In this document: positions 1 to 64,000 of the stretch, piece after piece
How positions within the stretch are numbered: position 1 is the stretch's first letter
Layout of the letters: every line of letters begins with the position of its first letter
DNA from: Phycisphaerae bacterium
Lineage (GTDB): Bacteria > Planctomycetota > Phycisphaerae > UBA1845 > Fen-1342
NCBI GenBank assembly: GCA_022072445.1
Contig: JAJVHV010000023.1
Span: 62,001-126,000, forward strand
Reading direction: 5' to 3'
Length of the DNA stretch: 64,000 nucleotides
Position numbers and translations under genes: made by a program
The notes under the pieces: model-generated
Databases searched by the model: none
What the model saw: only the letters and a program-made list of their open reading frames with translations
Told to the model about the DNA's origin: nothing

Positions 1-439
1 CTGCCAGCGCGTCGAGGCTGGCGACGACCTTGGCCTGCAAACTCTCGCTGACGCCCGTGACCCTCGCCAGCTCCGCCGGGCTGCCCACAGCGCCCGTCGG
101 CCGCAGCACCCAGAGCACAATGCCCGCCACCGCGAGGCTCACATACGCCGCGCCCAACGCCATCCCCCGCCACCGCCGCCGCCCCACCGACGACGCCGTC
201 TCCGTCTTGACGCGCTCCAGCAACCGGACCAGCGCGGCCTGGTCGTTGGCGGCGCTGGGGCCGACCGCGGCCGCGGCCGGCTGGTCAAGCTTCAGCACCG
301 CCGCCAGCGACCGCGCCTCGTCGAGCATCGCGGCGCACGCCGCGCATTGCGCCACGTGCTCGCTGACCCGTTGCGACGCCGCCGCATCCAGCTCTCCACG
401 CAGGTATCCACGCGCCAGTTCGTCGTCGAGATGGAACAT
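1..439 (-). CDS. Anti-sigma factor with zinc-finger (ZAS) domain, C-terminus cut by window edge
   Basis: Membrane anti-sigma factor expected to hold the ECF sigma factor encoded just upstream. The start is the ATG at 439, preceded by the sigma gene stop 47 bp away. Residues H28, C32 and C35 form the H-x3-C-x2-C zinc-binding signature of ZAS anti-sigma domains, and one transmembrane helix lies at about residues 93-112, so the N-terminal domain is cytoplasmic and the C-terminus is extracytoplasmic. The reading frame is still open at base 1, so the sensor part is not in the window. The order sigma then anti-sigma on the same strand supports cotranscription and a partner-switch or release mechanism; the signal sensed cannot be told from here. 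Confidence 0.85.
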   Translation of the reverse strand, partial: MFHLDDELARGYLRGELDAAASQRVSEHVAQCAACAAMLDEARSLAAVLKLDQPAAAAVGPSAANDQAALVRLLERVKTETASSVGRRRWRGMALGAAYVSLAVAGIVLWVLRPTGAVGSPAELARVTGVSESLQAKVVASLDALA

Positions 440-486
440 GATGACTCTCTCGCCAAAGGCCGGCGAGACCGTCGCAACGCCGACGC

Positions 487-1137
487 TCAGGGCGAGAACG
501 CCGACAGTTGCTGCCGCAGCGCGGCCCGCGCCCGCGACAGCAGGCACCGCACCGCCTCCGCGGTCACTTCCAGGATCGCCGCAATCTGCTCGTACGACAG
601 ATCCTCGAACTCAAACAGCGTCAGCGCCACACGCTGGTTGATCGGCAGCCGCGCCAGAGCGGCGGCGACGTGCTGCTGAAGCTCGCGCAGGTTGATCGGC
701 GAGTCGGGCCCAGGCTCGCGCCCATCCGCGATCCGGCTGACGTTCTCGCCGGTCTGCGCCGACGCGGCCCGCTTCGCCTGGTGCTGCCGCAGATAGCTCA
801 TCGTGCGGTTGGTCGCCACCCGGTAAAGCCACGTCGAAAAGCGCGCCCGCGGCTGATAGTCGCGCGCGTGTGTCAGAATCTGCAGGAACACGTCCTGCGT
901 CAGGTCCTCCGCCGCCGACGGGTTCCGCACGATCCGCCCAACGTAGCGAAGCACACGCGAGAAGTTTCGCCGCACCAGCGTCGTCGCAGCCTCCGCGTCG
1001 CCCGCCCCGACTTGCAGCATCAGCAGCGTGTCCACATCTTGCAGCAGTTCGCCCGGCGTCGCCGGCGCGCGGCGACGCACCTGTGGCGCGGTGGCGTCAA
1101 CAGCCTGCTGCTGAAGCTTGGCTTCCGGCGATCCCAT
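487..1137 (-). CDS. ECF RNA polymerase sigma factor (RpoE/SigW type)
   Basis: A 216-residue sigma-70 family factor of the extracytoplasmic-function group. It would direct RNA polymerase to stress or envelope promoters and be restrained by the zinc-finger anti-sigma factor encoded directly downstream. Region 2 is seen at about residues 45-115 (AAEDLTQDVFLQIL core, then the FSTWLYRVATNR helix) and region 4 at about 150-212, with the helix-turn-helix LSYEQIAAILEVTAEAVRC. The length fits ECF factors (about 170-220 residues), with a roughly 35-residue extra N-terminal part. ECF subgroup and target promoter are not evident; I found no clear ECF-type motif upstream of its own gene. Confidence 0.92.
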   Translation of the reverse strand: MGSPEAKLQQQAVDATAPQVRRRAPATPGELLQDVDTLLMLQVGAGDAEAATTLVRRNFSRVLRYVGRIVRNPSAAEDLTQDVFLQILTHARDYQPRARFSTWLYRVATNRTMSYLRQHQAKRAASAQTGENVSRIADGREPGPDSPINLRELQQHVAAALARLPINQRVALTLFEFEDLSYEQIAAILEVTAEAVRCLLSRARAALRQQLSAFSP

Positions 1138-1349
1138 CTCGATGTCCAGCGCAAGACACGACTTGTGCAGTCATTCTAATCCGCCGAGGGGCCGTGAAGC
1201 AAGCTCCGTGCCGCGCCCGCCGAAGCGCGAAACCCCCGTCTCCTCAAACGAGGGTCAGGGGGAGAGTCTCGCCGCTGGAATGGTCTGGCCGGGACTCCGC
1301 GCGCTCCGGGCAATGGCCTGGAGAGTGTCCGGCCGTAGTCGCGTGCAGC

Positions 1350-1793
1350 CTAAACGCTCAGCAATTCGGCGTCGCGCGGATTGTTCATTCGAGCGCCGCC
1401 GAACGAGCCCACAAACCGATCGAGCGCCTGCTGGAAGCGCTCGCTGAACCAGCCGCGATTCAGATCGGACAGGCTGTGCCGCGATTCCGATTCGCTGGTG
1501 CTGCCGGGCGGCGTGAAGAACTCGCACTTCATCCGCACGTCCGTCAGACCTTCGTGGAAGAACGTCAGCAGCACGTATGCATTCTCGGACATCTCGAGCT
1601 TGAACGCGCGCCGCCCAGCCGCCGACCGCGGCCGCTGACACTGAAATCCGTGCTCCGATAGAAAGCTCGCGAACTCCTCAAACACCGACGCCGCCGTCGA
1701 GTCCATCGCGTCTTCGAATTCCCGGACCCACTTGCCCTTCGCCGACTCCAGGTTCTTCAGAAATGAGCCCCGCCAATCTTCGAAACTTGCCAT
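1350..1793 (-). CDS. Hypothetical protein, 147 aa
   Basis: Not recognised. A soluble acidic-to-neutral protein with no signal peptide or membrane segment. The N-terminal half looks helical (EDWRGSFLKNLESAKGKW) and the central part looks like beta strands (AYVLLTFFHEGLTDVRMKCEFF), giving an alpha/beta layout. Codon use matches its neighbours and the frame contains no anomalies. It lies 212 bp upstream of the sigma factor gene on the same strand, so it could be transcribed with it or from its own promoter in the 520-bp gap shared with the pilus operon. No function is proposed. Confidence 0.6.
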   Translation of the reverse strand: MASFEDWRGSFLKNLESAKGKWVREFEDAMDSTAASVFEEFASFLSEHGFQCQRPRSAAGRRAFKLEMSENAYVLLTFFHEGLTDVRMKCEFFTPPGSTSESESRHSLSDLNRGWFSERFQQALDRFVGSFGGARMNNPRDAELLSV

Positions 1794-2313
1794 CGCAATC
1801 TCCCCCGCAAACAGTTAGCGGACGCCGCCCAGCCCGACTGGACGCACGTCAGGATCGGCCGCTCGGCGAGTGGCGGCGATTACAGAAGCGTTCCAAATAC
1901 GCCGACCGATTGACCATGGTGACGGAAATTCGTCAAACAAATACGTGGGAACATCGGGCGACGAGCAGTCGTCAGATTTTCAGCACGAACGATTTGACAT
2001 CCGCTAATCTTGAGCTAAGTTTTTAGGGCAGAGACGTGCAGGCGGACACCCGGCGTCGGCGACGCAAACCGCACTCATAAATCCATACCTGCCGACGACG
2101 CTGCAAAGGTGAATGCCCCGCAGCAACGAAGATGGAAGCCGCTCAAGCGGTTTCCGGACTTTCATCGAACTTCATCGAGTTGAATCCGGCCGGCACCTGG
2201 CTCGCGACCCTTTTCCCGCTCGCGACCGGGTGGGCAACGCGTCCACGTGCCCGCGTGCGAGCGAGCGCGCGCGGTGTGTGGCGGGACGAACGTCCGCGTA
2301 GAGGAGCTTGCAC
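1794..2313. other. Divergent intergenic region upstream of the pilM operon
   Basis: 520 bp with no convincing gene. It separates a - strand hypothetical gene from the + strand pilM operon and must hold promoters for both. It is less GC-rich than the flanks around 1880-2025, where a candidate sigma70 promoter for pilM is seen. A dyad (GGCGTCGGC near 2050 with GCCGACG near 2093) could fold in the pilM leader, which is about 290 nt long if that promoter is used. Confidence 0.6.
1994..2021 (+). promoter_or_regulatory. Candidate sigma70 promoter for the pilM operon
   Basis: A perfect -35 hexamer TTGACA lies at 1994-1999 in an A/T-rich patch, followed after 16 bp by TAAGTT (2016-2021), a weak -10 with only three matches to TATAAT. 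It is the best promoter-like sequence in the gap but has not been tested. Confidence 0.35.
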
Positions 2314-4374
2314 ATGGCATCCAATGCGATCTGGGGTATCGAAGTCGGGCAGTGCGCCCTGAAGGCGATCAAACTGCGGGCCGCCGGCGACAAGGTCGAG
2401 CTGGTGGCGTTTGACGTCATCGAACATCCGAAAATCCTCTCGCAACCCGACGCGGACGCCGACGAGCTGATCAAGGCGGCCCTCGAAAAGTTCGTCTCGC
2501 GGAACGACTGGCAGGGCGACCGGTTCGTTATCGGCGTGCCCGGGCAGCAGACGTTCGCCCGGTTCTGCAAGCTGCCGCCGGTCGATCAGAAGAAGATTCC
2601 CGATATCGTGAAGTTTGAAGCCAGCCAGCAGATCCCCTTCGACATCGACGAGGTGATCTGGGACTACCAGGTGTTTTCGAGTCCCGACTCGCCCGACGTC
2701 GAGGTCGGCATCTTCGCGATCAAGAAGGACCTGATTCGAAAGCAGATCGACTATTACACGGCGGTGGGAATCGCCCCGCTGGCGGTGCAGACGAGCCCGT
2801 GCGCGCTCTACAACTTCGCGAAGTTCGATCAGCCGGCCGCCGAGGGCGGTGCCACGGTGATCGTCGACATCGGGGCGCAGAACACCGACCTGGTCATCGC
2901 CGAGCCGAACAGCGCCTGGTCGCGCAACATCCCGCTGGGGGGCAATAACTTCACCGACGCGCTGGTGAAGTCGTTCAAGCTCTCGTTTGCCAAGGCGGAG
3001 AGTCTGAAAAAGACGGCGGCGACCAGCAAGTATGCGCGGCAGATTTTCCAGGCCATGCGGCCGGTGTTCGCGGACCTGGTGGCCGAGATTCAGCGCTCGA
3101 TCGGCTTCTACTCGTCGACACATCGCGACGTGCAACTGGCGCGCGTGCTGGGGCTGGGCAATGCGTTTCGCCTGCCCGGTCTGCAGAAGTACCTGGAGAA
3201 CAACCTGACGATCTCGGGCGGGGTGCTGAAGCTCGAGAAGCTGAACCAGATCGTGCCGTCAGCCAACGTCAATGCCCCGCAGTTCGCCGACAACGTGCTG
3301 GGCTTCGGCGTGGCGTACGGCTTGGCGCTTCAGGGCCTGGAGATGTCGGCCATCTCGGCCAGCCTGCTGCCCAAGGAGTTGGCGCGGGTCGCTTTGTGGC
3401 AGAAGAAGCGGGCTTATTTCGGGCTCGCCGCCGCGTGCGTCGGCATGGCGGCGTCGTTCGTCTGGGCGCGGCAGTTCATGGACGACGGCGCGCTGAAGGC
3501 CGGCGTCGACCTGCGAAGCCGAACCCAGACGATCATCTCTGAAGCCAAGGCGGTCGAGGCGCGCTTCAACGAAGTCAAGACCGACACCGGTGGCAAGGAA
3601 GAGAAGATCACCAAGTACCTGGAGCTGCAGAAGGATAGCCGCTACGTGCCGTCCGTGCTCTCCTTCGTGCATGCCAGCCTGCCCGACGTGGCGCCTGAAA
3701 TCGCGTCCGCCAAGACCGGCGAACAGCTCAAGAAGGTCATCGAGACCGACAAGGAGCGTTTCGCGCGCGCGAACCGTCGCCAGATGATCATCGAAAGCCT
3801 CTACATCGGAAACGCGGCCGGCTACTCGGCGACGGGCGGCGGCGGGGCGACGCCCTACGCCGGCGGCGGCGAGGGCGAAGGGCCGGGTGAATTCGCCGAA
3901 GGCGGGGCGCGCTTTCGATATTCCCGCGGCATGCCGCCGCCGGAAGCCTCGCAGCAGGAATCCTCTCCGGGCACGACCGCGGGCGGCGAGAGCAGCGCCG
4001 GGGAGCTGTTCGTGCACGTCGAGGGGCGACTGCTCTTCGGCCGTACGCAAGGCGACGCGATCGGCTTCCTGGAAAGCGAATGGCTGCCGCGGCTCAAGCA
4101 GATGGGCGCGACCAAGGGGCTGGGGTTCTACGTGGTGGATGACGACCCGAAGGCCGCCGAGCAGCGGATTCTCATCCCGATCGTGCGGTCCTATTACCAA
4201 TCGTCGACGCCCAACTTCCTTTCACGTGAGCAGCCCACGCAGCAGGGTCCGAAGGTCGAGGACCCGCTGACGGGCGAGGACATGGCCAGCGACTGGAAAT
4301 TCGAGATCAACTTCAAGGTCAAGCTGGGTGAGAAGCCCGTCAAGGAAGGCGAGAAGACGGAAAACAAAGGCTGA
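2314..4374 (+). CDS. pilM: PilM-PilN fusion, type IV pilus/secretion assembly protein
   Basis: 686 residues. The first ~345 residues are an actin-fold PilM: the opening IWGIEVGQCALKAIKLR corresponds to the usual phosphate-1 strand and TVIVDIGAQNTDLVIAE (from residue 180) to phosphate-2. PilM normally binds the cytoplasmic N-terminus of PilN, which carries an NLLP-type motif. Here that motif (SASLLPKE, from about residue 348) follows directly in the same chain, then a transmembrane helix (about 368-387) and a periplasmic coiled-coil-like region, as in PilN. So the protein reads as PilM and PilN in one polypeptide, followed by a Gly-rich spacer (about 505-560) and a C-terminal domain of unknown type. 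ATG 2314 is chosen over TTG 2308 because GAGGAG at 2301-2306 sits 7 nt before it. First gene of a four-gene operon. Confidence 0.85.
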   Translation: MASNAIWGIEVGQCALKAIKLRAAGDKVELVAFDVIEHPKILSQPDADADELIKAALEKFVSRNDWQGDRFVIGVPGQQTFARFCKLPPVDQKKIPDIVKFEASQQIPFDIDEVIWDYQVFSSPDSPDVEVGIFAIKKDLIRKQIDYYTAVGIAPLAVQTSPCALYNFAKFDQPAAEGGATVIVDIGAQNTDLVIAEPNSAWSRNIPLGGNNFTDALVKSFKLSFAKAESLKKTAATSKYARQIFQAMRPVFADLVAEIQRSIGFYSSTHRDVQLARVLGLGNAFRLPGLQKYLENNLTISGGVLKLEKLNQIVPSANVNAPQFADNVLGFGVAYGLALQGLEMSAISASLLPKELARVALWQKKRAYFGLAAACVGMAASFVWARQFMDDGALKAGVDLRSRTQTIISEAKAVEARFNEVKTDTGGKEEKITKYLELQKDSRYVPSVLSFVHASLPDVAPEIASAKTGEQLKKVIETDKERFARANRRQMIIESLYIGNAAGYSATGGGGATPYAGGGEGEGPGEFAEGGARFRYSRGMPPPEASQQESSPGTTAGGESSAGELFVHVEGRLLFGRTQGDAIGFLESEWLPRLKQMGATKGLGFYVVDDDPKAAEQRILIPIVRSYYQSSTPNFLSREQPTQQGPKVEDPLTGEDMASDWKFEINFKVKLGEKPVKEGEKTENKG

Positions 4375-4469
4375 GAAGTCCGGCCCGGCGGCGGCCGCGA
4401 AGGAGTCGCCGGGAAACGACGGGCGTGTGACGGCTTCCGCGGCCCAACGCGGGTCGCTCGAGGTGAACC

Positions 4470-5873
4470 ATGTGGAACAACATCGTATCGTTCGTCAAGA
4501 CGCATCTGATCTCGCTGCTGTGCGGGGTGGCGGCGCTGGTCTTCGTGGGCGCCACGCTGTGGGGAATGTCGCTCGACTCGGTCAAGAACCGCATGCAGGA
4601 GCGCGTCTCGGCCGCGGGCGAGATCAAGCGCTTCGAAAGCAGCGCCATCAACGACGCGAAGATCGACGCCGAGAAGCGGCGCGGCGAGCTGTTTCAGAAG
4701 GAGTTCGAGGCGACGCTCGAAGTGGCGCACAGCATCAACAAACGCGAGCCGCTCGTGCCCGGACTGTTTCCGACGGCTCAAAACCAGGCGGTGAAGTTCG
4801 AGTTCGTCAACAAGTACAAGGGCTCGCTCGAGCAGATGCGCGCCGATTTGATGGCCGACGGCCCGCCCACCGCCGCCGACATCGCCGAGGAGGAGCAGAA
4901 CATCATCGACCTGGCGCAGCAGGAAGCCGAATCGAAGACCGAAGACACGCCCAACCCCAGCATGAAGCCCGGCCTGCAACAGCCCCAGACGCCGACGATT
5001 CCCGGCCGCCCGATCGGCGGCGAGGAGTTCGCCGGCGGGCGGCGCTATCCGCCCAGTCCCGAGGAGTACTACGGCGCCGAAGGCGGCGAATTCGCTGGCC
5101 GCCGGCCGGGGCGTGGCGGCGGCGAGTTCGGCCCGGGCCGCGGGGCAATGATGGCCGGCATGAACGTACCGAGCGTGAACGTCACGATTCCGGCCGACCA
5201 ACAGAAGTACAACAAGGAGTACCGTGCGGCGGTGAACAAGGCCAAGAGCATCCGCTGCTACGCCGACGTCCGCTCCTGGCACGTCAGCCCGATCGTCGAG
5301 AGCCAGCTTGCGCCCAGCCCGGAGGATCTGTGGAAGGCGCAGGTCGGCCTGTGGCTGCAACAGGACGTCGCCAAGGCGGTCGCGGAAGTGAACAACGAGG
5401 CGGCGGCCGCCGTGCAGGACGGCGATCCCTACGTCGAGCATTCGCCCGTCAAGCGGATCGTGTCGGCGCGGATTTTCGGCTACACGGGCGCGGAGAAACC
5501 GCTGCTGTTCCCGATGGCTTCGGGCGCGACCGGGTCGAGCGACGTGGCGGGCCCGGCCAAGTCGTTCACCGACCGCAAGTCGGACGCGCAGTTCGACGTG
5601 CTGCGGTTCACGGTGACGATGGTGGTCGACCAGCGCGAGGTGACCAGGGTGATCGACCGCGTCTGCCGGCAGAACTTCTACAAGTGCGTCGGCGTGCGCT
5701 ACGCGCCGCTGTCGCCGGAAGACGCCAAGGTGGGCTTCATGTACGGCACGGCGCCGGTGACGCAGGTGACGCTGGATTTCGAGGGCTACATGTCGCGGGC
5801 GGTGTTCGCGACGCTGATGCCCGAAGAGGTGCGCAAGGCGCTGGGCATCACGCTGGAAGGTAGTGGAGGTTGA
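4470..5873 (+). CDS. Single-pass membrane protein of the pilM operon, PilO-like position
   Basis: 467 residues. One N-terminal transmembrane helix (about 12-32, HLISLLCGVAALVFVGATLW) is followed by a charged helical stretch (about 35-90) likely to be coiled coil, a Gly/Pro/Arg-rich low-complexity segment (about 170-225) and a C-terminal alpha/beta domain (about 310-465). This layout, short cytoplasmic tail, one helix, coiled coil and compact periplasmic domain, is that of PilO, and the gene follows the PilM-PilN fusion, but I see no diagnostic PilO sequence match. The start ATG has a good ribosome site (GAGGTG) seven bases upstream, and the 95-bp gap suggests cotranscription with pilM. The function as an alignment-complex subunit is inferred from position. 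Confidence 0.6.
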   Translation: MWNNIVSFVKTHLISLLCGVAALVFVGATLWGMSLDSVKNRMQERVSAAGEIKRFESSAINDAKIDAEKRRGELFQKEFEATLEVAHSINKREPLVPGLFPTAQNQAVKFEFVNKYKGSLEQMRADLMADGPPTAADIAEEEQNIIDLAQQEAESKTEDTPNPSMKPGLQQPQTPTIPGRPIGGEEFAGGRRYPPSPEEYYGAEGGEFAGRRPGRGGGEFGPGRGAMMAGMNVPSVNVTIPADQQKYNKEYRAAVNKAKSIRCYADVRSWHVSPIVESQLAPSPEDLWKAQVGLWLQQDVAKAVAEVNNEAAAAVQDGDPYVEHSPVKRIVSARIFGYTGAEKPLLFPMASGATGSSDVAGPAKSFTDRKSDAQFDVLRFTVTMVVDQREVTRVIDRVCRQNFYKCVGVRYAPLSPEDAKVGFMYGTAPVTQVTLDFEGYMSRAVFATLMPEEVRKALGITLEGSGG

Positions 5874-5942
5874 TGGTCGCCGGTCGGCAGCGGCAGAGAT
5901 TGAGACGTCGCGGGCGGCGGACAGCCGCCGGGAGTGAACATC

Positions 5943-7925
5943 ATGGCTAAGGGAACTTTCAACTTCTTCGAGCTTCACGCGGAGAAACTCGTGCTGGGCG
6001 TCGGCGGCGCGTTCGCGCTGGCGATGCTCTGGATGTTCATCATCAGCTCGCCGAACGTGATCGAGTTCAACGGCGAGAAGGTCGGGCCGCGCGAGCTGGA
6101 CGAGCGGATTCTGACCGCGGCGCAGCGCATGGACGAGAAGCGCAAGCGGGCCGAGCCGCCCAAGATCGAGGTGCCCTCCTTCCGCGAGGAAGTGCGCAGC
6201 CTGCAGGACAAGGGCATCCTGGCGGGTGGCGCCGGAATGCCCGTGGAGCCGGTGCTGCGGCTGGCGGGCGAGTTCGGCAGGGAAATCAAGATCGAGGGGC
6301 TCGAGGAGCAGGCCGAGTCGGGCGTGGTCGACCTGGTCACGCCGCTCAAGCCCTCCATCCCCAAAGTCCGGACGGGGCGAAGCGTCGCGGTGCGTGCGCC
6401 GACCGTCGTGCTGACGTCGGAGTCGCCCTCGCCGAACCAGCCCAAGGACGCGACCAAGGTCGAGTCCTCGGAGTTCCCCTGGGTCTCGGTGGCGGTCTAT
6501 TTCGACAAGCTGGCGCAGGCCGGCGAGATGGAGAAGGCCCGCTACGCCAGCTACCGCCGCAAGGTCTACGTGGCGGGCGTCGACGCACAGCGGCAGGAGG
6601 TGCAGTCCAACGGCGAATACTCCGAATGGCAGGACGTGCCGCACAGCAAGGCGGCGCTGGACCTGAAGATTCCCGAGCCGGCGTTCGACGAGCGCAGCAG
6701 CACGCTGACCAACAAGGCGGACATCGAGCGGGCCTACAGCCAGATCAAAGCGATGCAACAGGCGATCCTCCAGCCGCCGTTCTACAACGTCGAGGTCGGC
6801 GACATCTGGGATCTACCGCCCTTGCCGGGCTGGGAGGAGACCGACGCCGATGATACGGCCAACGCGCCGACCGAGCCGAAGCCGAAGGAACGCAAGCCGA
6901 AGCCCAAGCCGACGCAGCAACCGCCGCCCGAAGGGCGGCGGATGCCGCCAATCGCCGGCGGCGGCGAAGGTGGCGGCGGCGGCCGTCCCGGCCGTGGCGG
7001 CGGTGTGATGGGCGAGGGTCCGGGCGAGTTCTACCAGGGTGCGGGCCAGGTGAACACCGAAGGGCGGGCCAAGGCCGAGGCCAAGAAGCTCATGCAGAAC
7101 GCGCTGAAGGAAGCCAAGATGGCCCTGATGCGCGACAAGGACTACGGCAAGGCGATGGACCGCGCCAACAGCGTCAAGAACAACCCCGACGCGACCACCG
7201 CCATGAAGCGCCAGGCCGAGTCGCTCATCAAGGACATCGAGAAGAAGATCTCGGGCAAGGACAAGTCCAGCATCATCACGCGGCTGAGCGGCAGCGGCGG
7301 CGGCGGTCCGCCGCTGATCACGCATCCGGAGCGCGGCAGCCAGGTGGTGGCGTGGGCGCACGACGACACGGTCGAGCCGGGTAAGACGTACCGCTATCGC
7401 GTGCGCGTAAACCTCTGGAACCGCTACGTCGGCCAGAACCGGCTGGTGCGCGACCCGGCGGGTGCGCGGCAGGCGGTCGTTCACGGTGCCTGGTCCGATC
7501 CGAGCGAGCCGGTCTCAGTCACGCCGAGCACGTACTTCTTCCTGACCTCGGAGAAAAAGGACCGCGCTCAGGCGACCGTCGAGGTCTACAAGTGGCGGAA
7601 CGGGTCGTGGGTGAAGAACACGTTCGACGTCGGCGTCGGCGACGTGATCGGCGGCGTCAAGAAGACCAAGCTCGAGGAGTATGACGAGAAGGACAAGCAG
7701 GTCACCGAGGACGTCGACTTCTCGACGGGCGCGGTCGTGCTCGACCTGCGGTTCGACGAGGCGGTCGAGCTGCGTGTGCCGCAGAGCAAGACGGATTTCA
7801 CCTATCGTCCCAAGCCGACGCTGCTGATGGTGTATCTGGAGCCGGCCGACGGGCAGATCAAGGAACGCATTCTCGACGCCGACCGCGGCGATCCGCTCCG
7901 TGCCAGGCTCGAAGAGGAGCTGTGA
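5943..7925 (+). CDS. Single-pass membrane protein of the pilM operon
   Basis: 660 residues, not recognised by sequence. One transmembrane helix (about 20-40, LGVGGAFALAMLWMFIISS) places the rest in the periplasm. The middle holds a Lys/Pro-rich and Gly-rich linker (about 300-375), then a charged helical segment (about 380-440) and a beta-rich C-terminal part; the Tyr/Arg-rich segment TYRYRVRVNLWNRYVG and neighbouring strands look like a fibronectin-like or carbohydrate-binding-like sandwich, which is only an impression. ATG 5943 is preferred to GTG 5934 because GGGAG lies just upstream of it. The same arrangement of N-terminal helix, Gly-rich linker and C-terminal domain as the preceding gene suggests the two products work together. 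Confidence 0.6.
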   Translation: MAKGTFNFFELHAEKLVLGVGGAFALAMLWMFIISSPNVIEFNGEKVGPRELDERILTAAQRMDEKRKRAEPPKIEVPSFREEVRSLQDKGILAGGAGMPVEPVLRLAGEFGREIKIEGLEEQAESGVVDLVTPLKPSIPKVRTGRSVAVRAPTVVLTSESPSPNQPKDATKVESSEFPWVSVAVYFDKLAQAGEMEKARYASYRRKVYVAGVDAQRQEVQSNGEYSEWQDVPHSKAALDLKIPEPAFDERSSTLTNKADIERAYSQIKAMQQAILQPPFYNVEVGDIWDLPPLPGWEETDADDTANAPTEPKPKERKPKPKPTQQPPPEGRRMPPIAGGGEGGGGGRPGRGGGVMGEGPGEFYQGAGQVNTEGRAKAEAKKLMQNALKEAKMALMRDKDYGKAMDRANSVKNNPDATTAMKRQAESLIKDIEKKISGKDKSSIITRLSGSGGGGPPLITHPERGSQVVAWAHDDTVEPGKTYRYRVRVNLWNRYVGQNRLVRDPAGARQAVVHGAWSDPSEPVSVTPSTYFFLTSEKKDRAQATVEVYKWRNGSWVKNTFDVGVGDVIGGVKKTKLEEYDEKDKQVTEDVDFSTGAVVLDLRFDEAVELRVPQSKTDFTYRPKPTLLMVYLEPADGQIKERILDADRGDPLRARLEEEL

Positions 7926-8077
7926 TCCGGACGCGGCCGGCGTAGCCCGGCGGCCTCGGATCGTCTAGTCTATTCCGGCGTCGGAAGCTGCGGCGCATCT
8001 CCGCGGGCGCTCGTCAGATTCCGACAGGCCGGAAGCGTCGTCAGGCGTCGCGGAGGCAGGATTCGAGGGCGACGGGC

Positions 8078-9871
8078 ATGGTGCTTCAGCTAGCAGTTCT
8101 GGCGCTGATTCTGGCGATCACGCTGGTGCAGTCGGTGTGGGGACTGTTCAGCGGGCTGATCACCGCGTTCTGCTGCGTGATCTCGGCGTGCCTGGCGCTG
8201 GGGATGTTCGAGTGGGCGACCGACGCGTCGTCGGGCATCATCACGCACCCCAGCTACACGGCGCCGGCCTGCCTGCTGCTGATCTACTTCGTCTCGGTGA
8301 TTGTGTTGCGCACGCTGGCGGACAACCTGATCCGCGGGAACATCCGCGTCCCATCCTACGTCGATTTCGCCGGCGGGGCGGTCTGCGGGTTCATCACCGG
8401 CCAGATCTGCATGGGCGTGCTGGTCCTGAGTTTTCTGATGCTGCCCTTCGGCGGCAAGGCGGGAATGTATCAGCGCTATGCACGCGACAAGGACGCCGGC
8501 ACGCCGCGGGCTTCGTTCAAGCGTAGCAACCTGTGGCTGAATCCCGACGGATTCACCTGCGGGCTGGTGAGCATGCTGAGCGCGGGCAGCCTGAGCAACG
8601 GAACGACGACGTTCGCGAGCGTCTATCCGGACTTCCCCGAGTGGGTGTTCTGGTCAGGAAACACCGTCCAGTCCGAGTCGCTCACGGCGCCGGCCCGCGA
8701 CAAGAATGGCGACGGCAACAAAGCGCTGGCCGCCGTCAAGTGGTGGGACCAGAAGCAGCCAGTCGAAGCGGCCTATCGCACAAACATGCCCGACAAGATG
8801 GCGCCCGAGCCGAATTACAAAGATGAGCAGTACAAGCCGGCCGCGGGGATGAAGCTCATCGGCGTGCGCCTGGCGATGGAGCGGGCCTCGGGCGACCGCG
8901 GCGAACGCGACGTGGATCATCGGCTGCGGCCGACGCAGATTCGCGTCGTGGGCGAGTCGAACGGCTCGCCGCGGCAGTACGTCCCGTCCGTGCTGACCGG
9001 CCTGGACGGACACGCGAAGCTGGGCGGCAAACCGCGGATCGTCGACCTGGACAACAACCTGAACGTGTCGGCCAGCGAGAAGGTGACGGCCGACGCGTAT
9101 TTCGAGGTGGATACCGACTTTCGCCCCCATTTCGTCGAGTATCGCCGCTTCGCGCGGGCGCCGCTGAGCGAGGCGAATTTCTCCAAGACCGCCCCCGACG
9201 CGCCGCAGGCTAGCGCGACGCCGAAGGAAGGCGAGGCCGCCGACGCCAGCAAGCCGCCGGCCAACACCGCCAGCGGCCGCGGCACCGGCCTGTTCCGATT
9301 CGTCGATTCCGTCGACCTCAATAACAGCGGCGACATCGATCGCCTGCCGCTGCCGCTGCTGGCCGAGCGCGTGCGCAGTGCGGACACGGAAGTGGACGGC
9401 GACGCGCTGAAGTCGGGCCGCGTTTTCGGCGACGTCGACGCGCTGTCCGGCGAGGGCCCGAAGGTCGAGCGGTTCAAGCTGCCGGAGGGCAAGCGGCTGT
9501 GCCAGATTCGCTACAGCCCGAAGAAAGCGATGACCACCGCCGGCCAGGTGTTCAACTACGTGGCCCGCACGGTGAACCAGTATTCGGCGGTTGATAGCAA
9601 CGGCGGGAAGCACCCGCTCGCGGGCTACTTTGCCATCGTGAAGCGTGGCGATCGCGATTATGTCGAGGTGTATTACGTCGGCGACAGCGAAGTGGAAGGG
9701 CCGGCGTTCCGCGGCATGCTCGATTTCAAGGAAATCAAACCCAGCGAGCTGACCGCTCGCGACGATGCCGTCCTCGGATTGCTCTTTCTCGTCCCGCCGG
9801 GCGTGACGATCAACGGCGTTGAGAATCAGCGCGGGCAGGGCCCCAAGGATTTGAACCTCAAGATGCAGTAG
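8078..9871 (+). CDS. CvpA-like membrane protein with large C-terminal domain
   Basis: 597 residues. The first ~130 residues contain four hydrophobic helices (about 4-24, 28-48, 63-85, 98-126) with the spacing and Gly/Ala-rich character of CvpA/colicin-V-production family membrane proteins. The remaining ~460 residues are hydrophilic, without repeats I recognise, and include a His/Asp-containing segment and a low-complexity Ala/Pro/Lys stretch (about 375-400). It lies 152 bp after the previous gene on the same strand and is probably the last gene of the pilM operon. CvpA family members are linked to envelope integrity and secretion, which fits, but the family call is from hydropathy pattern and is moderate. 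Confidence 0.55.
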   Translation: MVLQLAVLALILAITLVQSVWGLFSGLITAFCCVISACLALGMFEWATDASSGIITHPSYTAPACLLLIYFVSVIVLRTLADNLIRGNIRVPSYVDFAGGAVCGFITGQICMGVLVLSFLMLPFGGKAGMYQRYARDKDAGTPRASFKRSNLWLNPDGFTCGLVSMLSAGSLSNGTTTFASVYPDFPEWVFWSGNTVQSESLTAPARDKNGDGNKALAAVKWWDQKQPVEAAYRTNMPDKMAPEPNYKDEQYKPAAGMKLIGVRLAMERASGDRGERDVDHRLRPTQIRVVGESNGSPRQYVPSVLTGLDGHAKLGGKPRIVDLDNNLNVSASEKVTADAYFEVDTDFRPHFVEYRRFARAPLSEANFSKTAPDAPQASATPKEGEAADASKPPANTASGRGTGLFRFVDSVDLNNSGDIDRLPLPLLAERVRSADTEVDGDALKSGRVFGDVDALSGEGPKVERFKLPEGKRLCQIRYSPKKAMTTAGQVFNYVARTVNQYSAVDSNGGKHPLAGYFAIVKRGDRDYVEVYYVGDSEVEGPAFRGMLDFKEIKPSELTARDDAVLGLLFLVPPGVTINGVENQRGQGPKDLNLKMQ

Positions 9872-9944
9872 GGCCGGAGAAGAGGTAGCCCATCCATGTC
9901 CCCGATGGCGGCGGGATTTTCACGCGCGGGTGAAAAAAGAAAGT

Positions 9945-9974
9945 GGCCCGTTCCCTCCGACCAGAGAACGGGCC
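9945..9974. terminator. Hairpin terminator candidate after the pilM operon
   Basis: GGCCCGTTC (9945-9953) pairs perfectly with GAACGGGCC (9966-9974) across a 12-nt loop, 70 bp after the last stop codon. The A-rich run before it (TGAAAAAAGAAAG) would give a U-rich tail when read on the - strand, so it is a better intrinsic terminator in that direction; on the + strand it has no U run. Confidence 0.45.
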
Positions 9975-10160
9975 GAGTCACTGATTGGCAAGAAGGGCGA
10001 GCCGAAAACATCCTGCCAACCTTCTCCACCCGTGTGGAGAATTTCGTGCACCCACTCGATAACTGACGGTGCCACGCGAATATTCCGTCAACTCCCGAAA
10101 AAATTCAGATATCATTTTTCAAAACGGGCTGAATTCTCGACGCCGCCGGCACCTCGAAAA

Positions 10161-11018
10161 ATGTCCAATCCGCTCAAGGTCGCGTTCTCGAACCACTCGC
10201 GCCAATGGCGCTCATACCGATATTGCTACCCCGTCGTCTCACGCCGCAGCCGCGGATTGAGTCTGGGCGTCAACCTGAACCCGGATACGGCGTGCAACTT
10301 CGACTGCATTTATTGCTGCGTGGATCGTCTGACGCCGCCGGCGGTGCGCACCGTTGATCTGGCGGTGCTGGAGGAGGAGCTGCGCGCGCTGGCACGGGCG
10401 GCGCTGGCGGGCGAACTATATTCGGAACCAGAATTCCGCGAGATACCGGCCGAATTCCGACGGATAAACGACATCGCCTTCTCGGGCGACGGCGAACCAA
10501 CCGCTTCGCCGGAATTCCGTCGCGCCGCGGAAGTCGCGGTCCGCGTCCGCGCGGAGCTCGGACTGCTCGACGCCAAGATCATCACCATCACCGACGCCTG
10601 CTTCCTCAAGCGGCCGGCGGTCGCCGACACGCTGGCGTTTCTCGACGGGCATCGCGGCGAAATCTGGGCCAAGCTGGACGCCGGCACGCAGGCGTACTAT
10701 GAACTCGTCAATCGTCCGAGTCACCCGCTTGAGCACGTGCTTGAGAACATCCTCTTTGCCGCCCGCATACGCCCGCTGGTCATCCAGTCGATCTTCATGC
10801 GCATCCGGGGCGAAGCACCGCCTCCCGCCGAACTCGACGCGTACGCCCGCCGGATCGAAGTCCTGGTGGCGCAAGGCGCGCGGCTCTCGCTGGTTCAGGT
10901 TTACACGATCGCTCGGCGGACGGCCGTGGACTACGTCGAGCGGCTGTCGGCCGATGAGCTGGAATCGATCGCGCAGCGCGTCCGACGTGCGGGCGTGCCG
11001 GCCGAGACGTATCCCTAG
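10161..11018 (+). CDS. Radical SAM protein (COG0731-like Fe-S oxidoreductase)
   Basis: 285 residues from ATG 10161. C45, C49 and C52 form the CxxxCxxC cluster-binding motif (TACNFDCIYC), preceded by the strand GLSLGVNLNP, and a GDGEP motif (FSGDGEPT) supplies the glycine-rich SAM-contact strand. The layout, with a short N-terminus, SLG(V/I)N before the cysteines and no extra C-terminal cysteine cluster, resembles the COG0731 group of small radical SAM proteins related to wyosine-type enzymes. The substrate is unknown. The frame continues upstream to 9930, but the upstream part has terminator-like and non-coding character, so the internal ATG was chosen. It stands alone between two hairpins. 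Confidence 0.8.
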   Translation: MSNPLKVAFSNHSRQWRSYRYCYPVVSRRSRGLSLGVNLNPDTACNFDCIYCCVDRLTPPAVRTVDLAVLEEELRALARAALAGELYSEPEFREIPAEFRRINDIAFSGDGEPTASPEFRRAAEVAVRVRAELGLLDAKIITITDACFLKRPAVADTLAFLDGHRGEIWAKLDAGTQAYYELVNRPSHPLEHVLENILFAARIRPLVIQSIFMRIRGEAPPPAELDAYARRIEVLVAQGARLSLVQVYTIARRTAVDYVERLSADELESIAQRVRRAGVPAETYP

Positions 11019-11054
11019 TGTACTGCCTCGCAAGCGTGCCACCGTATCCAGCGT

Positions 11055-11119
11055 GGGGAGCATCGGCCTCTGGCCGGTGCGGTCGTGGATTTCACACCGG
11101 CCAGAGGCCGATGCTCCCC
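11055..11119. repeat. Dispersed hairpin repeat, family A (25-bp perfect arms)
   Basis: Two 25-bp arms (11055-11079 and 11095-11119) are exact reverse complements, separated by 15 nt; each arm begins or ends with GGGGAGCATCGGC or its complement. A partial copy lies at 53288-53357. It could act as a transcription terminator after the radical SAM gene, but the second copy and the unusual length suggest a dispersed element. Confidence 0.8.
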
Positions 11120-11219
11120 GTCCACATGTTGCGATATTCCTGAGGCACTGCACTAGTTCACCACAGCCGGCGCTCACGTTGCGCCGTGCGGTTCCATTTT
11201 CCCGGAAGCTCGCGCGCTG

Positions 11220-12935
11220 ATGACGGCCGGCCTGCGAGTCGCACTGGTCGGCGGCGCGGGCGTCGTGGCCGCGTGGGTGTTCGCCTGGCCGGCGAGCGGC
11301 GTGTTGCGGGCGGTCTTTCAGCCGGAAGTCTGGAGCGGCGCCGGGCTCTCCGCACGCCGGGTCGAGCTTCTTTTGCGCGGCGCGGGCGTAGCGGCCGCGG
11401 CGGCGGCGCTGGCGCAGCTCCTGGGCGCGGCACTGGCATCCGCGCTGAACGACCGGCGCCGCGGCGGGCGGCGTCTGGCCGCGTGGGTCGGGGCCAGCGT
11501 ACTGCTCACGCCGCCTTATATCTACGCCTACGCCTGGAGCCTGCCGCTGCTGCCGGCCGGAATTGCCTCGTCGGCGCCGCTGGCTTCACCCGTGATCGCG
11601 TGGCTGGCGACGACCGGCCGCGCCGTCTGGTGCCTGGGATGCTGGCTGACGCCCCTGGCTGCGGTTGTACTGGCGTGCGGCTGGCGGACCCACGGGCGGC
11701 CGGCGGCCGCGCTCGCGGCGCTCGATGCGACGGGTGCGCGCGTCTTCGGACGCGCCGTGCTCCCCGCGATGTGGCCCTGGATCGCCGGGTCCCTCCTGTT
11801 GACCGCGACCCTGGCGCTCACCGAGTTCTCGGTCTGCCACCTCTGCCGCGTCATGACCTGGAACACCGAAATTCTGGCCGAACTTCAGATCATCGCCCGG
11901 CCGGGCAGCGGCATCGTGCTCGCCTGGCCGCTGCTGGCGATGGTGGCGGCACTCGCGCTTCCGCTGATGCTGCTCCGGGGCCGCGCCGCGGAAGCGCTGC
12001 GAGAGCTGGCCCGATTCGATGACGATGCTGACGGACGCGAGTCACGAAGCGACCAGGCGGCGACGAAGCCACGAAGTCACGAAGCCACGGAGTTACGCAA
12101 AGAGCGCCATTCGAAATCCGCTACTCGCCATTCGCTCTTGTCCCGCCGTTCGCTTTGGCCTCGTGCGCTGCCGGCCGCGCGCCGCCGCGGCCTGGCGCTG
12201 CTTGCGTACGTCGCCCTGCTGTCGCCTTGGCTGGTGCTGGCGCGCGAATTCCGCGACCCCGCCGCGCTGCTCACCGGCTGGCGGGCGTTCGGCGACGCGT
12301 GGCTGAGCGGCGCGGGCTGCGCCCTGGGTGCCGGCGCGGCCGGTGCACTGCTGGCGGTCGGCATCGAGCTTCTTCGGCTGGTCGCGACACCGCGCGACCG
12401 GCGCGGCCGCGCCGGCAGGACGTTTGCCGACGTCGTCACGCTCGCGGCGCTGGTCGCGGCGGTTGCACCGCCCGCGCTAGTGGGAGACGCGTTCGCCGCC
12501 GCCGGCCGCTGGCCAGCCTGGCTGGCGGACCACTGGCCGATCGTCGTTCTGGTCGGCGCGGCCCGCTACGCCATCCTGCCCATCGTCGGGCTGCGGATCG
12601 CGACCGCCGCGGTCGGACCGCAATCCGTGGGCATGGCGGCGCTCGACGGCGCCGACCGGACGACGGCCTACCTGCGCGTGGTTCTGCCGCGCTGTACGGG
12701 GGCACTGACCGTGACGAGTTTGCTGGCGGCGCTGCTGACGATGACCGAGGTCGGCGCATCGGCCCTTGTGCAGCCGCCGGGCGTGCCGAGCCTGTCGCAG
12801 ACGATGCTGAACATGATCCACTACGGGCGAAACGACGCGGTGGTGGCCACGGCGCTCTACCTGATGCTGCTGGCGGCGATCGCCGCCGTGCTGGTGCGTC
12901 CGGCTGGTTTCCGGCGCGGTCCGCGCGTATCCTGA
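11220..12935 (+). CDS. ABC transporter permease, iron(III)/thiamine (FbpB/ThiP) type, two fused modules
   Basis: 571 residues made of two homologous membrane modules (about 1-262 and 312-571), each with several helices and an EAA-type loop for contact with the ATPase (AALDATGARVFGRAVLP near 175; AALDGADRTTAYLRVVLP near 475). This is the structure of FbpB, ThiP and similar permeases that import Fe3+ or thiamine. No ATPase or binding protein gene is adjacent. Between the two modules, residues about 267-310 are an Arg/Ser/His-rich segment encoded by repeat-like DNA (see the repeat entry), unlike the rest of the protein; it lies in a loop, so the protein may still work. The ATG at 11220 is followed by a standard hydrophobic start. 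Confidence 0.8.
   Translation: MTAGLRVALVGGAGVVAAWVFAWPASGVLRAVFQPEVWSGAGLSARRVELLLRGAGVAAAAAALAQLLGAALASALNDRRRGGRRLAAWVGASVLLTPPYIYAYAWSLPLLPAGIASSAPLASPVIAWLATTGRAVWCLGCWLTPLAAVVLACGWRTHGRPAAALAALDATGARVFGRAVLPAMWPWIAGSLLLTATLALTEFSVCHLCRVMTWNTEILAELQIIARPGSGIVLAWPLLAMVAALALPLMLLRGRAAEALRELARFDDDADGRESRSDQAATKPRSHEATELRKERHSKSATRHSLLSRRSLWPRALPAARRRGLALLAYVALLSPWLVLAREFRDPAALLTGWRAFGDAWLSGAGCALGAGAAGALLAVGIELLRLVATPRDRRGRAGRTFADVVTLAALVAAVAPPALVGDAFAAAGRWPAWLADHWPIVVLVGAARYAILPIVGLRIATAAVGPQSVGMAALDGADRTTAYLRVVLPRCTGALTVTSLLAALLTMTEVGASALVQPPGVPSLSQTMLNMIHYGRNDAVVATALYLMLLAAIAAVLVRPAGFRRGPRVS
12038..12145 (+). repeat. Repeat-like segment inside the ABC permease gene
   Basis: About 108 bp with short direct repeats ACGAAGCCACGAAGTCACGA and CCATTCG/CTACTCGCCATTCGC, which differ in composition from the surrounding gene. 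The CTACTCG-ATTCGC words recur at 28079-28112 and 48384-48444 in non-coding DNA, and the CGACGAAGCCAC word recurs in mqnE. It keeps the reading frame open and joins the two permease modules. Confidence 0.7.
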
Positions 12936-12940
12936 GCGGC

Positions 12941-13576
12941 ATGCGGGTGACACGCGTCGTCATGCTGCTGATCAGTGTGGCGCTGCCGCTCGGAGCCGGC
13001 TGCCGGGCGTCGGCCGATCTCACGATCATGCAGCCCTTTGCGCCGCCGGCGCAGCGCGTCCTGGAGCTGCGGCACGGGGCGCGACAATTCGAGTTGCGTG
13101 GCGACGATCGGATGGTGGCGCTGCTGGCGTTTCCGCTGCCGGGAGCGCGCGACGGTCCCGATGATTTCGTGGTTTATCTGGACGTTCCGCGGGCCGACGG
13201 CACCTGGCGCGTCGGCACGGCCGGGTCGGACGCCCGAGGATTCCTCATCCAGGCAACCGGCGCGCTCCGCGGCAAGACCATGCTCGCCCGCGGCACGATC
13301 ATCCTGAAATCGCCCTTGCTGGGCGGGCGCTCGCGCACGATCCAGCTCGACGTCGAGACCGCCGACGGGGCCTTCGTTCGCGGAAAACTGACCGCGCGGC
13401 CCGATTCCATCGCCGTCCGCGAGTTCGAAACGCGGCGCAGCGGCGACGTGGCGGCGCTCTGGGGCGACGCCGCGGCCGGGCTGGCCGCCGACGAACTCGG
13501 CCGCCGCTCCATGCCCGGGCAACCGCTTTCGGGAACCGCGCCGGACGGCGGTGCGTCCAATTCGGCGCGCCCGTGA
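12941..13576 (+). CDS. Putative lipoprotein, 211 aa
   Basis: Starts five bases after the permease stop, so probably in the same operon. Residues 1-20 form a signal peptide ending in LGAGC, a lipobox-like site with C21 as the likely lipidated cysteine (Gly at -3 is unusual). The rest looks like an all-beta domain (DDFVVYLDVPRADGTWRVG and following strands) without recognisable family motifs. Whether it serves the transporter, for example as a periplasmic accessory, is not known. The C-terminal 20 residues are Pro/Gly/Ser-rich and probably disordered. Confidence 0.65.
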   Translation: MRVTRVVMLLISVALPLGAGCRASADLTIMQPFAPPAQRVLELRHGARQFELRGDDRMVALLAFPLPGARDGPDDFVVYLDVPRADGTWRVGTAGSDARGFLIQATGALRGKTMLARGTIILKSPLLGGRSRTIQLDVETADGAFVRGKLTARPDSIAVREFETRRSGDVAALWGDAAAGLAADELGRRSMPGQPLSGTAPDGGASNSARP

Positions 13577-13702
13577 GCCGGTTTCGGCCGATAACGCCGG
13601 GGAGCACCAGAAAGATTGGTCAGACGCCCCGCCGATGCGTAGAATCCACTTGGGGGAGGGGTGACCGGTGGTGGCGGCGCCGGACACCCTGAGGAGACAG
13701 CG

Positions 13703-14470
13703 ATGAAACGACTGATCGTTGCGGTGATGGCGGCGGGCGTGCTGGTGATGCCGTGCGCGGCTCAGAACAAGCAGCCGGCGCGGGTGCAGCACCGCGCGGC
13801 CACGACGATGGAACTGCTCAACATGCGCGTGCCTGAAGTGCGCTTCGAGGCCGTTCCGATGCAGGACGTGATGGAGTGGCTGGAGGAGCTGACCGGCGTG
13901 AACATTGTGGTGCGCTGGCAGCAGCTCGAACTGGTGGGCATCGAGAAGACCAAGCCGATCACCGTCAAGGCGAAGAACCTGCGACTGTCCTACGTGATGT
14001 CGCTCATCATGGGAGCCGCGACCGAGCCCGACATCAAGCTGGCCTACCGCGCCACGGCGAACCTGATCATCTTTTCCACCGACGAAGACCTCGGCAAGGA
14101 CATGATCACGCGCGTCTACGACGTGGGAGATCTGCTGTTGCGCGTCCCGCGTTTCACCAACGCCGCGCAACTGAATCCCGCCGAGGCTCTTAACCAGGCC
14201 GGTCAGGGCGGGTTCACGGGCGGCGGCGGCGGCGGCGGGAATCTCTTCGAACAGGAAGAGAGCGACCAGGATCGCGACCAGGACGAAAATCAGCCCGGCG
14301 TGTCGCGCGACATGGCCGAGCTGATCAGCGTCATCACCAGCACCGTCGAGCCGAATTCCTGGGCGACCAATGGCGGAACCGGGACGATCATCCCGCTCCG
14401 CTCGCAGATCATCGTCCGCGCGAGCATCCAGGTCCATCAGATGCTCGGCGGTCCGATCCGCGAAGAATGA
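13703..14470 (+). CDS. Secreted protein with secretin N-terminal (STN-like) domain
   Basis: 255 residues with a signal peptide (cut after about residue 20, CAA|QN). Residues about 35-115 match the pattern of secretin/TonB short N-terminal domains: VRFEAVPMQDVMEWLEELTGVN, a strand VVRW, then VTVKAKNLRLSYVMSLIM. A Gly-rich, then acidic Asp/Gln segment (about 170-205) precedes a final strand-rich part with PLRSQIIVRASIQVHQ. There is no membrane-spanning secretin barrel, so it is a free N-domain protein, a kind common in planctomycetes. GAGGAG lies six bases before ATG 13703, which decides the start. It overlaps the next gene by four bases (ATGA). Confidence 0.75.
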   Translation: MKRLIVAVMAAGVLVMPCAAQNKQPARVQHRAATTMELLNMRVPEVRFEAVPMQDVMEWLEELTGVNIVVRWQQLELVGIEKTKPITVKAKNLRLSYVMSLIMGAATEPDIKLAYRATANLIIFSTDEDLGKDMITRVYDVGDLLLRVPRFTNAAQLNPAEALNQAGQGGFTGGGGGGGNLFEQEESDQDRDQDENQPGVSRDMAELISVITSTVEPNSWATNGGTGTIIPLRSQIIVRASIQVHQMLGGPIREE

Positions 14471-14805
14471 GGCCGGAGCACGCGGAGTTCGACCCGGTGG
14501 CGACCCCAGCGCTGCTTGCGGCCGACAGCCTGACGACCTTCGGCTGGATCGCGGCCGCCGTCGTACTCTCCGTTGCCGGCGGATACGTGGTCGCCTGGAT
14601 GCGGCGGTGGATGCGCGCGGCGGAGCCCGCCGCCACGTTCACACTGCACGACCTGCGGGCCATGAGGGCCGATGGGAGGATCAGCGAGGCGGAATACGAA
14701 GTGCTCCGGCGAGGTGTGATCCGCAGCGCGTCGGTCGATGCGCCCGGTCCGGATTCCGGGGGGTTGGAGGAGGGCGGCTCACGCCGCGACGCCGGCGGGG
14801 CGTAG
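14467..14805 (+). CDS. Small membrane protein with SHOCT-like C-terminus
   Basis: 112 residues. One transmembrane helix (about 22-44, LTTFGWIAAAVVLSVAGGYVV) is followed by a basic patch and a short helical hairpin FTLHDLRAMRADGRISEAEYE, which fits the SHOCT pattern (LxxLxxLRxxGxISExEYE) found at the ends of many bacterial proteins. The start codon overlaps the stop of the secretin-N-domain gene (ATGA), so translation is coupled and the two products may act together. The C-terminal 20 residues are Gly/Asp-rich and disordered. Confidence 0.65.
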   Translation: MRPEHAEFDPVATPALLAADSLTTFGWIAAAVVLSVAGGYVVAWMRRWMRAAEPAATFTLHDLRAMRADGRISEAEYEVLRRGVIRSASVDAPGPDSGGLEEGGSRRDAGGA

Positions 14806-14934
14806 CGATCCGGCGACAAAATCGGGGGTCGCGCGGCCTGCGGATCGCAACGACGGGGGGCGGACGTTAAAATCAGTCAGGTTAGAGACGCAGAAAGTAC
14901 GAAAAGAAGGTCTGTACAGGAGCATGGACGCGGC

Positions 14935-16233
14935 ATGAGCAACGGCCGGAACGTAACGGGCGGTGGGAGCGGAAATTCCGGTCGCGGCAAGAAGAACTGC
15001 GCTTGCAGCTTCTGCGGCAAGAGCCACCGCGACGTCGGTCCGATGGTCGAGGGGGCCAACGACGTCTTCATCTGCTCGGCGTGCATCGAGCAGTGCCACA
15101 ACCTGATCCGCGAAGAACGCCGCCGCACGACCAGCCGGCCGCTTTTCAAGGAAAAGATCCCACGGCCGCGCGAGATCGCCACCTTCCTGGACCAATACGT
15201 CGTCGGGCAGGACCACGTCAAGAAGACGATCTCGGTCGCGGTGCACAACCACTACAAGCGGCTGCTGCACGGCGACGCGATGGACGACGCCGAAGTCGAG
15301 ATCGAAAAGAGCAACATTCTCCTGATCGGCCCGACCGGCAGCGGCAAGACGCTGCTGGCCCGCTCGCTGGCCCGCGTGCTGAACGTGCCTTTCGCCATCG
15401 GCGACGCGACGACGCTGACCGAAGCGGGCTATGTCGGCGAGGACGTCGAGAACATCCTGCTGCGGTTGCTGCAGAACGCCGATTTCGACCTCGAGGCGGC
15501 GCAGCGCGGCATCATTTACCTCGACGAGATCGACAAGATCGGCAAGACCTGGAATAACGTCAGCATCACCCGCGACGTCAGCGGCGAGGGCGTGCAGCAG
15601 GCCCTGCTGAAGATGCTCGAAGGCACCGTCAGCAACATCCCGCCGCAGGGCGGCCGCAAGCACCCCGAGCAGCAGTACATCCAGATGGACACCAGCAACA
15701 TCCTGTTCATCTGCGGCGGCACGTTTGTGGGGCTCGACAAGATCATCCGCAAGCGGCTGGGCCGCAAGAAGATCGGTTTCGAGACGTCGCAGCACGTGAC
15801 CGACGACCTGGCCGATCTGCGCGGCGTGCTCGAGCAGGTGACGCCGGACGACCTCATCGAGTTCGGAATGATTCCGGAATTCGTCGGCCGCCTGCCGGTG
15901 CTCTGCCCGCTGCACCCGCTGAACGTCGACGCGATGGTGAAGATTCTGAGCGAGCCGCGCAACGCGCTGATCCGGCAATATCAGAAGCTCTTCGAGATGG
16001 AAGGCGCGCGGCTGGAGTTCACGCCCGAATCGCTGGAGGAGATCGCGCGGCGCGCCATGGCGCGCGACACGGGCGCCCGGGCGCTGCGCTCGATCGTCGA
16101 AGAGTTCATGATTCCCTACATGTTCGATCTGCCGGAAGTGAAGGACACGGGTCCGTTTGTCGTGACGCCCGAGGTGGTGCGCGGCGAGGCGAACCTGTTC
16201 CAGTCGGCGCGACGGCGGAAGGAATCGGCGTAG
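14935..16233 (+). CDS. clpX: ATP-dependent Clp protease ATP-binding subunit ClpX
   Basis: 432 residues, close to the usual 420-430. The N-terminal zinc-binding domain has C24, C27, C47 and C50; Walker A GPTGSGKT is at 132-139, the pore loop GYVG follows, Walker B IIYLDEID is near 193, and the IGF loop that docks on ClpP is present (KKIGFET). It unfolds tagged substrates for ClpP; no clpP gene is nearby in the window. AGGAG (14918-14922) is 12 nt from the start, rather far, and an ATG at 14924 opens a four-codon frame that ends across the clpX start (GCATGA), which could allow translational coupling. A hairpin closes the unit downstream. Confidence 0.96.
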
Positions 16234-16283
16234 CGCATTGGGCTGCGCAGGCACGTCCTCGGGCTCATTGAGATCGCAAAATT

Positions 16284-16434
16284 GCATGCTTACGCCTTCG
16301 GCGGAAGCATGCCACCCGAGGGTGTGTCGCATCTTCTGGCCTCGCCGGCATGGTGGCATGTTCTCGCCGGCAGGCGTAAGCACGCGATCCTCGGGGGCCC
16401 TATGGCATGCTCTCGCCGCCAGGCGTGAGCATGC
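16284..16434. repeat. Three copies of a ~33-bp dispersed repeat (GCATGC...GGCGTAAGC)
   Basis: Copies at 16353-16385 and 16402-16434 run in the same direction 49 bp apart; a third at 16284-16315 is inverted. Each has the form GGCATG-nTCTCGCCG-nCAGGCGTAAGCA-GC and is itself partly palindromic (GCATGC ends). They fill most of the 309-bp gap between clpX and the thioredoxin gene, which otherwise holds a terminator only. Confidence 0.75.
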
Positions 16435-16465
16435 GATCCTGGAAACACCCGCTCGGAAAAGCAGA

Positions 16466-16495
16466 ACGCCGCACGGCCTCAGCGGCGTGCGGCGT
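16466..16495. terminator. Bidirectional hairpin between convergent clpX and thioredoxin genes
   Basis: ACGCCGCACG (16466-16475) pairs perfectly with CGTGCGGCGT (16486-16495) over a 10-nt loop. It lies between two convergent genes, as expected of a shared terminator, although no U run follows on either strand. Confidence 0.55.
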
Positions 16496-16542
16496 CAGCA
16501 AGTCAGTTTCGCGCGGTCAACGAAGCTCGTCGCTGTTCGAGG

Positions 16543-17073
16543 TCAGGGCTTCTTGCCGCTGCGCTTGGTGTCGAGGTGCTTCTTGATCGCGTCGGTGAGA
16601 CCCTCGCCGCGAAGTTCCGGACCGGCGGCGAGAACGACGCCGGTGTCGCCATCAATGAGAAACGGCGCGGGGATGGAGCTGACGCCATAGCTGGAAGCGA
16701 TGCTGCCCACGCCCTCGTAGACGTGATCCCAGGTCATCTTGTTGTCCTGCACGTAGCTCTGCACCTTTTCGAGCGGGATGTTCTTGGGCTGATCGAGCGA
16801 AACGCTCAGAATCGCAAAAGGCTGCCCTTTGAGCTTTTCGGCAGTCTCGACCAGATGCGGCACTTCCCGGCGGCAGGGCGGGCACCACGTGGCCCAGAAG
16901 TCGACCAGCACGATCTTGCCCTTGTAGGCGTCCGGGAACTTGAGCGCCTTGCCGGCGACGGTGCTGGCTTCGAAGGCAGGTGCCTTTCCGCCGACGGTAG
17001 GTGACTTGCCTTGCGCCAACGCGGAATAAGACAAGCCGAAGGCGACGGACAGCGTGAGAATCGCTCGCATCAT
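16543..17073 (-). CDS. TlpA/ResA-like secreted thioredoxin-fold protein
   Basis: 176 residues. A signal peptide (1-20, cut after ALA) exports the protein; the thioredoxin fold that follows has the active site W63-C64-P-P-C67, with the flanking DFWATWCPPCRREVPHL pattern of TlpA/ResA-type thiol reductases, and a cis-proline region (SSIPAPFLID). It would reduce or oxidise cysteines in periplasmic proteins, for example apo-cytochrome c. Two successive ATG codons start the frame (17073 and 17070), with GGAG about 10 nt upstream. It stands alone, convergent with clpX. Confidence 0.88.
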   Translation of the reverse strand: MMRAILTLSVAFGLSYSALAQGKSPTVGGKAPAFEASTVAGKALKFPDAYKGKIVLVDFWATWCPPCRREVPHLVETAEKLKGQPFAILSVSLDQPKNIPLEKVQSYVQDNKMTWDHVYEGVGSIASSYGVSSIPAPFLIDGDTGVVLAAGPELRGEGLTDAIKKHLDTKRSGKKP

Positions 17074-17259
17074 GGTTGGGAATCTCCAGGTTTTTCGGAC
17101 GGCCCAGCTCGCGTCAATCCAGCATTCTATCGGCCAATCCGCGGGCCTGCCAGAACTGTTCCCGACGGTTACAATCCCGTAGACTCGCTGAACTTGCAGA
17201 CGGTAGGTGCTTTCTTCGCGAGCGATAACCAGCGACGCGCGTGAACGGAGTCGGGTGAA

Positions 17260-18510
17260 ATGGCGGAGCAACGGGCGCGGCCGCAGGATAGCACGCTGGC
17301 GGCGATCTGCGAGAAAGTGCTGGCCGGTGAGCGGCTCTCGCACGCCGACGGGGTGGCGCTTTTCCGGACGCGCGACATCTTTACGCTCGGCGAGTTGGCG
17401 AACATCGTGCGTGAGCGGCGGCACGGCCGACGGGCGTATTACAACGTCAACCGGCACATCAACTACACCAACTTCTGCGTGTTGCGCTGCAAGTTCTGCT
17501 CGTTTTATCGGTCGACGGACGGCCGCAGCGGCCCGACCGAGGTGTCCAACGGACCGGGTTATCTGTACTCGCTCGACGAGATCGTGCGGATCGCGCGGGA
17601 AGCCGCCGACCAGGGCGCGACCGAGGTGCACATCGTCGGCGGGCTGCACCCGACGCTGCCGTTTTCGTTCTACACGGACATGTGCCGGGCGATCCGCGAG
17701 CGTTGTCCCGGGCTGCACATCAAGGCGTTCACGGCGATCGAGATCGTGCACTTCACGCGGGTCAGCCGGCCGCGGCTGAGCATCGAGGAGGTGCTGATCG
17801 CGCTGCGCGACGCGGGTCTGGACAGCCTGCCGGGCGGGGGCGCCGAGATTTTCGATCCGCGCGTGCACGCGGAAGCGTTCAAGGCGAAAGTGGGCGAGAA
17901 GCATTGGTTCGACGTGCATCGCGCGGCGCACGACCTGGGGATTCCGAGCAACGCGACGATGCTCTACGGACACGTGGAGAGTGTGGAGGAGCGTGTGACG
18001 CACCTGCTCAAGTTGCGCGCGCATCAGGACCAGTCGCTGGCCAAGTGCGACGACGCGACGAAGCCACACAGCGACGAAGGCCGGACTGCCGTAACCTCGG
18101 TCGCTCCGTCGCTCGGTCGCTCCGTCGCCGCCTTCCAATGCTGCATCCCGCTCTCGTTCATTCCCGAAGGCAGCGCTCTGGAGCAGCTGCCCGGCCCGAC
18201 CGGGCTCGACGATCTACGCACGCTGGCGATCGCGCGGCTGATGCTCGACAACGTGCCGCACGTCAAGGCGTTCTGGATCATGCAGACGCCGAAGCTGGCG
18301 CAGGTGTCGCTGAACTGGGGCGTCGACGACTTCGACGGCACCGTCGTCTGGTATGACATCACCAAGCGTGAGGGGCGCGGAACGAACCGGCAGGAGCTGA
18401 GCGTCGAACAGATTTGTTGGCTGATCCGTGAAGCCGGTTGCGAGCCGGTGGAGCGCGACACGTTTTATCGCCCGGTGCGGCGTCCCGCCCGGCAACTGGT
18501 TCCGGTCTGA
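17260..18510 (+). CDS. mqnE: Aminofutalosine synthase MqnE (radical SAM)
   Basis: 416 residues. The radical SAM cluster motif is C73, C77 and C80 in NYTNFCVLRCKFCSFYR, and VNRHINYTN, HIVGGLHP and LPGGGAEIFDPRV are family hallmarks. MqnE joins SAM and 3-enolpyruvyl-benzoate to give aminofutalosine, the first committed step of the futalosine route to menaquinone. The related CofH (F420) is less likely because of the GGGAEIFDPRV and DFDGTVV blocks. Residues about 262-290, between the HQDQSL and FQCCIPLSF segments, are a repeat-like insert absent from the usual family layout, lying just before the conserved IPL(S/A)F strand. No other mqn gene is in the window. The next gene begins on the last base of its stop codon. 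Confidence 0.9.
   Translation: MAEQRARPQDSTLAAICEKVLAGERLSHADGVALFRTRDIFTLGELANIVRERRHGRRAYYNVNRHINYTNFCVLRCKFCSFYRSTDGRSGPTEVSNGPGYLYSLDEIVRIAREAADQGATEVHIVGGLHPTLPFSFYTDMCRAIRERCPGLHIKAFTAIEIVHFTRVSRPRLSIEEVLIALRDAGLDSLPGGGAEIFDPRVHAEAFKAKVGEKHWFDVHRAAHDLGIPSNATMLYGHVESVEERVTHLLKLRAHQDQSLAKCDDATKPHSDEGRTAVTSVAPSLGRSVAAFQCCIPLSFIPEGSALEQLPGPTGLDDLRTLAIARLMLDNVPHVKAFWIMQTPKLAQVSLNWGVDDFDGTVVWYDITKREGRGTNRQELSVEQICWLIREAGCEPVERDTFYRPVRRPARQLVPV
18046..18128 (+). repeat. In-frame repeat-like insert inside mqnE
   Basis: About 83 bp. It begins with CGACGACGCGACGAAGCCAC, like the insert in the ABC permease, and ends with a 16-bp unit, TCGGTCGCTCCGTCGC, repeated exactly in tandem (18097-18112 and 18113-18128). 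It adds roughly 28 residues to an enzyme whose length is otherwise well conserved. Confidence 0.7.
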
Positions 18511-20162
18511 TGGCTCCGAACGTTCCTGACGGGCAGCCGCGCACGATGCCCGCCGCGCCGCAGGGCGGCTTGATCGGGCCGGGGGGCCGCGTCCGCCGTT
18601 GGCGGTGGATCGACAACGGCGCGGTCGCGTCGCGGCCGTTGCGCTGCGGGGGCGACCAGAGCTACGTGGTGCAGGCCAGCACGCGCAATGGCGCCGCGTG
18701 CGAGCTGGTCTGCCACTTCCTCTTGCGAAATGGCGAGAACGCGTGGCATCGCGTCGGGATCGGTCCGGGAGAGCGCCGCCTGGCGTGCGTCACCACGCCG
18801 GACCACTGCACGCATCTGTCGATCGCCGTGCCGCGGCACATGGCGGGCGACGTCGCCGACGTGCATTTCCGGGAGACAGACGAGCCGGTGGCCGAATCGC
18901 ACCCGCTGGCCAATGTGCCGCGCTGGTCGCGATACGCGCCGCCGTTCGCCCCGCGCCGCGTGCTCCTCCCGCCGGAGCTGGCGCGCATGGCCGGGCACGT
19001 GCGCGGGCCGGCGGCGGTAGTCGATCCGGCGGGATTGCGACGGTGTGCGGCGTGGCGCGGCTCGGCCGTCGTGCTGGGTGCGGCCGAAGTGCGCCAGTTG
19101 GCGATTGGCTGGGCGGAGCTGCGGCGACGGGCGGGCGGCGCGATCGTGCTGCTGAGCTTCGATGCGCTGGCCGCCGTGTTGGCGCGCGACGCCGGCGCGG
19201 GTGAGCGCGACAGCACGGGCGGAACAGACGGCCGCGTCATGCGGCGCGCGTCGCGGGGGTTGTGCTCATGCGTGGTGGAGTACGCCGACTGGGCGACGCG
19301 CGGGTTTGCGCTGCAGGACGCTCTGCCGTGCGCGGCGGTGGATGGCGCGAAGCGTTTCCGCCTGCCGGCGTGGACCGGGGGGCGAGGCTGGAATCAGTTC
19401 GCGGAGCGGCAGGGAATCGTTCGGCTGCTCAGCGTGCGGCCGGGAGCGCGCGGCCGCGGCGCGCTTTCACTGGCGTGCATGGTGGACGGGGGCGCCGTCA
19501 TCGCCAGCGATTTGCCGTGGCTGCTCGCAGGTGTGTTCGGAACGCCGGTCGCTACTGAGAACATCGGCCGGTTGGTGAACGCGCACCTGGGCGGAGAAGT
19601 ACCCGACGAGACGCAATACTGGTCGGCCAGCGAGAGCGTGCCGCGACAGGTGCGCGACATCGCGGAGCTCTGCCGCCGCTACGCGCCGTTGACGGCCATC
19701 CGCTGGGCCTCGGGTGCCAAGGAGCCGCTGGCGCTGGGCGTCTCACTCGCGGCGGACAGCAGTCCGGCGACGCCGCGCGGACCCGCCGCCGCGGGCGATG
19801 ACGTGGTGTTGCGCACTGGCCGCATCGATCTGCCGAGCGAACTGGGCGGCGTCCCCGCCGAAGCGATGATGATTGTGATGAAGCAGCTCGCCCGCCGGCA
19901 GCGCGAGGGAGCGAACGGCTGGCGGCAGACACGGCGCTTGACGTGGCAGTTCGACGCCGCCGCCGGCCACGCACACGCCCATCTCTACGCCTCGGCTGGC
20001 GCGGTCGGTCCGCGCGCCCCGGCGCGTGTGCTGACAGTGGCGGGTGCGGAAGCGCCGCAGGCGGAGGGCATCCGCCTGAAGACGCGGTTGGGGCCGCTGG
20101 CCGATGGCTGTCACCGGATCGTCGAAGAGCTGCTGAGCATCGCCGGCGCCTCCTTGCGGTGA
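18510..20162 (+). CDS. Hypothetical protein, 550 aa, coupled to mqnE
   Basis: Not recognised. The start ATG shares one base with the mqnE stop codon (TGATG), so the genes are translationally coupled. No signal peptide or clear membrane helix. The first ~165 residues look like a beta-rich domain with several Cys and His (CHFLLRNGENAWHRVGIGPG); the middle includes alternating hydrophobic strands around LLSVRPGARGRGALSLACMVDGG that could be an alpha/beta core with a deep pocket; the C-terminal part has mixed helices and the short His-rich run AGHAHAHLYA. Coupling to mqnE hints at a link with menaquinone metabolism, but nothing in the sequence confirms it. Confidence 0.6.
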   Translation: MAPNVPDGQPRTMPAAPQGGLIGPGGRVRRWRWIDNGAVASRPLRCGGDQSYVVQASTRNGAACELVCHFLLRNGENAWHRVGIGPGERRLACVTTPDHCTHLSIAVPRHMAGDVADVHFRETDEPVAESHPLANVPRWSRYAPPFAPRRVLLPPELARMAGHVRGPAAVVDPAGLRRCAAWRGSAVVLGAAEVRQLAIGWAELRRRAGGAIVLLSFDALAAVLARDAGAGERDSTGGTDGRVMRRASRGLCSCVVEYADWATRGFALQDALPCAAVDGAKRFRLPAWTGGRGWNQFAERQGIVRLLSVRPGARGRGALSLACMVDGGAVIASDLPWLLAGVFGTPVATENIGRLVNAHLGGEVPDETQYWSASESVPRQVRDIAELCRRYAPLTAIRWASGAKEPLALGVSLAADSSPATPRGPAAAGDDVVLRTGRIDLPSELGGVPAEAMMIVMKQLARRQREGANGWRQTRRLTWQFDAAAGHAHAHLYASAGAVGPRAPARVLTVAGAEAPQAEGIRLKTRLGPLADGCHRIVEELLSIAGASLR

Positions 20163-20240
20163 GGCGAGGCGCCTGCCGGGCGACACCCGCGAGCGCGTGA
20201 CGCCCAGCGCGCCATTCTCCACCTCCGTCGCTACGGCCGC

Positions 20241-23200
20241 CTACTGATTGACGACCAGCATGATCAGCGCGGTCACGCCCGGGCCGACGGTGGTCGCATC
20301 CACGCCGCCCAGTCCGTTAATCACCAGCGTGTCGCTGGCCGCCTCCGAATGCATGATCCGGACCGAAGCAGGCAGACCGGTCACGTCGACCGCGCCGGCA
20401 TTCGCGGTGAGGTCGATCGAGTCGGGAGCCGGCGTTCCGTTCACCGCGATGGTGTCGGGTTGCGCGTCGCCGCTGCTGCCGCCGATGGTTCCGGCGAGAT
20501 CGACGTTCACCTGGGTCATCGCGGTGCCGCTCAGGTCGTTCACCATGACAGTATCGGCGCCACCCAGCGTGCGCAGGTCAAACTGTTCGACGCCGTCGGC
20601 GTCCAGAACCACGCTGCCGATGTTGCGCGTGAAGCGCAGCCGCGCGGCGTTGGCCGAGAAATCGAGCACCTCGCCGATGTTCGAGCCGTGGAACAGCACC
20701 CGGTCATGACCGGCCTGGCCCTCGACGGTGTCATTCCCGTCACCCGGATCCCACTGGAACGTGTCGTCGCCAGCGCCCATCAGTACGGTGTCGTTGCCCT
20801 GCTGACCATCGATGAAGTCGTCATCGTCGCCACCCATCAGCACGTCGGCACCGTTGCTGCCCAGCAGCGCGTCGTCGCCCGCTCCGCCGTCGGCCGTGAT
20901 CTGGATCAGCGCCGCGAGATTGCCCGTGCACGCCAGGCTGTCGTCGCCGCCCTGGGCGTTCAGCACAAGCTGCTCGCACGTTCCGATGTCGAGGCTGAAC
21001 GGACCCGGGTTGAGCCGATCCAACCGCACGCGCGTGCCATTGGCCGTCACCGTGAAGCTCTCCCCCGCGCCGCTGCCGTTCACCTCCACCACGTCCACAC
21101 CGTCGGCGCCTTCGATCAGGTCCGAACCGTCGCCGTGCTCCCAGATGAAGCGGTCGTCGCCGAAGCCAAGTTGCACAATGTCGTCGCTGCCACCACCGGC
21201 AATCGTGTCGTTGTCGCCGTCGCCGTTCAGTTGATCGGAGCCCGCGCTGCCGAACAGCACGTCGTCACCGGGCCCGCCATTCATCGTCAATCCGACGACG
21301 CCGGACGGCAGGCCGGCTGCTTGCATGTCGTCGTCGCCGTCCAGCCCGTTGACCGTCAGCCGGTCGAAAGCGGCCTCGGACGCGGCAATCTGCACGAGCA
21401 CCGACAGACCCGTCACGAGCGTGCCGCTGATACCGTTGGCGACGACGACCTCGTCGGCGTCGTTGGTGCAATTCACGATGACGCCGTCCGGCTGCGCGTC
21501 GCCCGCGCCCCCGCCGATGGTCCCGGCGAGGTTGATGTTCGCACCGGCGAGCGCCGTGCCGCTCAGATCGTTGATGGTGATCACGTCGGCGCCGCCGAGC
21601 GTGCGCAGGTCAAACTGTTCGACGCCGTCGGCGTCCAGGACCACGCTGCCCACGTTTCGCGTGAAGCGCAGCCGCGCGGCGTTGGCCGAGAAGTCGAGCA
21701 CCTCGCCGATGTTCGAGCCGTTGAATGTTACGGCGTCGACACCCGCGTCGCCTTCGACCGCGTCATTCCCGTCGCCCGGGTCCCACTGGAACGTGTCGTC
21801 GCCAGCGCCCATCAGTACGGTGTCGTTGCCCTGCTGGCCATCGATAAAGTCGTCATCGTCGCCACCCATCAGCACGTCGGCACCGTTGCTGCCCAGCAGC
21901 GTGTCGTCGCCCGGCCCGCCGTCCATCGTGATCGGCACCAGCGCCGCCAGATTGCCCGTGCAGCTCACCATGTCGGCCCCGTCGTGCGTGTGGACCGCCA
22001 GCGTCAGGGATCCACTGACGCCCACCGCTGCCGAGAATCCGCTCACGTCCACGCGCGCCTGCGTGCCATTGGCTGTAATCGTCGCGGCGTCGGCTTCGTC
22101 CGAGCCATGGATGTTCACCAGGTCGCCGCCGACGCCGTCGACGACGATCTGATCGGCGGCCTCGTAGCCCCTCACGCGCACTTCGGCCGCCATCTCGACT
22201 CGCACGAACGCCCCGTCGGACGAGATGTCAAACGTGTCGGCGTCCGGCGTTCCGACAATATTCACCGAATCATCGACTCCGTCGCCGCTGCTGCCGCCGA
22301 TGGTTCCGGCGAGATCGACGTTCACCTGGGTCATCGCGGTGCCGCTCAGGTCGTTCACCATGACAGTATCGGCGCCACCCAGCGTGCGCAGGTCAAACTG
22401 TTCGACGCCGTCGGCGTCCAGAACCACGCTGCCGATGTTGCGCGTGAAGCGCAGCCGCGCGGCGTTGGCCGAGAAATCGAGCACCTCGCCGATGTTCGAG
22501 CCGTGGAACAGCACCCGGTCATGACCGGCCTGGCCCTCGACGGTGTCATTCCCGTCACCCGGATCCCACTGGAACGTGTCGTCGCCAGCGCCCATCAGTA
22601 CGGTGTCGTTGCCCTGCTGACCATCGATGAAGTCGTCATCGTCGCCACCCATCAGCACGTCGGCACCGTTGCTGCCCAGCAGCGCGTCGTCGCCCGCTCC
22701 GCCGTCGGCCGTGATCTGGATCAGCGCCGCGAGATTGCCCGTGCACGCCAGGCTGTCGTCGCCGCCCTGGGCGTTCAGCACAAGCTGCTCGCACGTTCCG
22801 ATGTCGAGGCTGAACGGACCCGGGTTGAGCCGATCCAACCGCACGCGCGTGCCATTGGCCGTCACCGTGAAGCTCTCCCCCGCGCCGCTGCCGTTCACCT
22901 CCACCACGTCCACACCGTCGGCGCCTTCGATCAGGTCCGAACCGTCGCCGTGCTCCCAGATGAAGCGGTCATCTCCGTCGCCGAGGAAGGCGGAGTCCTC
23001 TCCCGGCCCGCCCATCAACGTCTCGCCGCCGCTGCCGCCGAACAGAGTGTCGTCGCCGCACCCGCCTTGGATCAGCGTCGCCTCGCTGTCGGTGAAGACA
23101 CCGTTGATCTCGTCGATCCAGATCTCGTCGTCTCCGTCGCGCGCGTTGACGACGATGCGGTCGAACTCGCCGCGGTCGAACGCGAACTCCGGCTGCGCAT

Positions 23201-23465
23201 CGTTGTCGACGTCGACCTCCAGGAACGACGGGTCGGCGGCGCTCAGCCGCAGCGCCAACACGGTGTCGGCGGCAGTGCCAATCACGTAGAGACACCGGTC
23301 TTGAATCCGCGCCATGTGCGACGCGTTCGTGCCGCCGCCCAGCGACGGCCTGAACTGGCATGGAGCCACCAGCGACATCGTGTCGGGCGGCTCCTGCCCC
23401 CACGCCCCAGAACCAGCCGCCAGACAAATTCCCGCGCACAGCACCATCGCAGAACGACGATACAT
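20241..23465 (-). CDS. Secreted RTX-like calcium-binding repeat protein, 1,074 aa
   Basis: Signal peptide at 1-23 (GSGAWG|QE), then a long run of Asp/Gly-rich parallel-beta-roll repeats of the GGAGDDALLGSNGADVLMGG type, which bind calcium in RTX proteins. Three large modules are visible, each with a D-rich repeat block, a WDPGDGND turn and a VLDADGVEQFDL beta segment. The first and third modules are essentially identical over 690 bp (20466-21155 and 22281-22970) and the middle one is diverged. A DNDAQPEF calcium-loop-like segment lies near the N-terminus. It has a Sec signal and no C-terminal type I secretion cue, so it is not a typical RTX toxin; a surface or adhesive role is likely. The start ATG 23465 precedes the only good signal peptide. 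Confidence 0.8.
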   Translation of the reverse strand: MYRRSAMVLCAGICLAAGSGAWGQEPPDTMSLVAPCQFRPSLGGGTNASHMARIQDRCLYVIGTAADTVLALRLSAADPSFLEVDVDNDAQPEFAFDRGEFDRIVVNARDGDDEIWIDEINGVFTDSEATLIQGGCGDDTLFGGSGGETLMGGPGEDSAFLGDGDDRFIWEHGDGSDLIEGADGVDVVEVNGSGAGESFTVTANGTRVRLDRLNPGPFSLDIGTCEQLVLNAQGGDDSLACTGNLAALIQITADGGAGDDALLGSNGADVLMGGDDDDFIDGQQGNDTVLMGAGDDTFQWDPGDGNDTVEGQAGHDRVLFHGSNIGEVLDFSANAARLRFTRNIGSVVLDADGVEQFDLRTLGGADTVMVNDLSGTAMTQVNVDLAGTIGGSSGDGVDDSVNIVGTPDADTFDISSDGAFVRVEMAAEVRVRGYEAADQIVVDGVGGDLVNIHGSDEADAATITANGTQARVDVSGFSAAVGVSGSLTLAVHTHDGADMVSCTGNLAALVPITMDGGPGDDTLLGSNGADVLMGGDDDDFIDGQQGNDTVLMGAGDDTFQWDPGDGNDAVEGDAGVDAVTFNGSNIGEVLDFSANAARLRFTRNVGSVVLDADGVEQFDLRTLGGADVITINDLSGTALAGANINLAGTIGGGAGDAQPDGVIVNCTNDADEVVVANGISGTLVTGLSVLVQIAASEAAFDRLTVNGLDGDDDMQAAGLPSGVVGLTMNGGPGDDVLFGSAGSDQLNGDGDNDTIAGGGSDDIVQLGFGDDRFIWEHGDGSDLIEGADGVDVVEVNGSGAGESFTVTANGTRVRLDRLNPGPFSLDIGTCEQLVLNAQGGDDSLACTGNLAALIQITADGGAGDDALLGSNGADVLMGGDDDDFIDGQQGNDTVLMGAGDDTFQWDPGDGNDTVEGQAGHDRVLFHGSNIGEVLDFSANAARLRFTRNIGSVVLDADGVEQFDLRTLGGADTVMVNDLSGTAMTQVNVDLAGTIGGSSGDAQPDTIAVNGTPAPDSIDLTANAGAVDVTGLPASVRIMHSEAASDTLVINGLGGVDATTVGPGVTALIMLVVNQ
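20466..21155. repeat. Large direct repeat, copy 1 (690 bp) within the RTX-like gene
   Basis: Matches 22281-22970 at a constant offset of 1,815 bp with no difference found in the segments compared, including third codon positions. The translated segments are identical, whereas the middle module of the same gene has diverged. Confidence 0.9.
22281..22970. repeat. Large direct repeat, copy 2 (690 bp) within the RTX-like gene
   Basis: Partner of 20466-21155. The identity stops sharply at GAAGCGGTC on one side and at GTCGCCGCTG on the other. Confidence 0.9.
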
Positions 23466-23591
23466 CTCAAGCTCCTTAGCGTTTGGCGGCTTGCAGGTCC
23501 TTCAACTTGGGACTGAGCCAGCGCCGCGGTTGGGTGTATCACGCAGGCCGTCGTGGGCGGCGGGCTCGCCCTTCACGATCCGTGTAGGGTA

Positions 23592-23673
23592 CGTCCCTCG
23601 ACGCACCGGTGCGTCGAGGGACGCACCGCGCAGCCCGCGTCCGAAGGCCGTGGGGTGCATCAGGGATGCACCC
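23592..23673. repeat. 32-bp perfect palindrome and companion hairpin
   Basis: Bases 23592-23607 (CGTCCCTCGACGCACC) are the exact reverse complement of 23608-23623, with no loop. A second hairpin, GGGTGCATC/GATGCACCC, lies at 23653-23673. The word CCCTCGACGCACC occurs at both the first palindrome and just after the second hairpin, and GTAGGGT/ACCCTAC words flank them, so the two form one composite inverted element. Confidence 0.75.
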
Positions 23674-23725
23674 TACGCCCTCGACGCACCACACTTAAAG
23701 CAAGCAGGAAATCGCGACCCCCGCC

Positions 23726-23833
23726 TTACTTCTTCCTCAGGTTGCCGCGATGAGCCTTCAGGCTCCGGTTCGCCTGAGCCGCCGTTGGCTGAACCGTTCC
23801 ACCCTGCTGGGAGCGACGGAAGAGGTCGTGCAT
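23726..23833 (-). CDS. Possible small basic protein, 35 aa
   Basis: A short frame, MHDLFRRSQQGGTVQPTAAQ to LRKK-stop, whose C-terminal end (SLKAHRGNLRKK) uses AAG/AAC codons and looks like real basic protein rather than GC-rich shadow. No ribosome binding site is visible before the ATG, and the frame is open further upstream to 23989. It could equally be the tail of a decayed gene. Very tentative. Confidence 0.2.
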   Translation of the reverse strand: MHDLFRRSQQGGTVQPTAAQANRSLKAHRGNLRKK

Positions 23834-24055
23834 ACACGCGGGCGCGGCTGGATTTCCGCCGGAAGGGACATTCGACCCAGCCGAAACCGATCTCGGCGGC
23901 ACGAGACGCACGACCGATAATTCGCGGGAATGTCGCGTTGGGGAATTCCACTCACCGAAACGCGGAAATGTCGTTGCCCGCGGTCGCACGTGGTGCTATG
24001 CTGCAAGCACTCGGCCGTCTAGAATTCACGCAGATCACAATCCACGGAGGAAGAC

Positions 24056-24640
24056 ATGAGGCGCATCGCTGTAATCTTGCCCGTCCTCGGCACGCTTCTC
24101 GCCGCCAGCGCCGACACGATCAATTTCGACGATCAGGCCGCTGGCACGGTTATCACCAACCAGTATGCCGGCGTGACGTTTTCGACCATCGCCGGTCAGC
24201 AGAACCAGGTTCACGCCTTCAGCAACGGCGGTACCTCTCCGCCGAATATCCTGTGCACCGCCGACCTTGGCGGCAACATCAACTGCCTGAATCCGACGAC
24301 GGTCGAGTTCTCGCCGGGCGTGGACAACCTGACGTTCCTGGCGGTCGAGCCGAATGCGGCGGGTATTGTCGCGTCGATCGACATCTACCAGGGCAACGTC
24401 TATACGACCACGTTCAACCTGAACGGGCTGAACGGCGCGGGCAATGTGCTGATCGATTTCTCCGCGTTCCCGAACATCACCAAGATCGACATTCTCGGCC
24501 CTGGCGGCTCGGGTTTCCTGGATGAGAGCGGCAACGGCATCGGCTGGGACGACTTCAGCTACAAGTTCGTGCCGGAGCCGGCGACCGCGCTGCTGCTGAT
24601 CGCTGGCGCCGTTGGCCTCATTCGTCGCCGCGCACGGTAG
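24056..24640 (+). CDS. PEP-CTERM sorted secreted protein, 194 aa
   Basis: Signal peptide (about 1-19) and a C-terminal PEP-CTERM tail: VPEPATALLLIAGAVGLIRR, that is, the PEP motif, a hydrophobic helix and an arginine cluster, which exosortase recognises and cleaves. The domain in between is beta-rich, starts TINFDDQAAGTVITNQYAGV (typical of PEP-CTERM ectodomains) and contains a GPGGSGFLDESGNGIGWDDF segment. GGAGGA sits six bases before the ATG. A hairpin with expanded tandem units follows the stop codon. The exosortase gene is not in the window. Confidence 0.9.
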   Translation: MRRIAVILPVLGTLLAASADTINFDDQAAGTVITNQYAGVTFSTIAGQQNQVHAFSNGGTSPPNILCTADLGGNINCLNPTTVEFSPGVDNLTFLAVEPNAAGIVASIDIYQGNVYTTTFNLNGLNGAGNVLIDFSAFPNITKIDILGPGGSGFLDESGNGIGWDDFSYKFVPEPATALLLIAGAVGLIRRRAR

Positions 24641-24703
24641 TCGCCTCGAAAAGTAACCGCCGCACCCGAGAGAAACGGGCGCGTGTCGTCATTAGAGATT
24701 CAA

Positions 24704-24826
24704 CGCGGACTTCGCTCGCTGGGCGAAGTCCGCGGTGTTTATTGGGCGAAGCCCGCGGTGTTTATTGGGCGAAGTCCGCGGTGTCAATTGGGCGAAGTCC
24801 GCGGTGTCAATTGGGCGAAGTCCGCG
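24704..24826. repeat. Hairpin followed by 23-bp tandem repeat array
   Basis: CGCGGACTTCGC (24704-24715) pairs perfectly with GCGAAGTCCGCG (24723-24734), making a terminator-like hairpin after the PEP-CTERM gene. The right arm is then repeated: four full 23-bp units, TGGGCGAAGTCCGCGGTGT plus TTAT or CAAT, begin at 24720, 24743, 24766 and 24789, with a partial fifth to 24826. Changes are limited to one C for T and TT/CA. The rest of the gap to 25005 shows nothing further. Confidence 0.85.
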
Positions 24827-25005
24827 ACGTTTCTGGTGCACGTCGGTGGAGGGTGCTTGCCAACCGAGCCCCGACCGTAAGGGAGGGGTTTCGTAGCTAC
24901 TCCCGCACGGTCCGCTCGCATTAGCGATCATGAGGCGTTCAGCGCCGCGGAAAAAACGCTCCATGGTACCAACCCCTACCTAAACGCGCGCTTACGCCGC
25001 GCCGC

Positions 25006-26001
25006 TTAATTCACCGCCGCCGCCGGCGGCAGCGGCACGCTGCGCCCGCTTGCCGCCGCCTCGAGCGCCTCGCGCACCCAGCGGCCCTGCTCGTGCGCCA
25101 GGCGGCGCGTCTCGATGCGCTGTTTGCTGACCGGTCCGTTGCCGCGGACGACGTTCAGGAACTCGTCCCAATCGGGCTCGGTGTAGCGCCACACTTCTTC
25201 CTCTTCGTCGTAGCGCAGATTCGGATCGGGGATCTTCAGCCCCAGCTCGAGCATCTTCGGCACATACTGCTTGAGGAACTGCTGCCGTTGCTCGTCGTTG
25301 GTCTTGAGCTTGATCTTCCAGCGCACGAGCTGCTCGGTGTGCACGCTGACTTTGTCCGCCGGCCCGTGGAACATCATGATCGGCTTCCACCAGCGGTTCA
25401 GCGCGTCCTGCAGCAGCTCGCGCTGAATCTTCGACCCCGTCGCCAGCGTGATGCACATGTCGTAGCCGTGCTTCAGGTGAAACGCTTCCTCGGCGCAAAT
25501 CCGCCGCAGCGCCCGGCCATACGGCCCATAAGACCCTTCGGCCATCATGGTCTGATTCACAATCGCGGCGGCGTCGATCAGCCACGCGATCACCGCCACG
25601 TCGGCCCAGGTCTGCGCTGGATAGTGAAAGACGTTGCTGAACTTCGCCTTGCCGCTCAGCAGCTCCTCGATCATCTCTTCGCGCGATTTGCCGAGCGTCT
25701 CGGCCGCCCGATAAAGAAGCTGCGCATGGCCGACCTCGTCCTGCACCTTGGCGCACAGCGCCAGCTTGCGCTTGAACGAAGGCGCATGCGGGATCCAACC
25801 GCCCTCGGGCAGCGCACCGCAAATCTCGCTGTTGGCGTGATTGTGGATCAGACGGATGAGCTGCTGGCGATAGTCGTGCGGCATCCAGTCGTCCGGCTCG
25901 ACCTTGTCGCCGCGATTGATCCGCGCTTCGAACGTCACCAGGCGCTTGACATAGGCGGCGTCGCCGGGCTTGTCGTGGCGGAGATTGTCGGTCGTCACCA
26001 T
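25006..26001 (-). CDS. paaA: 1,2-phenylacetyl-CoA epoxidase catalytic subunit PaaA-like
   Basis: 331 residues from ATG 26001, which has GGGAG six bases upstream; upstream in-frame starts lack a site. The protein follows PaaA closely: [57 protein letters not shown] (Glu and His ligands of the di-iron site) and [12 protein letters not shown] (the second Glu-His pair). PaaA inserts oxygen into phenylacetyl-CoA as part of PaaABCDE. No paaB, C, D or E gene is near, so it either joins subunits encoded elsewhere or is an orphan with another task. A TetR gene precedes it on the same strand by 186 bp. Confidence 0.87.
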
Positions 26002-26187
26002 CGGCTGCTCCCACGAGTTATCGCACTTGCGCGGCACAGCAAACGAGCGCTTGTTCAATGATCGTAACATACCATCGGCCGCCTTGCCGACAAGCGGTCG
26101 ATTTCTCAGCGGAGCCCCCAACGCGAGTCTCGCGGGCACCGAACGGCTCCGAGCGTGCCGTAGAATCCCCGCCGAGAAGCACGATTC

Positions 26188-26775
26188 TCACCCCGCGCGG
26201 CGCTTGAGCCCATCGAGAATAAAGCCGGTCATGAGCAGCGCAATCTCGTCAGGCGACATGCGACCATCGGGACGATACCACTGATAGACCCAGTTCAGCG
26301 ATGAGAGGATCATGACCGTCGCGAGCCGGGCGTCGGCCGCGTTGAAGTAACCCTGCTCGATCCCGTCCTGCACAATGCGCGTCATGAGCGATTCGTACTC
26401 GTCGCGCCGCGCCACAAACTGAGCACGACGCTCGGGCGACAAGTGCCGCCACTCCGCCGTGTAAACCGCGACGGCGTCGAGATCGTCGGTCACGACGCGG
26501 ACGTGCCCGCGGATCGCCTCGCGCAATTTCTCGACCACCACGCGGTCCGACGCGACGATCGGCCGCAGCATTCCCAGAAAGCGCTCCGACGCGCGGCTCG
26601 CGATGATCCAGAGCAGCTCTTCCTTGCTGGCGATGTGCGTGTAGAGGCTGCCGGGCTTCAGCCCGATCGCCGCCGCGATTTCGCGGACCGAAGTCGCCCG
26701 AAACCCGCGCTGCCGAAACAGCCTCTGCGCGGTGATAACGACCTCTTCGACGCGTGGTTCGGTTGCCGTCGACAC
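26188..26775 (-). CDS. TetR family transcriptional regulator
   Basis: 195 residues from GTG 26775, which has GGAGG just upstream (4-nt spacing); the frame is open to a GTG at 26811. The N-terminal helix-turn-helix (about 10-56, FRQRGFRATSVREIAAAIGLKPG, then SLYTHIASKEELLW) is classic TetR. The C-terminal ligand domain (EYESLMTRIVQDGIEQGYF, then LNWVYQWYRPDGRMSPDEI) resembles the fatty-acyl-CoA-responsive TetR group. Placed just before paaA on the same strand, it may repress paaA and respond to an acyl- or aryl-CoA; this is an inference from position and family. Confidence 0.88.
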   Translation of the reverse strand: MSTATEPRVEEVVITAQRLFRQRGFRATSVREIAAAIGLKPGSLYTHIASKEELLWIIASRASERFLGMLRPIVASDRVVVEKLREAIRGHVRVVTDDLDAVAVYTAEWRHLSPERRAQFVARRDEYESLMTRIVQDGIEQGYFNAADARLATVMILSSLNWVYQWYRPDGRMSPDEIALLMTGFILDGLKRRAG

Positions 26776-26970
26776 GATGCCTCCACGAACAGAGCCGCCG
26801 CAGGCATGCACCCGCTTACCAGGTGCAGCCAGCGCATGAACCGGTCGTGATCGTAGCGGCGCGGTCGGCGGGGCGGCAAGCGAAAACCCGGCTCGGGCGA
26901 CGGCGCCCGAACCGGGTGAGTGGAATCGCGACGGCCTGCGAGCGCGCTGTCCAGCGGCTCCGCCAACCGG

Positions 26971-27417
26971 CTAGTCGTTGAGCGCCTCTTCAATCGTCTC
27001 CAGCGCCGCCGTCCGGCAGCGCTTGATCTGCGCAGACGCCTGGGCCAGCCCCTCCTTGACCGCGTCGATGAACTCCTGCCCCGCGTTGATCTCGCGCAGC
27101 GCGTGGATGCCACGGGCCGCGATGCGGTGAACTTCTTCGTTGCAGCGCCGCGCACGATGATTCACCGCTTCGGCGGCGCGTCGCGCGACCATGGCCGCCT
27201 GATCGTCCAGCCCCTGGTCCTGCAACGTGTTGATCGCGGTGGCGGCGCGATGCGACAGCTCTTCCAGCGCGGTGCAGCACTGGTGCGCGACGCGGTTCAT
27301 CGCCGCGATCGTGTGCCGGGTGATCTCACCTGGGTCGCCCTGGGCCCAGGCAGCGCTCGCAGACAGCGCGGTTATCAGGACCAGCCCCACGACGGCGACG
27401 TTTCGGCTCGGCTTCAT
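26971..27417 (-). CDS. Secreted helical hypothetical protein, 148 aa
   Basis: Signal peptide (1-25, cut at AWA|QG) followed by an all-helical domain with regularly spaced Cys and Ala (CCTALEELSHRAATAINTLQ, RRCNEEVHRIAARGIHAL). Four cysteines (two adjacent near 47, one near 92, one near 134) could form disulfides. Alternating hydrophobic positions suggest a helical bundle. Not recognised; it lies alone between the TetR gene and the CheY gene. Confidence 0.65.
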   Translation of the reverse strand: MKPSRNVAVVGLVLITALSASAAWAQGDPGEITRHTIAAMNRVAHQCCTALEELSHRAATAINTLQDQGLDDQAAMVARRAAEAVNHRARRCNEEVHRIAARGIHALREINAGQEFIDAVKEGLAQASAQIKRCRTAALETIEEALND

Positions 27418-27601
27418 CGGAAACTCCTCGTTTCAGTTCATCAAACCTCGCCCCAGCGGCGAGATCAACAGGATCAACGCCCGACGGCAGACGATATTGC
27501 CACATTTTCGGCCGAGGGGAACCACTGTGCAACCGCCGGACCACGGCTCGAGTCGCGATGGTTGGCCACGCTCCCACACCCCCGCGGCGCCGCGGCGCGC
27601 G

Positions 27602-27967
27602 CTACTCCGTCATGCCCGTCGCCCGCTTGACCTTGGCCGCCAGTTGCTCGGGCGTGAAAGGTTTGATCAGATAGTCGGTCGCCCCGCTGCGGATGGCCTC
27701 GATCACGCGCGATTTCTCCGCCTCGGTCGTCACCATGATGATGGGCGTCTTGATGCCCGCCTCGCGCAGGTGGCGCAACGCGTCGATCCCGCTCATTCCG
27801 GGCATGTTCCAGTCCATCAGGATCACGTCGAACCGCTCGGCGGCGCAGCCGCGCAGCGCCTCCTCACCGCTGCTCGCCTCGGCCGTGTCAGTGATGCCGA
27901 CGAGCGCCAACGACTTGATGATCACGCGTCGGATGGTCATCGAATCGTCAACAACGAGCGCTCGCAC
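27602..27967 (-). CDS. CheY-like single-domain response regulator
   Basis: 121 residues from GTG 27967, the size of a bare receiver domain; a longer frame to 28042 would add an unrelated N-terminus. The phosphorylation site is D52 in VILMDWNMPG, the acidic pair is D7-D8, the conserved Thr is T80 or T81 (IIMVTTEAE) and the Lys is K102 (YLIKPF). With no output domain it should act by binding another protein, as CheY binds FliM; a fliM gene lies 2.2 kb away and MDWNMPGMSG resembles chemotaxis CheY. Its kinase is not in the window. Confidence 0.85.
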   Translation of the reverse strand: MRALVVDDSMTIRRVIIKSLALVGITDTAEASSGEEALRGCAAERFDVILMDWNMPGMSGIDALRHLREAGIKTPIIMVTTEAEKSRVIEAIRSGATDYLIKPFTPEQLAAKVKRATGMTE

Positions 27968-28112
27968 TTGGTCACCGTGGGATGGCGTGAATGTTACGGC
28001 GAATTTGCCGGCTCGACGCTCGAACGCCTCGTCCGGACACACCGGCTTGCCTGCTCATTCGGCGGTTGCAGTTACATTCGATATTCGTAACTCGCGATTC
28101 GCTACTCTCTCG

Positions 28113-30002
28113 TTACGTCCGGTAGCCCAGCTCTCGCGCCAGCGCCTCGGCCTGCGAGACCATCCCGTCGATCACGGCCAGCCCCTTTTTCCAGAACGTC
28201 GGCTGGCGCACGTCGACACCCAGCGGGGCGAGCAGCTCGTCGGGCGTTCCGCTGCCGCCGGCACTCAGCAGCGCGACGTAGCGCGGCACGAAAGCGGCCC
28301 CCTGCTCGCGGTACATCTGCACCAGCGCGATGACGAGCAGTTCGCCGAAGGCGTAAGCGTAGCAGTAAAACGGCGAGCGGACGAAGTGGCCGATGTAGCT
28401 CCACCACCAGCCGTACCCGTCGGTCAGCTCGACGGTGTCGGCGAACATCGCCCGGTTGGTCTCGAGCCAGTGGCGATTGATCTCGTCGATCGGCAGCTCG
28501 CCCTCGTCGCGCCGGGCCGCATGAACCTGCTGCTCGAAGCGCGTCATCGCGGTCTGGCGGAAGACGGTGGCGAACGTGTCTTCGAGCTTGTTGCACAACA
28601 GGCCAAGTTTCACGCGCGGGTCGCTCTGCTCGGCCATCAGACGCTCGAACAGCAGCATCTCGGCGAAGACGCTGGCTGTTTCGGCCAGCGTCAGCGGGGT
28701 CGACGACTGAAGCAGGCCGTGCGGGCGCGAGAGCTGCTGATGCACGCCGTGGCCCAGCTCGTGCGCCAGGGTCATGACGTCGCGCAGCTTGCCGGTGTAG
28801 TTCATCAGGATGTAGGCGTGCGCGCTCGGAACGGTCGGAGCCGAGAACGCCCCGCCGGCCTTGTTCGGCCGGAGTTGGGCATCGATCCAGCGCTGCTCGA
28901 AGAACTCCGCGGCGATGCGCTCGAGCTCGGGCGAGAAGGCGCGGAAGGAGTCGAGCACGCGCTGACGGGCGTCGCTCCACGTGGCGGTCGCCGCCTTGGA
29001 GGCAATCGGCGCGTAACGGTCGTAGTCGGCCAGCCGGCGGATCTTCAGCAGCCGCGACTTGAGCCGGTAGTAGCGCTGCACGATCGGATAGCCCTCTTCC
29101 ACGCTGCTCAGCAGCGCTTCGACCGTACGCTCGTCGATCAGATTGTCGAGGTTGCGGGCCGCCATCGGATGCGGATAGCGCCGCATCTGATCGTCGATCT
29201 GCTGATCCCACAGCAGCGTATTGAGCACATAGCCCAGAATGCGCGCGTTGGAACGCAGGCCGGCGGTCAACGCGTCGGCCGCCGCCTTGCGCCGCGCGCG
29301 ACTCCCATCATACAGCAGGGCCAGCGTCTCGCTCTGACCCAGCCGCCGCACACGACCGTTGAGCCGCAGGTCGAACTTCTGCTCCGCCGTAAACTCCTCA
29401 AAGAAGCGCTGCCAGGAGCGCGAGCCGGTGTTGGCAAGCTGGTTGACCACCTGCTCTTCCGCCTCGCTCAGCTTGTGCGGGCGAAAGCGGCGCGTCGTGG
29501 CCAGAAAGTGCCGCCGAAACGCAAGCCGCGGATCGTCCAGCAACCGCTGAGCGACGTCGTCGGCGACGTCCATCCACTCCAGCTCGAAGAACATCAGCCG
29601 GGCGCGGATTTCGGTGAACTGCTGCGCTACCATCGCCACCAGCCCGCCGTGCCGCGGGTCGCCCATGTCGGCGGCGTGCAGAAGTTGCGCGTAGACCATC
29701 GCCTTGGCGGCGGGTTCGAGCATCGCCTCGTATTCGCGCAGCGCGTCGGCCAGCACCGCCGCATCGGGATTGGCGCCCGCCAGCAGCCGGCCACTGTGCT
29801 GATCGTGAAAAGACTGAGCGCGGTCGAGCGCGGCCGTCAGATCGGCTCGAATCTGCGGGTCGTCGACGCCGCGATACAGATCGGCCAGGTTCCACGCCGG
29901 AAGAGTCTCGCCGCGTCGAGCCGGGGCGCGCCGAGCCGGCCGGCAGATCTTGCGCGTGGGCTTGCGTTGGGGTCTGGGCTTCGGACGACGTACGAGACTC
30001 AT
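28113..30002 (-). CDS. pepF: Oligoendopeptidase F, M3 family zinc peptidase
   Basis: 629 residues. Active-site H414-E-L-G-H418 (TLAHELGHGVHQQLS) with the following E in LAETASVFAEMLLFE as third zinc ligand is the M3B/PepF signature; the N-terminal half is helical and includes AWNLADLYRGVDDP, the usual PepF opening after a Lys/Arg-rich extension of about 30 residues. It cleaves peptides of intermediate length in the cytoplasm. ATG 30002 begins the basic extension; the frame extends to 30089 without a better start. It is divergent from fliM, separated by 162 bp. Confidence 0.93.
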   Translation of the reverse strand: MSLVRRPKPRPQRKPTRKICRPARRAPARRGETLPAWNLADLYRGVDDPQIRADLTAALDRAQSFHDQHSGRLLAGANPDAAVLADALREYEAMLEPAAKAMVYAQLLHAADMGDPRHGGLVAMVAQQFTEIRARLMFFELEWMDVADDVAQRLLDDPRLAFRRHFLATTRRFRPHKLSEAEEQVVNQLANTGSRSWQRFFEEFTAEQKFDLRLNGRVRRLGQSETLALLYDGSRARRKAAADALTAGLRSNARILGYVLNTLLWDQQIDDQMRRYPHPMAARNLDNLIDERTVEALLSSVEEGYPIVQRYYRLKSRLLKIRRLADYDRYAPIASKAATATWSDARQRVLDSFRAFSPELERIAAEFFEQRWIDAQLRPNKAGGAFSAPTVPSAHAYILMNYTGKLRDVMTLAHELGHGVHQQLSRPHGLLQSSTPLTLAETASVFAEMLLFERLMAEQSDPRVKLGLLCNKLEDTFATVFRQTAMTRFEQQVHAARRDEGELPIDEINRHWLETNRAMFADTVELTDGYGWWWSYIGHFVRSPFYCYAYAFGELLVIALVQMYREQGAAFVPRYVALLSAGGSGTPDELLAPLGVDVRQPTFWKKGLAVIDGMVSQAEALARELGYRT

Positions 30003-30164
30003 CAGTCTGCTCCGTGTTCTTGGGGGCGGCCGGCGGACCGCGCGAAATCCGGCCGCCAGGATCGCACTGCCGGGCTGTGCCGGCGGCACCGATTCGGCCG
30101 AAAAGTTCTGTGAAAGCTAACCGGACGGAGCCGCTTTTTCGACGCGCCGGGGGTGGAGTCAAGC

Positions 30165-31166
30165 ATGACCGAAGTGCTCGACCAGACCGAAATCGACGCC
30201 CTGCTGGCCGCCGCCGCCGCCCCCGGCGGCGATGGTGCCCAGGCGGCGGGCGGCCCCGCGCCGGCCGCGTCAGTGGAATCGCGGGCGTACGACTTCAAGC
30301 GCCCGGAGCGCGTCAGCAAGGACCAGATTCGAGCGCTCGGGACGATGCACGAGGGCTTCGCGCGCAATTTCGGCGCGACGCTGTCCGGGTTCCTGCGGAC
30401 GATCATCGACGTGCGCGTCGTGGACGTCGAGCAGCTCACCTACAGCGAATTCGTCAATTCGGTCCCGAACCCGACCTGTTTTGTCATCGTGCAGGCGCCG
30501 CCGCTCGAAGGCCAGATGTGCCTGGAACTCAGCCCGCTGATCATCTATCCGATCATCGACCGTTTGCTGGGCGGGACGAACGCCGAAGTGTTCATTCCGC
30601 CGCGCCCGCTGACGTCGATCGAGTGGCGGCTGATCAAGCGGATGACGGACCGGGCGATGGAGCACCTGTCGGAAGCGTGGCGCGGCCTGGTCGACCTGAA
30701 GTTCGAGGTCATCGAGACGGAAAGCAACCCGCAGCTCGTACACGTCGTGGCGCCCACCGAGGTCGTCGTCTTCGTGACGTTTGAAATCAAGATGGGGCAC
30801 TGCGCCGGCACGATGAGCCTGTGCATGCCGTTCAACGTGATTGAACCGGTCACCAGCCAGCTCAACCGCCAGTCGTGGATCGGCTACCGCGCCAAGGACG
30901 CGACTGAGACACACGTCCGCAAGCTGACCCGCAACATCGTCAAGGCGCGCGTCGGCCTGACGGCGTTCCTGGCCGAATCGACCATCACGTTCAACCAGTT
31001 CCGCGCCCTGCGGGCCGGTGACATCCTGGCGCTCGACAAACGCGTCGGCGGCGACCTGATCGTGCAGATCGAGGGCCGCAACAAGTTTGCCGGCGCGCTC
31101 GGCCAGCAGCGCGGCCGCCGGGCGATCGCCATCGGCCGCACGGCAGAATCCGACGAGCCGCTCTAA
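30165..31166 (+). CDS. fliM: Flagellar motor switch protein FliM
   Basis: 333 residues. The short N-terminal LDQTEIDALLAA is the CheY-binding motif, then the CheC-like middle domain starts at about residue 50 (GTMHEGFARNFGATLSGF; YSEFVNSVPNPTCFVIVQ), and the C-terminal SpoA domain closes the protein (GDILALDKRVGGDLIVQIEG). FliM sits in the C-ring and reverses the motor when CheY-P binds. ATG 30165 (GGAG upstream) is preferred over GTG 30153. It is unusual in standing alone rather than in a flagellar operon. A CheY-like gene lies 2.2 kb away on the other strand. Confidence 0.95.
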   Translation: MTEVLDQTEIDALLAAAAAPGGDGAQAAGGPAPAASVESRAYDFKRPERVSKDQIRALGTMHEGFARNFGATLSGFLRTIIDVRVVDVEQLTYSEFVNSVPNPTCFVIVQAPPLEGQMCLELSPLIIYPIIDRLLGGTNAEVFIPPRPLTSIEWRLIKRMTDRAMEHLSEAWRGLVDLKFEVIETESNPQLVHVVAPTEVVVFVTFEIKMGHCAGTMSLCMPFNVIEPVTSQLNRQSWIGYRAKDATETHVRKLTRNIVKARVGLTAFLAESTITFNQFRALRAGDILALDKRVGGDLIVQIEGRNKFAGALGQQRGRRAIAIGRTAESDEPL

Positions 31167-31236
31167 CGAACGAGTAGTGGCCTGAGTGGCATCGCGGCAC
31201 GCCACCGGCGAGTCCATGCCACCGCCGGGCAACGAC

Positions 31237-32163
31237 TCAGAACTCGATCGCCCACTGAATCTTGGCTGCGAAGTTGGGCGTCTCGTCGTCGCCGTCCAGC
31301 CCGACGTCGAGCGCGGCCTTGACGTGCTGCCCTTCCGCCACCTTCTGCGCCACGCCGAACTCCAGGATGTTCTGGTTGTGGTGGCCGTACTCCTCGCTGC
31401 AACGGTTCAGGTAGTTGACCGTGGCGATCGTGTCGTCGCTGAACGAGTAATCGAAGCCCGGACCGACACCCCACTGGAAGTCGCGGCGCTCATCCTCGTC
31501 TTCGCCGCCACGGGCGCCGTTCGCCGTCTCGATGAAGCCTTCGAAGTGTCCGCGGAAATTCGGCAGCAGCGTCTTGGTGACGACGAAGTGCAGCTCAGCG
31601 TCGACGCCGGACGAACCCTGGCCCGACGGGATGCGCATTTCGACGAACGTGGCCATGGCGGGATACCATTCGGCCTCTTTCCACATCTCCCAGAAAAGTT
31701 GCAGGCCGAGTTCGCCGTTGCCCTGCTCGCCGCCGTCGCCAAGGTTGATGGTCTCGACTTCGAGTTCGGCGAAGATCGTGTCGGTGATGCCGTACTTGAG
31801 CGAGAAAGCCGGTCCGAAGTCGTCATCCGATCCGTCGGACTTGGTTTCCCATTCGAACCAGGACTCGATTTCCCACTCGCCCTGCTTCACGTTGGCGTAG
31901 GCCTCGCGGATGTTGAAGAAGCTGCTGATCTCGCGATAGTGATACTCTCCCTCGGATGTCTCCGTGCGGGTCGTCTCCTTCGCCGTCGATTTGGCGTCTG
32001 CCGGCTGCGCCGCGGCCGGCTTCTTGGCGCCGTTCTTCTCCTGCGCGAGCGACAGGTCGCCGCGGAAGGCTGGCGTGGCAGGTGTGCTCTGCGCCCGGGC
32101 GGGCACCGCGAGGCCCGCGGTAATCGTGACGACGACCAGGCCGGCAACAAAACGAGCGGACAT
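31237..32163 (-). CDS. Outer-membrane beta-barrel protein, 308 aa
   Basis: Signal peptide (1-24, cut at ARA|QS), a Lys/Ala/Thr-rich linker (about 40-68) and then about twelve amphipathic beta strands ending in a phenylalanine (KIQWAIEF), the C-terminal signal for Bam-mediated insertion. Acidic loops (EDEDERRDFQW, GDGGEQGNGE) alternate with aromatic strands. The pattern resembles planctomycete barrel proteins annotated as phenol-degradation MetA-pathway-like transporters. No partner gene is adjacent; it is convergent with fliM. The substrate is unknown. Confidence 0.75.
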   Translation of the reverse strand: MSARFVAGLVVVTITAGLAVPARAQSTPATPAFRGDLSLAQEKNGAKKPAAAQPADAKSTAKETTRTETSEGEYHYREISSFFNIREAYANVKQGEWEIESWFEWETKSDGSDDDFGPAFSLKYGITDTIFAELEVETINLGDGGEQGNGELGLQLFWEMWKEAEWYPAMATFVEMRIPSGQGSSGVDAELHFVVTKTLLPNFRGHFEGFIETANGARGGEDEDERRDFQWGVGPGFDYSFSDDTIATVNYLNRCSEEYGHHNQNILEFGVAQKVAEGQHVKAALDVGLDGDDETPNFAAKIQWAIEF

Positions 32164-32456
32164 GAGCCAATCTCCGTGATTCGCGGAACAACGGCTGATG
32201 CGCCATCCGGATGGACACCGCGCCGGTTGGGATGAACGCAGACCGCGCCGTGGGCCGAGCGAACGCCGCGAGTATACCGCGCGCCGCGCGCGGATCAACG
32301 CGGCGCCACGGGCGGCCTAGGGAAATCACGCATGACGATGCGCCTATTGATGCCACCCGGCCGGCCGCACTTGCCCGCCGGCTCCGGGGCGAAGATACTC
32401 ACATCTGCCGCGGCGGCGCCGGCCCGCCCGCGGAAGCGACGAAGGGAGTGCACGTG

Positions 32457-33041
32457 ATGGGAAGGCGGATATTTCGCGCGGGGCGCATGGCGCTGGCGCT
32501 GGCGGCCATCTTCACGGCACCGGCGGGCTGCATCGACGCGGACGAGCTCGAAGACCTGATTGACGAAGTCGGCGATGAACTGGAAGACCTCTTTGACGAG
32601 ATCCAGGAGAGCGATCCGCGACTGATCCTCCTGCCCGACGAGGCCGTCGACCGTGGAAACACCGTCATCATCCAGCAGGACGTCGAGATCATCACGGTGG
32701 TTAACGAGCAGATCACCGTCGAGGAGCTGCCCGATCTGACGCTGCTCGCCTTCGAGAACCTCTCCGGCGCAGACCTCTACGTGCGCTACAGCGTCGACGG
32801 CGTCGTGCAGGCGGTCTTCATCTTCGACGGCGAAACGCTGCTGCTCGACTACGAGTGCCTCGACGAGGTCGAGCTGATCCGCCAGGAGGAATTCGATCCG
32901 TTCACCGGCGTCTTCATCGACGGCTTCGATCTGCTCGACGGGCTGTTTCTGAACGACGTGGACTTCATCTGCGGCGACGCGCTGATTTTCACGTTCGACG
33001 AATTCGGACCGACGGCGACGGTCGAGCCGGTCGAATTGTGA
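32457..33041 (+). CDS. Acidic putative lipoprotein, 194 aa
   Basis: Signal peptide with a lipobox-like end, APAG-C25 (Pro at -3 is unusual), followed by an extremely Asp/Glu-rich helix (ELEDLIDEVGDELEDLFDE) and a beta domain rich in Asp, Ile and Val (VIIQQDVEIITVVNEQIT, LYVRYSVDGVVQAVFIFDG). GAAGGGAG lies ten bases before ATG 32457. Nothing recognisable by family. The very acidic surface suggests calcium binding or salt tolerance, but no EF-hand or other defined site is visible. Confidence 0.65.
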   Translation: MGRRIFRAGRMALALAAIFTAPAGCIDADELEDLIDEVGDELEDLFDEIQESDPRLILLPDEAVDRGNTVIIQQDVEIITVVNEQITVEELPDLTLLAFENLSGADLYVRYSVDGVVQAVFIFDGETLLLDYECLDEVELIRQEEFDPFTGVFIDGFDLLDGLFLNDVDFICGDALIFTFDEFGPTATVEPVEL

Positions 33042-33053
33042 TCGCCGCGCGGC

Positions 33054-33323
33054 TCACGCCGGCGAGCTGATCCAGCGTGCCCCGGTCAGCTCGATGTGCG
33101 TGATGTTACTCGTCCTCACCAGCACGCAATCGCGTTCGTAGGATTGCTGTCCGTCCGAAAACCCGACGTGGCTCATGAGCAGATAATCTTCGCGGTGCGA
33201 GCGGATGGCGTCCGACGGGCGGATCAGCGAACTGATCGACGCGTCGACGTGAAAGCGGCCTTTGAGCCGCAACCCGTTGAGGAGCACGACTTCGAGATCA
33301 CAGTATTTCGTCGGTTTTACCAT
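33054..33323 (-). CDS. Small beta protein, DUF6812-like
   Basis: 89 residues from ATG 33323. The pattern GLRLKGRFHV, then SSLIRPSDAI, YLLMSHVGF and VLVRTSNITHIE recalls small proteins of the DUF6812 type, whose core reads (I/L)xGxxH, LSDxL, FLxLTDV, and a final conserved strand; the assignment is moderate. Such proteins are sometimes encoded next to motility genes, and fliM is 2 kb away. Convergent with a lipoprotein gene and divergent from a methyltransferase gene. Confidence 0.5.
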   Translation of the reverse strand: MVKPTKYCDLEVVLLNGLRLKGRFHVDASISSLIRPSDAIRSHREDYLLMSHVGFSDGQQSYERDCVLVRTSNITHIELTGARWISSPA

Positions 33324-33409
33324 CGCCGCGCCCTGCACGGTGACTGCATCGCTGCATTGTCATCGGCCGTTCGCGACCGGCGGTTCGGCGCATACCTGGG
33401 AGCAATCGC

Positions 33410-34150
33410 ATGACACGAGATTCGGGACGGGGCTGGATGATTATCGGCCTGCTGGCGGCGCTGGCCGTTCTGGGAGGTTGCCGGTCGGGCCACGCGGGAC
33501 GCGGCGAGGAAGTCAGTGTCGCGCCGGGGATCAACGAACCCTATCGCAATCCGGACCTGAAAGTCGAGGAATGGGTCGAACGATTCGAGGGCGAGTCGCG
33601 CGAGATTTTTCGGGAGCGCGAGCGGATCGCGAAGGCCTGCGATCTGCGTCCGGGAATGACCGTCGCCGACGTGGGCGCCGGAACGGGCCTTTTCACGATG
33701 CTGTTCGCCGAGAAAGTCGGGCCTGCCGGACGCGTCCACGCGGTGGACATCGTGCCGGCGTTCCTTGATTCCATCGAGAAGCGGGCGGCGGGCGCGAAAC
33801 TGCGCAATGTGCGTACCGTCCTGTGCACGGAGCGCTCGGTCGAGCTTCGCCCGCAGTCGGTCGATCTGGTCTTCGTCTGCGACACGTATCACCATTTCGA
33901 GTATCCGCGCAGCAGCCTCGCGTCGATTCACGCCGCGCTGCGCGACGGCGGATCGCTCGTGATCGTCGATTTCAAGCGGATCCCCGGCGTCAGCTCCGAC
34001 TGGGTCATGGGGCACGTGCGCGCCGGGCAGGATGTGGTGACGCGCGAGATCAAGGACGCGGGGTTTGAACTCGTGGATGACGGGCGGGGCGTGGATTACC
34101 TGAGAGATAATTATCTGGTTCGCTTTCGAAAGATCGCGAACCGCTCGTAG
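33410..34150 (+). CDS. SAM-dependent methyltransferase with lipoprotein signal
   Basis: 246 residues. An N-terminal signal with lipobox LGG-C24 is followed by a class I methyltransferase fold: motif I VADVGAGTGLFTMLF (from about residue 83), acidic motif II VHAVDI, and VDLVFVCDTYHHFEYP. The catalytic part has no visible damage, yet SAM is cytosolic, so a lipidated periplasmic enzyme is odd; similar proteins with a signal are known from several phyla and their role is unclear. The alternative, that the N-terminus is a membrane anchor facing the cytoplasm, is possible. An upstream neighbour in the opposite direction is a DUF6812-like gene. Confidence 0.78.
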   Translation: MTRDSGRGWMIIGLLAALAVLGGCRSGHAGRGEEVSVAPGINEPYRNPDLKVEEWVERFEGESREIFRERERIAKACDLRPGMTVADVGAGTGLFTMLFAEKVGPAGRVHAVDIVPAFLDSIEKRAAGAKLRNVRTVLCTERSVELRPQSVDLVFVCDTYHHFEYPRSSLASIHAALRDGGSLVIVDFKRIPGVSSDWVMGHVRAGQDVVTREIKDAGFELVDDGRGVDYLRDNYLVRFRKIANRS

Positions 34151-34190
34151 CTTAGAACCGCTGACAGAACCGCGCGAATAGTGCGTTCAG

Positions 34191-34200
34191 CCCCCCCCCC
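34191..34200. repeat. Poly-C tract (10 C)
   Basis: Ten cytosines follow GTTCAG in the spacer 40 bp after the methyltransferase gene. Such tracts are prone to slippage in the cell and to sequencing error. Confidence 0.8.
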
Positions 34201-34272
34201 ACTCGCGTGCGGGGTTCTGGCAGGCGTTCTTGGCGGCGGGTCAACGACGGCCGTAACCCGCCCTACTCGCGC

Positions 34273-34430
34273 GTGGCCACGGGGGGCCTACGCTACGGCA
34301 AACAACGTGGCCACGGAGGGCCTACGCTACGGCAAACAACGTGGCCACGGAGGGCCTACGCTACGGCAAACAACGTGGCCACGGAGGGCCTACGCTACGG
34401 CAAACAACGTGGCCACAGAGGGCCTACGCG
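34273..34430. repeat. 34-bp tandem repeat array running into a gene's 3' end
   Basis: Four complete 34-bp units start at 34273, 34307, 34341 and 34375, each GTGGCCACGGAGGGCCTACG plus CTACGGCAAACAAC; the first differs by one base. A partial fifth unit (34409-34430) overlaps the stop codon of the - strand trans-sulfuration gene. GTGGCCAC is palindromic. Related words (GTAGCG-nGGCC-nCCGTGGCCACG) recur at 48308-48370. Confidence 0.85.
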
Positions 34431-35656
34431 ACGGTGGCGCGGAGCGCCTGTTCCAGGTCGGCGATCAGGTCACTCGCGTCCTCGATTCCCACGCTCAACC
34501 GCACCAGCCCGTCGACGATGCCGATCTGCTCGCGGATCTCGCGCGGCACGGACGCGTGCGTCATGATGGCCGGATGATTCACGAGCGACTCGACGCCACC
34601 CAGGCTCTCGGCGCAGGCGAAAAGCCTCGTCGCGGCCATGAATCGCGACGCGGCGCGGAGCCCGTCCTTGAGCACGCACGTCACCATGCCGCCGAAGCCC
34701 GACATCTGCCGCGCCGCCAGCGCGTGCTGCGGATGCGATTCGAGGCCGGGATAGATGACGCGCGAAAACGCCTTCTGGCCGAGCGCCCAGCGCGCGACCG
34801 CCGCCGCGTTCTCGCAATGCTGGCGCATGCGGATGTGTAGCGTCTTGATGCCGCGATGCGTCAGGAAGCAGTCGAACGGCCCGGGAACGCCCCCGGCCGC
34901 ATTCTGCGTAAATCGGATCGGATCGAGCACCGCCTGATTGGCGGCGACGACGGCGCCGCCGACCACGTCCGAATGGCCGCCGAGATATTTCGTGGTGCTG
35001 TGCAGCACCAGATCGGCGCCCAGCGCGATGGGCTGCTGCAGGGCCGGACTGGCGAACGTGTTATCGACCACCAGCACGATGCCGTCGTGACGCGCCGGCG
35101 GCACTCCCGGTGCCGCAGCAATCGCTTTCAGCGCGGCCGGCGTTCCCATCCCCAGCCGTCGCTCGGCTTCACGCACGCCGCGGGAGATCGCCTGAATATC
35201 CAGCAGATGCAGCATGGGGTTCGTCGGCGTCTCGATCCAGACCAGACGCGTGGTCGCGTCGATCAGGCCGATCAACGCCGCCGGGTCGGTGCTTCCCGTG
35301 TAGCGCGTCTGAAGGCCCCAGGGCTTGAAGACCCGCTCGAAGAGCCGAAACGTGCCGCCATAAAGATCGTTGTAGGCTACGATCGACTCTCCCGGCCGCA
35401 GGAGCGAAGTGATGATGGCCGAGGTCGCGGCCAGCCCGGACGCGAAGCAGGCGGCCGCCTGACCGCCCTCCAGAGCGGCGAGGCACTCCTGCAAGCCGGT
35501 GCGCGTTGGGTTATGCGTGCGCGAGTATTCGTAACCGCGGTGCTCGCCGGGGGCGGTCTGCGTGTAGGTGCTGGTGACGTAGATCGGGGGAACGGTAGCA
35601 CCGGTGGTGGGATCGGGCGCCTGACCGACGTGAATCGCGCGCGTGGCGAAGTTCAT
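34424..35656 (-). CDS. Cys/Met metabolism PLP enzyme (cystathionine gamma-synthase/lyase family)
   Basis: 410 residues from ATG 35656. FATRAIHVGQAPDPTTGATV, YEYSRTHNPTR and LEGGQAAACFASGLAA are family landmarks; the PLP lysine is K223 in LHSTTKYLGGHSD, with VLVVDNTFASP ahead of it. The enzyme takes part in trans-sulfuration (cystathionine synthesis or cleavage, or a related homoserine reaction); the family does not separate these by sequence alone. About 20 extra residues (REAERRLGMGTPAALKAIAA onward) lie just before VVDNTF where relatives have a short loop. The stop codon overlaps the last unit of a tandem array. Confidence 0.9.
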   Translation of the reverse strand: MNFATRAIHVGQAPDPTTGATVPPIYVTSTYTQTAPGEHRGYEYSRTHNPTRTGLQECLAALEGGQAAACFASGLAATSAIITSLLRPGESIVAYNDLYGGTFRLFERVFKPWGLQTRYTGSTDPAALIGLIDATTRLVWIETPTNPMLHLLDIQAISRGVREAERRLGMGTPAALKAIAAAPGVPPARHDGIVLVVDNTFASPALQQPIALGADLVLHSTTKYLGGHSDVVGGAVVAANQAVLDPIRFTQNAAGGVPGPFDCFLTHRGIKTLHIRMRQHCENAAAVARWALGQKAFSRVIYPGLESHPQHALAARQMSGFGGMVTCVLKDGLRAASRFMAATRLFACAESLGGVESLVNHPAIMTHASVPREIREQIGIVDGLVRLSVGIEDASDLIADLEQALRATVA

Positions 35657-36222
35657 GGGGCATTCCAAGCGGATGAAAACGGTCGCAGTCGCCCGGCGAG
35701 GGCGTCGTGCGACACTATATCGACAAGTTGGAATGATGGCAGGCTGGTCGCGAGGTGCGGCCCGCGCGATATTCCACCGTCGTGCGAAAATTTTTCTTGC
35801 CTCCGGGCTGCGCGCGGTGATAATTAACAATAGCTGCGGCACATCGCACACTTCCGACCGCTGTGCCGCGGCTGACGTGGCCATTTCGGCGCGTGACGGG
35901 CTCCTCGCGTCCCCGGCGGGGTCCCGAATGATTAACCGTGGGCATTTGTCGCACCGCGACGCATCGGCTGACGAGGGCGCATCTCGTTCGCACGTGACTC
36001 CGGCACACGTCGGATCGTGCGAAACCGCGGCCTCCCGAAAAGTCGCACTTCGGGCTCGAAGTACCGGAGCGCCGCCAGCGTTGCGGCTTCCGATGGATCG
36101 ACTCGACGACGCGCGTCGAGCGCGTGGCGCTCGGCGTTGACACGCTTCGCGGCACTGTCAGTCAACGAACTGCATCGCTGCTTTCCGGTGCGGAGAGAAG
36201 CCGCCGCGTGGTGTGTCTGCGC
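35657..36222. other. Intergenic region with a possible promoter for the trans-sulfuration gene
   Basis: 566 bp without a convincing gene. On the - strand a TATAGT box (35714-35719), about 60 bp before the gene start, could be a -10, with no good -35. An A/T-rich patch lies at 35788-35832. A - strand frame of 77 codons (35932-36165) begins with TTG, has no ribosome site and was not accepted. Confidence 0.4.
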
Positions 36223-39200
36223 TCAGCGCCCCGCGGCGTACATCGGCAAGTAGCGGTAGTAGACTTCGAGCATCAGCGTGCAGAGCGCGGTCTGATAGAC
36301 GCGACCACCCACGTTGGCCCACTCGCCGTCGGGTGGCCAGCTTCCGGTCTCGCGTCCGTCGGACTCCTGGTGCGCGAGCAGCTCGCGCGTCACGTGCGAG
36401 TTCCAACGCGTCCACGCCTCCCCCTGCTGATGAAACAGCGTCAGCGTCGCGTAGTACCAGTAGTACGTGTTCGTCTCGTCTTCCCAATTCGGCGGATGCT
36501 GCAGCAGCAGCGCTGTGCCGGCCCGTTCGCGGGACTCGTCGCGCAGCGCGCCGCACAGCAGCCGCGCGAACATGCCCTCCGCCGTCATGGCCGGCGTCGG
36601 ACGCCGGTCCGGCCGGTAGCGATACAGCCCCGGCTCGCTCTCGCTGCTGACCCGATCGAGCCAGGCGTCGGCCGTGCGAAAGACTTCGTCCGGCACGTCG
36701 ACGCCCGCGACCCGCGCGCTCTTGAGCGCCATCACCTGCCAGCCGAAGACGGACGTGTCACCCGACATGCCGGGTTCGTAACGCCAGCCGCCGTACTGAT
36801 TCCGGCCGGCCAGAATGAACTCCACGGCGCGCACGACCGGCGTTTGGAGCTGCGCGTCGCGCGTCATGGCCAGTGCCTCGGCCAGCGCGATCGTCGCGAT
36901 ACCCTGGCTATACATCGTCTCGCCGCCCCGCAGGTCGCCGTTAGCCTCCTGCCGTGCCAGCAGCGCGGCCAGCCCGCGCCTCACGGTCGTCTGGTAGGGT
37001 CCGGCCTTGGCGTGCGTGTGGTCGGCGCCGAGAAAACAGAGCAGCGCCAATCCGGTCAGCGCGGTGTCGATGTCGGCGCCGGTCTCGCTGACCCATCCGC
37101 CATTGGGCCGCTGCTGCCGCGCCAGCCACGCCAGCGCGGAGGCGACCGCCCGCTCGGTCCTGTCGTCGCCGCCCTGACGCTTCAGGATTCCCTCGCGCTG
37201 CTCGGGCTGACGCTGCACGAACGCGCCGGCGGGCGGCGTGGTCTCGCTGGGCAGCGCCAGGCCGGCGGGGAGTTGGCTGGGCGCGAGCTTGGTGAGCGGC
37301 GTGGGCGGCGACGGCGACCGTGTTTCGACGCCGCGCGCGTCGCGCACACGGGCGATCTCGCGCGGCAGCGCCGCCGCAACGCCGACCACGGAAGCGGGCG
37401 GCTCCGGCCGCGTCTCGAACAGGCCGGGACGCTCTCGGCCGGCCAGCGCGGCCGGCGCGGGAGCAGCCGGAGATTCGGGCGGGCGCGCCGCGAGCGCGAG
37501 TTCGGCAGTTTCGGACGCCGCCGTGGCTGCCGGCGCGTCGGCGCTCGGCTCGTCGGCGGGCGGAAGTGCCACGCGGTCGAGCGGTTGCACGGACGGCAGG
37601 CGTGCCGCGGCTGACGCGCTGCGCGGTGCCGCCACGTCCGCGGCCAACTCGACGCGTGCCTCGGCCGGCCGGATTTCGCGGAGCGCGTTTGCGTCGGCCC
37701 TGGTGTCGACGACAGGAAGTTCGGAAGCAGCCGGCGCGATCGTGGCCAGACGAACACCCGTCGGAGCGTTGTCCCGTGGCAGAGATTCGGCATGTGGCAG
37801 CGCCACGTCGTTCGACGCCGCGATCGCCGGCGAAGACTCCGGAGGCGCGGGCTGCGGCGGTGCGCTCTCGCTCGGCAGCGCTGCATCCGTCAACGGACGC
37901 GCTCTGACCACCGTCGGCGCGGCGTCGGGAAGCAGCGATGACGTCGATTGCGTCGCGTCGGCCGGCCCCGCGGCACTCAAGCTCACGTCGACGCGCGGGC
38001 CGTCCGACTGTGGCGCGGTGCGCGGCGCCATTGCAACCACGCGTGCCGCCGGCTGTGACGTGGAGAATGCGACCTCGGGGTGGTCTCGATCATAGTCGGC
38101 GACCGCGTTCATCGGTGCCGGCGACGCCGCCACTGGTTCCGCAGTGTCGATCGCAGCGCGCTCGGCCGGCAGCGCCACGTCAGCCGACGGCGACGCGGGC
38201 GGCGCCGGAGCGACCGCCGCCAGCAGCGGGGCCGGCGGTGCGGCCGACTCGACGACGCTGGGCGTCACGGCCGGACTGGCCGGATCGGGAAGCTGCATCG
38301 TCGGCGTCGTCACAAGCAACTCGGGCGCCGCGGCCTCCGGCTCCGGCAGCGGCATTTCGGCGGCGATGGTCGCCGCGACCGCGGGAGGCGCCACGTCAGT
38401 CACGTCGCCGCGAATTTGCGCCACGATGTCGCCCGCGCCGGCCGACGCGAGGCTAACCTGAATCGGCGGCCGGCGGCCCGCGGCGCCGACGATGGCACCC
38501 GCGACGCCCCAGAATGTGAAGAGCAGCAAGAGCAGCGCGTGCGCCAGAAGCGACGCGAGCAGGCAGCGCGCCAGCAGGCTCAGCTTCTTGTCGCGCACCG
38601 CCTGCAGGAAAAAGAGCGCCGCGAGCAGCAGCAGCAGCGCCAGCAGCGCGAGCAGAAGATAGGGCAGCGCTTGTCGCCAGAATGCCGCCCAATCGAAAGG
38701 ACTCCGCTCGGTCTCGCTGAAGACCTCGCGCGATGCGGTGTGAAACACGCGGTACGGGTTGGGCCGGGCCGCATCGATCCGCTCGGCCGGCCGGTTCGAA
38801 CTGAAGAACAGCCCGAATCCGCCCATCGTCAGGGCCGGATCAAGCTCGTTGGCCGCCGTGTTGATGCTCGCGCCGAGGTTCTCCGGCGGTCGCAGCTCGC
38901 CGCGCAGCCGCCGCGTGCGGTAGAGATCGTAGCCGCCCAACCCGCCGGGCCGATCCGAGCCGAAGTACAGAAAGTCGCCGGCGGGACTGATGCACGGGGC
39001 GCCCTCGTTGAAGGGCGTATTGAGGGCCTGCAGCGCCGCGGCCGGCGCGAATCCGGCCTCGCCGAGCTCGGCGCTGTAAAGATCGTACGTGCGGACGAAG
39101 CGCTCTTCGCGCAGCGTCGCGGGCCAGGCGTCGGGGTTCGGCTGGCGCACGTCCTGTGGCGTCGGGCGGTTCGACGCGAAGTAGAGCGTGCGGGCGTCGG

Positions 39201-39747
39201 GCGCCAGAGCCGGACCATAGTCGTTGAACTCGGAGTTGACGGCCGGACCGGCATTCTGCGGCGACTGCCAGCCGTCGGGACCGCGGCGGCTGACCCAGAT
39301 GTCGTAGCCGCCGGCGCCGCCCGGCCGATCGCTGTAGAAGTAGAGTGTGCGGCCGTCGGCCGAGGGCTCGGGGCCGAGCTCGTCACATTCCGAGTTCAGC
39401 GCCGCGAGCGGCTCGGGCTGCGACCAGCCCGCGAAGCTCCGCGCCGTGACGAAGATCTCGGCGTTTTCGCCGGCCTTGCCGCGCACGAAGTAGAGCGTCA
39501 GGCCGTCCCACGAGAGCCGCGGCTCGTAAGCGTCGCCGGCGGAATTGATCAGCTCGGCAAGGCCGACGGGCGGCTGCCAGAGCACGTCGCGCACCCGCGC
39601 TTCGCGGCGGACGACCTTGATCGTGTCGGCGTCGGTCAAAAACGTCTGGCGCGCCGGCGAGAAAAGCCAGAGCCCCAGACACGCGATCGACGCCACGACC
39701 GCCACTGATGCGAGAATCAGGATCGTCCTGCCGTATTGCTTGAGCAC
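36223..39747 (-). CDS. Composite TolB-propeller / TonB-like transducer / toroid protein, 1,174 aa
   Basis: Four parts are visible. (1) Helix at about 9-29, then five PD40 blades as in TolB (TLYFYSDRPGG, LYFASNRP, FLYFGSDRPGGLGGYD). (2) Two helices at about 360-385 and 395-420; the second contains S399-L-L-A-H403, the SxxxH signature of TonB and TolA helices that engage ExbBD/TolQR. (3) A Pro/Ala-rich linker of about 430 residues (430-860), as in TonB but longer. (4) A C-terminal domain (about 860-1174) of repeated helices with GGW turns (QQRPNGGWVSE, QYGGWRYEPG), resembling terpenoid-cyclase/prenyltransferase toroids and not the TonB C-terminal domain. It lies 18 bp after exbD and starts at GTG. 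I infer a motor-driven envelope protein with a peptidoglycan- or outer-membrane-side toroid. Confidence 0.75.
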   Translation of the reverse strand: MLKQYGRTILILASVAVVASIACLGLWLFSPARQTFLTDADTIKVVRREARVRDVLWQPPVGLAELINSAGDAYEPRLSWDGLTLYFVRGKAGENAEIFVTARSFAGWSQPEPLAALNSECDELGPEPSADGRTLYFYSDRPGGAGGYDIWVSRRGPDGWQSPQNAGPAVNSEFNDYGPALAPDARTLYFASNRPTPQDVRQPNPDAWPATLREERFVRTYDLYSAELGEAGFAPAAALQALNTPFNEGAPCISPAGDFLYFGSDRPGGLGGYDLYRTRRLRGELRPPENLGASINTAANELDPALTMGGFGLFFSSNRPAERIDAARPNPYRVFHTASREVFSETERSPFDWAAFWRQALPYLLLALLALLLLLAALFFLQAVRDKKLSLLARCLLASLLAHALLLLLFTFWGVAGAIVGAAGRRPPIQVSLASAGAGDIVAQIRGDVTDVAPPAVAATIAAEMPLPEPEAAAPELLVTTPTMQLPDPASPAVTPSVVESAAPPAPLLAAVAPAPPASPSADVALPAERAAIDTAEPVAASPAPMNAVADYDRDHPEVAFSTSQPAARVVAMAPRTAPQSDGPRVDVSLSAAGPADATQSTSSLLPDAAPTVVRARPLTDAALPSESAPPQPAPPESSPAIAASNDVALPHAESLPRDNAPTGVRLATIAPAASELPVVDTRADANALREIRPAEARVELAADVAAPRSASAAARLPSVQPLDRVALPPADEPSADAPAATAASETAELALAARPPESPAAPAPAALAGRERPGLFETRPEPPASVVGVAAALPREIARVRDARGVETRSPSPPTPLTKLAPSQLPAGLALPSETTPPAGAFVQRQPEQREGILKRQGGDDRTERAVASALAWLARQQRPNGGWVSETGADIDTALTGLALLCFLGADHTHAKAGPYQTTVRRGLAALLARQEANGDLRGGETMYSQGIATIALAEALAMTRDAQLQTPVVRAVEFILAGRNQYGGWRYEPGMSGDTSVFGWQVMALKSARVAGVDVPDEVFRTADAWLDRVSSESEPGLYRYRPDRRPTPAMTAEGMFARLLCGALRDESRERAGTALLLQHPPNWEDETNTYYWYYATLTLFHQQGEAWTRWNSHVTRELLAHQESDGRETGSWPPDGEWANVGGRVYQTALCTLMLEVYYRYLPMYAAGR

Positions 39748-39765
39748 GGGCGCCGGGCGCTTTCT

Positions 39766-40179
39766 TCATTCGATGGGAATAGTGTCCAGGAACGGCTGCT
39801 GCACGCCGGCGTGCTTGCAGATGTCCAGCGCGCGGGCCACCTTTTCGTAGGCCGCCGATCGATCGCCGCGGATCGCCACCTTCTGCTCCGGATTGGCGGC
39901 GACCGCCTCGCGCACGAGTGCGTCCAGCTCTTCGGGCGCCAGGGTCCGGCTGTTGACGATGATCCGCCCGTCGGCGTCGACGTTGACGACAATCTCGCGC
40001 AGCGCCGCGCTGAGCGGGCCGGCGGCCCGCGCCTCGGGCAGCGCGATCTGCATCTCGCGCTCGATCTGCTGAAAGCTCGACGCGACCAGAAAGAAAATCA
40101 GCAGGTTGAACACCGCGTCGATCATCGGCGTCATGTCGAGCGCCAGTGCGTCGGTTTCGGCGGGTACTTTCAGTAGCAT
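39766..40179 (-). CDS. exbD: ExbD/TolR biopolymer transport protein
   Basis: 137 residues from ATG 40179. The single N-terminal helix contains the essential Asp (LDMTPMIDAVFNLLIFFLV), followed by a periplasmic domain (REIVVNVDADGRIIVNSRTL; VAIRGDRSAAYEKVARALD) typical of ExbD/TolR. It is part of the proton channel that energises TonB- or TolA-type partners. The gene is 18 bp downstream of exbB and 18 bp upstream of the composite 1,174-residue protein. Confidence 0.92.
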   Translation of the reverse strand: MLLKVPAETDALALDMTPMIDAVFNLLIFFLVASSFQQIEREMQIALPEARAAGPLSAALREIVVNVDADGRIIVNSRTLAPEELDALVREAVAANPEQKVAIRGDRSAAYEKVARALDICKHAGVQQPFLDTIPIE

Positions 40180-40197
40180 GGCGGGCTCGCAGAGCAA

Positions 40198-40998
40198 TCA
40201 GGCCGGCACCGGCAGACCAGGGGGCGTTTCGGCCCGCTGCTCGCCTGTCAGCGGGCGCGCGACGAGCGCGTCGTGCGGCGTCGCGCTCTCGTGCGTCACG
40301 CCCTTCGGCCGGGCAAACTCGTCGATGAAATCGACCGTCAGACGGTCCATCTCAGCCACCAGGTGCTCGACCCGCGAGGAGAGGCCGTGATAGGCGATGA
40401 TGACCGGAATGGCGACCATCAGCCCGGCCGCCGTGGTGATGAGCGCTTCATAAATGCCCTTGGCGAGCAGTTCGGTCTTTCCCAACGCTTCGCCCGACGC
40501 GGCGACGGTCTGAAACGCGGTGATCATCCCCAAGATCGTGCCCAGCAGACCCAGCAGCGTCGACACCGACGCGACCACCGAGAGCAGCCGCAGATAACGC
40601 CGCAGCTTGAAGATCTCGCGTTCACCCGCTTCGGTGATGTGCTTTTCGAGCAGTTCCACCGGCTCGCCCAGCCGCCGGATGCCCTCGGCCACGATCGCCG
40701 CGATCGGACTGCCGTCCTTCTCGCAGTGGTCGAGCGCCCGCCGGCGGTCGACGCGCATGTGCTCGCGAAGACCGGCCAGAAAGCCCGGCGGGATGATCCG
40801 CACCCGCCGCAGGCTGATGGCCCGCTCCACGATCACCGCCAGCGCGATCAGCGAGCAGATGCCGATCGGAACCATGATCGGACCGCCCTTGACCACGAAA
40901 TCCCAGACCGAGGTGACGCGCACCGCGGACTTCGCGGCGTCGGCGGCCGGCGCCTGTCCGAGTATGCCGGATGCGGCTATCGTCATGAGCGTTAGCAT
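40198..40998 (-). CDS. exbB: ExbB/TolQ/MotA-type proton channel protein
   Basis: 266 residues from ATG 40998 (AGGAG ten bases upstream; the frame reaches GTG 41040). An N-terminal hydrophobic signal-like helix (1-24) precedes three ExbB helices: one at about 37-57 (GGPIMVPIGICSLIALAVIV), one in VVASVSTLLGLLGTILGMI and one in ITTAAGLMVAIPVIIAYH, with the conserved polar residues of the pore. With ExbD it forms the motor complex that uses the proton gradient. A longer N-terminus than E. coli ExbB resembles the planctomycete/bacteroidete variants. Confidence 0.92.
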   Translation of the reverse strand: MLTLMTIAASGILGQAPAADAAKSAVRVTSVWDFVVKGGPIMVPIGICSLIALAVIVERAISLRRVRIIPPGFLAGLREHMRVDRRRALDHCEKDGSPIAAIVAEGIRRLGEPVELLEKHITEAGEREIFKLRRYLRLLSVVASVSTLLGLLGTILGMITAFQTVAASGEALGKTELLAKGIYEALITTAAGLMVAIPVIIAYHGLSSRVEHLVAEMDRLTVDFIDEFARPKGVTHESATPHDALVARPLTGEQRAETPPGLPVPA

Positions 40999-41108
40999 GC
41001 AGCGTTCACTCCTCGCGGCCCCTTCCGCCGCTCTGTTCACAACCTCGATGCTTCAATCGCACGCGCGGTGCGGCGGAGCGCCGGGCGACGCCGCGGGACG
41101 ATTTCGAC

Positions 41109-44100
41109 CTAGGGCGCCCGCCCGGGCGGAGCCGCGGCAGACAGCGCACTGATCCGCTCGCGAGCCGGCGCGGCCCACTTCGTGTCGGCGTACTTTTCGG
41201 TCACCGACTTGAACTGCGTCCGTGCTTCGACCGGTTTGCCGAGCTTCTCAAAGCAGCGTCCGGCCTCGAACAACGCCGCGGCGCTCCACTCCGGATACGC
41301 ATACAGAATGTCCACCTTCAGCAGCTCGCGCGCCGCCTCGTCGTGCCGCTTCAGCGCGAAGAGGCATTCGCCGATCTGAAACTGCGCGCGGGCCGCGGTC
41401 GGACCCTTGTGCCGCTCGGCGACGGCCCGGTACGCCTGAATCGCGTCTTCGTGCCGCGCCTGATTCTCCAGCGCCCAGCCCACGCCGAACTGCGCCTGAT
41501 ACCAGTGCTCAGCGTCGCGGAATTCGTCGAGATAGCCGCGGAACGCCTCTTCGCTCCGCGCCCACTTCTGCCCGCCCGCGAGACTCTCGCCCAGCCGCAG
41601 CAGGCAGACCGCGCGGGCTGGATCGGACGGGAACTCGGCGATCACGCGCTCGAGCAGCTTGGCGGCCGCGTCGAACTGGCCCAGCCGGCAGCGGCACTCG
41701 CCCGCCAGCGCCAGCGCGGAGCCCAGCAGCGCGCTTTTCGGAAACTCTTTCGCGAAAGTCTCGAACTGCCGCGCCGCCTCCGCCGCGCGCCCCGCGTCAT
41801 ACTCGCACACCGCCAGCCGGTACGCCGCCGTCTCGCGCAGGCTGGCCGGCACGGCGTCGGGCGCTTGCGCGGCCAGCTCGCGGACGCGACGCAGGAGCTG
41901 GCGCGCCGCGTCGTAGTCCTTGGCCTGTGCCTCCAGCTCGGCGAGCTCGACCAGCGCGTGCGGCAGGGATTCACCACCCGCGCCAGCTTCGACCAGGCGC
42001 CGATATTCCGCCCGCGCGTCGCCATTCTTGCCGAGCTTCCGTAGACACCATGCTTTTTCGTAGCACAGCCGCGCCGCCGACGCCGGACTTTGCCGGCCGG
42101 CGAACTCGCGCTCGGCGCGCGCGATGAGATTCAGCGCGTCCTGCGGCTTGTCGAGGCGCGCCAGCGCCGAGACAAGCTGCACCGCGGCCGCCGGCGCGTC
42201 GTTGTGCGTCGGATGCTGCTTGAGGAACTGTTCGAGGTCGCCGGCCGCCTCGGCGAAGAGCCCCTGCCCCAGCCGCGCCTGACCGCGACGCAGCAGCGCG
42301 TCGGCCGACGCCTCCCCGCCGACGTCCGCCGCCAGCATGCTGTCGTAGATCTTCGTCGCCGCCGCGTAGTCCTTGCGGCGCATGGCCAGCGTGGCCAGAT
42401 GTTCGCGCGCGTGCCGGGCGAATTCCGAGTCGGGCGCCTCGGCCGCCACCCGCTCGAAACACCCCTGGGCCTCGGCGTCCTTGTCCAGCGACAGCAGCGC
42501 CTGGCCGCGCTCGAATTGCGCCGCCAGCCGGTTGGGCGAGTCGGCGAAGTCCGCCAGGAGCTTGTCCAGCGCCCGAAGCGCCTCGGCGAATCGTCCCTGC
42601 CGCATCCGCACCAGGCCCAGCCGCAGCAGTGCGTCATCGACGCCCGGAACCGACCGCGCAGCCTGGACGTACCGCGCCAGAACCTCCTCCGCGGCCTTCC
42701 ACTCGCCGCGGCGGAACAGCACGTCGCCCAGCGACGCCTGCGCCGCCTGCGACAACTCCGTGTCCTTCGTCGATTCGATCACCGCCTCGAGCAGCGGCCG
42801 GGCCTCGTCCAGCTTCTCCAACCGATAAAGCGACATCGCCAGACGAAAACGTGCACTCGGCACGCGGCTGTCGTCGCTGAAACGCTCGATAAACGCCCGG
42901 AACGCATCCGCCGCGGGTTGAAATCGGCCGGCCAGGAACTCACTCTCCGCGGCGAGAAACGCGACACCCGCGGCCTGCTTGCCGTCCGGGTTCTTCGCCA
43001 GCAGCGCGCTGCTGTAGCGCTGCACGGCGTCGACGTTCTTCTGCTCGTGAGCGGCGACGATCGCAAGCTGCAGCGCGTCAGCCGCCAGCCGGTGCTCGCC
43101 GAAGCGCGACAGGAACGCCTCCACGGCCTGGAGCGCTTCCTTCGCCGCGCCGCTGCGGTTCAGCGCCACCGCGCAGTCGTACTGCATCTCGGGCTGAAGC
43201 TCGCTGTCGGGGAACTTCCGGATGGCCGCCCGCAGCAGCTCGACGGCCAAGGCAAAGTTGTCGCGCCGCAGCTCGCACTTGCCGCACCAGTACGCGGCGT
43301 CGTCCGCCAGCGTCACGTCGTCGGGCGCCACCGCGGCAAACATCTCAGCGGCGCGCTCGATCTGCCCCGTCTCGAACCAGGCCCGCGCCCGCAGAAAACG
43401 CGCCAGCCGCGCCAGCGGATGCTCGCCGTGACTCTTGAGCATCTGGTCGAGCAAGGCGGCGGATTCCTTGAACTGCTTCAAATCCTGCATCACGCCCGCC
43501 GCACCCACCAGCGCCTCGGGAGCGAAACGCGCCGCCGGCGATTTCAATGCCGCGCTGTACGTTTCGAGCGCCTTTTCAGGCTTTCCCAGCCGGTGATAGC
43601 ACTGCGCCAGGAGAATCCGGCCGTGCTCGGCGACGGGGTCATCCGGCGAGCCAGCCAGCAGCTCAGACAAGCGGCGGGCGGCGGCCTCATCCTGGCGAGA
43701 CGCCACCTCGCTGAGCGCCGCGCCATACTCCACGCGCGGCCGCAGCGGACTAGCAGCCCACTTTTCCGCGAACTCGCCCGCCAGCCGCACGACCTCGTCG
43801 TGCTTGCCGGCCGATTGCAGGGCTTCGCACAACGCCGCCGAGGCGTCGTCGGCCAGCTCATGGTCCGGAAAGCGTTTCAAGACGCGCCGCAGCGTCGCCT
43901 GCGCGTCGTCGATCCGACCGATTGCGACCTGGCACTGCGCCAGAATCGTCTCCGCCTCCGCCGCAAACGCGAACCTGTCGATACCCGCGACGCTGGCGAG
44001 CAATTCGGCGGCCTCGGCGGGCTTCTCCATGCGATAGAGGCAGACGCCCAGACCGTAGCGCGCCGTCGGCGCCTTGTCGTGCTTGGGATAGGCAGCCAGA

Positions 44101-44306
44101 AACTTGCGATAGTCCGTGGCGGCCATCTCAAACAGACCGCGCTGCAGCAGCCCGTTGGCGCTGAGATAGTCGCGCAGCTCGCCGGCCGCCGGCTCCGACT
44201 GTGCCTGAATCGTCGCGGCCCACGCCTCTCCGCCCGTCACGCCGCCCAGCCACAGACCGCCCAGCACGGCACCAACGGTGAACAGCATCCCGCATCGATC
44301 CATCAC
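41109..44306 (-). CDS. Secreted TPR-repeat protein, 1,065 aa, part of ExbBD locus
   Basis: Signal peptide (about 1-30, AWA|AT) and then roughly 25 tetratricopeptide-like repeats across the whole length (for example LLQRGLFEMAATDYRKFLAA, then YGLGVCLYRMEKPAEAAELL), as in YbgF/CpoB but far longer; the last repeat ends near LKSVTEKYADTKWAAPARER. Such periplasmic TPR proteins regulate Tol-Pal or cell-wall enzymes, so a role as adaptor of the downstream ExbBD-TonB-like complex fits. It follows the M56 gene by 123 bp and precedes exbB by 110 bp. The start could be the second Met (44303). Confidence 0.8.
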   Translation of the reverse strand: MMDRCGMLFTVGAVLGGLWLGGVTGGEAWAATIQAQSEPAAGELRDYLSANGLLQRGLFEMAATDYRKFLAAYPKHDKAPTARYGLGVCLYRMEKPAEAAELLASVAGIDRFAFAAEAETILAQCQVAIGRIDDAQATLRRVLKRFPDHELADDASAALCEALQSAGKHDEVVRLAGEFAEKWAASPLRPRVEYGAALSEVASRQDEAAARRLSELLAGSPDDPVAEHGRILLAQCYHRLGKPEKALETYSAALKSPAARFAPEALVGAAGVMQDLKQFKESAALLDQMLKSHGEHPLARLARFLRARAWFETGQIERAAEMFAAVAPDDVTLADDAAYWCGKCELRRDNFALAVELLRAAIRKFPDSELQPEMQYDCAVALNRSGAAKEALQAVEAFLSRFGEHRLAADALQLAIVAAHEQKNVDAVQRYSSALLAKNPDGKQAAGVAFLAAESEFLAGRFQPAADAFRAFIERFSDDSRVPSARFRLAMSLYRLEKLDEARPLLEAVIESTKDTELSQAAQASLGDVLFRRGEWKAAEEVLARYVQAARSVPGVDDALLRLGLVRMRQGRFAEALRALDKLLADFADSPNRLAAQFERGQALLSLDKDAEAQGCFERVAAEAPDSEFARHAREHLATLAMRRKDYAAATKIYDSMLAADVGGEASADALLRRGQARLGQGLFAEAAGDLEQFLKQHPTHNDAPAAAVQLVSALARLDKPQDALNLIARAEREFAGRQSPASAARLCYEKAWCLRKLGKNGDARAEYRRLVEAGAGGESLPHALVELAELEAQAKDYDAARQLLRRVRELAAQAPDAVPASLRETAAYRLAVCEYDAGRAAEAARQFETFAKEFPKSALLGSALALAGECRCRLGQFDAAAKLLERVIAEFPSDPARAVCLLRLGESLAGGQKWARSEEAFRGYLDEFRDAEHWYQAQFGVGWALENQARHEDAIQAYRAVAERHKGPTAARAQFQIGECLFALKRHDEAARELLKVDILYAYPEWSAAALFEAGRCFEKLGKPVEARTQFKSVTEKYADTKWAAPARERISALSAAAPPGRAP

Positions 44307-44429
44307 GCGCCCTCCGATTCAGCGCAATACGCGGCTTGATGGTCGGGACGACCAAGCACCGGCGTGCATGTCAGGAAATATGGAGAGACTGCGCGGCCAG
44401 CGCGCCACGGCCGGCCGCGCCGCCCCGAC

Positions 44430-47400
44430 TCAACGCACTTCGGTGTCGGTCGATTCGGACTTCTCGGGCTGCTCTTCCCCATCGGCGTCATCGCTATCGT
44501 CGCCATCGGCCGAATCGGCAGCGTGATCGCCACCGGCGCGGGCCGCCGCCTCCGCGAGCAGGCGGAGGATCGTCGCCGACGCCTGCGGGTCGTCGCCACG
44601 GCTGGCCTGCAGCAGCGCGCGAAGCTGATCGGTGTTCCCGCCCTGTTCGACGCTGCGAAGCAGAGCAGCAATCGAATCCTTCGAGACCTCGTCCTGCCCA
44701 GCGCGGAACGCATCGAGAAGCGCCTTTTGCGTCTCGTCATCCGCGCGACACCTGTACGCCTCCAGCATCGCGCGCGTCGCCGCCGTGTCTGCCTCCCAAC
44801 TCTGCGCGAGCTCGGCGGCGCGCAGCGCCTCAAGGCCGCCAGCCTCCTGGCTGAGCTGGAAAGATTGCGCCGCCAGAAGGGCGTTGGCGTAGGCCAGCTC
44901 CGCGTCGGCCTCACTGTCGCCGCGCAGCGAGCGGGCGGCGCCTTCGATCGTGTCGGCGTCTGCTTCCATTGCATCGGCACGCCGTTCAAAGTCCTCCGCC
45001 GCGCGTTCGAGCTCGGCGGCGCGCTGCTCGAGCGCCCGGGCGTGCTCTTCCATCTCGCGGGCCCGCGCTTCCAGCGTGTCGGCCTGCGCGCGTGCCGCGT
45101 CTTCATCGCGCTCGCGGGCGCTGTTGGCCCGCTCGAACATGCGCGCCGCACGCTCGTTGAGTTTGCCGACCTCGCGCTGCAGCTTCTCCATCTCGCGCTG
45201 GACGTCGCGCGCCTGGTTCTCCATCTCGTGAGAATGATCGCGCTGCCGCTCGGCCATCAGCTCCAGGGCTTCGCGCGTCGGGGCCGCGATCACCGCTTGC
45301 GGCAGCAGGGCGACATCGGGCGAGCTCGGCTCGTCAACGGCCGACGCACCCCGTCCCTCCGGGTGAATCATGTCGACAAACGCCTTGAAGATGCGGTGCT
45401 GCCGCTCCGTGGCGTGCACCTCGATGCCGTCGTCCTTGGGAGCGACTCTCACCGGAACGTCTTCGCGAACCATGAGCGCGCCCAGCGCCTCGGCCTTGCC
45501 TTCCGGCAGCGGATAGAACCGCACGATGATGCCATCGCCGCCTTCAGGTTCCGGCACAGCGATCGCCGGTCCACCCGGCGCCATGCCGCCGCCGCGCGGC
45601 GCCGCCCCCGGATATGGCGTCCGCCCAAACATGGGCGCCGCCGGCGGTGCGGGCGTAGTCGGGGCGCCAGGAGCCATACCGCCGAACGGGCCGAAGGGCG
45701 GCGTGGGTTGCGGCGCCGAACGGGCGGCCCTGCCCGGACGAAGACCCGCTCCGCCTCCCGCTCCACCGAACACGCCCCACGACGTTTGCCCGGTCATGCG
45801 CTCCAGCCGTTCGGCGATCTCCTCCAACCGCCGCTCGACACGCGACAACCGCTGCTCGACGTCGTCTCCGCCGCCGGCGTAGGTCACCGCGACGACCGGC
45901 GACCTGCGCGTCATGGCGACGGGCGGAGACGACACGTTTCGACGGACGTTGATCGGAACGGGCAGTCCGGCCGCCGTTTCCTGCGCCGCAACCGGCGCGG
46001 CGGCCTGAGCGCACTCGGTCGCGGCCACCGCCGCCGTGCTCTTGCACTTGTCGTCGTCGCCCGTCGCCCAGGCCGGCGTCACGATCCACGCCGCTCCCAT
46101 CAAGCCGATCGCGAGCGCCATCCCCGCAATGGATGATCCCGGTCGCGTGTTCTGAGTCATCACCATGGTCAGTCTCCTTGCAAAGCGTCGAGCCCGGCCC
46201 GACGTCATTCCAATCGCCAGCTCCGGCAGCCCGCCGGCCGGTCGCGAAAGATAGTCCTTCGTGCGCAGCAGGGCCTCGGCGTACGATCGCCGCCCCTGCG
46301 GTAGCAGCCACATCACCCACGCGTCACAACACAACTCCGCCTCCTCATGCAGCCGCCAGCGCACCATCCACAGCACCGGATGCCACCAGAAGAGGCTCAG
46401 AGCCAACAGCTCAACCCAGCGCACCCAGTGGTCGCGCCGCCGCAGATGCGCCAGCTCGTGCGACACGATCGCCCGGCGGCTCAGCTCGTCCATCGAGTCC
46501 CACAAACCACTTGGAAGAATCAGCCGCACCGGCCGGCCCGACCAGATCATCGGCGGAACGCGCCGCCGCACCATCCACACCTCCGGCGCGGCCGAGAGTC
46601 CCATGGCACGGCTGACGTCGGCGACCAGCCGGCGAGTTTCCGCCGACCCACGCTGTGCGGTTTTCAGGATGCGCCGGAATGACGCAAGTTGAATCAGCAC
46701 GGCGAGCCCGACGGCGCCCAGACCGACGCACCAGACCGCTGGCGGCAGCGCCGGCAACCGTCCGATCGCGTCGCGCACGCCCACCAGCGCGGTCAACCAG
46801 TGATCGGCAAACTGCGCGAGTGCGGCCCGAAGCGAGCGCCACTCATCCGACACACCTCGCATCGTCGCCGACCCGCGGCGTCCGGCATCCACGTCGGGCT
46901 CAGCGCGTGCCGCCGCGGCGCTGCTCGCGACGAGCGTTTCGACCCGCTCAAGATCGCGCTGCGTTGCCGCTACTGCCTCGGCCGACGAAGACAACAGTGG
47001 TGTTTCCGGGGTTTCGCGACGGCGCGCCGGCGTCGAACGCATGACTTCGCGCGGGGTTAGGCGCGGGAACGCCCGCGCCAGCCACGCGGGCGGACCCACC
47101 GCGGACGATGGCTCGCGAGCCTCACGCTGCCAGACGTATGCCGCCGTCGGCGCGATCTCGTGCGAATCGTGCCCGCCCGAGCTCGGTGCTGGAGCCAAGA
47201 CGTGCCGCTCGGTGCGGGCACTTCGGCTATAGGATCCGCTACTCGCGCCGCCGCCGCGCGCCGCTCCCGCGGGCGCACTCGTGCCGGCCGCGGGCTCTCC
47301 CGGCACCCACACGTCAGGCGGGAGGCGCGGCTCGGGTATTGCCGCGGCCAGCGACGCGCCGGAATGCCGAGGAACGTCGCGCGCGGCTGCGTTCGGCGGC

Positions 47401-47708
47401 AGCAGAGCCGGTGGCGCTTCCTCGCGCGCCACGACGCCGCCCGCGTTCACCCGCACCATCGGGCCGGCGGCAGCCGGCTGCGGCTCGGGCGGCTCAGACG
47501 CCCGGCCTGCCTGCAGTGCACCCGGCCACTGAAAAGTCGGCAGCACCACTGGCGCGAGAAACCAGAGTAGGACAAGCAGCCACAGCGAATGCCGCGTCGC
47601 GGGGCGCCGGGCGATCCATCGGCAGGCGAGCGCGACGAGCACGGTCAGCGGGACGACGGCCAGCGCATTACGCCATAGCAGGTCCGTCGTGAGCGAAGCC
47701 CAGGTCAT
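44430..47708 (-). CDS. M56 family metallopeptidase (BlaR1-type sensor), 1,092 aa
   Basis: Membrane helices at about 14-32, 41-60, 320-340, 437-458 and 525-548 surround a zinc peptidase with H417-E-L-A-H421 (IVSHELAHLRRRDHW) and the following HEEAELCCDAWVM, as in BlaR1. The long periplasmic/loop segment (about 60-315) is Pro/Ala/Ser-rich. The C-terminal half is not a penicillin-binding domain: it has a short coiled coil (VEQRLSRVERRLEEI), a Gly/Pro-rich stretch, a secretin-N-like module (RFYPLPEGKAEALGALM) and a ~110-residue coiled coil (about 830-935). By family, ligand sensing activates the peptidase, which leads to cleavage of the BlaI repressor encoded 15 bp upstream; the ligand is unknown. 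Confidence 0.85.
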   Translation of the reverse strand: MTWASLTTDLLWRNALAVVPLTVLVALACRWIARRPATRHSLWLLVLLWFLAPVVLPTFQWPGALQAGRASEPPEPQPAAAGPMVRVNAGGVVAREEAPPALLPPNAAARDVPRHSGASLAAAIPEPRLPPDVWVPGEPAAGTSAPAGAARGGGASSGSYSRSARTERHVLAPAPSSGGHDSHEIAPTAAYVWQREAREPSSAVGPPAWLARAFPRLTPREVMRSTPARRRETPETPLLSSSAEAVAATQRDLERVETLVASSAAAARAEPDVDAGRRGSATMRGVSDEWRSLRAALAQFADHWLTALVGVRDAIGRLPALPPAVWCVGLGAVGLAVLIQLASFRRILKTAQRGSAETRRLVADVSRAMGLSAAPEVWMVRRRVPPMIWSGRPVRLILPSGLWDSMDELSRRAIVSHELAHLRRRDHWVRWVELLALSLFWWHPVLWMVRWRLHEEAELCCDAWVMWLLPQGRRSYAEALLRTKDYLSRPAGGLPELAIGMTSGRARRFARRLTMVMTQNTRPGSSIAGMALAIGLMGAAWIVTPAWATGDDDKCKSTAAVAATECAQAAAPVAAQETAAGLPVPINVRRNVSSPPVAMTRRSPVVAVTYAGGGDDVEQRLSRVERRLEEIAERLERMTGQTSWGVFGGAGGGAGLRPGRAARSAPQPTPPFGPFGGMAPGAPTTPAPPAAPMFGRTPYPGAAPRGGGMAPGGPAIAVPEPEGGDGIIVRFYPLPEGKAEALGALMVREDVPVRVAPKDDGIEVHATERQHRIFKAFVDMIHPEGRGASAVDEPSSPDVALLPQAVIAAPTREALELMAERQRDHSHEMENQARDVQREMEKLQREVGKLNERAARMFERANSARERDEDAARAQADTLEARAREMEEHARALEQRAAELERAAEDFERRADAMEADADTIEGAARSLRGDSEADAELAYANALLAAQSFQLSQEAGGLEALRAAELAQSWEADTAATRAMLEAYRCRADDETQKALLDAFRAGQDEVSKDSIAALLRSVEQGGNTDQLRALLQASRGDDPQASATILRLLAEAAARAGGDHAADSADGDDSDDADGEEQPEKSESTDTEVR

Positions 47709-47723
47709 TCCCCGTCACTCCAA

Positions 47724-48131
47724 TCAGGGGTTGGTACGTTTGGTCCTGGAATCCAGCCGGTCAATCAGTTTCTGTAACTCGCCCAGTTCGTCGGGTGTGA
47801 GCGTTTCGGAGCGCACGAGCTGAAGCACGAGCGGGCCCGCCGCTCCGTCGTAGAGCTGTGTGAGCAGGCTCCGCAGCCGCGAGCGGCTGACCCGCTCGCG
47901 CGAGACCGTCGCGCGGTAGACGTACGCCAGGTCCCTGCGGTCGCTCTTGGCGACGCCCTTCTGCTCCAGGCGCGTCAGGAACGTCTGCACGGTCGTGTAC
48001 GCGACGTGACGGCCGTGGCTCCGCAGGTAGTCGAGCACCTGCCGAACCGTGGCGCTGCGCAGCTCCCACAGGGCCCGCAGCACTTCGAGCTCCGCGTCAC
48101 CCATCTCGTATTCGCGTTCGCGCTCAGCCAT
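47724..48131 (-). CDS. blaI: BlaI/MecI family winged-helix repressor
   Basis: 135 residues from ATG 48131 (AAAGG six bases upstream). The winged helix reads MGDAELEVLRALWELRSATV, QVLDYLRSHG, AYTTVQTFLTRLEQKGVAK, followed by the wing and a dimerisation part (LVRSETLTPDELGELQKLID). BlaI-type proteins bind dyads in their own promoter and are cut by the BlaR1 partner; the cleavage linker is expected around residue 80-105. Only 15 bp separate it from the M56 gene, so the two are cotranscribed. Confidence 0.93.
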   Translation of the reverse strand: MAEREREYEMGDAELEVLRALWELRSATVRQVLDYLRSHGRHVAYTTVQTFLTRLEQKGVAKSDRRDLAYVYRATVSRERVSRSRLRSLLTQLYDGAAGPLVLQLVRSETLTPDELGELQKLIDRLDSRTKRTNP

Positions 48132-48171
48132 CGCAACCTTTCGCAGACCCGCCACGCGGCCCGGTACCCGA

Positions 48172-48221
48172 CCTACTACTTATGTCGGAGGAATCCTACT
48201 ACAGTATTCGGAGGTCGTCAA
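48172..48221 (-). promoter_or_regulatory. blaI promoter with overlapping candidate BlaI operators
   Basis: On the - strand: -35 TTGACG (48216-48221), 17-bp spacer, -10 TAGGAT (48193-48198), about 60 bp before the blaI start. Two 20-bp imperfect direct repeats cover it, CCTACTACTTATGTCGGAGG (48172-48191) and CCTACTACAGTATTCGGAGG (48195-48214), 15 of 20 bases equal and 23 bp apart. Each contains TACTAC, then GTCGGA or TTCGGA, an imperfect dyad similar to BlaI/CopY sites (TACTACA-n-TGTAGTA). One repeat lies between -35 and -10 and the other over the start of transcription, the usual operator positions. Confidence 0.5.
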
Positions 48222-48289
48222 GAAAAATTCGCGGATTTCCCCGCGCTCCCCGCACTTCTTGCCCGCCAAGCCCCCACCGCGGATAATGC

Positions 48290-48467
48290 CACGTGGCGTG
48301 CGCGTAGCGTAGGCCGTGGCCACGCGGAAAAGCGAATGTTCACCGTAGCGTCGGCCCTCCGTGGCCACGCGGAATAGCGCACGACGAGTAGCGAATGACG
48401 AGTAGCGAATGACCGATCCGGCATTGCAGTTCAATTCGCTACTCTTAACTCGCTCTTCGCTATTCAC
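48290..48467. repeat. Dispersed repeats upstream of tRNA-Met
   Basis: Two related units with CCGTGGCCACGCGGAA (48313-48328 and 48359-48374) match the 34-bp array at 34273. They are followed by CGAGTAGCGAATGA twice (48385 and 48399) and, after a short spacer, the inverse ATTCGCTACTC (48434-48444). GAGTAGCGAAT (48400-48410) and ATTCGCTACTC form an 11-bp-arm hairpin. The same words occur at 28079-28112 and inside the ABC permease gene. Confidence 0.7.
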
Positions 48468-48471
48468 CGTC

Positions 48472-48546
48472 GGTGGCGTAGCTCAGCTGGTTTAGAGCAT
48501 GGGATTCATAACCCCAAGGTCGTCGGTTCGAGTCCGACCGCCACCA
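48472..48546 (+). tRNA. tRNA-Met (CAT anticodon)
   Basis: A 75-nt cloverleaf: acceptor GGTGGCG (48472-48478) pairs with CGCCACC (48539-48545), D arm GCTC...GAGC, anticodon loop TTCATAA (CAT at its centre), T arm GTCGG-TTCGAGT-CCGAC and discriminator A (48546). CCA is not encoded. The last pair of the anticodon stem is A-C instead of a normal pair. Elongator tRNA-Met is most likely; tRNA-Ile with a modified CAT anticodon cannot be excluded without identity-element analysis. Confidence 0.95.
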
Positions 48547-48610
48547 TTCTGAGGGTTCAGGGATTGACTCTCCGCACGAGCGCGTGGCGGGGAGTGCGGC
48601 CGGCCTGCAT

Positions 48611-49861
48611 TCACTCTACATTGCCGTCGCCGTGGGTCAGCACCCACCGCGCCATCGCCTCGCCCGCCACCCGATGCCCAAGCTCCGAATAGTGGTCGTC
48701 GCCGATCGCGCCGAAGTCGTGCCGCCGGCCCGTCCTGCGAACTTCGGCGGCCAGCGCCGCGGTCAGGTCGATGTAAGGAACTTCAAGTCTCGCGCTGATC
48801 GGCCCGAACCAGTCAACGCCCATCTCCCAGATTCGCTCGTTCATGCAGTACGGGTCGCTCTCGGGCGGCGCCGCGACGAACGTCTCGCCGGCGTATGCCG
48901 CCCGCAGCGCCGGGTTCTCGCCGCAGTAGACCAGCAGTAGTCGAGAGCCCGCGCCGCGGCACAGGTCGCGCATCAGGCGCAGAACATCTTCCGCGTGCTT
49001 CCAGCTCCGCTTCCAGCGCTCTTCGACGCTCAGACCCGAGCCCATCAGCAGCAGGCCGGCCCGCTCATGCCGCAGGAAAACGGGGTGCCGCAGGTCGCGC
49101 ACGCCGCCATCCCGGTCGAAAAGTGCGTGCTGCACGTTGACGAACCGCACGATGGCGGACGCATACGCGACCCGCCGCAGCAGCGGCGGCTCGAACGGCG
49201 CCGCCAGCAGAACGTGCGGAGCGCCATCCGCGTCGACGTGCACCGTGTTCAGCGCCGTTGTCCGCGGAACCAGAAACGGCGAGCTGTCGTAGACGTCGTT
49301 GGGAACCAGCAGGACGATCACAACGTCGGGCCGGTAGTCGAGCACGTAGTGCCGCAGCGTCAGGTAATACTGCGCCAGACCGAAGCCGGAGCAGCCGAAA
49401 GCGTACCACTCCGCCGCGTGACCGGCCGCAACCATGGCGCGCTGCCCCACCATCGACATCGCGTCGTTCGCGTCCACCTGCAGGGCCTCGACGAACGAAT
49501 CGCCGATCAGGCACACACGCGCCGTTTCCGGCGAACGCTCGACGGCGTATTCGCGCGGCTGATTCCAACCGCGGCTGTTGAATGCGAACCGCGCGCTGAT
49601 CGCGCCGTTCCCGCGGACGAAGCGTCCGGTCTGGTTCGGAGCGGTGCGCGCCCCGATGACCGGATCCCAGAACGAGTTGATGACGTCGGTGACCGGCAGC
49701 AGCGCCCGCAGCAGCACTTCCGCCGCCAACAGCGCTACAGCGGCGCTCAGCCCGATGGCCGCCAGCCCGAACAGCCAGCGGCGCCCGTGTGGCAAGCGCA
49801 CTTTTTGCGCCGTCGGGGCAGACTCGGCAGCCCCCGCCGCAGCCAGCTCGCCCTCCGACAC
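48611..49861 (-). CDS. SGNH/GDSL-type hydrolase with N-terminal membrane anchor
   Basis: 416 residues from GTG 49861. One transmembrane helix at about 29-55 and then an SGNH fold: block I LIGDSF (GDS at 120-122) with the nucleophile Ser, a Gly-containing block (YAFGCSGFGLAQ), VLLVPNDVYD, and the C-terminal DDHYSELGH with the catalytic Asp-His. Such proteins are esterases or acyl-transfer enzymes acting on polysaccharides. It starts four bases after the Wzy-like polymerase stop, so it probably modifies the same exported polysaccharide. The active site faces the periplasm. Confidence 0.8.
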   Translation of the reverse strand: MSEGELAAAGAAESAPTAQKVRLPHGRRWLFGLAAIGLSAAVALLAAEVLLRALLPVTDVINSFWDPVIGARTAPNQTGRFVRGNGAISARFAFNSRGWNQPREYAVERSPETARVCLIGDSFVEALQVDANDAMSMVGQRAMVAAGHAAEWYAFGCSGFGLAQYYLTLRHYVLDYRPDVVIVLLVPNDVYDSSPFLVPRTTALNTVHVDADGAPHVLLAAPFEPPLLRRVAYASAIVRFVNVQHALFDRDGGVRDLRHPVFLRHERAGLLLMGSGLSVEERWKRSWKHAEDVLRLMRDLCRGAGSRLLLVYCGENPALRAAYAGETFVAAPPESDPYCMNERIWEMGVDWFGPISARLEVPYIDLTAALAAEVRRTGRRHDFGAIGDDHYSELGHRVAGEAMARWVLTHGDGNVE

Positions 49862-49864
49862 CGA

Positions 49865-51427
49865 TTACGCCACCGCGGGCGTCGCCGCCGCGGGCGCCGG
49901 CAATGGGCGGCCACTGGCGTCCGACCGCCATATCTTGAGCACTTCAGCCCGCCCGCCTAGAAACAGCCGGATCCCGAAGAGCAGCGCGAATGACCACACC
50001 ACCGGCTTGGCGAAGACGTGCGAATCGTTCCGCACCCAGTTCGCCAGACCCGCCGTCCAGATCACGAACAGCAGCATCCGGAACGGGTTGCGCTGATAGT
50101 ACGCCCGGTCGAACATCCGCCGCGTGATCCAGCCCAGCAATCCCATCACCAGCGGCGGCCCGAGCAAGCCGAAGTTCATGTACGCTTCCGCAATGATCGA
50201 GAAACCGAAGCCGTGTCCGCGGCGGTCGGCCTTCGGCTCGGTGGTCATCATCAGCCAGCGCGACGGCGGGACACGAACGAACACGCCGCCCTCGGCTGAA
50301 CCAACGTTGGGAACGGTTCGCAGGACGGCGTCGAGATAAGTCGATCCGAGGAAGTAGGGCACCTTGGACGGCACGACGCCGACCGTGCGGTACACGGTCT
50401 TGATCGTTCCGCCGGCCTCGACCAGCGAGCTGAGCGGGCCGATCTCCTCTTTCTGCTGCACCAGAGCGTCCTGCACGCGAGAAATCGACTTTTCGTTCAG
50501 ATTGCGGATGACGCGCCCGGCGCTCATCACCACCGACCCGATCAGCGCGATGACGATCACGGTCGCCATCTTCATGTGCCTGCCGAGGAACGTGTACGAG
50601 ATCAGGACCGCGATCACCGACATCACGATCACGTTCCGGTGTCCGGCGATCATGATGAAGGCGTAAAAACCGAGCACGGCGACGCGCTCGACCGTGCCCT
50701 TGATCCACGTGCCGTGCAGCGCGGCGCTGTAGGTCGCGTGGATCATGATGCCGACCTGGCAGAACATGATGCCCGCAAACCAGGTGCGCTCGTCGACCGT
50801 CTCGCCGCGGAATTTCTGGAAGTTGTACTGCCCGCTGGCCAGCTCGCGCAGCCCGATCTGCGTGGCGCCGAAGTAGAAAATCAGCAGCGCGCCGGCCAGA
50901 AAGAAGAACCGCGCCACCAGCATCCACACGTCGCTGTATTCCGCCGTGTTCACCGGCTTGAGCATGTAGGCCGTCGGCCTTTTGGGGAGGATGTTGTAGC
51001 CGATCAGAAACGACACCACGCCCGACGTGACCAGCACCAGCGAAGGATTCACAAAGGCGTAGCCCCACCACCACCAGCTCGGGAAGTGCACCTGCCCCAT
51101 CGACGCCAGCAGCACCGCGGGATAGTGGAACGCGATCAGCATGCCGACCACGATCAGATCGGGCGCCAGGAAATTCGCCCGCTCGCGCCGTCCGATCAGG
51201 GCGCAAAAATAGACCACCACCACTCCGCCGGCCAGCAGCGAGAAACCCATCACGACCTGGGGCGCGTACCCGCTGCCGAAAATGAAACTGCACGCCAGCA
51301 GAATCGCTTCCAGCGCGCAGAGCAGCACGAGCATGCCGCCCATCGCCGGCGAGTTCGCCGTCGCCCGCAACGGGACTGCCTGAAGACGGCCCGCCGGCCC
51401 GATGCTTGGCACCACGTATTGCGTCAC
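49865..51427 (-). CDS. Wzy-like O-antigen/oligosaccharide repeat polymerase
   Basis: 520 residues from GTG 51427 with about 12 hydrophobic helices (for example MLVLLCALEAILLACSFIFG, VVMGFSLLAGGVVVVYFCAL, VLVTSGVVSFLIGYNIL) and a large periplasmic loop in the second half (about 315-400, with RVPPSRWLMMTTEPKADRRG). That layout and the H-rich AGHRNVIVM segment fit an oligosaccharide repeat unit polymerase. It would join lipid-linked repeat units at the outer face of the inner membrane. No glycosyltransferase or flippase genes are adjacent. It overlaps almost directly with the SGNH hydrolase gene downstream. Confidence 0.72.
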   Translation of the reverse strand: MTQYVVPSIGPAGRLQAVPLRATANSPAMGGMLVLLCALEAILLACSFIFGSGYAPQVVMGFSLLAGGVVVVYFCALIGRRERANFLAPDLIVVGMLIAFHYPAVLLASMGQVHFPSWWWWGYAFVNPSLVLVTSGVVSFLIGYNILPKRPTAYMLKPVNTAEYSDVWMLVARFFFLAGALLIFYFGATQIGLRELASGQYNFQKFRGETVDERTWFAGIMFCQVGIMIHATYSAALHGTWIKGTVERVAVLGFYAFIMIAGHRNVIVMSVIAVLISYTFLGRHMKMATVIVIALIGSVVMSAGRVIRNLNEKSISRVQDALVQQKEEIGPLSSLVEAGGTIKTVYRTVGVVPSKVPYFLGSTYLDAVLRTVPNVGSAEGGVFVRVPPSRWLMMTTEPKADRRGHGFGFSIIAEAYMNFGLLGPPLVMGLLGWITRRMFDRAYYQRNPFRMLLFVIWTAGLANWVRNDSHVFAKPVVWSFALLFGIRLFLGGRAEVLKIWRSDASGRPLPAPAAATPAVA

Positions 51428-51679
51428 GCTCGAGAAACTCCGCTTGTCGGCCGTCGAACTCGCCCGCGCACGACGCCAGCGCGGAATTATAACACCCGGC
51501 CCGCGCCGGCAAAACCCGAGCCGAACGCGGTTGATGTGAACATTATCGGCATGCCGCCGCTCCGATCACCAGCACGCCGACCCGCGGAATCCTCTGGCCG
51601 AGGCCCCCCGCCGGATGCTATGATCGGACCTGACGTACCGATCGTGCTCTCACGCCAAAACCATCCGCAAAGGTGCAAT

Positions 51680-53191
51680 ATGTCCTACCGAATTACGATC
51701 CACGTCGTCAGCGTGTTCGTCGCCGGTCTCACGCTTGCCGCGCACGCGCAGGTTCAGGTCGGCCCGCAGTCGCGCGTCGATGTGACCGGTGCCGGACCCG
51801 CCAACGAAACCACCATCTCCGTCCACGGCAACAGCCCGCTCGAGGTCCTCGCCGGTGCCAACGACTACGGGCGCGGCGGAGACGTCAAAGTCGGATTCGG
51901 CATCTCGCTCAACGGCGGTACTACCTATGTCGATGGCGCGCTGGTTCCGCCACCGCCGCAGAACACGTACGACGCGCACGGCGACCCGATGACCTGCTGG
52001 GACCCGGCGACGGGCGATTTCTGGATGGGCGGCATCGTCTTCAATCGCAACTTCGTCGAGAACGGTATCTACGTCGCGCGGAAGCCGGCCGGGGCAACCA
52101 GCTTCAATCCGGCGGTGGTGGTGACCAACAATCCGACGGGCGCAGTCTTCGACGATAAGTGCCTGATCGCCGCCGGCCCGACCACGTCCGGCAGCGGAAC
52201 CATGTTGTATGTGACGTTCACGCGGTTCGGCGCCACGACCAACATTCACGTCAGCCGCTCAGCAACGCTGGGCGCGAGCTGGTTGGCGCCGGTCGATACC
52301 GGCTTCAGCGGGCAGGGTTCGGCGCCGGTCGTGCTCTCGAACGGAACGCTGGTCATCGCCTACTGGAACTTCGGCAGCGAGATTCGCGTCCTGCGCTCGA
52401 CCAATGGCGGCGTGTCTTTCTCGTCAGCGGCCGTGTCGGGCGTGATCGGAGTGCCCGACGGCGGCGAAATCCCCGGCGCCTTCCGTACGCCCGAGCTGCC
52501 CGGCATTGCCGTCGACCCGAGCAACGACACCATTTACGTCGCTTACTCAGCGGAGAAGACATCGGGCTCGACCAACGTCGACGTACGCATCGCCCGCAGC
52601 ACCGACGGCGGTCTGACGTTTCCGACGGTCGTCGCGCTTCCCGACCCGGCCATCCGGCCGACCGCCGACCAGTTCTTCCCGTGGGTCGCGGTCGACGCGC
52701 TTGGCGGCGTCAACGTGCTCTACTACGACACGCGCCACACCGCCCAGTCGGACGGTGCGTCGCCCGCCTTTCTCGACGCCTACTACACGCGCATCACCGG
52801 CTTCGGCACGGGCTCGCAGGTGCTCGAAGAGCATCGCCTGACCAGCGTCTCCTTCAACACCGGCACCGACTTCGGCGACGGGTTCATCGGCGACTACCAG
52901 CAGATCGCCGCCGCCAGCGTCGCGGTCTATCCCTGCTACATGAGCACGCACGAGGGCCATCAGCACTACTACACGCACAAGATCATCGTCGGGAATTTGC
53001 CGGGCGACATGAATTGCGACCTCGTCGTCGACGGCTTCGACGTCGACGGCTTCGTCCTGGCACTCACCGACCCGGCCGCCTACAACTCCACCTACCCCGA
53101 TTGCGACATCCAGAACGGCGACACGAACGGCGACGGTTCGGTCAACGGCTTCGACGTTGACAGCTTCGTCGATCTGCTGACGGGGCCGTAG
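51680..53191 (+). CDS. Secreted BNR/sialidase-fold protein with C-terminal dockerin-like module
   Basis: 503 residues from ATG 51680, which has AAAGGTG five bases upstream. Signal peptide (1-24, HAQ), then a beta-propeller with Asp-box-like repeats (RSTNGGVSFSSA, RSTDGGLTFPT, SRSATLGASW) as in sialidase/BNR proteins; no catalytic sialidase Arg triad was identified. Residues about 438-503 are two dockerin-like calcium loops (GDMNCDLVVDGFDVDGF, GDTNGDGSVNGFDVDSF), a pattern repeated in the PQQ-like protein at 58-59.8 kb. The upstream gap contains the shared divergent promoter region of the Wzy-like gene. Confidence 0.8.
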   Translation: MSYRITIHVVSVFVAGLTLAAHAQVQVGPQSRVDVTGAGPANETTISVHGNSPLEVLAGANDYGRGGDVKVGFGISLNGGTTYVDGALVPPPPQNTYDAHGDPMTCWDPATGDFWMGGIVFNRNFVENGIYVARKPAGATSFNPAVVVTNNPTGAVFDDKCLIAAGPTTSGSGTMLYVTFTRFGATTNIHVSRSATLGASWLAPVDTGFSGQGSAPVVLSNGTLVIAYWNFGSEIRVLRSTNGGVSFSSAAVSGVIGVPDGGEIPGAFRTPELPGIAVDPSNDTIYVAYSAEKTSGSTNVDVRIARSTDGGLTFPTVVALPDPAIRPTADQFFPWVAVDALGGVNVLYYDTRHTAQSDGASPAFLDAYYTRITGFGTGSQVLEEHRLTSVSFNTGTDFGDGFIGDYQQIAAASVAVYPCYMSTHEGHQHYYTHKIIVGNLPGDMNCDLVVDGFDVDGFVLALTDPAAYNSTYPDCDIQNGDTNGDGSVNGFDVDSFVDLLTGP

Positions 53192-53193
53192 GA

Positions 53194-53277
53194 GGGTTCG
53201 GGGTCCAGGATTCAGGGTTCAGGATTCAGGATTCAGGGTCCAGGATTCAGGGTTCAGGATTCAGGGTTCAGGGTCTA
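53194..53277. repeat. Heptamer tandem array (12 units)
   Basis: Twelve consecutive 7-bp units directly after the stop codon of the dockerin gene: GGATTCA, GGGTTCA, GGGTCCA in mixed order, starting GGGTTCG and ending GGGTCTA. Seven is not a multiple of three and no gene crosses it. Confidence 0.9.
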
Positions 53278-53287
53278 ACCCCAATCT

Positions 53288-53357
53288 GGGGAGCATCGGC
53301 GTCCCGCCGGTGCGAACGCCGTGCTCGTGCTGGCCAGAGGCCGCTGCCGATGCCCCC
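53288..53357. repeat. Partial copy of dispersed hairpin family A
   Basis: GGGGAGCATCGGC (53288-53300) pairs with GCCGATGCCCC (53346-53356); the central bases have diverged from the perfect copy at 11055-11119. It shares TGGCCAGAGGCCG with that copy. Confidence 0.75.
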
Positions 53358-53449
53358 ATGCGTCGGCAGTTTCCTCCCGCAGAGCGGCGTGCTAACATTG
53401 AGTACTGCCCGCCGCGATGGCGCGCCCAACCAGCCCCGGACGTCCGAAT

Positions 53450-55321
53450 ATGTTCCCTCGCCGGCCCGACCGTACTGACGACCCTCGCCGTCACCAGCGC
53501 GCCGCGTTGTTCGCCGTCGTCGCGGCGCTGCTCTGCGCCGGCTGCTCCGATTTCAGGGAGAAATGGGACGCGTTTTTCAAGCCGCGCGTCGAAGAGGCCC
53601 CGCCCAGACCGGTTCAGACGCCAACCGCGGCGCTGGCCGGCACCATCGGCGAGCTCACGGCGCTGTCGGGCATGGGCGGCTTGCAGGTTCGCGGCATCGG
53701 GTTGGTCATCGGCCTGGGCGATCGCGGCACGACGCAGGTCAGCGGGCCAGTCCGCGAATACCTGATCGACGAGCTGACCAAACAGGTGCGCGTCCAGCTC
53801 GATCGAAAAAGCCGCGAGGCGTTCTCGCCCCAGAAAATGATCGATTCACCCGACACGGCGGTGGTCGAGGTCTTCGGCGTCATTCCGGCCGGCGCGACCA
53901 AGGGGGCGGCGTTTGACGTTTCGGTCGTTGCCTACCCGGGCACGCAGACGACCTCGCTCGAGGGCGGCGTGCTGTGGCCGTGTGAGCTTCGGATCGTCGA
54001 CGTCTCGTACAAGGGCGACAAGTTGCTGGCCGGCCGCGCCGTGGCCCGCGCCGCCGGCCCGATCTTCACCAACCCCTTCGCCGCCGGCGCCGCCCCGACG
54101 GTCACCGACCCGCGCCGCGGCACCGTGCTGGGCGGAGGCCGCACGAGTGAGCCGCGCAACATGCGGATGGTGCTGGCCAACGCATCGTACGTCACCGCGC
54201 GGCAGATCGAGCAACGGATCAACGAGCGCTTCGGCAACTCACCGAAAATCGCTGAAGCAATGAGCCAGAGCTACGTCGAAGTCCGCACTCCCGACGCCTA
54301 CGCGGACGATCCCGTGCACTTCGCCCGGCTCGCCTCGCACCTCTACCTGCGCAATGACGGCGCGCTTCTCGAGCGCCGCCTCGGCGACCTGCACGCCGTA
54401 GCCGAGCGCGACGACACCGCGTTGGAGAACGTCTCGCTCGCCTGGGAGGGCATGGGACGCCTTGCCATCCCGCGTATCCAGCCGCTCTACACCTCCGACC
54501 GCCCCGACGTCGCCTATCACGCCGCCCGCGCCGGCCTGCGCCTCGGCGACGCCGCCGCGCTCGAGGTGATGATCCGCATCGCCGGCGAACCGCGCCACGC
54601 ATTCCGTCAGAGCGCCGTTCGCGAACTGGGACACTGCCAGTTCCCGCAGGCCTGCACCGCGATCATCCCGTTGCTCGGCGAGACGAACCAGGAGCTGCGC
54701 ATCATCGCCTACGAGGCGCTGTTGCAGCAGCGCCACCCCGCCGTGGATTCGACCCGCGTGCCGCACGTGCTCGACCCGCAGCAGACCAACTTCTGGCTCG
54801 ACCAGATCGACGCCGCCGGCGATCCGTTCATCTACGTCCGCCGCAGCGGCACCCCGCGCATCGCGCTCTTCGGCAGCCGCGCCGCGTGCCGCCTGCCGCT
54901 GTTCTACGCGCATCCCGACGGCTCGGTCACGCTCAACGGGCGCGAGCCGGACGGCGACGTGACGTTGTTCTGCCGCACGCGGAAGTCGCAGCGTCTCTCC
55001 GACCCGCTCACGGCCCCGCCGCGCGTCGCCGACCTCGTCTTGGCGATGGCCGAGCCGCCCGTCAAGGACGATGCCGGCCGGACCCGCGGCCTGGGCCTGG
55101 GCTATTCGCAGGTACTGCAGGTGCTCGACGCACTCAGCCACGATGATGCCATCGCCGCCCGGCTCGTCATCGAGCAGAAGAGCATGACCGAGCTGCTCGG
55201 CCCCGACCTGTCGCCCGATCGCCCCGAGGCCGACGCGCCCGCCGAACGCACCGCCGACTCGGGAGCCAGCGGCGACGCACCGCCGCCCGAGCCGCAGACC
55301 GCGGCATCGGGGGGCCGATGA
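53450..55321 (+). CDS. FlgI-like (flagellar P-ring fold) putative lipoprotein with HEAT-like repeats
   Basis: 623 residues. Signal sequence ending CAG-C32 (lipobox-like). Residues about 60-175 match FlgI: GGLQVRGIGLVIGLGDRGTT corresponds to the GYGLVVGLxGTGD core, and VVEVFGVIPAGATKGAAFDV, SLEGGVLWPCELR to later P-ring blocks. A middle helical part with HEAT-like repeats (about 310-440: RLAIPRIQPLYTSDRPDVAY, AVRELGHCQFPQACTAIIPL) and a C-terminal beta domain are not in FlgI. The P-ring surrounds the flagellar rod; this lipidated longer form may be a divergent P-ring or a different envelope ring. ATG 53417 is an alternative start. It overlaps the next gene (ATGA). Confidence 0.72.
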   Translation: MFPRRPDRTDDPRRHQRAALFAVVAALLCAGCSDFREKWDAFFKPRVEEAPPRPVQTPTAALAGTIGELTALSGMGGLQVRGIGLVIGLGDRGTTQVSGPVREYLIDELTKQVRVQLDRKSREAFSPQKMIDSPDTAVVEVFGVIPAGATKGAAFDVSVVAYPGTQTTSLEGGVLWPCELRIVDVSYKGDKLLAGRAVARAAGPIFTNPFAAGAAPTVTDPRRGTVLGGGRTSEPRNMRMVLANASYVTARQIEQRINERFGNSPKIAEAMSQSYVEVRTPDAYADDPVHFARLASHLYLRNDGALLERRLGDLHAVAERDDTALENVSLAWEGMGRLAIPRIQPLYTSDRPDVAYHAARAGLRLGDAAALEVMIRIAGEPRHAFRQSAVRELGHCQFPQACTAIIPLLGETNQELRIIAYEALLQQRHPAVDSTRVPHVLDPQQTNFWLDQIDAAGDPFIYVRRSGTPRIALFGSRAACRLPLFYAHPDGSVTLNGREPDGDVTLFCRTRKSQRLSDPLTAPPRVADLVLAMAEPPVKDDAGRTRGLGLGYSQVLQVLDALSHDDAIAARLVIEQKSMTELLGPDLSPDRPEADAPAERTADSGASGDAPPPEPQTAASGGR

Positions 55322-56220
55322 ACCCCGCACGCGCCGCGCCGCAGCGCATCCAGAAATTCCTCTCCGACGCGGGCGTCGCCTCGCGCCGCGCCGCCGAAGA
55401 GCTCGTCCTGGCCAGACGCGTGCTGATCAACGACCAGCCCGTCACCACGTTGCCCACCTTCGTCCGCCCGGGCACCGACCGCGTCATCGTCGATGGCGTG
55501 CCGGTGCGCGCCCAGCGGCTCGAATACTTCATCGTCCACAAGCCGGCCGGCGTCGTCTGCACGCAGCGCGACCCCGCCGGCCGCACGCGGTCGGTCGATC
55601 TCCTCCCGCCCAAACTCCCGCGCCTTTTCCCGGTCGGACGGCTCGAGGCCGACACCGAGGGCCTGCTCATCCTCACCAACGACGGCGAACTCGCCAATCG
55701 CATCGCTCACCCGCGCTACGGCGTCGAGCAGGTCTACTGCGCCGAGCTGCGCGGCCGCATGAGTGACGATTTGCCGGCCCAGTTGCTGCGCGGCGTCTAC
55801 GTCGCTGAAGGCCACATGCGCCCGCGCCGCGTCGATGTGATCCAGCGCGGACCGAATCGCTCGGTCATCGAGATCGAGCTGCAGGGCGGGCGCCGCCTCG
55901 AAATCCGCCGCGCGATCGCCATGTGCGGTCACAAGGTCCGCCGGCTGACACGCGTCCGCATCGGACCCATCGAGTTGCGCGGCTTGCCGGCCGGCGCGGC
56001 CCGGCGGCTCACCCCGGCCGAGCTGCGTGCCCTGAAATCGGGCGCGCCTGCCACGCCGCCGTCACGCCGCTTCCGGCCTCAGCCCGCCCCATCCGCTGAT
56101 GCCGCGCGGCCGCCTCGCGCCCCGCGCGATTCCCGCGCACCTCGCGCGACGCGCGATTCCCACGCGCCCCGCGCACCTCGCGCCCAGCGCCGCACACGGC
56201 GAAAAACCGTCCGGCCATGA
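55318..56220 (+). CDS. RsuA/RluB-family pseudouridine synthase with changed catalytic motif
   Basis: 300 residues. An S4 RNA-binding domain (about 8-60, RIQKFLSDAGVASRRAAEEL, VLINDQPV) is followed by the RsuA/RluB/E/F catalytic domain: YFIVHKPAGVVCT, VGRLEADTEGLLILTNDG, and IRRAIAMCGHKVRRLTRVRIG. The normal catalytic aspartate in GRLD is Glu110 here (codon GAG, 55645-55647), with Asp112 two places on. The tail (about 245-300) is Arg/Ala/Pro-rich, probably an RNA-binding extension. It modifies uridine in rRNA if active. The start ATG overlaps the upstream stop (ATGA), as does its own end with the next gene. Confidence 0.88.
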   Translation: MNPARAAPQRIQKFLSDAGVASRRAAEELVLARRVLINDQPVTTLPTFVRPGTDRVIVDGVPVRAQRLEYFIVHKPAGVVCTQRDPAGRTRSVDLLPPKLPRLFPVGRLEADTEGLLILTNDGELANRIAHPRYGVEQVYCAELRGRMSDDLPAQLLRGVYVAEGHMRPRRVDVIQRGPNRSVIEIELQGGRRLEIRRAIAMCGHKVRRLTRVRIGPIELRGLPAGAARRLTPAELRALKSGAPATPPSRRFRPQPAPSADAARPPRAPRDSRAPRATRDSHAPRAPRAQRRTRRKTVRP

Positions 56221-57080
56221 CCGCCGCCGCCCCCTGCACGCCGCCGATCGATCTCGGCGGCTGCCGAATACGCGTCATCTCCGGCGGTGCGTTGCGGCTC
56301 GATGGCGGCGCGATGTTCGGCATCATCCCCCGCGCGCTCTGGTCGCGCCACACTTCCCCGGACGAACAGAACCGCATCGTGTTGGCTTGTAACTGCCTCT
56401 ACGTCGAGTGGGACGGCAGCCCGCGCCGCGCGATCGTCGAGGTCGGTCACGGACCGAAGTTCGCCGAAAAAGAATGCCAGATCTACGCCATCGACCCGCA
56501 ACGCTGGCTGCTCCCCGCCCTGATCGCCGCGGGTATCGACCCGGAGTCCATCACCGACGTCGTCCTGACCCATCTGCACTTCGACCACGCCGGCGGCCTC
56601 ACGCACCCGGCGACCGACCCGCGCCCGACCTTCCCGCGCGCCGCAGTCCACGTCCAGCGCTCCGAATTCGACGACGCCCGCGCCAACTTCGGCGTCATGA
56701 CGCAGACCTATCGCGAGGAGAACTTCGCTCCGATCGACCACGCCGATCTCTGGCGCCTGCACGCCGGCGAAGCCCAACCCCTGCCCGGCGTGACCGTCCT
56801 GCCCAGCCCCGGCCATACCCGCGGACACCAGTCCGCCCTCATCGCCGGCCGCAACGCGTCGCTCCTCTTCCTCGGCGACGTCATGCCCACGCGCGACCAC
56901 GTCGGTCCGGCCTACAACATGGGCTACGACCTCTTCCCCCTGGACAACGTGGCGACCAAGAAGCGCGTGCTCGGCCGCGCCGCGGCGGAGAACTGGCTGC
57001 TGCTGATCGATCACGAGCCGCGCACGCCGCTGGTGCGCGTCGTCGCCGATTCCGCCCGCTTCCGAATTGAGCCAGTTTGA
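56217..57080 (+). CDS. Metallo-beta-lactamase-fold hydrolase
   Basis: 287 residues. T118-H-L-H-F-D-H124 (TDVVLTHLHFDHAGGL) carries three zinc ligands of the MBL fold; later ligands are in PGHTRGHQSALI and LFLGDVMPTRDH, and a final His in LIDHEP. The first ~110 residues have an MBL-like strand pattern (LYVEWDGSPRRAIVEVGHG). The subgroup resembles quorum-lactonase-like and N-acyl-type hydrolases, but the substrate is unknown. It overlaps the pseudouridine synthase gene by four bases, ending a three-gene overlapping unit that starts with the FlgI-like gene. Confidence 0.85.
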   Translation: MTAAAPCTPPIDLGGCRIRVISGGALRLDGGAMFGIIPRALWSRHTSPDEQNRIVLACNCLYVEWDGSPRRAIVEVGHGPKFAEKECQIYAIDPQRWLLPALIAAGIDPESITDVVLTHLHFDHAGGLTHPATDPRPTFPRAAVHVQRSEFDDARANFGVMTQTYREENFAPIDHADLWRLHAGEAQPLPGVTVLPSPGHTRGHQSALIAGRNASLLFLGDVMPTRDHVGPAYNMGYDLFPLDNVATKKRVLGRAAAENWLLLIDHEPRTPLVRVVADSARFRIEPV

Positions 57081-57148
57081 ACGTAGCACACCCGCCCCCG
57101 GCCCCGGGGGTATCCAGTCGGCGCGAACGCACCAAGCGTAGCGCGGGT

Positions 57149-57542
57149 GCCCTGCCGACGGCCTTCGCGTCCATTGCGCGGGTGCGCGGGTGCCCTGCCG
57201 ACGGCGCGGGTGCCCTGCCGACGGCCTTTGCGTCGGCAGGGCTTCGACATCGCGCGGGTGCCCTGCCGACGGCCGTTGCGTCGGCAGGGCTTCGACATCG
57301 CCGGACGACCGCGTAGACTGAGGGAATGTCCATCTCCGACGCTTTGCGCGACATCGCTTGGGTGCCCTGCCGACGGCCGTTGCGTCGGCAGGGCTTCGAC
57401 ATCGCCGGACGACCGCGTAGACTGAGGGAATGTCCATCTCCGACGCTTTGCGCGACATCGCTTGGGTGCCCTGCCGACGGCCTTTGCGTCGGCAGGGCTT
57501 CGACATCGCCGGACGACCGCGTAGACTGAGGGAATGTCCATC
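57149..57542 (+). repeat. REP hairpins in 104-bp tandem units upstream of a RAYT gene
   Basis: The REP element is GCCCTGCCGAC, a 9-nt loop (GGCCGTTGC or GGCCTTTGC) and GTCGGCAGGGC. Complete hairpins lie at 57212-57242, 57260-57290, 57364-57394 and 57468-57498, and lone left arms at 57149 and 57192. From 57260 on, the period is exactly 104 bp; each unit holds one hairpin and then a copy of the RAYT start region (ATGTCCATCTCCGACGC at 57326, 57430 and 57534). The first two starts run into the next unit and stop; only 57534 opens the transposase. This fills the 453-bp gap. Confidence 0.9.
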
Positions 57543-58124
57543 TCCGACGCTTTGCGCCGCCCGGCCGACGTCGGGTTTGACGACGCGCGATTCCTCACCT
57601 TCTCGTGTTTCCGACGTCAGGCGCTTCTTTCAAAGGACCGGGCCCGCGGCTGGTTTGTCGATGCCCTGGATCGCTCGCGCCGCACACACGGATTCCACCT
57701 GTGGGCCTGGGTGATCATGCCCGAGCATGTTCACCTGCTCCTCTGGCCGGGACTGGAGCCTGCGCAGCTGGCGCACATACTCTACACACTGAAGAAATCC
57801 GTCAGCAACCGCGCGCTCGCCTTCGTGCGCTCGAAGGCGCCGGAGTTCCTGCCCGCCCTGACCAACGTGGATCGCCACGGCACCGTGACGCACCGCTTCT
57901 GGCAGCGCGGCGGCGGGTACGATCGCAGCGAGTGCTCGGCCGATGAGATCTGGGAGAAGATCGACTACATCCACGCAAACCCAGTCCGGCGCGGGCTGTG
58001 TGCTCATCCGACCGACTGGGCCTGGTCGAGTGCCCGGGCGTACGCCACTCGCTCGGGTCAGCCGCTCTCGATTGACTTTGAGTCCCTTCCCGACCCGCCG
58101 CGCGGCTACCGGCCGCCGTTCTGA
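57534..58124 (+). CDS. REP-associated tyrosine transposase (RAYT, Y1/HUH family)
   Basis: 196 residues. The HUH motif is H65-V-H67 in WVIMPEHVHLLLWP, and the likely nucleophile is Y145 in KIDYIHANPVRRGL, followed by DWAWSSARAY, all signatures of RAYT transposases that cut at REP hairpins as single strands. HRFWQRGGGYDR is also typical. Its start region is repeated in the tandem units upstream, and REP copies on its two sides are in opposite orientation, as seen at other RAYT loci. The gene is intact. RAYTs are usually domesticated single-copy genes that spread or maintain REPs in one genome. Confidence 0.93.
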   Translation: MSISDALRRPADVGFDDARFLTFSCFRRQALLSKDRARGWFVDALDRSRRTHGFHLWAWVIMPEHVHLLLWPGLEPAQLAHILYTLKKSVSNRALAFVRSKAPEFLPALTNVDRHGTVTHRFWQRGGGYDRSECSADEIWEKIDYIHANPVRRGLCAHPTDWAWSSARAYATRSGQPLSIDFESLPDPPRGYRPPF

Positions 58125-58167
58125 ATTTCGAGGGCGCCCCTGCGCGCCACGGCGCACGCACGCGACG

Positions 58168-58198
58168 GCCCTGCCGACGCAACGGCCGTCGGCAGGGC
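58168..58198 (-). repeat. Inverted REP copy downstream of RAYT
   Basis: GCCCTGCCGAC, loop GCAACGGCC, GTCGGCAGGGC: the reverse complement of the upstream units. Flanked on the left by CACGCACGCGACG, which also flanks the copy at 60341. Confidence 0.9.
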
Positions 58199-58202
58199 AC
58201 CC

Positions 58203-58298
58203 GCCCTGGAGATCAATCCCGACCAGCCGCGCTTGCGCACGCTGCTCGAAAAGTATCGCCCGAAGCACACCCGCGCCAGCGCGACTGCGACGCCGTGA
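58203..58298 (+). pseudogene. Remnant of a TPR-type gene end
   Basis: 32 codons reading ALEINPDQPRLRTLLEKYRP, then KHTRASATATP and TGA. ALEINPDQPRLR is the usual end of a tetratricopeptide repeat protein. Upstream of it lies the REP copy rather than the gene body, so it looks like the 3' end of a gene cut off by the REP/RAYT insertion. The rest of the 298-bp gap (58299-58422) shows nothing further. Confidence 0.45.
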
Positions 58299-58422
58299 TG
58301 CGGGTGAAGCGAACGAACGGTCGGCCGCGTTCGCCTTCCCTCCGAACCTGATAGGCGGGTCGGCGGCATCCGACGATCTCGCCAACAAGAGAGAGGGGGC
58401 GCCATCTGCCCCGCCGGGCGGG

Positions 58423-59847
58423 TCAGTCGCGTGTCAGCCGCGTCACGAAGCGCTCGATGTCGTGGCCGTCGATAGAGCCGTCCTGGTTGGTGTCGGCGGC
58501 CTCGATGTCGCAGGCGGGGTAGGCCTCGGCAAAGCGCTCCGGGTCGCTGATGGCCAGCACAAACGGATCGACGTCGAAGCCGTTCACGCTGCCGTCGCAG
58601 TTCACGTCGGCGATGGGGGCGACGGGCTCAAACGCGTTCAGCGTCACACCGCTGGATGCAATCAGCCGGCTCGCGGGACCCAGCGCGATCGAGTTGCGCG
58701 TCGAAATCTGAATGAACGGCGACTCCCACAGCTTTTCACCGATCCGGTTGTACCCCACGACGGAGTCGTCCGACCAGAAAAAGACGCTTTCCGCGTCGTC
58801 GATTACGAGCGAACGTGCGTATCGTCCCGCCTCGAGCACGCGGATGAGCTGGCCGGTGACGGCGTCCAGGACGTGCACGCCTCCCGGGTCGCCGCAGGGG
58901 ACGTACACCTTGCCGTTCGAGTAGCCGAACGAAGCGGCCGTGCGACTGCCGCCCGTGTCGTAGCGCCACAGCTCGTTCCCGTCGGCGTCGACTTTGGTGC
59001 ACCAGCCGTCGAAGGGGAAGCCGACCAGGTAGGCGTTGTTGTCTTCGTCGAGCGTCGGCGCGTGCTGCGGGCCGGAGTTGAGATACTTTTCCCAGAGCAA
59101 TATTCCGCTCGCCGCGTCGAGGCAGTACATCCAGGCCTGGCCGAACGAGCTGGCGTCGGCCTGGTAGTAAAGTCGGCCGTTGGTACCCAGCACGGGTCCG
59201 GCAAAAAAAGAATCCCGGTGCGGCGAGACCCAGCGCCACTTGAGCGTGCCGTCGGCGCTGTTGAGCGCCAGCAGCGAGCCGCGCTCGTCGCCGCCGGCGG
59301 TCATCTTGGTGCCCAGCGCCTGGTAGATCGTCCCATCCGGCCCCAGGATTGGCCACTCCCAAACGCCATTCTCCTTTGGGATTTGAGGCTCGAACCGCCA
59401 CGACGGCGCGCCGTCATGCCGAAAAGCGAACATCGAAACGGCCTCGACCGAAGCCGCAGGCGAATAGTAAGCCCAGCCGACGTAGACGCCATCCGGTGTC
59501 ACGATCGGGGGCGCGCCGGATCGAACGGGCCGGTTCAGCGAGTCGATCAGCGGCAAACCCGAAAGCAGTTCGCCATCCTCGGAGAGTTTCCAGAGGTAGC
59601 CGTCATAGTCCGGAAGCGCGTACTGCGCAGCGACGTAAATGCTGCCGTCGGCGCCCACGGTCGGGTAGCCAACCCGATAGAAACCCGCGTTCAGCCGCCA
59701 GCGGACGACGGCGTTGCGCGGCCCGACATGTGCTGAGGTGCAGCGGTTCTGGATGTCGGCTCCGCGCATCGGCCAGCCCTGGCCGAAAGACCGAGCAGAC
59801 AGCGCGCTCAAGAGGACGCCGGCCAGAATGCTCGCGCGCTTTGACAT
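58423..59847 (-). CDS. Secreted PQQ-like beta-propeller protein with dockerin-like C-terminus
   Basis: 474 residues. Signal peptide (about 1-22, FGQ), then a propeller of PQQ-type blades, each with (D)GxxxW and GxxY(V/Y) strands (VRWRLNAGFYRVGYPTVGAD, LNSADGTLKWRWVSPHRDS, LDAASGILLWEKYLN). A C-terminal dockerin-like pair of calcium loops follows (ADVNCDGSVNGFDVDPF, AADTNQDGSIDGHDIERF), as in the sialidase-fold protein. No quinoprotein catalytic residues stand out, so it is likely a binding or structural propeller. Confidence 0.82.
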   Translation of the reverse strand: MSKRASILAGVLLSALSARSFGQGWPMRGADIQNRCTSAHVGPRNAVVRWRLNAGFYRVGYPTVGADGSIYVAAQYALPDYDGYLWKLSEDGELLSGLPLIDSLNRPVRSGAPPIVTPDGVYVGWAYYSPAASVEAVSMFAFRHDGAPSWRFEPQIPKENGVWEWPILGPDGTIYQALGTKMTAGGDERGSLLALNSADGTLKWRWVSPHRDSFFAGPVLGTNGRLYYQADASSFGQAWMYCLDAASGILLWEKYLNSGPQHAPTLDEDNNAYLVGFPFDGWCTKVDADGNELWRYDTGGSRTAASFGYSNGKVYVPCGDPGGVHVLDAVTGQLIRVLEAGRYARSLVIDDAESVFFWSDDSVVGYNRIGEKLWESPFIQISTRNSIALGPASRLIASSGVTLNAFEPVAPIADVNCDGSVNGFDVDPFVLAISDPERFAEAYPACDIEAADTNQDGSIDGHDIERFVTRLTRD

Positions 59848-60007
59848 AGCGCTTCCTCAAGTTCTCAAGAATCTCCTTCGCATTGTACGTCTGGCACGCT
59901 GCTGGCCGCAGCACTCTCGATTGGAATAGTTTTCGGACTGTGCGCATCGCGAGCCCCGTGAAAGGCGCGCTTGCACATCGAGTGTCCTGATCTGAAAGGA
60001 GAATCCC

Positions 60008-60535
60008 ATGCTCCGAGTCGCGGTCTCGTGTTCGCTTACGGCACTTTTCGCTGCCGTCGCTTCTGGCCAGACGCAAGGTACAAAAGGTGAATGGGGCGAC
60101 GTGTTCACGCCGCCCCATCAGAGTATTCACCTCGTGCGGATGAAGGACGGCCGCGTGCTGTCGATCGAGTCAACGTATGACTACAAGGCTGACACGCCGT
60201 TCCGCGTTGCGCAGGACACCGTCGTGATCGACCCCGCACACGCGAACTACCCCGACAACGTCACAGTCTACAACGAGGACGGCTGGGAGATGAACCAGAT
60301 CGTCGCCGGCGACGGCGACGCACGCGACGGCCCTGCGACGGCCCTGCCGACGCAACGGCCGTCGGCAGGGCACCCGCGCTCGGGACGAGCGTCGGCCGGA
60401 CAAATCGCCGCCCCGACGCCCTCCCACGGAAGAGCCCCTTGCGGCGGTACAATTCACTGGGCGCGCAGCGCCGCACTGTGCGGGCGGCCCGTCCGCCCCG
60501 ATTTCTGGCCGCCGAAACCGCGAGCCTACGTCTGA
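60008..60535 (+). pseudogene. Truncated secreted protein, interrupted by a REP element
   Basis: The frame begins with a signal peptide (1-20, ASG) and ~80 residues (GEWGDVFTPPHQSIHLVRMK, DGRVLSIESTYDY) that resemble the N-terminus of galactose/glyoxal-oxidase-like propellers. At about residue 100 the sequence becomes DGDARDGPATALPTQRPSAG, the translation of the REP element at 60341-60371 and its flank, and then Arg/Pro/Ala-rich sequence to a stop. The expected propeller is missing. The gene looks broken by the REP insertion, perhaps with a deletion. Confidence 0.55.
60341..60371 (-). repeat. Inverted REP copy within the truncated gene
   Basis: Same orientation as 58168-58198, with the same left flank (GACGCACGCGACGGCCCTG) and a second partial CGACGGCCCTG before the hairpin. 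Confidence 0.9.
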
Positions 60536-60625
60536 AAGAGTGCGTGCCGCGCCCGGGAAAGTGCGCGCTGCGCCTCGAAGAACGCGGGCCGAGGCTGCAA
60601 ACGCAGCATGACGAGGAGCCGGGCC

Positions 60626-63600
60626 ATGCCCGATTCGCTGGACACGCGCGCCAAACGCGTGTTTGACGACGTGATCGAATGCACCGGCGGCGAGCGCTCC
60701 GCCCGGCTCGCTTCGGCCTGCGCGGGCGCCGCCGACTTGCGCGCCCGCGTCGAGGCCCTTCTCGAAGCCGCCGAAAAGGACGACGCCTTTCTCGCCGAGC
60801 CGACGCTCCACGTCGACGGGCCGGCGCTCGACGCCACGCGGCCGGCGCGCGACCTCGACCCGCCGTCCGCCGGACACCGCGGCGACGAGCAGGCCGGCGG
60901 GCAGATCGGCCCCTACCGCCTGCGCGAACTGATCGGCGAAGGCGGATTCGGTTCCGTGTTCCTGGCCGAGCAGGCGAGTCCCGTCCGCCGGCAGGTCGCC
61001 CTGAAGATCATCAAGGCCGGCATGGACTCGCGCCAGGTGATCGCCCGTTTCGAGGCCGAGCGCCAGACGCTGGCGCTGATGGACCACCCCAACATCGCCC
61101 GCGTGCTCGAAGCCGGCGCCACCGAAAGCGGACGCCCTTATTTCGTAATGGAGTTCGTCCGCGGCGAACCGGTGACGCGCTATTGCGACTCCGCCCGGCT
61201 GGACCTTACGCAGCGCCTCGACCTCTTCCGCGACGTATGCGCCGCCGTGCAGCACGCGCATCAGAAGGGCATCATCCATCGCGATCTCAAGCCGTCCAAC
61301 ATTCTGGTGACGATCTCCGACGGGCGGCCGCTGGTGAAGGTGATCGATTTCGGCATCGCCAAGGCGACCGCGGCGCGGCTGCGCGACGCGCCCCTGACCG
61401 AACTGCACCAGTTGGTCGGCACGCCCGAGTACATGAGCCCCGAGCAGGCCGAGATTCCCGCCGTCGACGTCGACACCCGCAGCGACGTCTATTCGCTTGG
61501 CGTCGTGCTGTACGAACTGCTCACGGGCGCGACGCCCTTCGACCGCCAGCGCCTGGCCAGCTCCGGCTTCGACGGACTGCGCCGAATCCTGCGCGAGGAG
61601 GAGCCGCCGCGACCCAGTGCCCGCGTGGGCGAGACCGGCCCGAGGCCGGGAAAATCGAAGAGTGCGGAAAGTGACGCGCGCCGCCCCTCAGACCCGTCCG
61701 CCGTTTCCACCTTCCCACCCCCCCACCGCGCGAGCGGCTCTTCCGTCATCGACATCGCCCATCAACGCCGCTTGGAGCCGCTCACCCTCGCGCGGACGCT
61801 GCGGCACGATCTGGACTGGATCGTGCTCAAGTGCCTGGAGAAGGACCGCGCCCGGCGCTACGAGACGGCCAGCGCGCTGGCCGACGACATCACCCGCTAC
61901 CTCAACGATCAGCCGGTCCGCGCCACGCCGCCCAGCGCCGGATACAGAGTGGGTAAGTTCATCCGGCGGAATCGCGCCGTCGTGCTCGCCGGGGCGACGA
62001 TCGCCGCGACGCTGGTCGCCGCCGCCGCCCTCTCGCTCTCGTTCGGCCTGAGCGAGGCGCGGCAGCGGGCCGCCACCGTGTTGGCGCTCGGCCGGGCGGA
62101 GAATGCGGAAGCCGCGGCGAAGTCGCGCGCCGACGAGCTGTCTCAGGTTGCGCGGTTTCAGGGCGAGCAGCTCTCGGGCATTGACGCGCAGGTCATGGGC
62201 ACCAAGCTCCGCGCCGATCTGCTCGAAAAGGCGCGGGACGGTGCCGAGCGCGCCAAGCTCTCGGCCGAGGAGTCCGACGCGCGGGTCGCGGAGCTGGAGA
62301 AGCTGATCGCCAGCAGCGACTTCACCGGCATGGCGCTGGAGGCGCTGGACGACAACGTCTTCGCGCCCGCACTGGAGGCGATCGAGCGGCAATTCGGCGA
62401 CCAGCCGCTCGTGAAGGCCCAATTGCTCCAGACGCTGGCCCACACGCTGCGAAAGCTCGGGCTGCTCGAGCGGGCGGCGGCACCGCAGACCGAAGCGCTC
62501 GAAATCCGCCGGCGCCTGCTCGGCGACGAGCACCGCGACACGCTCGCGTCGATCCGCGAGATGGGCGCGCTGCTTCAGGACCAGGGCAAGTCGGCGGAAG
62601 CGGAGGACTACTGCCGCACGGGGCTGGAGTCCAGCCGGCGCGTGCTGGGCGAAGAGGACTTTGACACGCTGGACGCGATCAACGAGATGGGCAACCTGCT
62701 GGTCGATCTGGGCAAGCTGCCGGAGGCGGAGGCGTTGCACCGGGAGGCGCTGGAGAAACGGCGCCGGCTGCTGGGTGAGGATCATCGCAAGACGATCGCG
62801 TCGATCAACAACCTCGGCTTCGTGCTGCAGAGGCAGAGCAAGCTGGCTGAAGCCGAGCCCTACTGCCGCGAGGCGATGGAAAAGTACCGCCGCGTGCTCG
62901 GCGACCAGGACTCGAACACGCTGAATTCCATCAATAACGTGGGCATTCTGCTCTTTGAGCAGCGGAAATTCGCCGAAGCCGAGCCCTACTACCGCGAGGT
63001 TTGGGAGAAAAGCCGCGCCGTCCTCGGCGACGCGCACCCGGACACGATCGTGTCGCTCGGCAATATGGGAATCGTTCACCAGGCGCTCGGCAAGCTGCCG
63101 GAGGCGGAGCAGTACTATCGCTTGGCGCTGCAGGAGCTCCGCCGCGTGCTGGGCGACCTGCATCCCCACACGCTGGTGACGATTCAGAATCTGTGCGCCG
63201 TGCTGATGAGCCAGGGGAAGCTTCAGGAAGCCGAGCCGCTGCTGCGCGAAGTGGTGGAGCAGATGGCACGCGTGCTGGGTGACGAACACGAGAACACGAT
63301 CACAGCCCGGAACACGCTCGCGCTCCTGCTGCGCGCCAAGGGGCAGCTCGCCGAGGCGGAGGTGTACCTCCGTCAGGTTCTGGACAAGCGCCGCCGCGTT
63401 CGCGGCGGCGACGACCCGGATACGCTCGCTGTGCTCAACAGCATGGGGCTGGTGCTGGAGGAACAGGGAAAGTTCGCCGAAGCGGAGCCGTTCTATCGCG
63501 AAGCCCTGGATGGAAGGCGGCGCCGGATGGGCGACGAGCACGCCCAGACGCTCAACTCGGCCAATAACCTGGCGTGTCTGTTCCAGCGTCAGGGCCGGCT

Positions 63601-64000
63601 GGACGAGGCCGAGGTGCTCATGCGCGACGTGCTCGAGAAGCGCCGGCGGACGCAGGGCGACGATCACACCGAAACCATCACGGCGATCAACAATCTCGGG
63701 TCGCTCGCCCAGGCCCGCGGCGACCTGGCGGCGGCTGAAGCCTGGTATGCCGAAGCGGTGGAGAAGTACCGCCGTACGCTGGGCGACGAGCATCCCAGCA
63801 CGCTGACGGTGATCGACAATCTGGCGGCCGTGCTTCGCGGGCAGGGGAAAGTGGACGAGGCGGTGGAACTGCTCGCGGGGGTCGAGCCGGCGGCAAGACG
63901 CACGTTTGCGGACGGCAACGCCGTTCGGCTGGCCCGATATCTGACGGCGCTGGGGCGGTCGCGTGCCGCGGCGGGCGCGTTCGGCGCGGCGGAGGCGAAT
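60626..64000 (+). CDS. Serine/threonine protein kinase with TPR tail, cut by window end
   Basis: At least 1,125 residues; still open at base 64000. ATG 60626 has GAGGAG upstream. The kinase domain follows an acidic-Ala N-terminal part (1-95): glycine loop G104-EGGFG109, Lys127 (VALKIIKA), HRD at 218-220 (IIHRDLKPSN), DFG at 241-243 (VIDFGIAK), then GTPEYMSPEQA. A Pro/Ser-rich insert (about residue 330-375) lies before the last helices. One membrane helix at about 450-472 and, after a coiled region, repeated 42-residue kinesin-light-chain-like TPRs (Y-E-A-x-LGDxHxxT) to the end. It phosphorylates cytoplasmic targets in response to an extracytoplasmic or protein signal. Large kinase-TPR proteins are typical of planctomycetes. 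Confidence 0.95.
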   Translation, partial: MPDSLDTRAKRVFDDVIECTGGERSARLASACAGAADLRARVEALLEAAEKDDAFLAEPTLHVDGPALDATRPARDLDPPSAGHRGDEQAGGQIGPYRLRELIGEGGFGSVFLAEQASPVRRQVALKIIKAGMDSRQVIARFEAERQTLALMDHPNIARVLEAGATESGRPYFVMEFVRGEPVTRYCDSARLDLTQRLDLFRDVCAAVQHAHQKGIIHRDLKPSNILVTISDGRPLVKVIDFGIAKATAARLRDAPLTELHQLVGTPEYMSPEQAEIPAVDVDTRSDVYSLGVVLYELLTGATPFDRQRLASSGFDGLRRILREEEPPRPSARVGETGPRPGKSKSAESDARRPSDPSAVSTFPPPHRASGSSVIDIAHQRRLEPLTLARTLRHDLDWIVLKCLEKDRARRYETASALADDITRYLNDQPVRATPPSAGYRVGKFIRRNRAVVLAGATIAATLVAAAALSLSFGLSEARQRAATVLALGRAENAEAAAKSRADELSQVARFQGEQLSGIDAQVMGTKLRADLLEKARDGAERAKLSAEESDARVAELEKLIASSDFTGMALEALDDNVFAPALEAIERQFGDQPLVKAQLLQTLAHTLRKLGLLERAAAPQTEALEIRRRLLGDEHRDTLASIREMGALLQDQGKSAEAEDYCRTGLESSRRVLGEEDFDTLDAINEMGNLLVDLGKLPEAEALHREALEKRRRLLGEDHRKTIASINNLGFVLQRQSKLAEAEPYCREAMEKYRRVLGDQDSNTLNSINNVGILLFEQRKFAEAEPYYREVWEKSRAVLGDAHPDTIVSLGNMGIVHQALGKLPEAEQYYRLALQELRRVLGDLHPHTLVTIQNLCAVLMSQGKLQEAEPLLREVVEQMARVLGDEHENTITARNTLALLLRAKGQLAEAEVYLRQVLDKRRRVRGGDDPDTLAVLNSMGLVLEEQGKFAEAEPFYREALDGRRRRMGDEHAQTLNSANNLACLFQRQGRLDEAEVLMRDVLEKRRRTQGDDHTETITAINNLGSLAQARGDLAAAEAWYAEAVEKYRRTLGDEHPSTLTVIDNLAAVLRGQGKVDEAVELLAGVEPAARRTFADGNAVRLARYLTALGRSRAAAGAFGAAEAN

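Follow-up and report, generated by a model that had tools for sequence, protein, structure and literature searches.

A propeller and toroid protein with a TonB/TolA-type transmembrane helix as a candidate force-transducing arm of an ExbBD motor in Planctomycetota

Results

The open reading frame at positions 36223-39747 of the window (the whole 64,000-nucleotide stretch of DNA analyzed here) starts with GTG and encodes a protein of 1174 amino acids that we consider a likely force-transducing arm of a motor driven by the proton motive force (PMF), an explanation that comprises docking onto the motor, pulling and regulation. Its architecture, its operon and its conservation are established at the level of sequence, and the folds of its domains are predicted with high confidence. 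The protein apparently is a conserved, undescribed variant of the kind of force transducer represented by TonB, TolA and the vWA transducers. The gene, the segments of its product and the accompanying genes are the following.

36223..39747, minus strand: candidate force-transducer gene (open reading frame; Pfam/NCBIfam; 80 homologous loci)
39661..39744, minus strand: TM1, N-terminal anchor, residues 2-29 (hydropathy, model helix)
38716..39594, minus strand: PD40 beta-propeller, residues 52-344, with five blades as counted from the strands of the model (Pfam PD40, 1.5e-27)
38596..38691, minus strand: TM2, residues 353-384, directly before the SxxxH helix (hydropathy, model)
38476..38577, minus strand: TM3, putative motor-docking helix, residues 391-424 (model; one conserved helix face)
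38539..38553, minus strand: S399-LLA-H403, the SxxxH motif (conserved 70/73 and 71/73)
38443..38463, minus strand: D-box-like IQVSLAS, residues 429-435, H+26 (pattern and enrichment; definition from PMC10907165)
37183..38472, minus strand: Pro/Ala-rich linker, residues 426-855 (composition)
36232..37170, minus strand: predicted alpha/alpha toroid, residues 860-1172 (model pLDDT 92.9; squalene-hopene cyclase, Z 27.4)
47724..48155, minus strand: BlaI-type repressor (Penicillinase_R, 2e-30)
44430..47708, minus strand: BlaR1-type M56 metalloprotease with a long C-terminal coiled-coil-like region (Pfam M56, 2.2e-23)
41109..44306, minus strand: TPR protein with YbgF/CpoB-like repeats, 1065 aa (TIGR02795, 9.1e-94)
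40198..41040, minus strand: ExbB/TolQ with S63, T168, T203 and P212 (Pfam MotA_ExbB, 1.5e-29; conservation)
39766..40197, minus strand: ExbD/TolR with proton-carrying Asp27 (Pfam ExbD, 4.9e-27; D27 75/75)

The AlphaFold2 model for residues 1-450 has a mean pLDDT of 86. The linker consists of 24% Ala and 17% Pro, in agreement with the Pro/Ala stretch of about 430 residues described in an initial annotation of the same DNA; TM1, TM2 and the D-box-like strand are additions to that description.

Operon and distribution

The operon is read from the minus strand in the order BlaI, M56 protein, TPR protein, ExbB, ExbD, transducer. The end of exbD lies 18 bp upstream of the transducer gene, so that its placement directly downstream of exbD stands, and the median gap between the two genes in homologous loci is 13 bp. 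Relatives were sought with the toroid as query and later with an N-terminal profile, and a profile built from an alignment of 11 full-length homologues yielded 80 homologous loci when genome contigs were searched. No chain in the PDB was matched at the sequence level by the N-terminal profile. Almost all of these loci stem from metagenome-assembled genomes of Phycisphaerae or other Planctomycetota, apart from one that bears the label Lentisphaerae and another with the label Pedosphaera. The N-terminal module occurs in 22 of 294 genomes drawn evenly across the phylum. Matches for TPR, ExbB and ExbD are found upstream of the transducer gene in 48 of the 49 loci whose upstream sequence spans 8.5 kb or more, and BlaI directly precedes the M56 gene in 33 of the 34 loci that permit the test. 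Seven deeper loci (L124, L127, L128, L131, L133, L135 and L136) keep the motor and the arm, with no M56 match listed for them.

A conserved SxxxH motif in a putative motor-docking helix

S399 and H403 form the only SxxxH motif in the entire protein. They reside within a hydrophobic segment (residues 388-424 according to hydropathy) and are placed in the cytoplasmic half of TM3 in the model. Of 73 divergent homologues, 71 have His and two have Asn at position 403, and 70 have Ser at position 399; the homologues from loci L087 and L129, both of which do have SxxxH, were excluded from these counts. H403 and S399 rank first and second in conservation among the 101 alignment positions that extend from TM2 into the linker (residues 352-452), and the conserved positions of TM3 share one face of the helix (moment 6.8 compared with 1.1 for TM2). 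The SxxxH pattern in a hydrophobic helix, first noticed in the initial annotation, is thus a family trait. TM2 and TM3 are joined by a loop that is basic throughout the family and, following the positive-inside rule, TM3 should therefore run from the cytoplasm to the periplasm, just as the helices of TonB and TolA do. Note that the remainder of the SHLS signature is absent from the window protein, where H+7 is F410 instead of Leu and H+11 is G414 instead of Ser. In the family, H+7 is Leu, Phe or Met, and H+11 is mostly a charged or polar residue.

In the motor proteins, too, the relevant residues are present. The proton-binding Asp27 of ExbD is invariant (75/75), as are the pore threonines T168 and T203 of ExbB (73/73 each), and P212 is found in 72 of 73 sequences. 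S63 of ExbB, likewise present in 73/73, corresponds to S34 of E. coli ExbB in an alignment made by hand. In a cryo-EM structure, S16 and H20 of TonB touch S34 and W38 of ExbB (PMC12215075). The tryptophan that contacts the TonB histidine is not retained in the family, in which Leu is usual at this position, and the contact with TM3 must therefore differ in detail.

A D-box-like strand behind the helix

In TonB, the strand following the transmembrane helix shows the pattern hydrophobic-polar-hydrophobic-polar-hydrophobic-hydrophobic-polar and is captured by the ExbD dimer (PMC10907165). In E. coli TonB (QPISVTMVTPAD, residues 43-54) the D-box begins at H20+25, and IQVSLAS in the window protein, an exact fit to the pattern, begins at H403+26. 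A relaxed version of the pattern is present between H+22 and H+32 in 51 of 75 homologues (compared with 13% of equally wide windows farther along the linkers) and is missing in about one third of them; the strict version is present in 12 of 75 (4% in the background) and is missing in most. The commonest offset is exactly H+26. We regard the match near H+26 as a candidate ExbD-binding strand, a finding that is supportive, not proof.

The propeller is TolB-like in fold but not in family

The propeller that precedes the helix had been called TolB-like, and it had been suggested that the protein is a single-chain fusion of Tol-Pal and Ton components. With regard to fold this is fair. Pfam detects PD40 repeats, the model of the propeller has pLDDT values mostly above 90, and the top Foldseek hits in the PDB are TolB structures (E 2e-11). 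Matches to PDB propellers reach Z values of 17.8-20.3, and in the VIA-align ranking GH43/GH62 propellers lead with Z values of about 20, and TolB follows at 17.8. GH43/GH62 propellers are five-bladed. At the family level the picture is different. TolB_N is not matched anywhere in the protein by Pfam up to E=1, with only TM1 and a short stretch located before the propeller, and the TolB family model TIGR02800 reaches only E=0.038, below its cut-off. Classical TolB membership was rejected on the grounds of the missing TolB_N and the TIGR02800 value. TolB shares the PD40 propeller fold with the transducer but has six blades and TolB_N, whereas the transducer propeller has five blades, lacks TolB_N, is membrane-tethered and is fused to an arm. 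The nearest NCBIfam model is that for PorE of the type IX secretion system (T9SS), with 1.1e-36 and 126 bits against a cut-off of 600. The proposed fusion thus holds for the TonB/TolA-like helix and the linker, while its Tol side was overstated.

The T9SS, too, is driven by a PMF motor, and the propeller, the TPR protein and the carboxypeptidase-regulatory-like domain (CRD) found in relatives could in principle scaffold a secretion or surface-motility apparatus of the T9SS/gliding type that the motor rotates or drives and that involves no pulling on a TonB-like arm. The PorE match speaks for such a machine, as does the occurrence of TPR, five-blade propeller and CRD in the family, just as in PorE (PMC5053529). 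PorE consists of a TPR part, a five-repeat propeller, a CRD and an OmpA-like domain (PMC5053529); its five PD40 blades are shared with the transducer and its CRD with relatives of the window protein. However, the TPR part is fused in PorE and encoded by a separate gene in the operon described here, and PorE (PG1058) is an outer-membrane lipoprotein with an OmpA-like peptidoglycan-binding domain and has neither a motor helix nor a toroid. The transducer scores far below the PorE cut-off and has no Pfam match for an OmpA-like domain, no T9SS genes are found among the genes of the operon, and SxxxH, the D-box-like pattern and the linker are features of an arm of the TonB/TolA type. We therefore consider a T9SS/gliding-type machine unlikely, if still the best placed of the alternatives.

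The toroid is one of several exchangeable end domains

The protein gives no Pfam match for a TonB C-terminal domain, as had been stated before, and ends in a predicted alpha/alpha toroid instead. The toroid model (pTM 0.92) most closely matches squalene-hopene cyclase in VIA-align (2sqc, 284 residues, 3.0 Å). When compared with SQHop_cyclase_C, a check proposed along with the initial annotation, the single sequence yielded 1e-4 and 21.9 bits, which is under the Pfam cut-off of 26.1, and the profile of the toroid family matched squalene-hopene cyclase with an E value of 3.6e-17. The terpenoid-cyclase-like character of the domain is thereby supported. With squalene-hopene cyclase and the type II terpene cyclases it has in common the alpha/alpha toroid and QW-like repeats; it differs in that there is a single toroid, predicted to be periplasmic, in which the catalytic DxDD (or DxDTT) is not conserved. 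The pattern occurs in 3 of 45 family toroids, at unrelated positions, and the window protein has DIDT, which does not fit DxDD.

Not all relatives carry the toroid. Among the complete homologues in the 80 loci, 26 end in the toroid alone, as the window protein does, in 21 the toroid is followed by a CRD (Pfam match) and a beta-sandwich-like domain, and 18 have the CRD and beta-sandwich without a toroid. The last stretch, behind the CRD, appears beta-sandwich-like from our reading of the sequence. The idea that toroid-less homologues encode the toroid as a neighboring gene was rejected, as no such open reading frame was found in the fetched loci without the domain. On a tree of the propeller and transmembrane region, the CRD-only label requires 10 changes, with at least four forced by well-supported branches. 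The end domains thus swap on the tree while the chassis stays, and we conclude that the family keeps handle and propeller and varies the end. The end domain is unusual, as had been claimed, in that a toroid takes the place of TonB_C, but the family has at least one other end that can be exchanged for it.

These results also bear on the possibility of an envelope enzyme, or a glycan or lipid binder, anchored in the inner membrane, the transmembrane hairpin of which merely co-localizes with ExbBD and uses the histidine for helix packing. The toroid fold is common to terpene cyclases and many sugar-active enzymes, and the similarity of the propeller to GH43/GH62 propellers fits as well. On the other hand, DxDD is not conserved, and the toroid is sometimes wholly absent while TM3 and the operon remain. 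For these reasons, namely the lack of DxDD conservation and the dispensability of the toroid in the family, terpene synthesis was rejected as its main role. Furthermore, of 16 toroid proteins from this genome and related ones that are not encoded next to a motor, none has a hydrophobic helix with SxxxH, and neither ExbB nor ExbD is matched near them. An enzyme or binder is thus improbable, slightly more so than a secretion or motility scaffold.

Other motors and transducers in the genome

The genome to which the window belongs contains three MotA/ExbB genes, including the exbB of the transducer operon. The second lies beside an OmpA-family gene and probably represents MotAB. The third clusters with two ExbD genes and a gene for a vWA protein of 357 residues with the helix GSLVFH; this cluster has the layout of the vWA transducers (PMC12204202) and is an internal positive control. 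The assembly as a whole gave no TonB_C match, although the E. coli, Caulobacter and Bacteroides controls did. The assembly encodes one TonB-dependent receptor. That a TonB_C protein elsewhere makes the transducer redundant was rejected, since none was found in the genome.

Discussion

The closest described relatives in terms of architecture are the vWA force transducers, which join a vWA end domain to an SHLS-type transmembrane helix by means of a flexible linker (Williams-Jones et al. 2025, PMC12204202) and which occur in PVC bacteria with TPR and tolQ/tolR genes as neighbors (PMC12204202). They share the SHLS-type helix, the flexible linker, a non-TonB end and the neighboring TPR and motor genes with the protein studied here. 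In contrast, VWA gives no Pfam match in the window protein, its family carries the toroid and/or CRD plus beta-sandwich as the end, and a propeller and two extra transmembrane helices precede its helix. In addition, vWA loci carry a pair of exbD genes, whereas the window locus has a single exbD and BlaI-BlaR1 upstream. In the literature searched, from which subscription papers and preprints were mostly absent, nothing nearer to this architecture than PMC12204202 was found. The supposition that the architecture is uncharacterized therefore holds for the particular combination, while a sister kind was described in 2025, and the principle of joining a motor helix to an end other than that of TonB already has a precedent.

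With TonB and TolA, the transducer has in common SxxxH in a transmembrane helix, a putative D-box-like strand at a nearly equal distance, a Pro-rich arm and neighboring genes encoding ExbBD/TolQR. The helix is N-terminal in TonB and TolA and internal in the transducer, where it follows TM1, propeller and TM2; the Leu and Ser of SHLS and the TonB_C or TolA C-terminal domain are lacking, and the linker is very long. By the definitions of TonB and TolA the protein belongs to neither, but most likely it works like them.

For docking, proton coupling, pulling, the role of the propeller, the partners and regulation we infer the following picture. ExbB and ExbD would form an inner-membrane motor that uses the proton gradient. 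TM3 would dock onto ExbB via S399 and H403, and the periplasmic ExbD dimer would capture the strand 429-435 in the manner of the TonB D-box. Force may pass along the Pro/Ala arm of 430 residues, which would span the periplasm, and reach the toroid, and the toroid may grip a partner in the envelope, be it peptidoglycan, a polysaccharide or the outer membrane. The propeller, tethered by TM1 and TM2 on the periplasmic side of the inner membrane, could offer a platform for docking, with the TPR protein of the operon as a possible partner. Stress on the cell wall or the envelope would induce the operon through BlaI/BlaR1. In favor of this reading are the conserved SxxxH on one helix face, the constant operon, the motor residues, the enriched D-box-like pattern, the direction of TM3, the motor-less toroid proteins without SxxxH, the missing TonB_C, the vWA transducer in the genome and the swapping ends. 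Against it count the lost tryptophan of ExbB, the missing second half of SHLS, the internal position of the helix, the homologues without the D-box-like pattern and the two with Asn for His.

BlaI/BlaR1-type pairs commonly regulate their own operons, which counts against reading the locus mainly as a signaling circuit in which force or ligand on toroid and propeller is relayed via ExbBD and the M56 protease to BlaI; such a sensor would fit the position of BlaI directly upstream of M56 and the lack of a recognized penicillin-binding sensor domain in the M56 protein (Pfam scan), but the deeper loci named above, for which no M56 match is listed, retain both the motor and the arm, and we deem it highly improbable.

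Returning to the force-transducing arm, it is possible, if rather doubtful, that a hitherto undescribed, planctomycete-centered class of PMF-driven trans-envelope machine is at hand that unites in a single polypeptide a propeller platform at the inner membrane, a TonB-type handle and a long arm with an exchangeable end (toroid, CRD plus beta-sandwich, or both), is controlled by a BlaI/BlaR1-type stress switch and does the job of Tol-Pal. Envelope maintenance in planctomycetes is poorly understood. If our interpretation is true, planctomycetes gain a candidate force machine whose operon is defined, together with a residue pair that can be tested and a stress regulator that is suggested by the locus. 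The TonB/TolA docking helix would then be a general plug-in handle that can be placed in the middle of a protein and to which evolution joins unrelated end domains. The toroid and CRD proteins would provide a second kind of non-TonB end domain beyond the vWA transducers of 2025, and the inventory of PMF-driven envelope machines is therefore probably far from complete. The transducer thus hints at a branch of force machines in the bacterial envelope that has so far gone undescribed.

Variation in the proposed transducer and its toroid

The SxxxH pair (S399/H403 in the window protein), the proposed docking site for the motor, is not invariant among homologues. The motor histidine is replaced by asparagine in two Planctomycetaceae proteins that are otherwise similar (L130 and L133), and in L133 ExbB and ExbD remain encoded upstream of the gene. 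In L124 and L127, alanine takes the place of the serine and the histidine is retained.

37170-37000, minus strand: toroid start, residues 860-915

In most homologous toroids a Cys-rich loop, FDxxCGxCxG, precedes the VDxALTG helix; this loop has been lost from the window toroid. Toroid-only relatives of about 355-860 aa (L045-L060) are frequent in these genomes and have no adjacent motor gene; many of them carry a single hydrophobic segment at the N-terminus.

Surroundings of the motor operon

44430-48155: BlaI and BlaR1-type M56 protease, start of the motor operon
34272-34434: 34-bp unit repeated in tandem, CGTGGCCACGGAGGGCCTACGCTACGGCAAACAA, close to the motor operon

No recognised penicillin-binding domain was found in the M56 protein, whose C-terminal part is long and resembles a coiled coil. 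A repeat array resembling the 34-bp repeat in appearance adjoins a toroid paralogue on another contig (L002, 3138-3756).

Further transducer and receptor genes in the same genome

L148 (contig C28), 7627-9705: TonB-dependent receptor
L147 (contig C23), 6845-9811: vWA transducer cluster (vWA protein, ExbB, two ExbD genes)

The genome encodes a TonB-dependent receptor, and no TonB_C domain was found in its assembly. It also carries a transducer cluster besides the motor operon, in which the helix of the vWA protein reads GSLVFH and the two ExbD genes, accompanied by ExbB, differ from each other. This cluster matches the layout of vWA protein, ExbB and two ExbD reported for the vWA transducers of PVC bacteria (PMC12204202).

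Follow-up and report, generated by a model that had tools for sequence, protein, structure and literature searches.

Repeats of the REP family form head-to-tail arrays in the genome analysed here, and the units of these arrays have a 5' edge fixed at GC^N(1-2)GGGTG and a variable 3' edge. One array lies at the start of the gene for the cognate transposase (RAYT) and has copied the promoter-like site and the start codon of this gene; its unit departs from the common 5' edge. The locus was analysed in a window of 64 kb, by which we mean the whole stretch of DNA studied, and its features are collected in Table 1.

An intact REPtron with dispersed REPs

Judged from its gene and repeats, the locus is an intact REPtron, in which a Y1 HUH transposase (RAYT) is encoded between inverted copies of its own REP. 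The protein reached 84.8 bits with the NCBIfam model NF047646 (REP_Tyr_transpos; cut-off 80), and a weak phmmer match (3.9e-5) to the TnpArep structure 4er8 spanned both motifs. A Pfam search of the protein gave no match at 0.001. The motifs were further examined in an alignment of the window protein with 24 of the 29 loci L072-L100, where H65, H67, Y145 and N149 were each identical in all 25 proteins. Left out of this alignment were L087, which has an internal stop, and L079, L080, L095 and L097, which are without one open stretch holding both motifs. Thus, an HUH motif and a catalytic tyrosine with a metal ligand at about Y+4 are present, as is a gene between inverted REPs that recur across the genome. 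The canonical GT[AG]G foot of RAYT-associated REPs was not found; the foot is GTGC. The perfect inverted REP downstream (58168-58198) begins 43 nt beyond the end of the gene. RAYT matches (E up to 1e-10) were encoded by 83 of the 150 relatives searched, and the titled records were mostly Planctomycetota and Phycisphaerales MAGs. The initial annotation had described a RAYT with cognate REPs, which was borne out by the NF047646 score above cut-off and by the genome-wide dispersal of the REPs. A metallo-beta-lactamase-fold protein is encoded at window 56217-57080; its best NCBIfam model, YtnP lactonase, gave 163.7 bits, far under the cut-off of 425.

Table 1. Features of the RAYT locus and its REPs (window coordinates)
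Feature	Position	Strand	Basis
RAYT / TnpAREP, 196 aa; H65-V-H67, Y145 and N149 intact	57534..58124	+	NF047646 above cut-off; motif alignment
5' part of REP (GGGTG, left arm and loop; right arm missing)	57145..57169	+	REP copy count; right arm absent
Half REP, cut after GGC, followed directly by GCGGGTG of the next copy	57188..57205	+	20-bp step, right-hand site ccgacggc^CTTTGC
REP with GGGTG foot; hairpin 57212-57242, 12-bp arms, 7-nt loop	57208..57242	+	Hairpin scan, copy count
104-bp unit 1: hairpin 57260-57290, promoter-like site 57292-57319, ATG 57326 and 8 codons	57245..57348	+	
104-bp unit 2: hairpin 57364-57394, promoter-like site 57396-57423, ATG 57430	57349..57452	+	
104-bp unit 3: hairpin 57468-57498, promoter-like site 57500-57527, true RAYT ATG 57534	57453..57556	+	
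67-aa ORF opened by copied ATG 1, with its TAG ending 4 nt short of the RAYT start	57326..57529	+	Mechanical ORF, predicted only
94-aa ORF from the second copied ATG; overlaps RAYT out of frame	57430..57714	+	Mechanical ORF, predicted only
Inverted cognate REP downstream of RAYT	58168..58202	-	Complementary to 57254-57290 over 37 nt (100%)
Dispersed lone member of this REP family, 2.2 kb downstream	60341..60375	-	Pattern search, BLAST

The REP repeat is not private to the array. Within the 64-kb window, the REP arm CCCTGCCGACG had 21 matches with up to 1 mismatch against 4.7 expected, which is not chance. The genome-wide count proposed along with the initial annotation was run with the hairpin pattern (up to 2 mismatches) and yielded 27 distinct places, so that a lack of other REPs is excluded; the reversed pattern, which served as a control, yielded 0. 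BLAST of the array against the genome gave 51 matches. In 28 fetched stretches, 61 REP copies were counted, with halves and diverged copies included. Same-strand arrays (neighbours within 400 bp) were present in 15 of the 28 stretches and opposite-strand neighbours within the same distance in 2. The genome is therefore not a REPIN genome: REPs lying mainly in close inverted pairs, as in REPINs or BIMEs, were not what was observed.

Other tandem repeats of the window, as reported by TRF, are the heptamer AGGGTTC (11.7 copies, 53193-53274), a 34-bp unit (4.8 copies with 97% matches, 34272-34434) and an identical 27-bp consensus at 20817-20876, 21849-21908 and 22632-22691, which perhaps corresponds to repeated protein domains.

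The start of the transposase gene lies in a 104-bp array

Three head-to-tail units of 104 bp occupy positions 57245-57556, with pairwise differences at 2, 3 and 1 positions; units 2 and 3 are the pair that differs by a single base. TRF described the stretch 57245-57557 by a period of 104, 3.0 copies, 98% matches and a score of 605. Each unit contains one REP hairpin with 12-bp arms, followed by a promoter-like site and ATGTCCATCTCCGACGCTTTGCG. The coding part copied per unit comprises 23 nt and a shared C, corresponding to the codons MSISDALR. Of the three ATGs (57326, 57430 and 57534), only the last opens the 196-aa RAYT. The first two are out of frame with RAYT because 104 mod 3 = 2, and open ORFs of 67 aa and 94 aa. 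Mapping of units, ATGs and frames hence confirmed the architecture initially proposed, namely a REP hairpin and the first eight RAYT codons per unit, and three ATGs of which the last is the gene start. Upstream of the units, one further full REP (57208-57242), shorter REP pieces (57145, 57188) and a GGGTGC scrap at 57180 were found. The copy number is that of one draft assembly; an assembly artefact as the source of the array is unlikely, since the units differ from one another.

The promoter-like sequence TCGACA-16-TAGACT sits between hairpin and ATG in each unit, and was thus found three times, against 0.1 expected in shuffles. A transcript from the last of these sites would start about at the true ATG and would have a leader without decoy ATG or hairpin. 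Read-through would yield a transcript that includes two decoy ATGs as well as strong hairpins; folding of a stretch covering the last two starts and their hairpins gave a z of -2.0. An effect of the decoy starts or hairpins on RAYT expression is possible.

Array units have a fixed 5' edge and a ragged 3' edge

When neighbouring REPs of one array were compared side by side, the 3' flank was common to them and the 5' flank was not. From 27 same-strand rows a set of 21 distinct junctions was obtained; dropped rows were C15 copy 3, C8 copies 3-5, window copy 6 and C14:61.2 kb copy 2, which is nested and has flanks identical over 17 nt. Between the first copy and the next, the 5' flanks of these 21 junctions agreed 20 times at position -1, 19 times at -2, 21 times at -3, 18 times at -4 and 3 times at -5, compared to 18.1, 8.9, 15.8, 14.8 and 4.7 expected after shuffling across loci. 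Agreement before GGGTG falls to chance at -5. A GC at -4/-3 or -3/-2, that is 1-2 nt before GGGTG, was present at all 21 junctions and in 20 of the 21 first copies. In a set of 50 distinct REP 5' flanks, isolated copies included, 46 had GC within the last 4 nt against a background of 38% (binomial 2e-15, relatedness not corrected), and base composition was flat from -5 outward.

The old right-hand site was readable at 11 of the 21 junctions (8 from the junction table, three more from local alignment or printed sites). In 10 of these the cut could be placed directly after GC; the exception is C5:175.5 kb, which has CC. The 3' edge of the units falls at another GC located 20 to 341 bp downstream, sometimes within a REP, which explains the half REPs.

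The 104-bp unit breaks the 5' rule. It starts at CGACATCGC, about 10 nt (9-11) before the foot, with a flank agreement of 0, and units 2 and 3 have TT in place of GC before GGGTG. Its 3' edge does follow GC (TTTGCGC^CGCC). Given the deviating 5' edge, the 104-bp unit was rejected as one more rule-abiding event.

A second copy of the REPtron and the ancestral state

A second REP-RAYT-REP unit, partial and internally deleted, is present on contig C11 of the same genome (G000 C11:122671-123135, L055). REP and RAYT 5' end match over 219 bp (98%), with the first 149 coding bases identical, and the RAYT 3' end with REP matches over 162 bp (96%) and again over 91 bp (95%), representing two copies of the 3' end. 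The 160-bp step on C11 starts at the 5' edge of the REP. As read from these alignments, the 3' end of RAYT is duplicated together with the REP in the same manner as the RAYT start in the window. The presence of this copy suggests a recent movement or duplication of the whole REPtron.

The REP-plus-start is single on C11. In the nearest relatives, G022 and G019 (RAYT 72% and 70% identical, respectively), the upstream REP is likewise single and the start is not copied. Therefore, a single unit is most likely the ancestral state, and the 104-bp array is probably derived and private to this genome within the sampling, which included no same-genus genome among the 150 relatives searched. That the unit is single on C11 and in both relatives supports the initial view that the array arose by tandem duplication of REP and RAYT 5' end. 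The accompanying idea of a duplication at the transposase's own start stood only in part: REP and RAYT 5' end were indeed duplicated, but the start is not special, as REPs are duplicated with their 3' neighbour genome-wide.

The guide rule and REP flanks in other genomes

A rule that links foot and cleavage site is available for one group-3 enzyme. According to the accessible part of Corneloup 2021 (PMC8266576), the dinucleotide at which it cleaves is set by pairing with foot bases: GTAG corresponds to CT and CA, and when this foot was mutated to GTGG or GTAC, cleavage occurred at CC or at GA and GT, respectively. From this pairing, as far as that part describes it, a GTGC foot leads to GC as the cleavage dinucleotide. 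The rule was applied after GC had been seen, and the agreement is consistency, not a passed prediction.

Feet differ between genomes, with GTGC in the window genome and GTGG in G086 and G095. In a strict hairpin scan, a GGGTG-footed hairpin and its inverse flanked RAYT in 10 of the 30 loci L071-L100, own locus included; the hairpin sequences at these 10 loci were quite different, and the GGGTG foot was common. REPs of the two nearest RAYT genomes, G019 and G022, had GC in 17/17 flanks, and the GTGC family of G089 in 7/7. In the CACGGACAAG family of G007, GC was in most cases shifted outward by one base (G at -5 in 19/29, C at -4 in 20/29). GTGC-foot REPs of G020 showed GC in only 2/8 flanks, and the second GTGC families of G007 and G015, judged by eye, mostly have TT or AT before GGGTG. 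In 34 flanks of the GTGG family of G086 there was no excess of CC or CA (CC 7/34, background 21%; CA 1/34, background 17%), and neither dinucleotide was seen by eye in the GTGG family of G095. Of 15 same-strand pairs outside the genome, three fitted roughly (G019, two; G015, one); the remaining five from G007/G015 and each of the seven from G095 did not. The mixed flank results reject the guide rule as a general rule across GTGC and GTGG REP families.

Several of these genomes have repeat structures of their own. RAYT copies 1,578 bp apart, with one internal TGA each, lie at G015:C1 2614693, 2616271, 2617849 and further positions, a tandemly amplified series that is possibly dead. One REP pattern had 382 matches in G095 (both strands, up to 1 mismatch), many of them in close inverted pairs; by this pattern count, G095 is a REPIN-rich relative of a REPIN-poor genome. 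In roughly two thirds of the 34 REPs of G086, a more extended 5' flank is common to the copies (about GCATCCCATTCT ahead of GGGTGG), and the repeat unit of this genome may reach beyond the hairpin. Dispersed REPs of the G007 CACGGACAAG family have about 50 nt of 3' flank in common, including a second small hairpin (CACTGCTCAAGAGCAGTG), and the mobile piece of this family seems bipartite.

Origin of the array units

We propose that REPs multiply locally as head-to-tail units, with the 5' edge just before the GGGTG foot and the 3' edge at some later GC, whereby each new unit would take along a variable piece of DNA 3' of the REP. RAYT would cut single-stranded DNA at GC dinucleotides picked by the GTGC foot and then rejoin it. 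For the REP upstream of RAYT, the carried piece is the promoter-like site and the first codons of the gene; as the DNA that flanks its own REP on the 3' side, the RAYT start was duplicated with it. The step from two to three 104-bp units would most simply be ordinary slippage or recombination between identical units. Such cutting and joining at GC by RAYT is the mechanism that we prefer for the array units, with our judgement evenly balanced as to whether it is correct. It is weakened by the 10 of 21 junctions at which no right-hand site is readable, by the deviating 5' edge of the 104-bp unit and by the other genomes, most of which differ. More tentatively, and with doubt outweighing confidence, REP copying might be viewed as one-ended, guide-directed strand transfer: RAYT would set the 5' edge by the dinucleotide that the foot dictates, any later match would serve as the 3' edge, and arrays would both reflect the cleavage specificity of the enzyme and pick up adjacent DNA, even promoters and starts.

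The transposase would be unnecessary if the units arose at the strong hairpin by replication slippage or by template switching at microhomologies. The polymerase would stall, or the new strand would fold, at the REP foot; after release, synthesis would re-prime at a 2-4 nt match, and the RAYT start would be copied because it adjoins the hairpin. Indeed, most readable junctions permit 2-4 nt of common sequence, and the hairpin is strong, with 12-bp arms and a z of -2.5 for the 104-bp unit folded as ssDNA. Edges away from GGGTG, in the 104-bp unit and in several G095 and G007 pairs, also fit slippage, one off-edge pair has a 17-nt match (L389), and the short truncated REP pieces would be typical slippage leftovers. 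However, the free edge should then be scattered to either side of the hairpin, which is symmetric. This is not what was observed: 5' agreement ends at most 6 nt from the foot at every junction but that of the 104-bp unit (20 of 21), 0 of the 11 readable right-hand edges lie at the 3' foot, and isolated dispersed REPs have the same 5' edge as array copies. We consider slippage a serious contender, which is nevertheless rather to be doubted than believed.

Ordinary unequal recombination at one locus, by which the 104-bp array would be an accident without wider meaning, agrees with the single-base difference between units 2 and 3, as for recent homologous expansion, and with a copy number taken from one draft genome. 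It is improbable as the full account, leaving unexplained both the first duplication and 15 other same-strand REP arrays. Least probable of all is that the array has been kept by selection, with decoy starts, multiple promoters or leader hairpins adjusting the expression of RAYT. The excess of promoter-like sites (three against 0.1 expected) and the stop of the first decoy ORF 4 nt before the true ATG would suit such tuning, but the two nearest relatives have a single upstream REP, and the last promoter-like site would bypass every decoy.

Relation to known systems

As described in the accessible parts of Nunvar 2010, Quentin 2018 and Corneloup 2021, REPtrons resemble the present locus in the Y1 HUH enzyme with HVH, Y and N at Y+4, the gene between inverted REPs, the dispersal of REPs and the unpaired foot 5' of the hairpin. 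They differ in the canonical GT[AG]G foot, which is GTGC (GGGTGC) here, and in the arrangement of REPs, which here are single or head-to-tail and hardly ever inverted pairs. The sections of Quentin 2018 (PMC6006769) consulted give GT[AG]G as the canonical foot and mention REPs that have inserted into RAYT genes; subclass 2.6 and class 3 are listed there with non-canonical feet. By these sections, GT[AG]G therefore marks most, not all, of the RAYT family. Tandem REPs reiterated with flanking DNA segments, and REP clusters adjoining RAYT genes, are known from the available portions of Di Nocera 2013 and Bertels and Rainey 2011. The arrays described here likewise hold REPs in tandem together with flanking DNA. 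Unlike the clusters in those portions, their units share the 3' flank only and begin at a single fixed place ahead of the foot, and the RAYT promoter-like site and start codon are part of one array. The one-sided edge, the GC junction and the copied RAYT start were not found in the parts of the REP/RAYT literature surveyed, mostly open-access, and the excerpt of RepRanger 2025 (PMC12306157) makes no mention of planctomycetes, tandem or RAYT. Head-to-tail REP clusters with flanks are thus already known, and relative to these partial sources the new part is the one-sided edge together with the copied RAYT start.

IS200/IS605 elements are similar in that their hairpin is preceded by a guide on its 5' side and a short target adjoins the left end, also 5' of it, and their cut-and-join chemistry would yield the edge observed here. 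They differ in that the repeated piece here is a REP with a ragged tail. A defined right end was not found in the REPs of this genome, and for movement of one unit with defined ends there is one partial, internally deleted copy of the RAYT unit on C11. One fixed and one variable end, like those of the array units, also characterize the one-ended transposition of IS91, ISCR and Helitron elements; these belong to another HUH class and act on a kilobase scale, so that the likeness is an analogy only.

The spread of REP sequences was termed unresolved in the accessible part of Corneloup 2021 (PMC8266576). The window shows the copying process on the promoter region and start of the transposase itself, and C11 shows it on the 3' end. 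If the junctions record RAYT cuts, cleavage specificity would be readable from genomes and could be tested with one purified protein.
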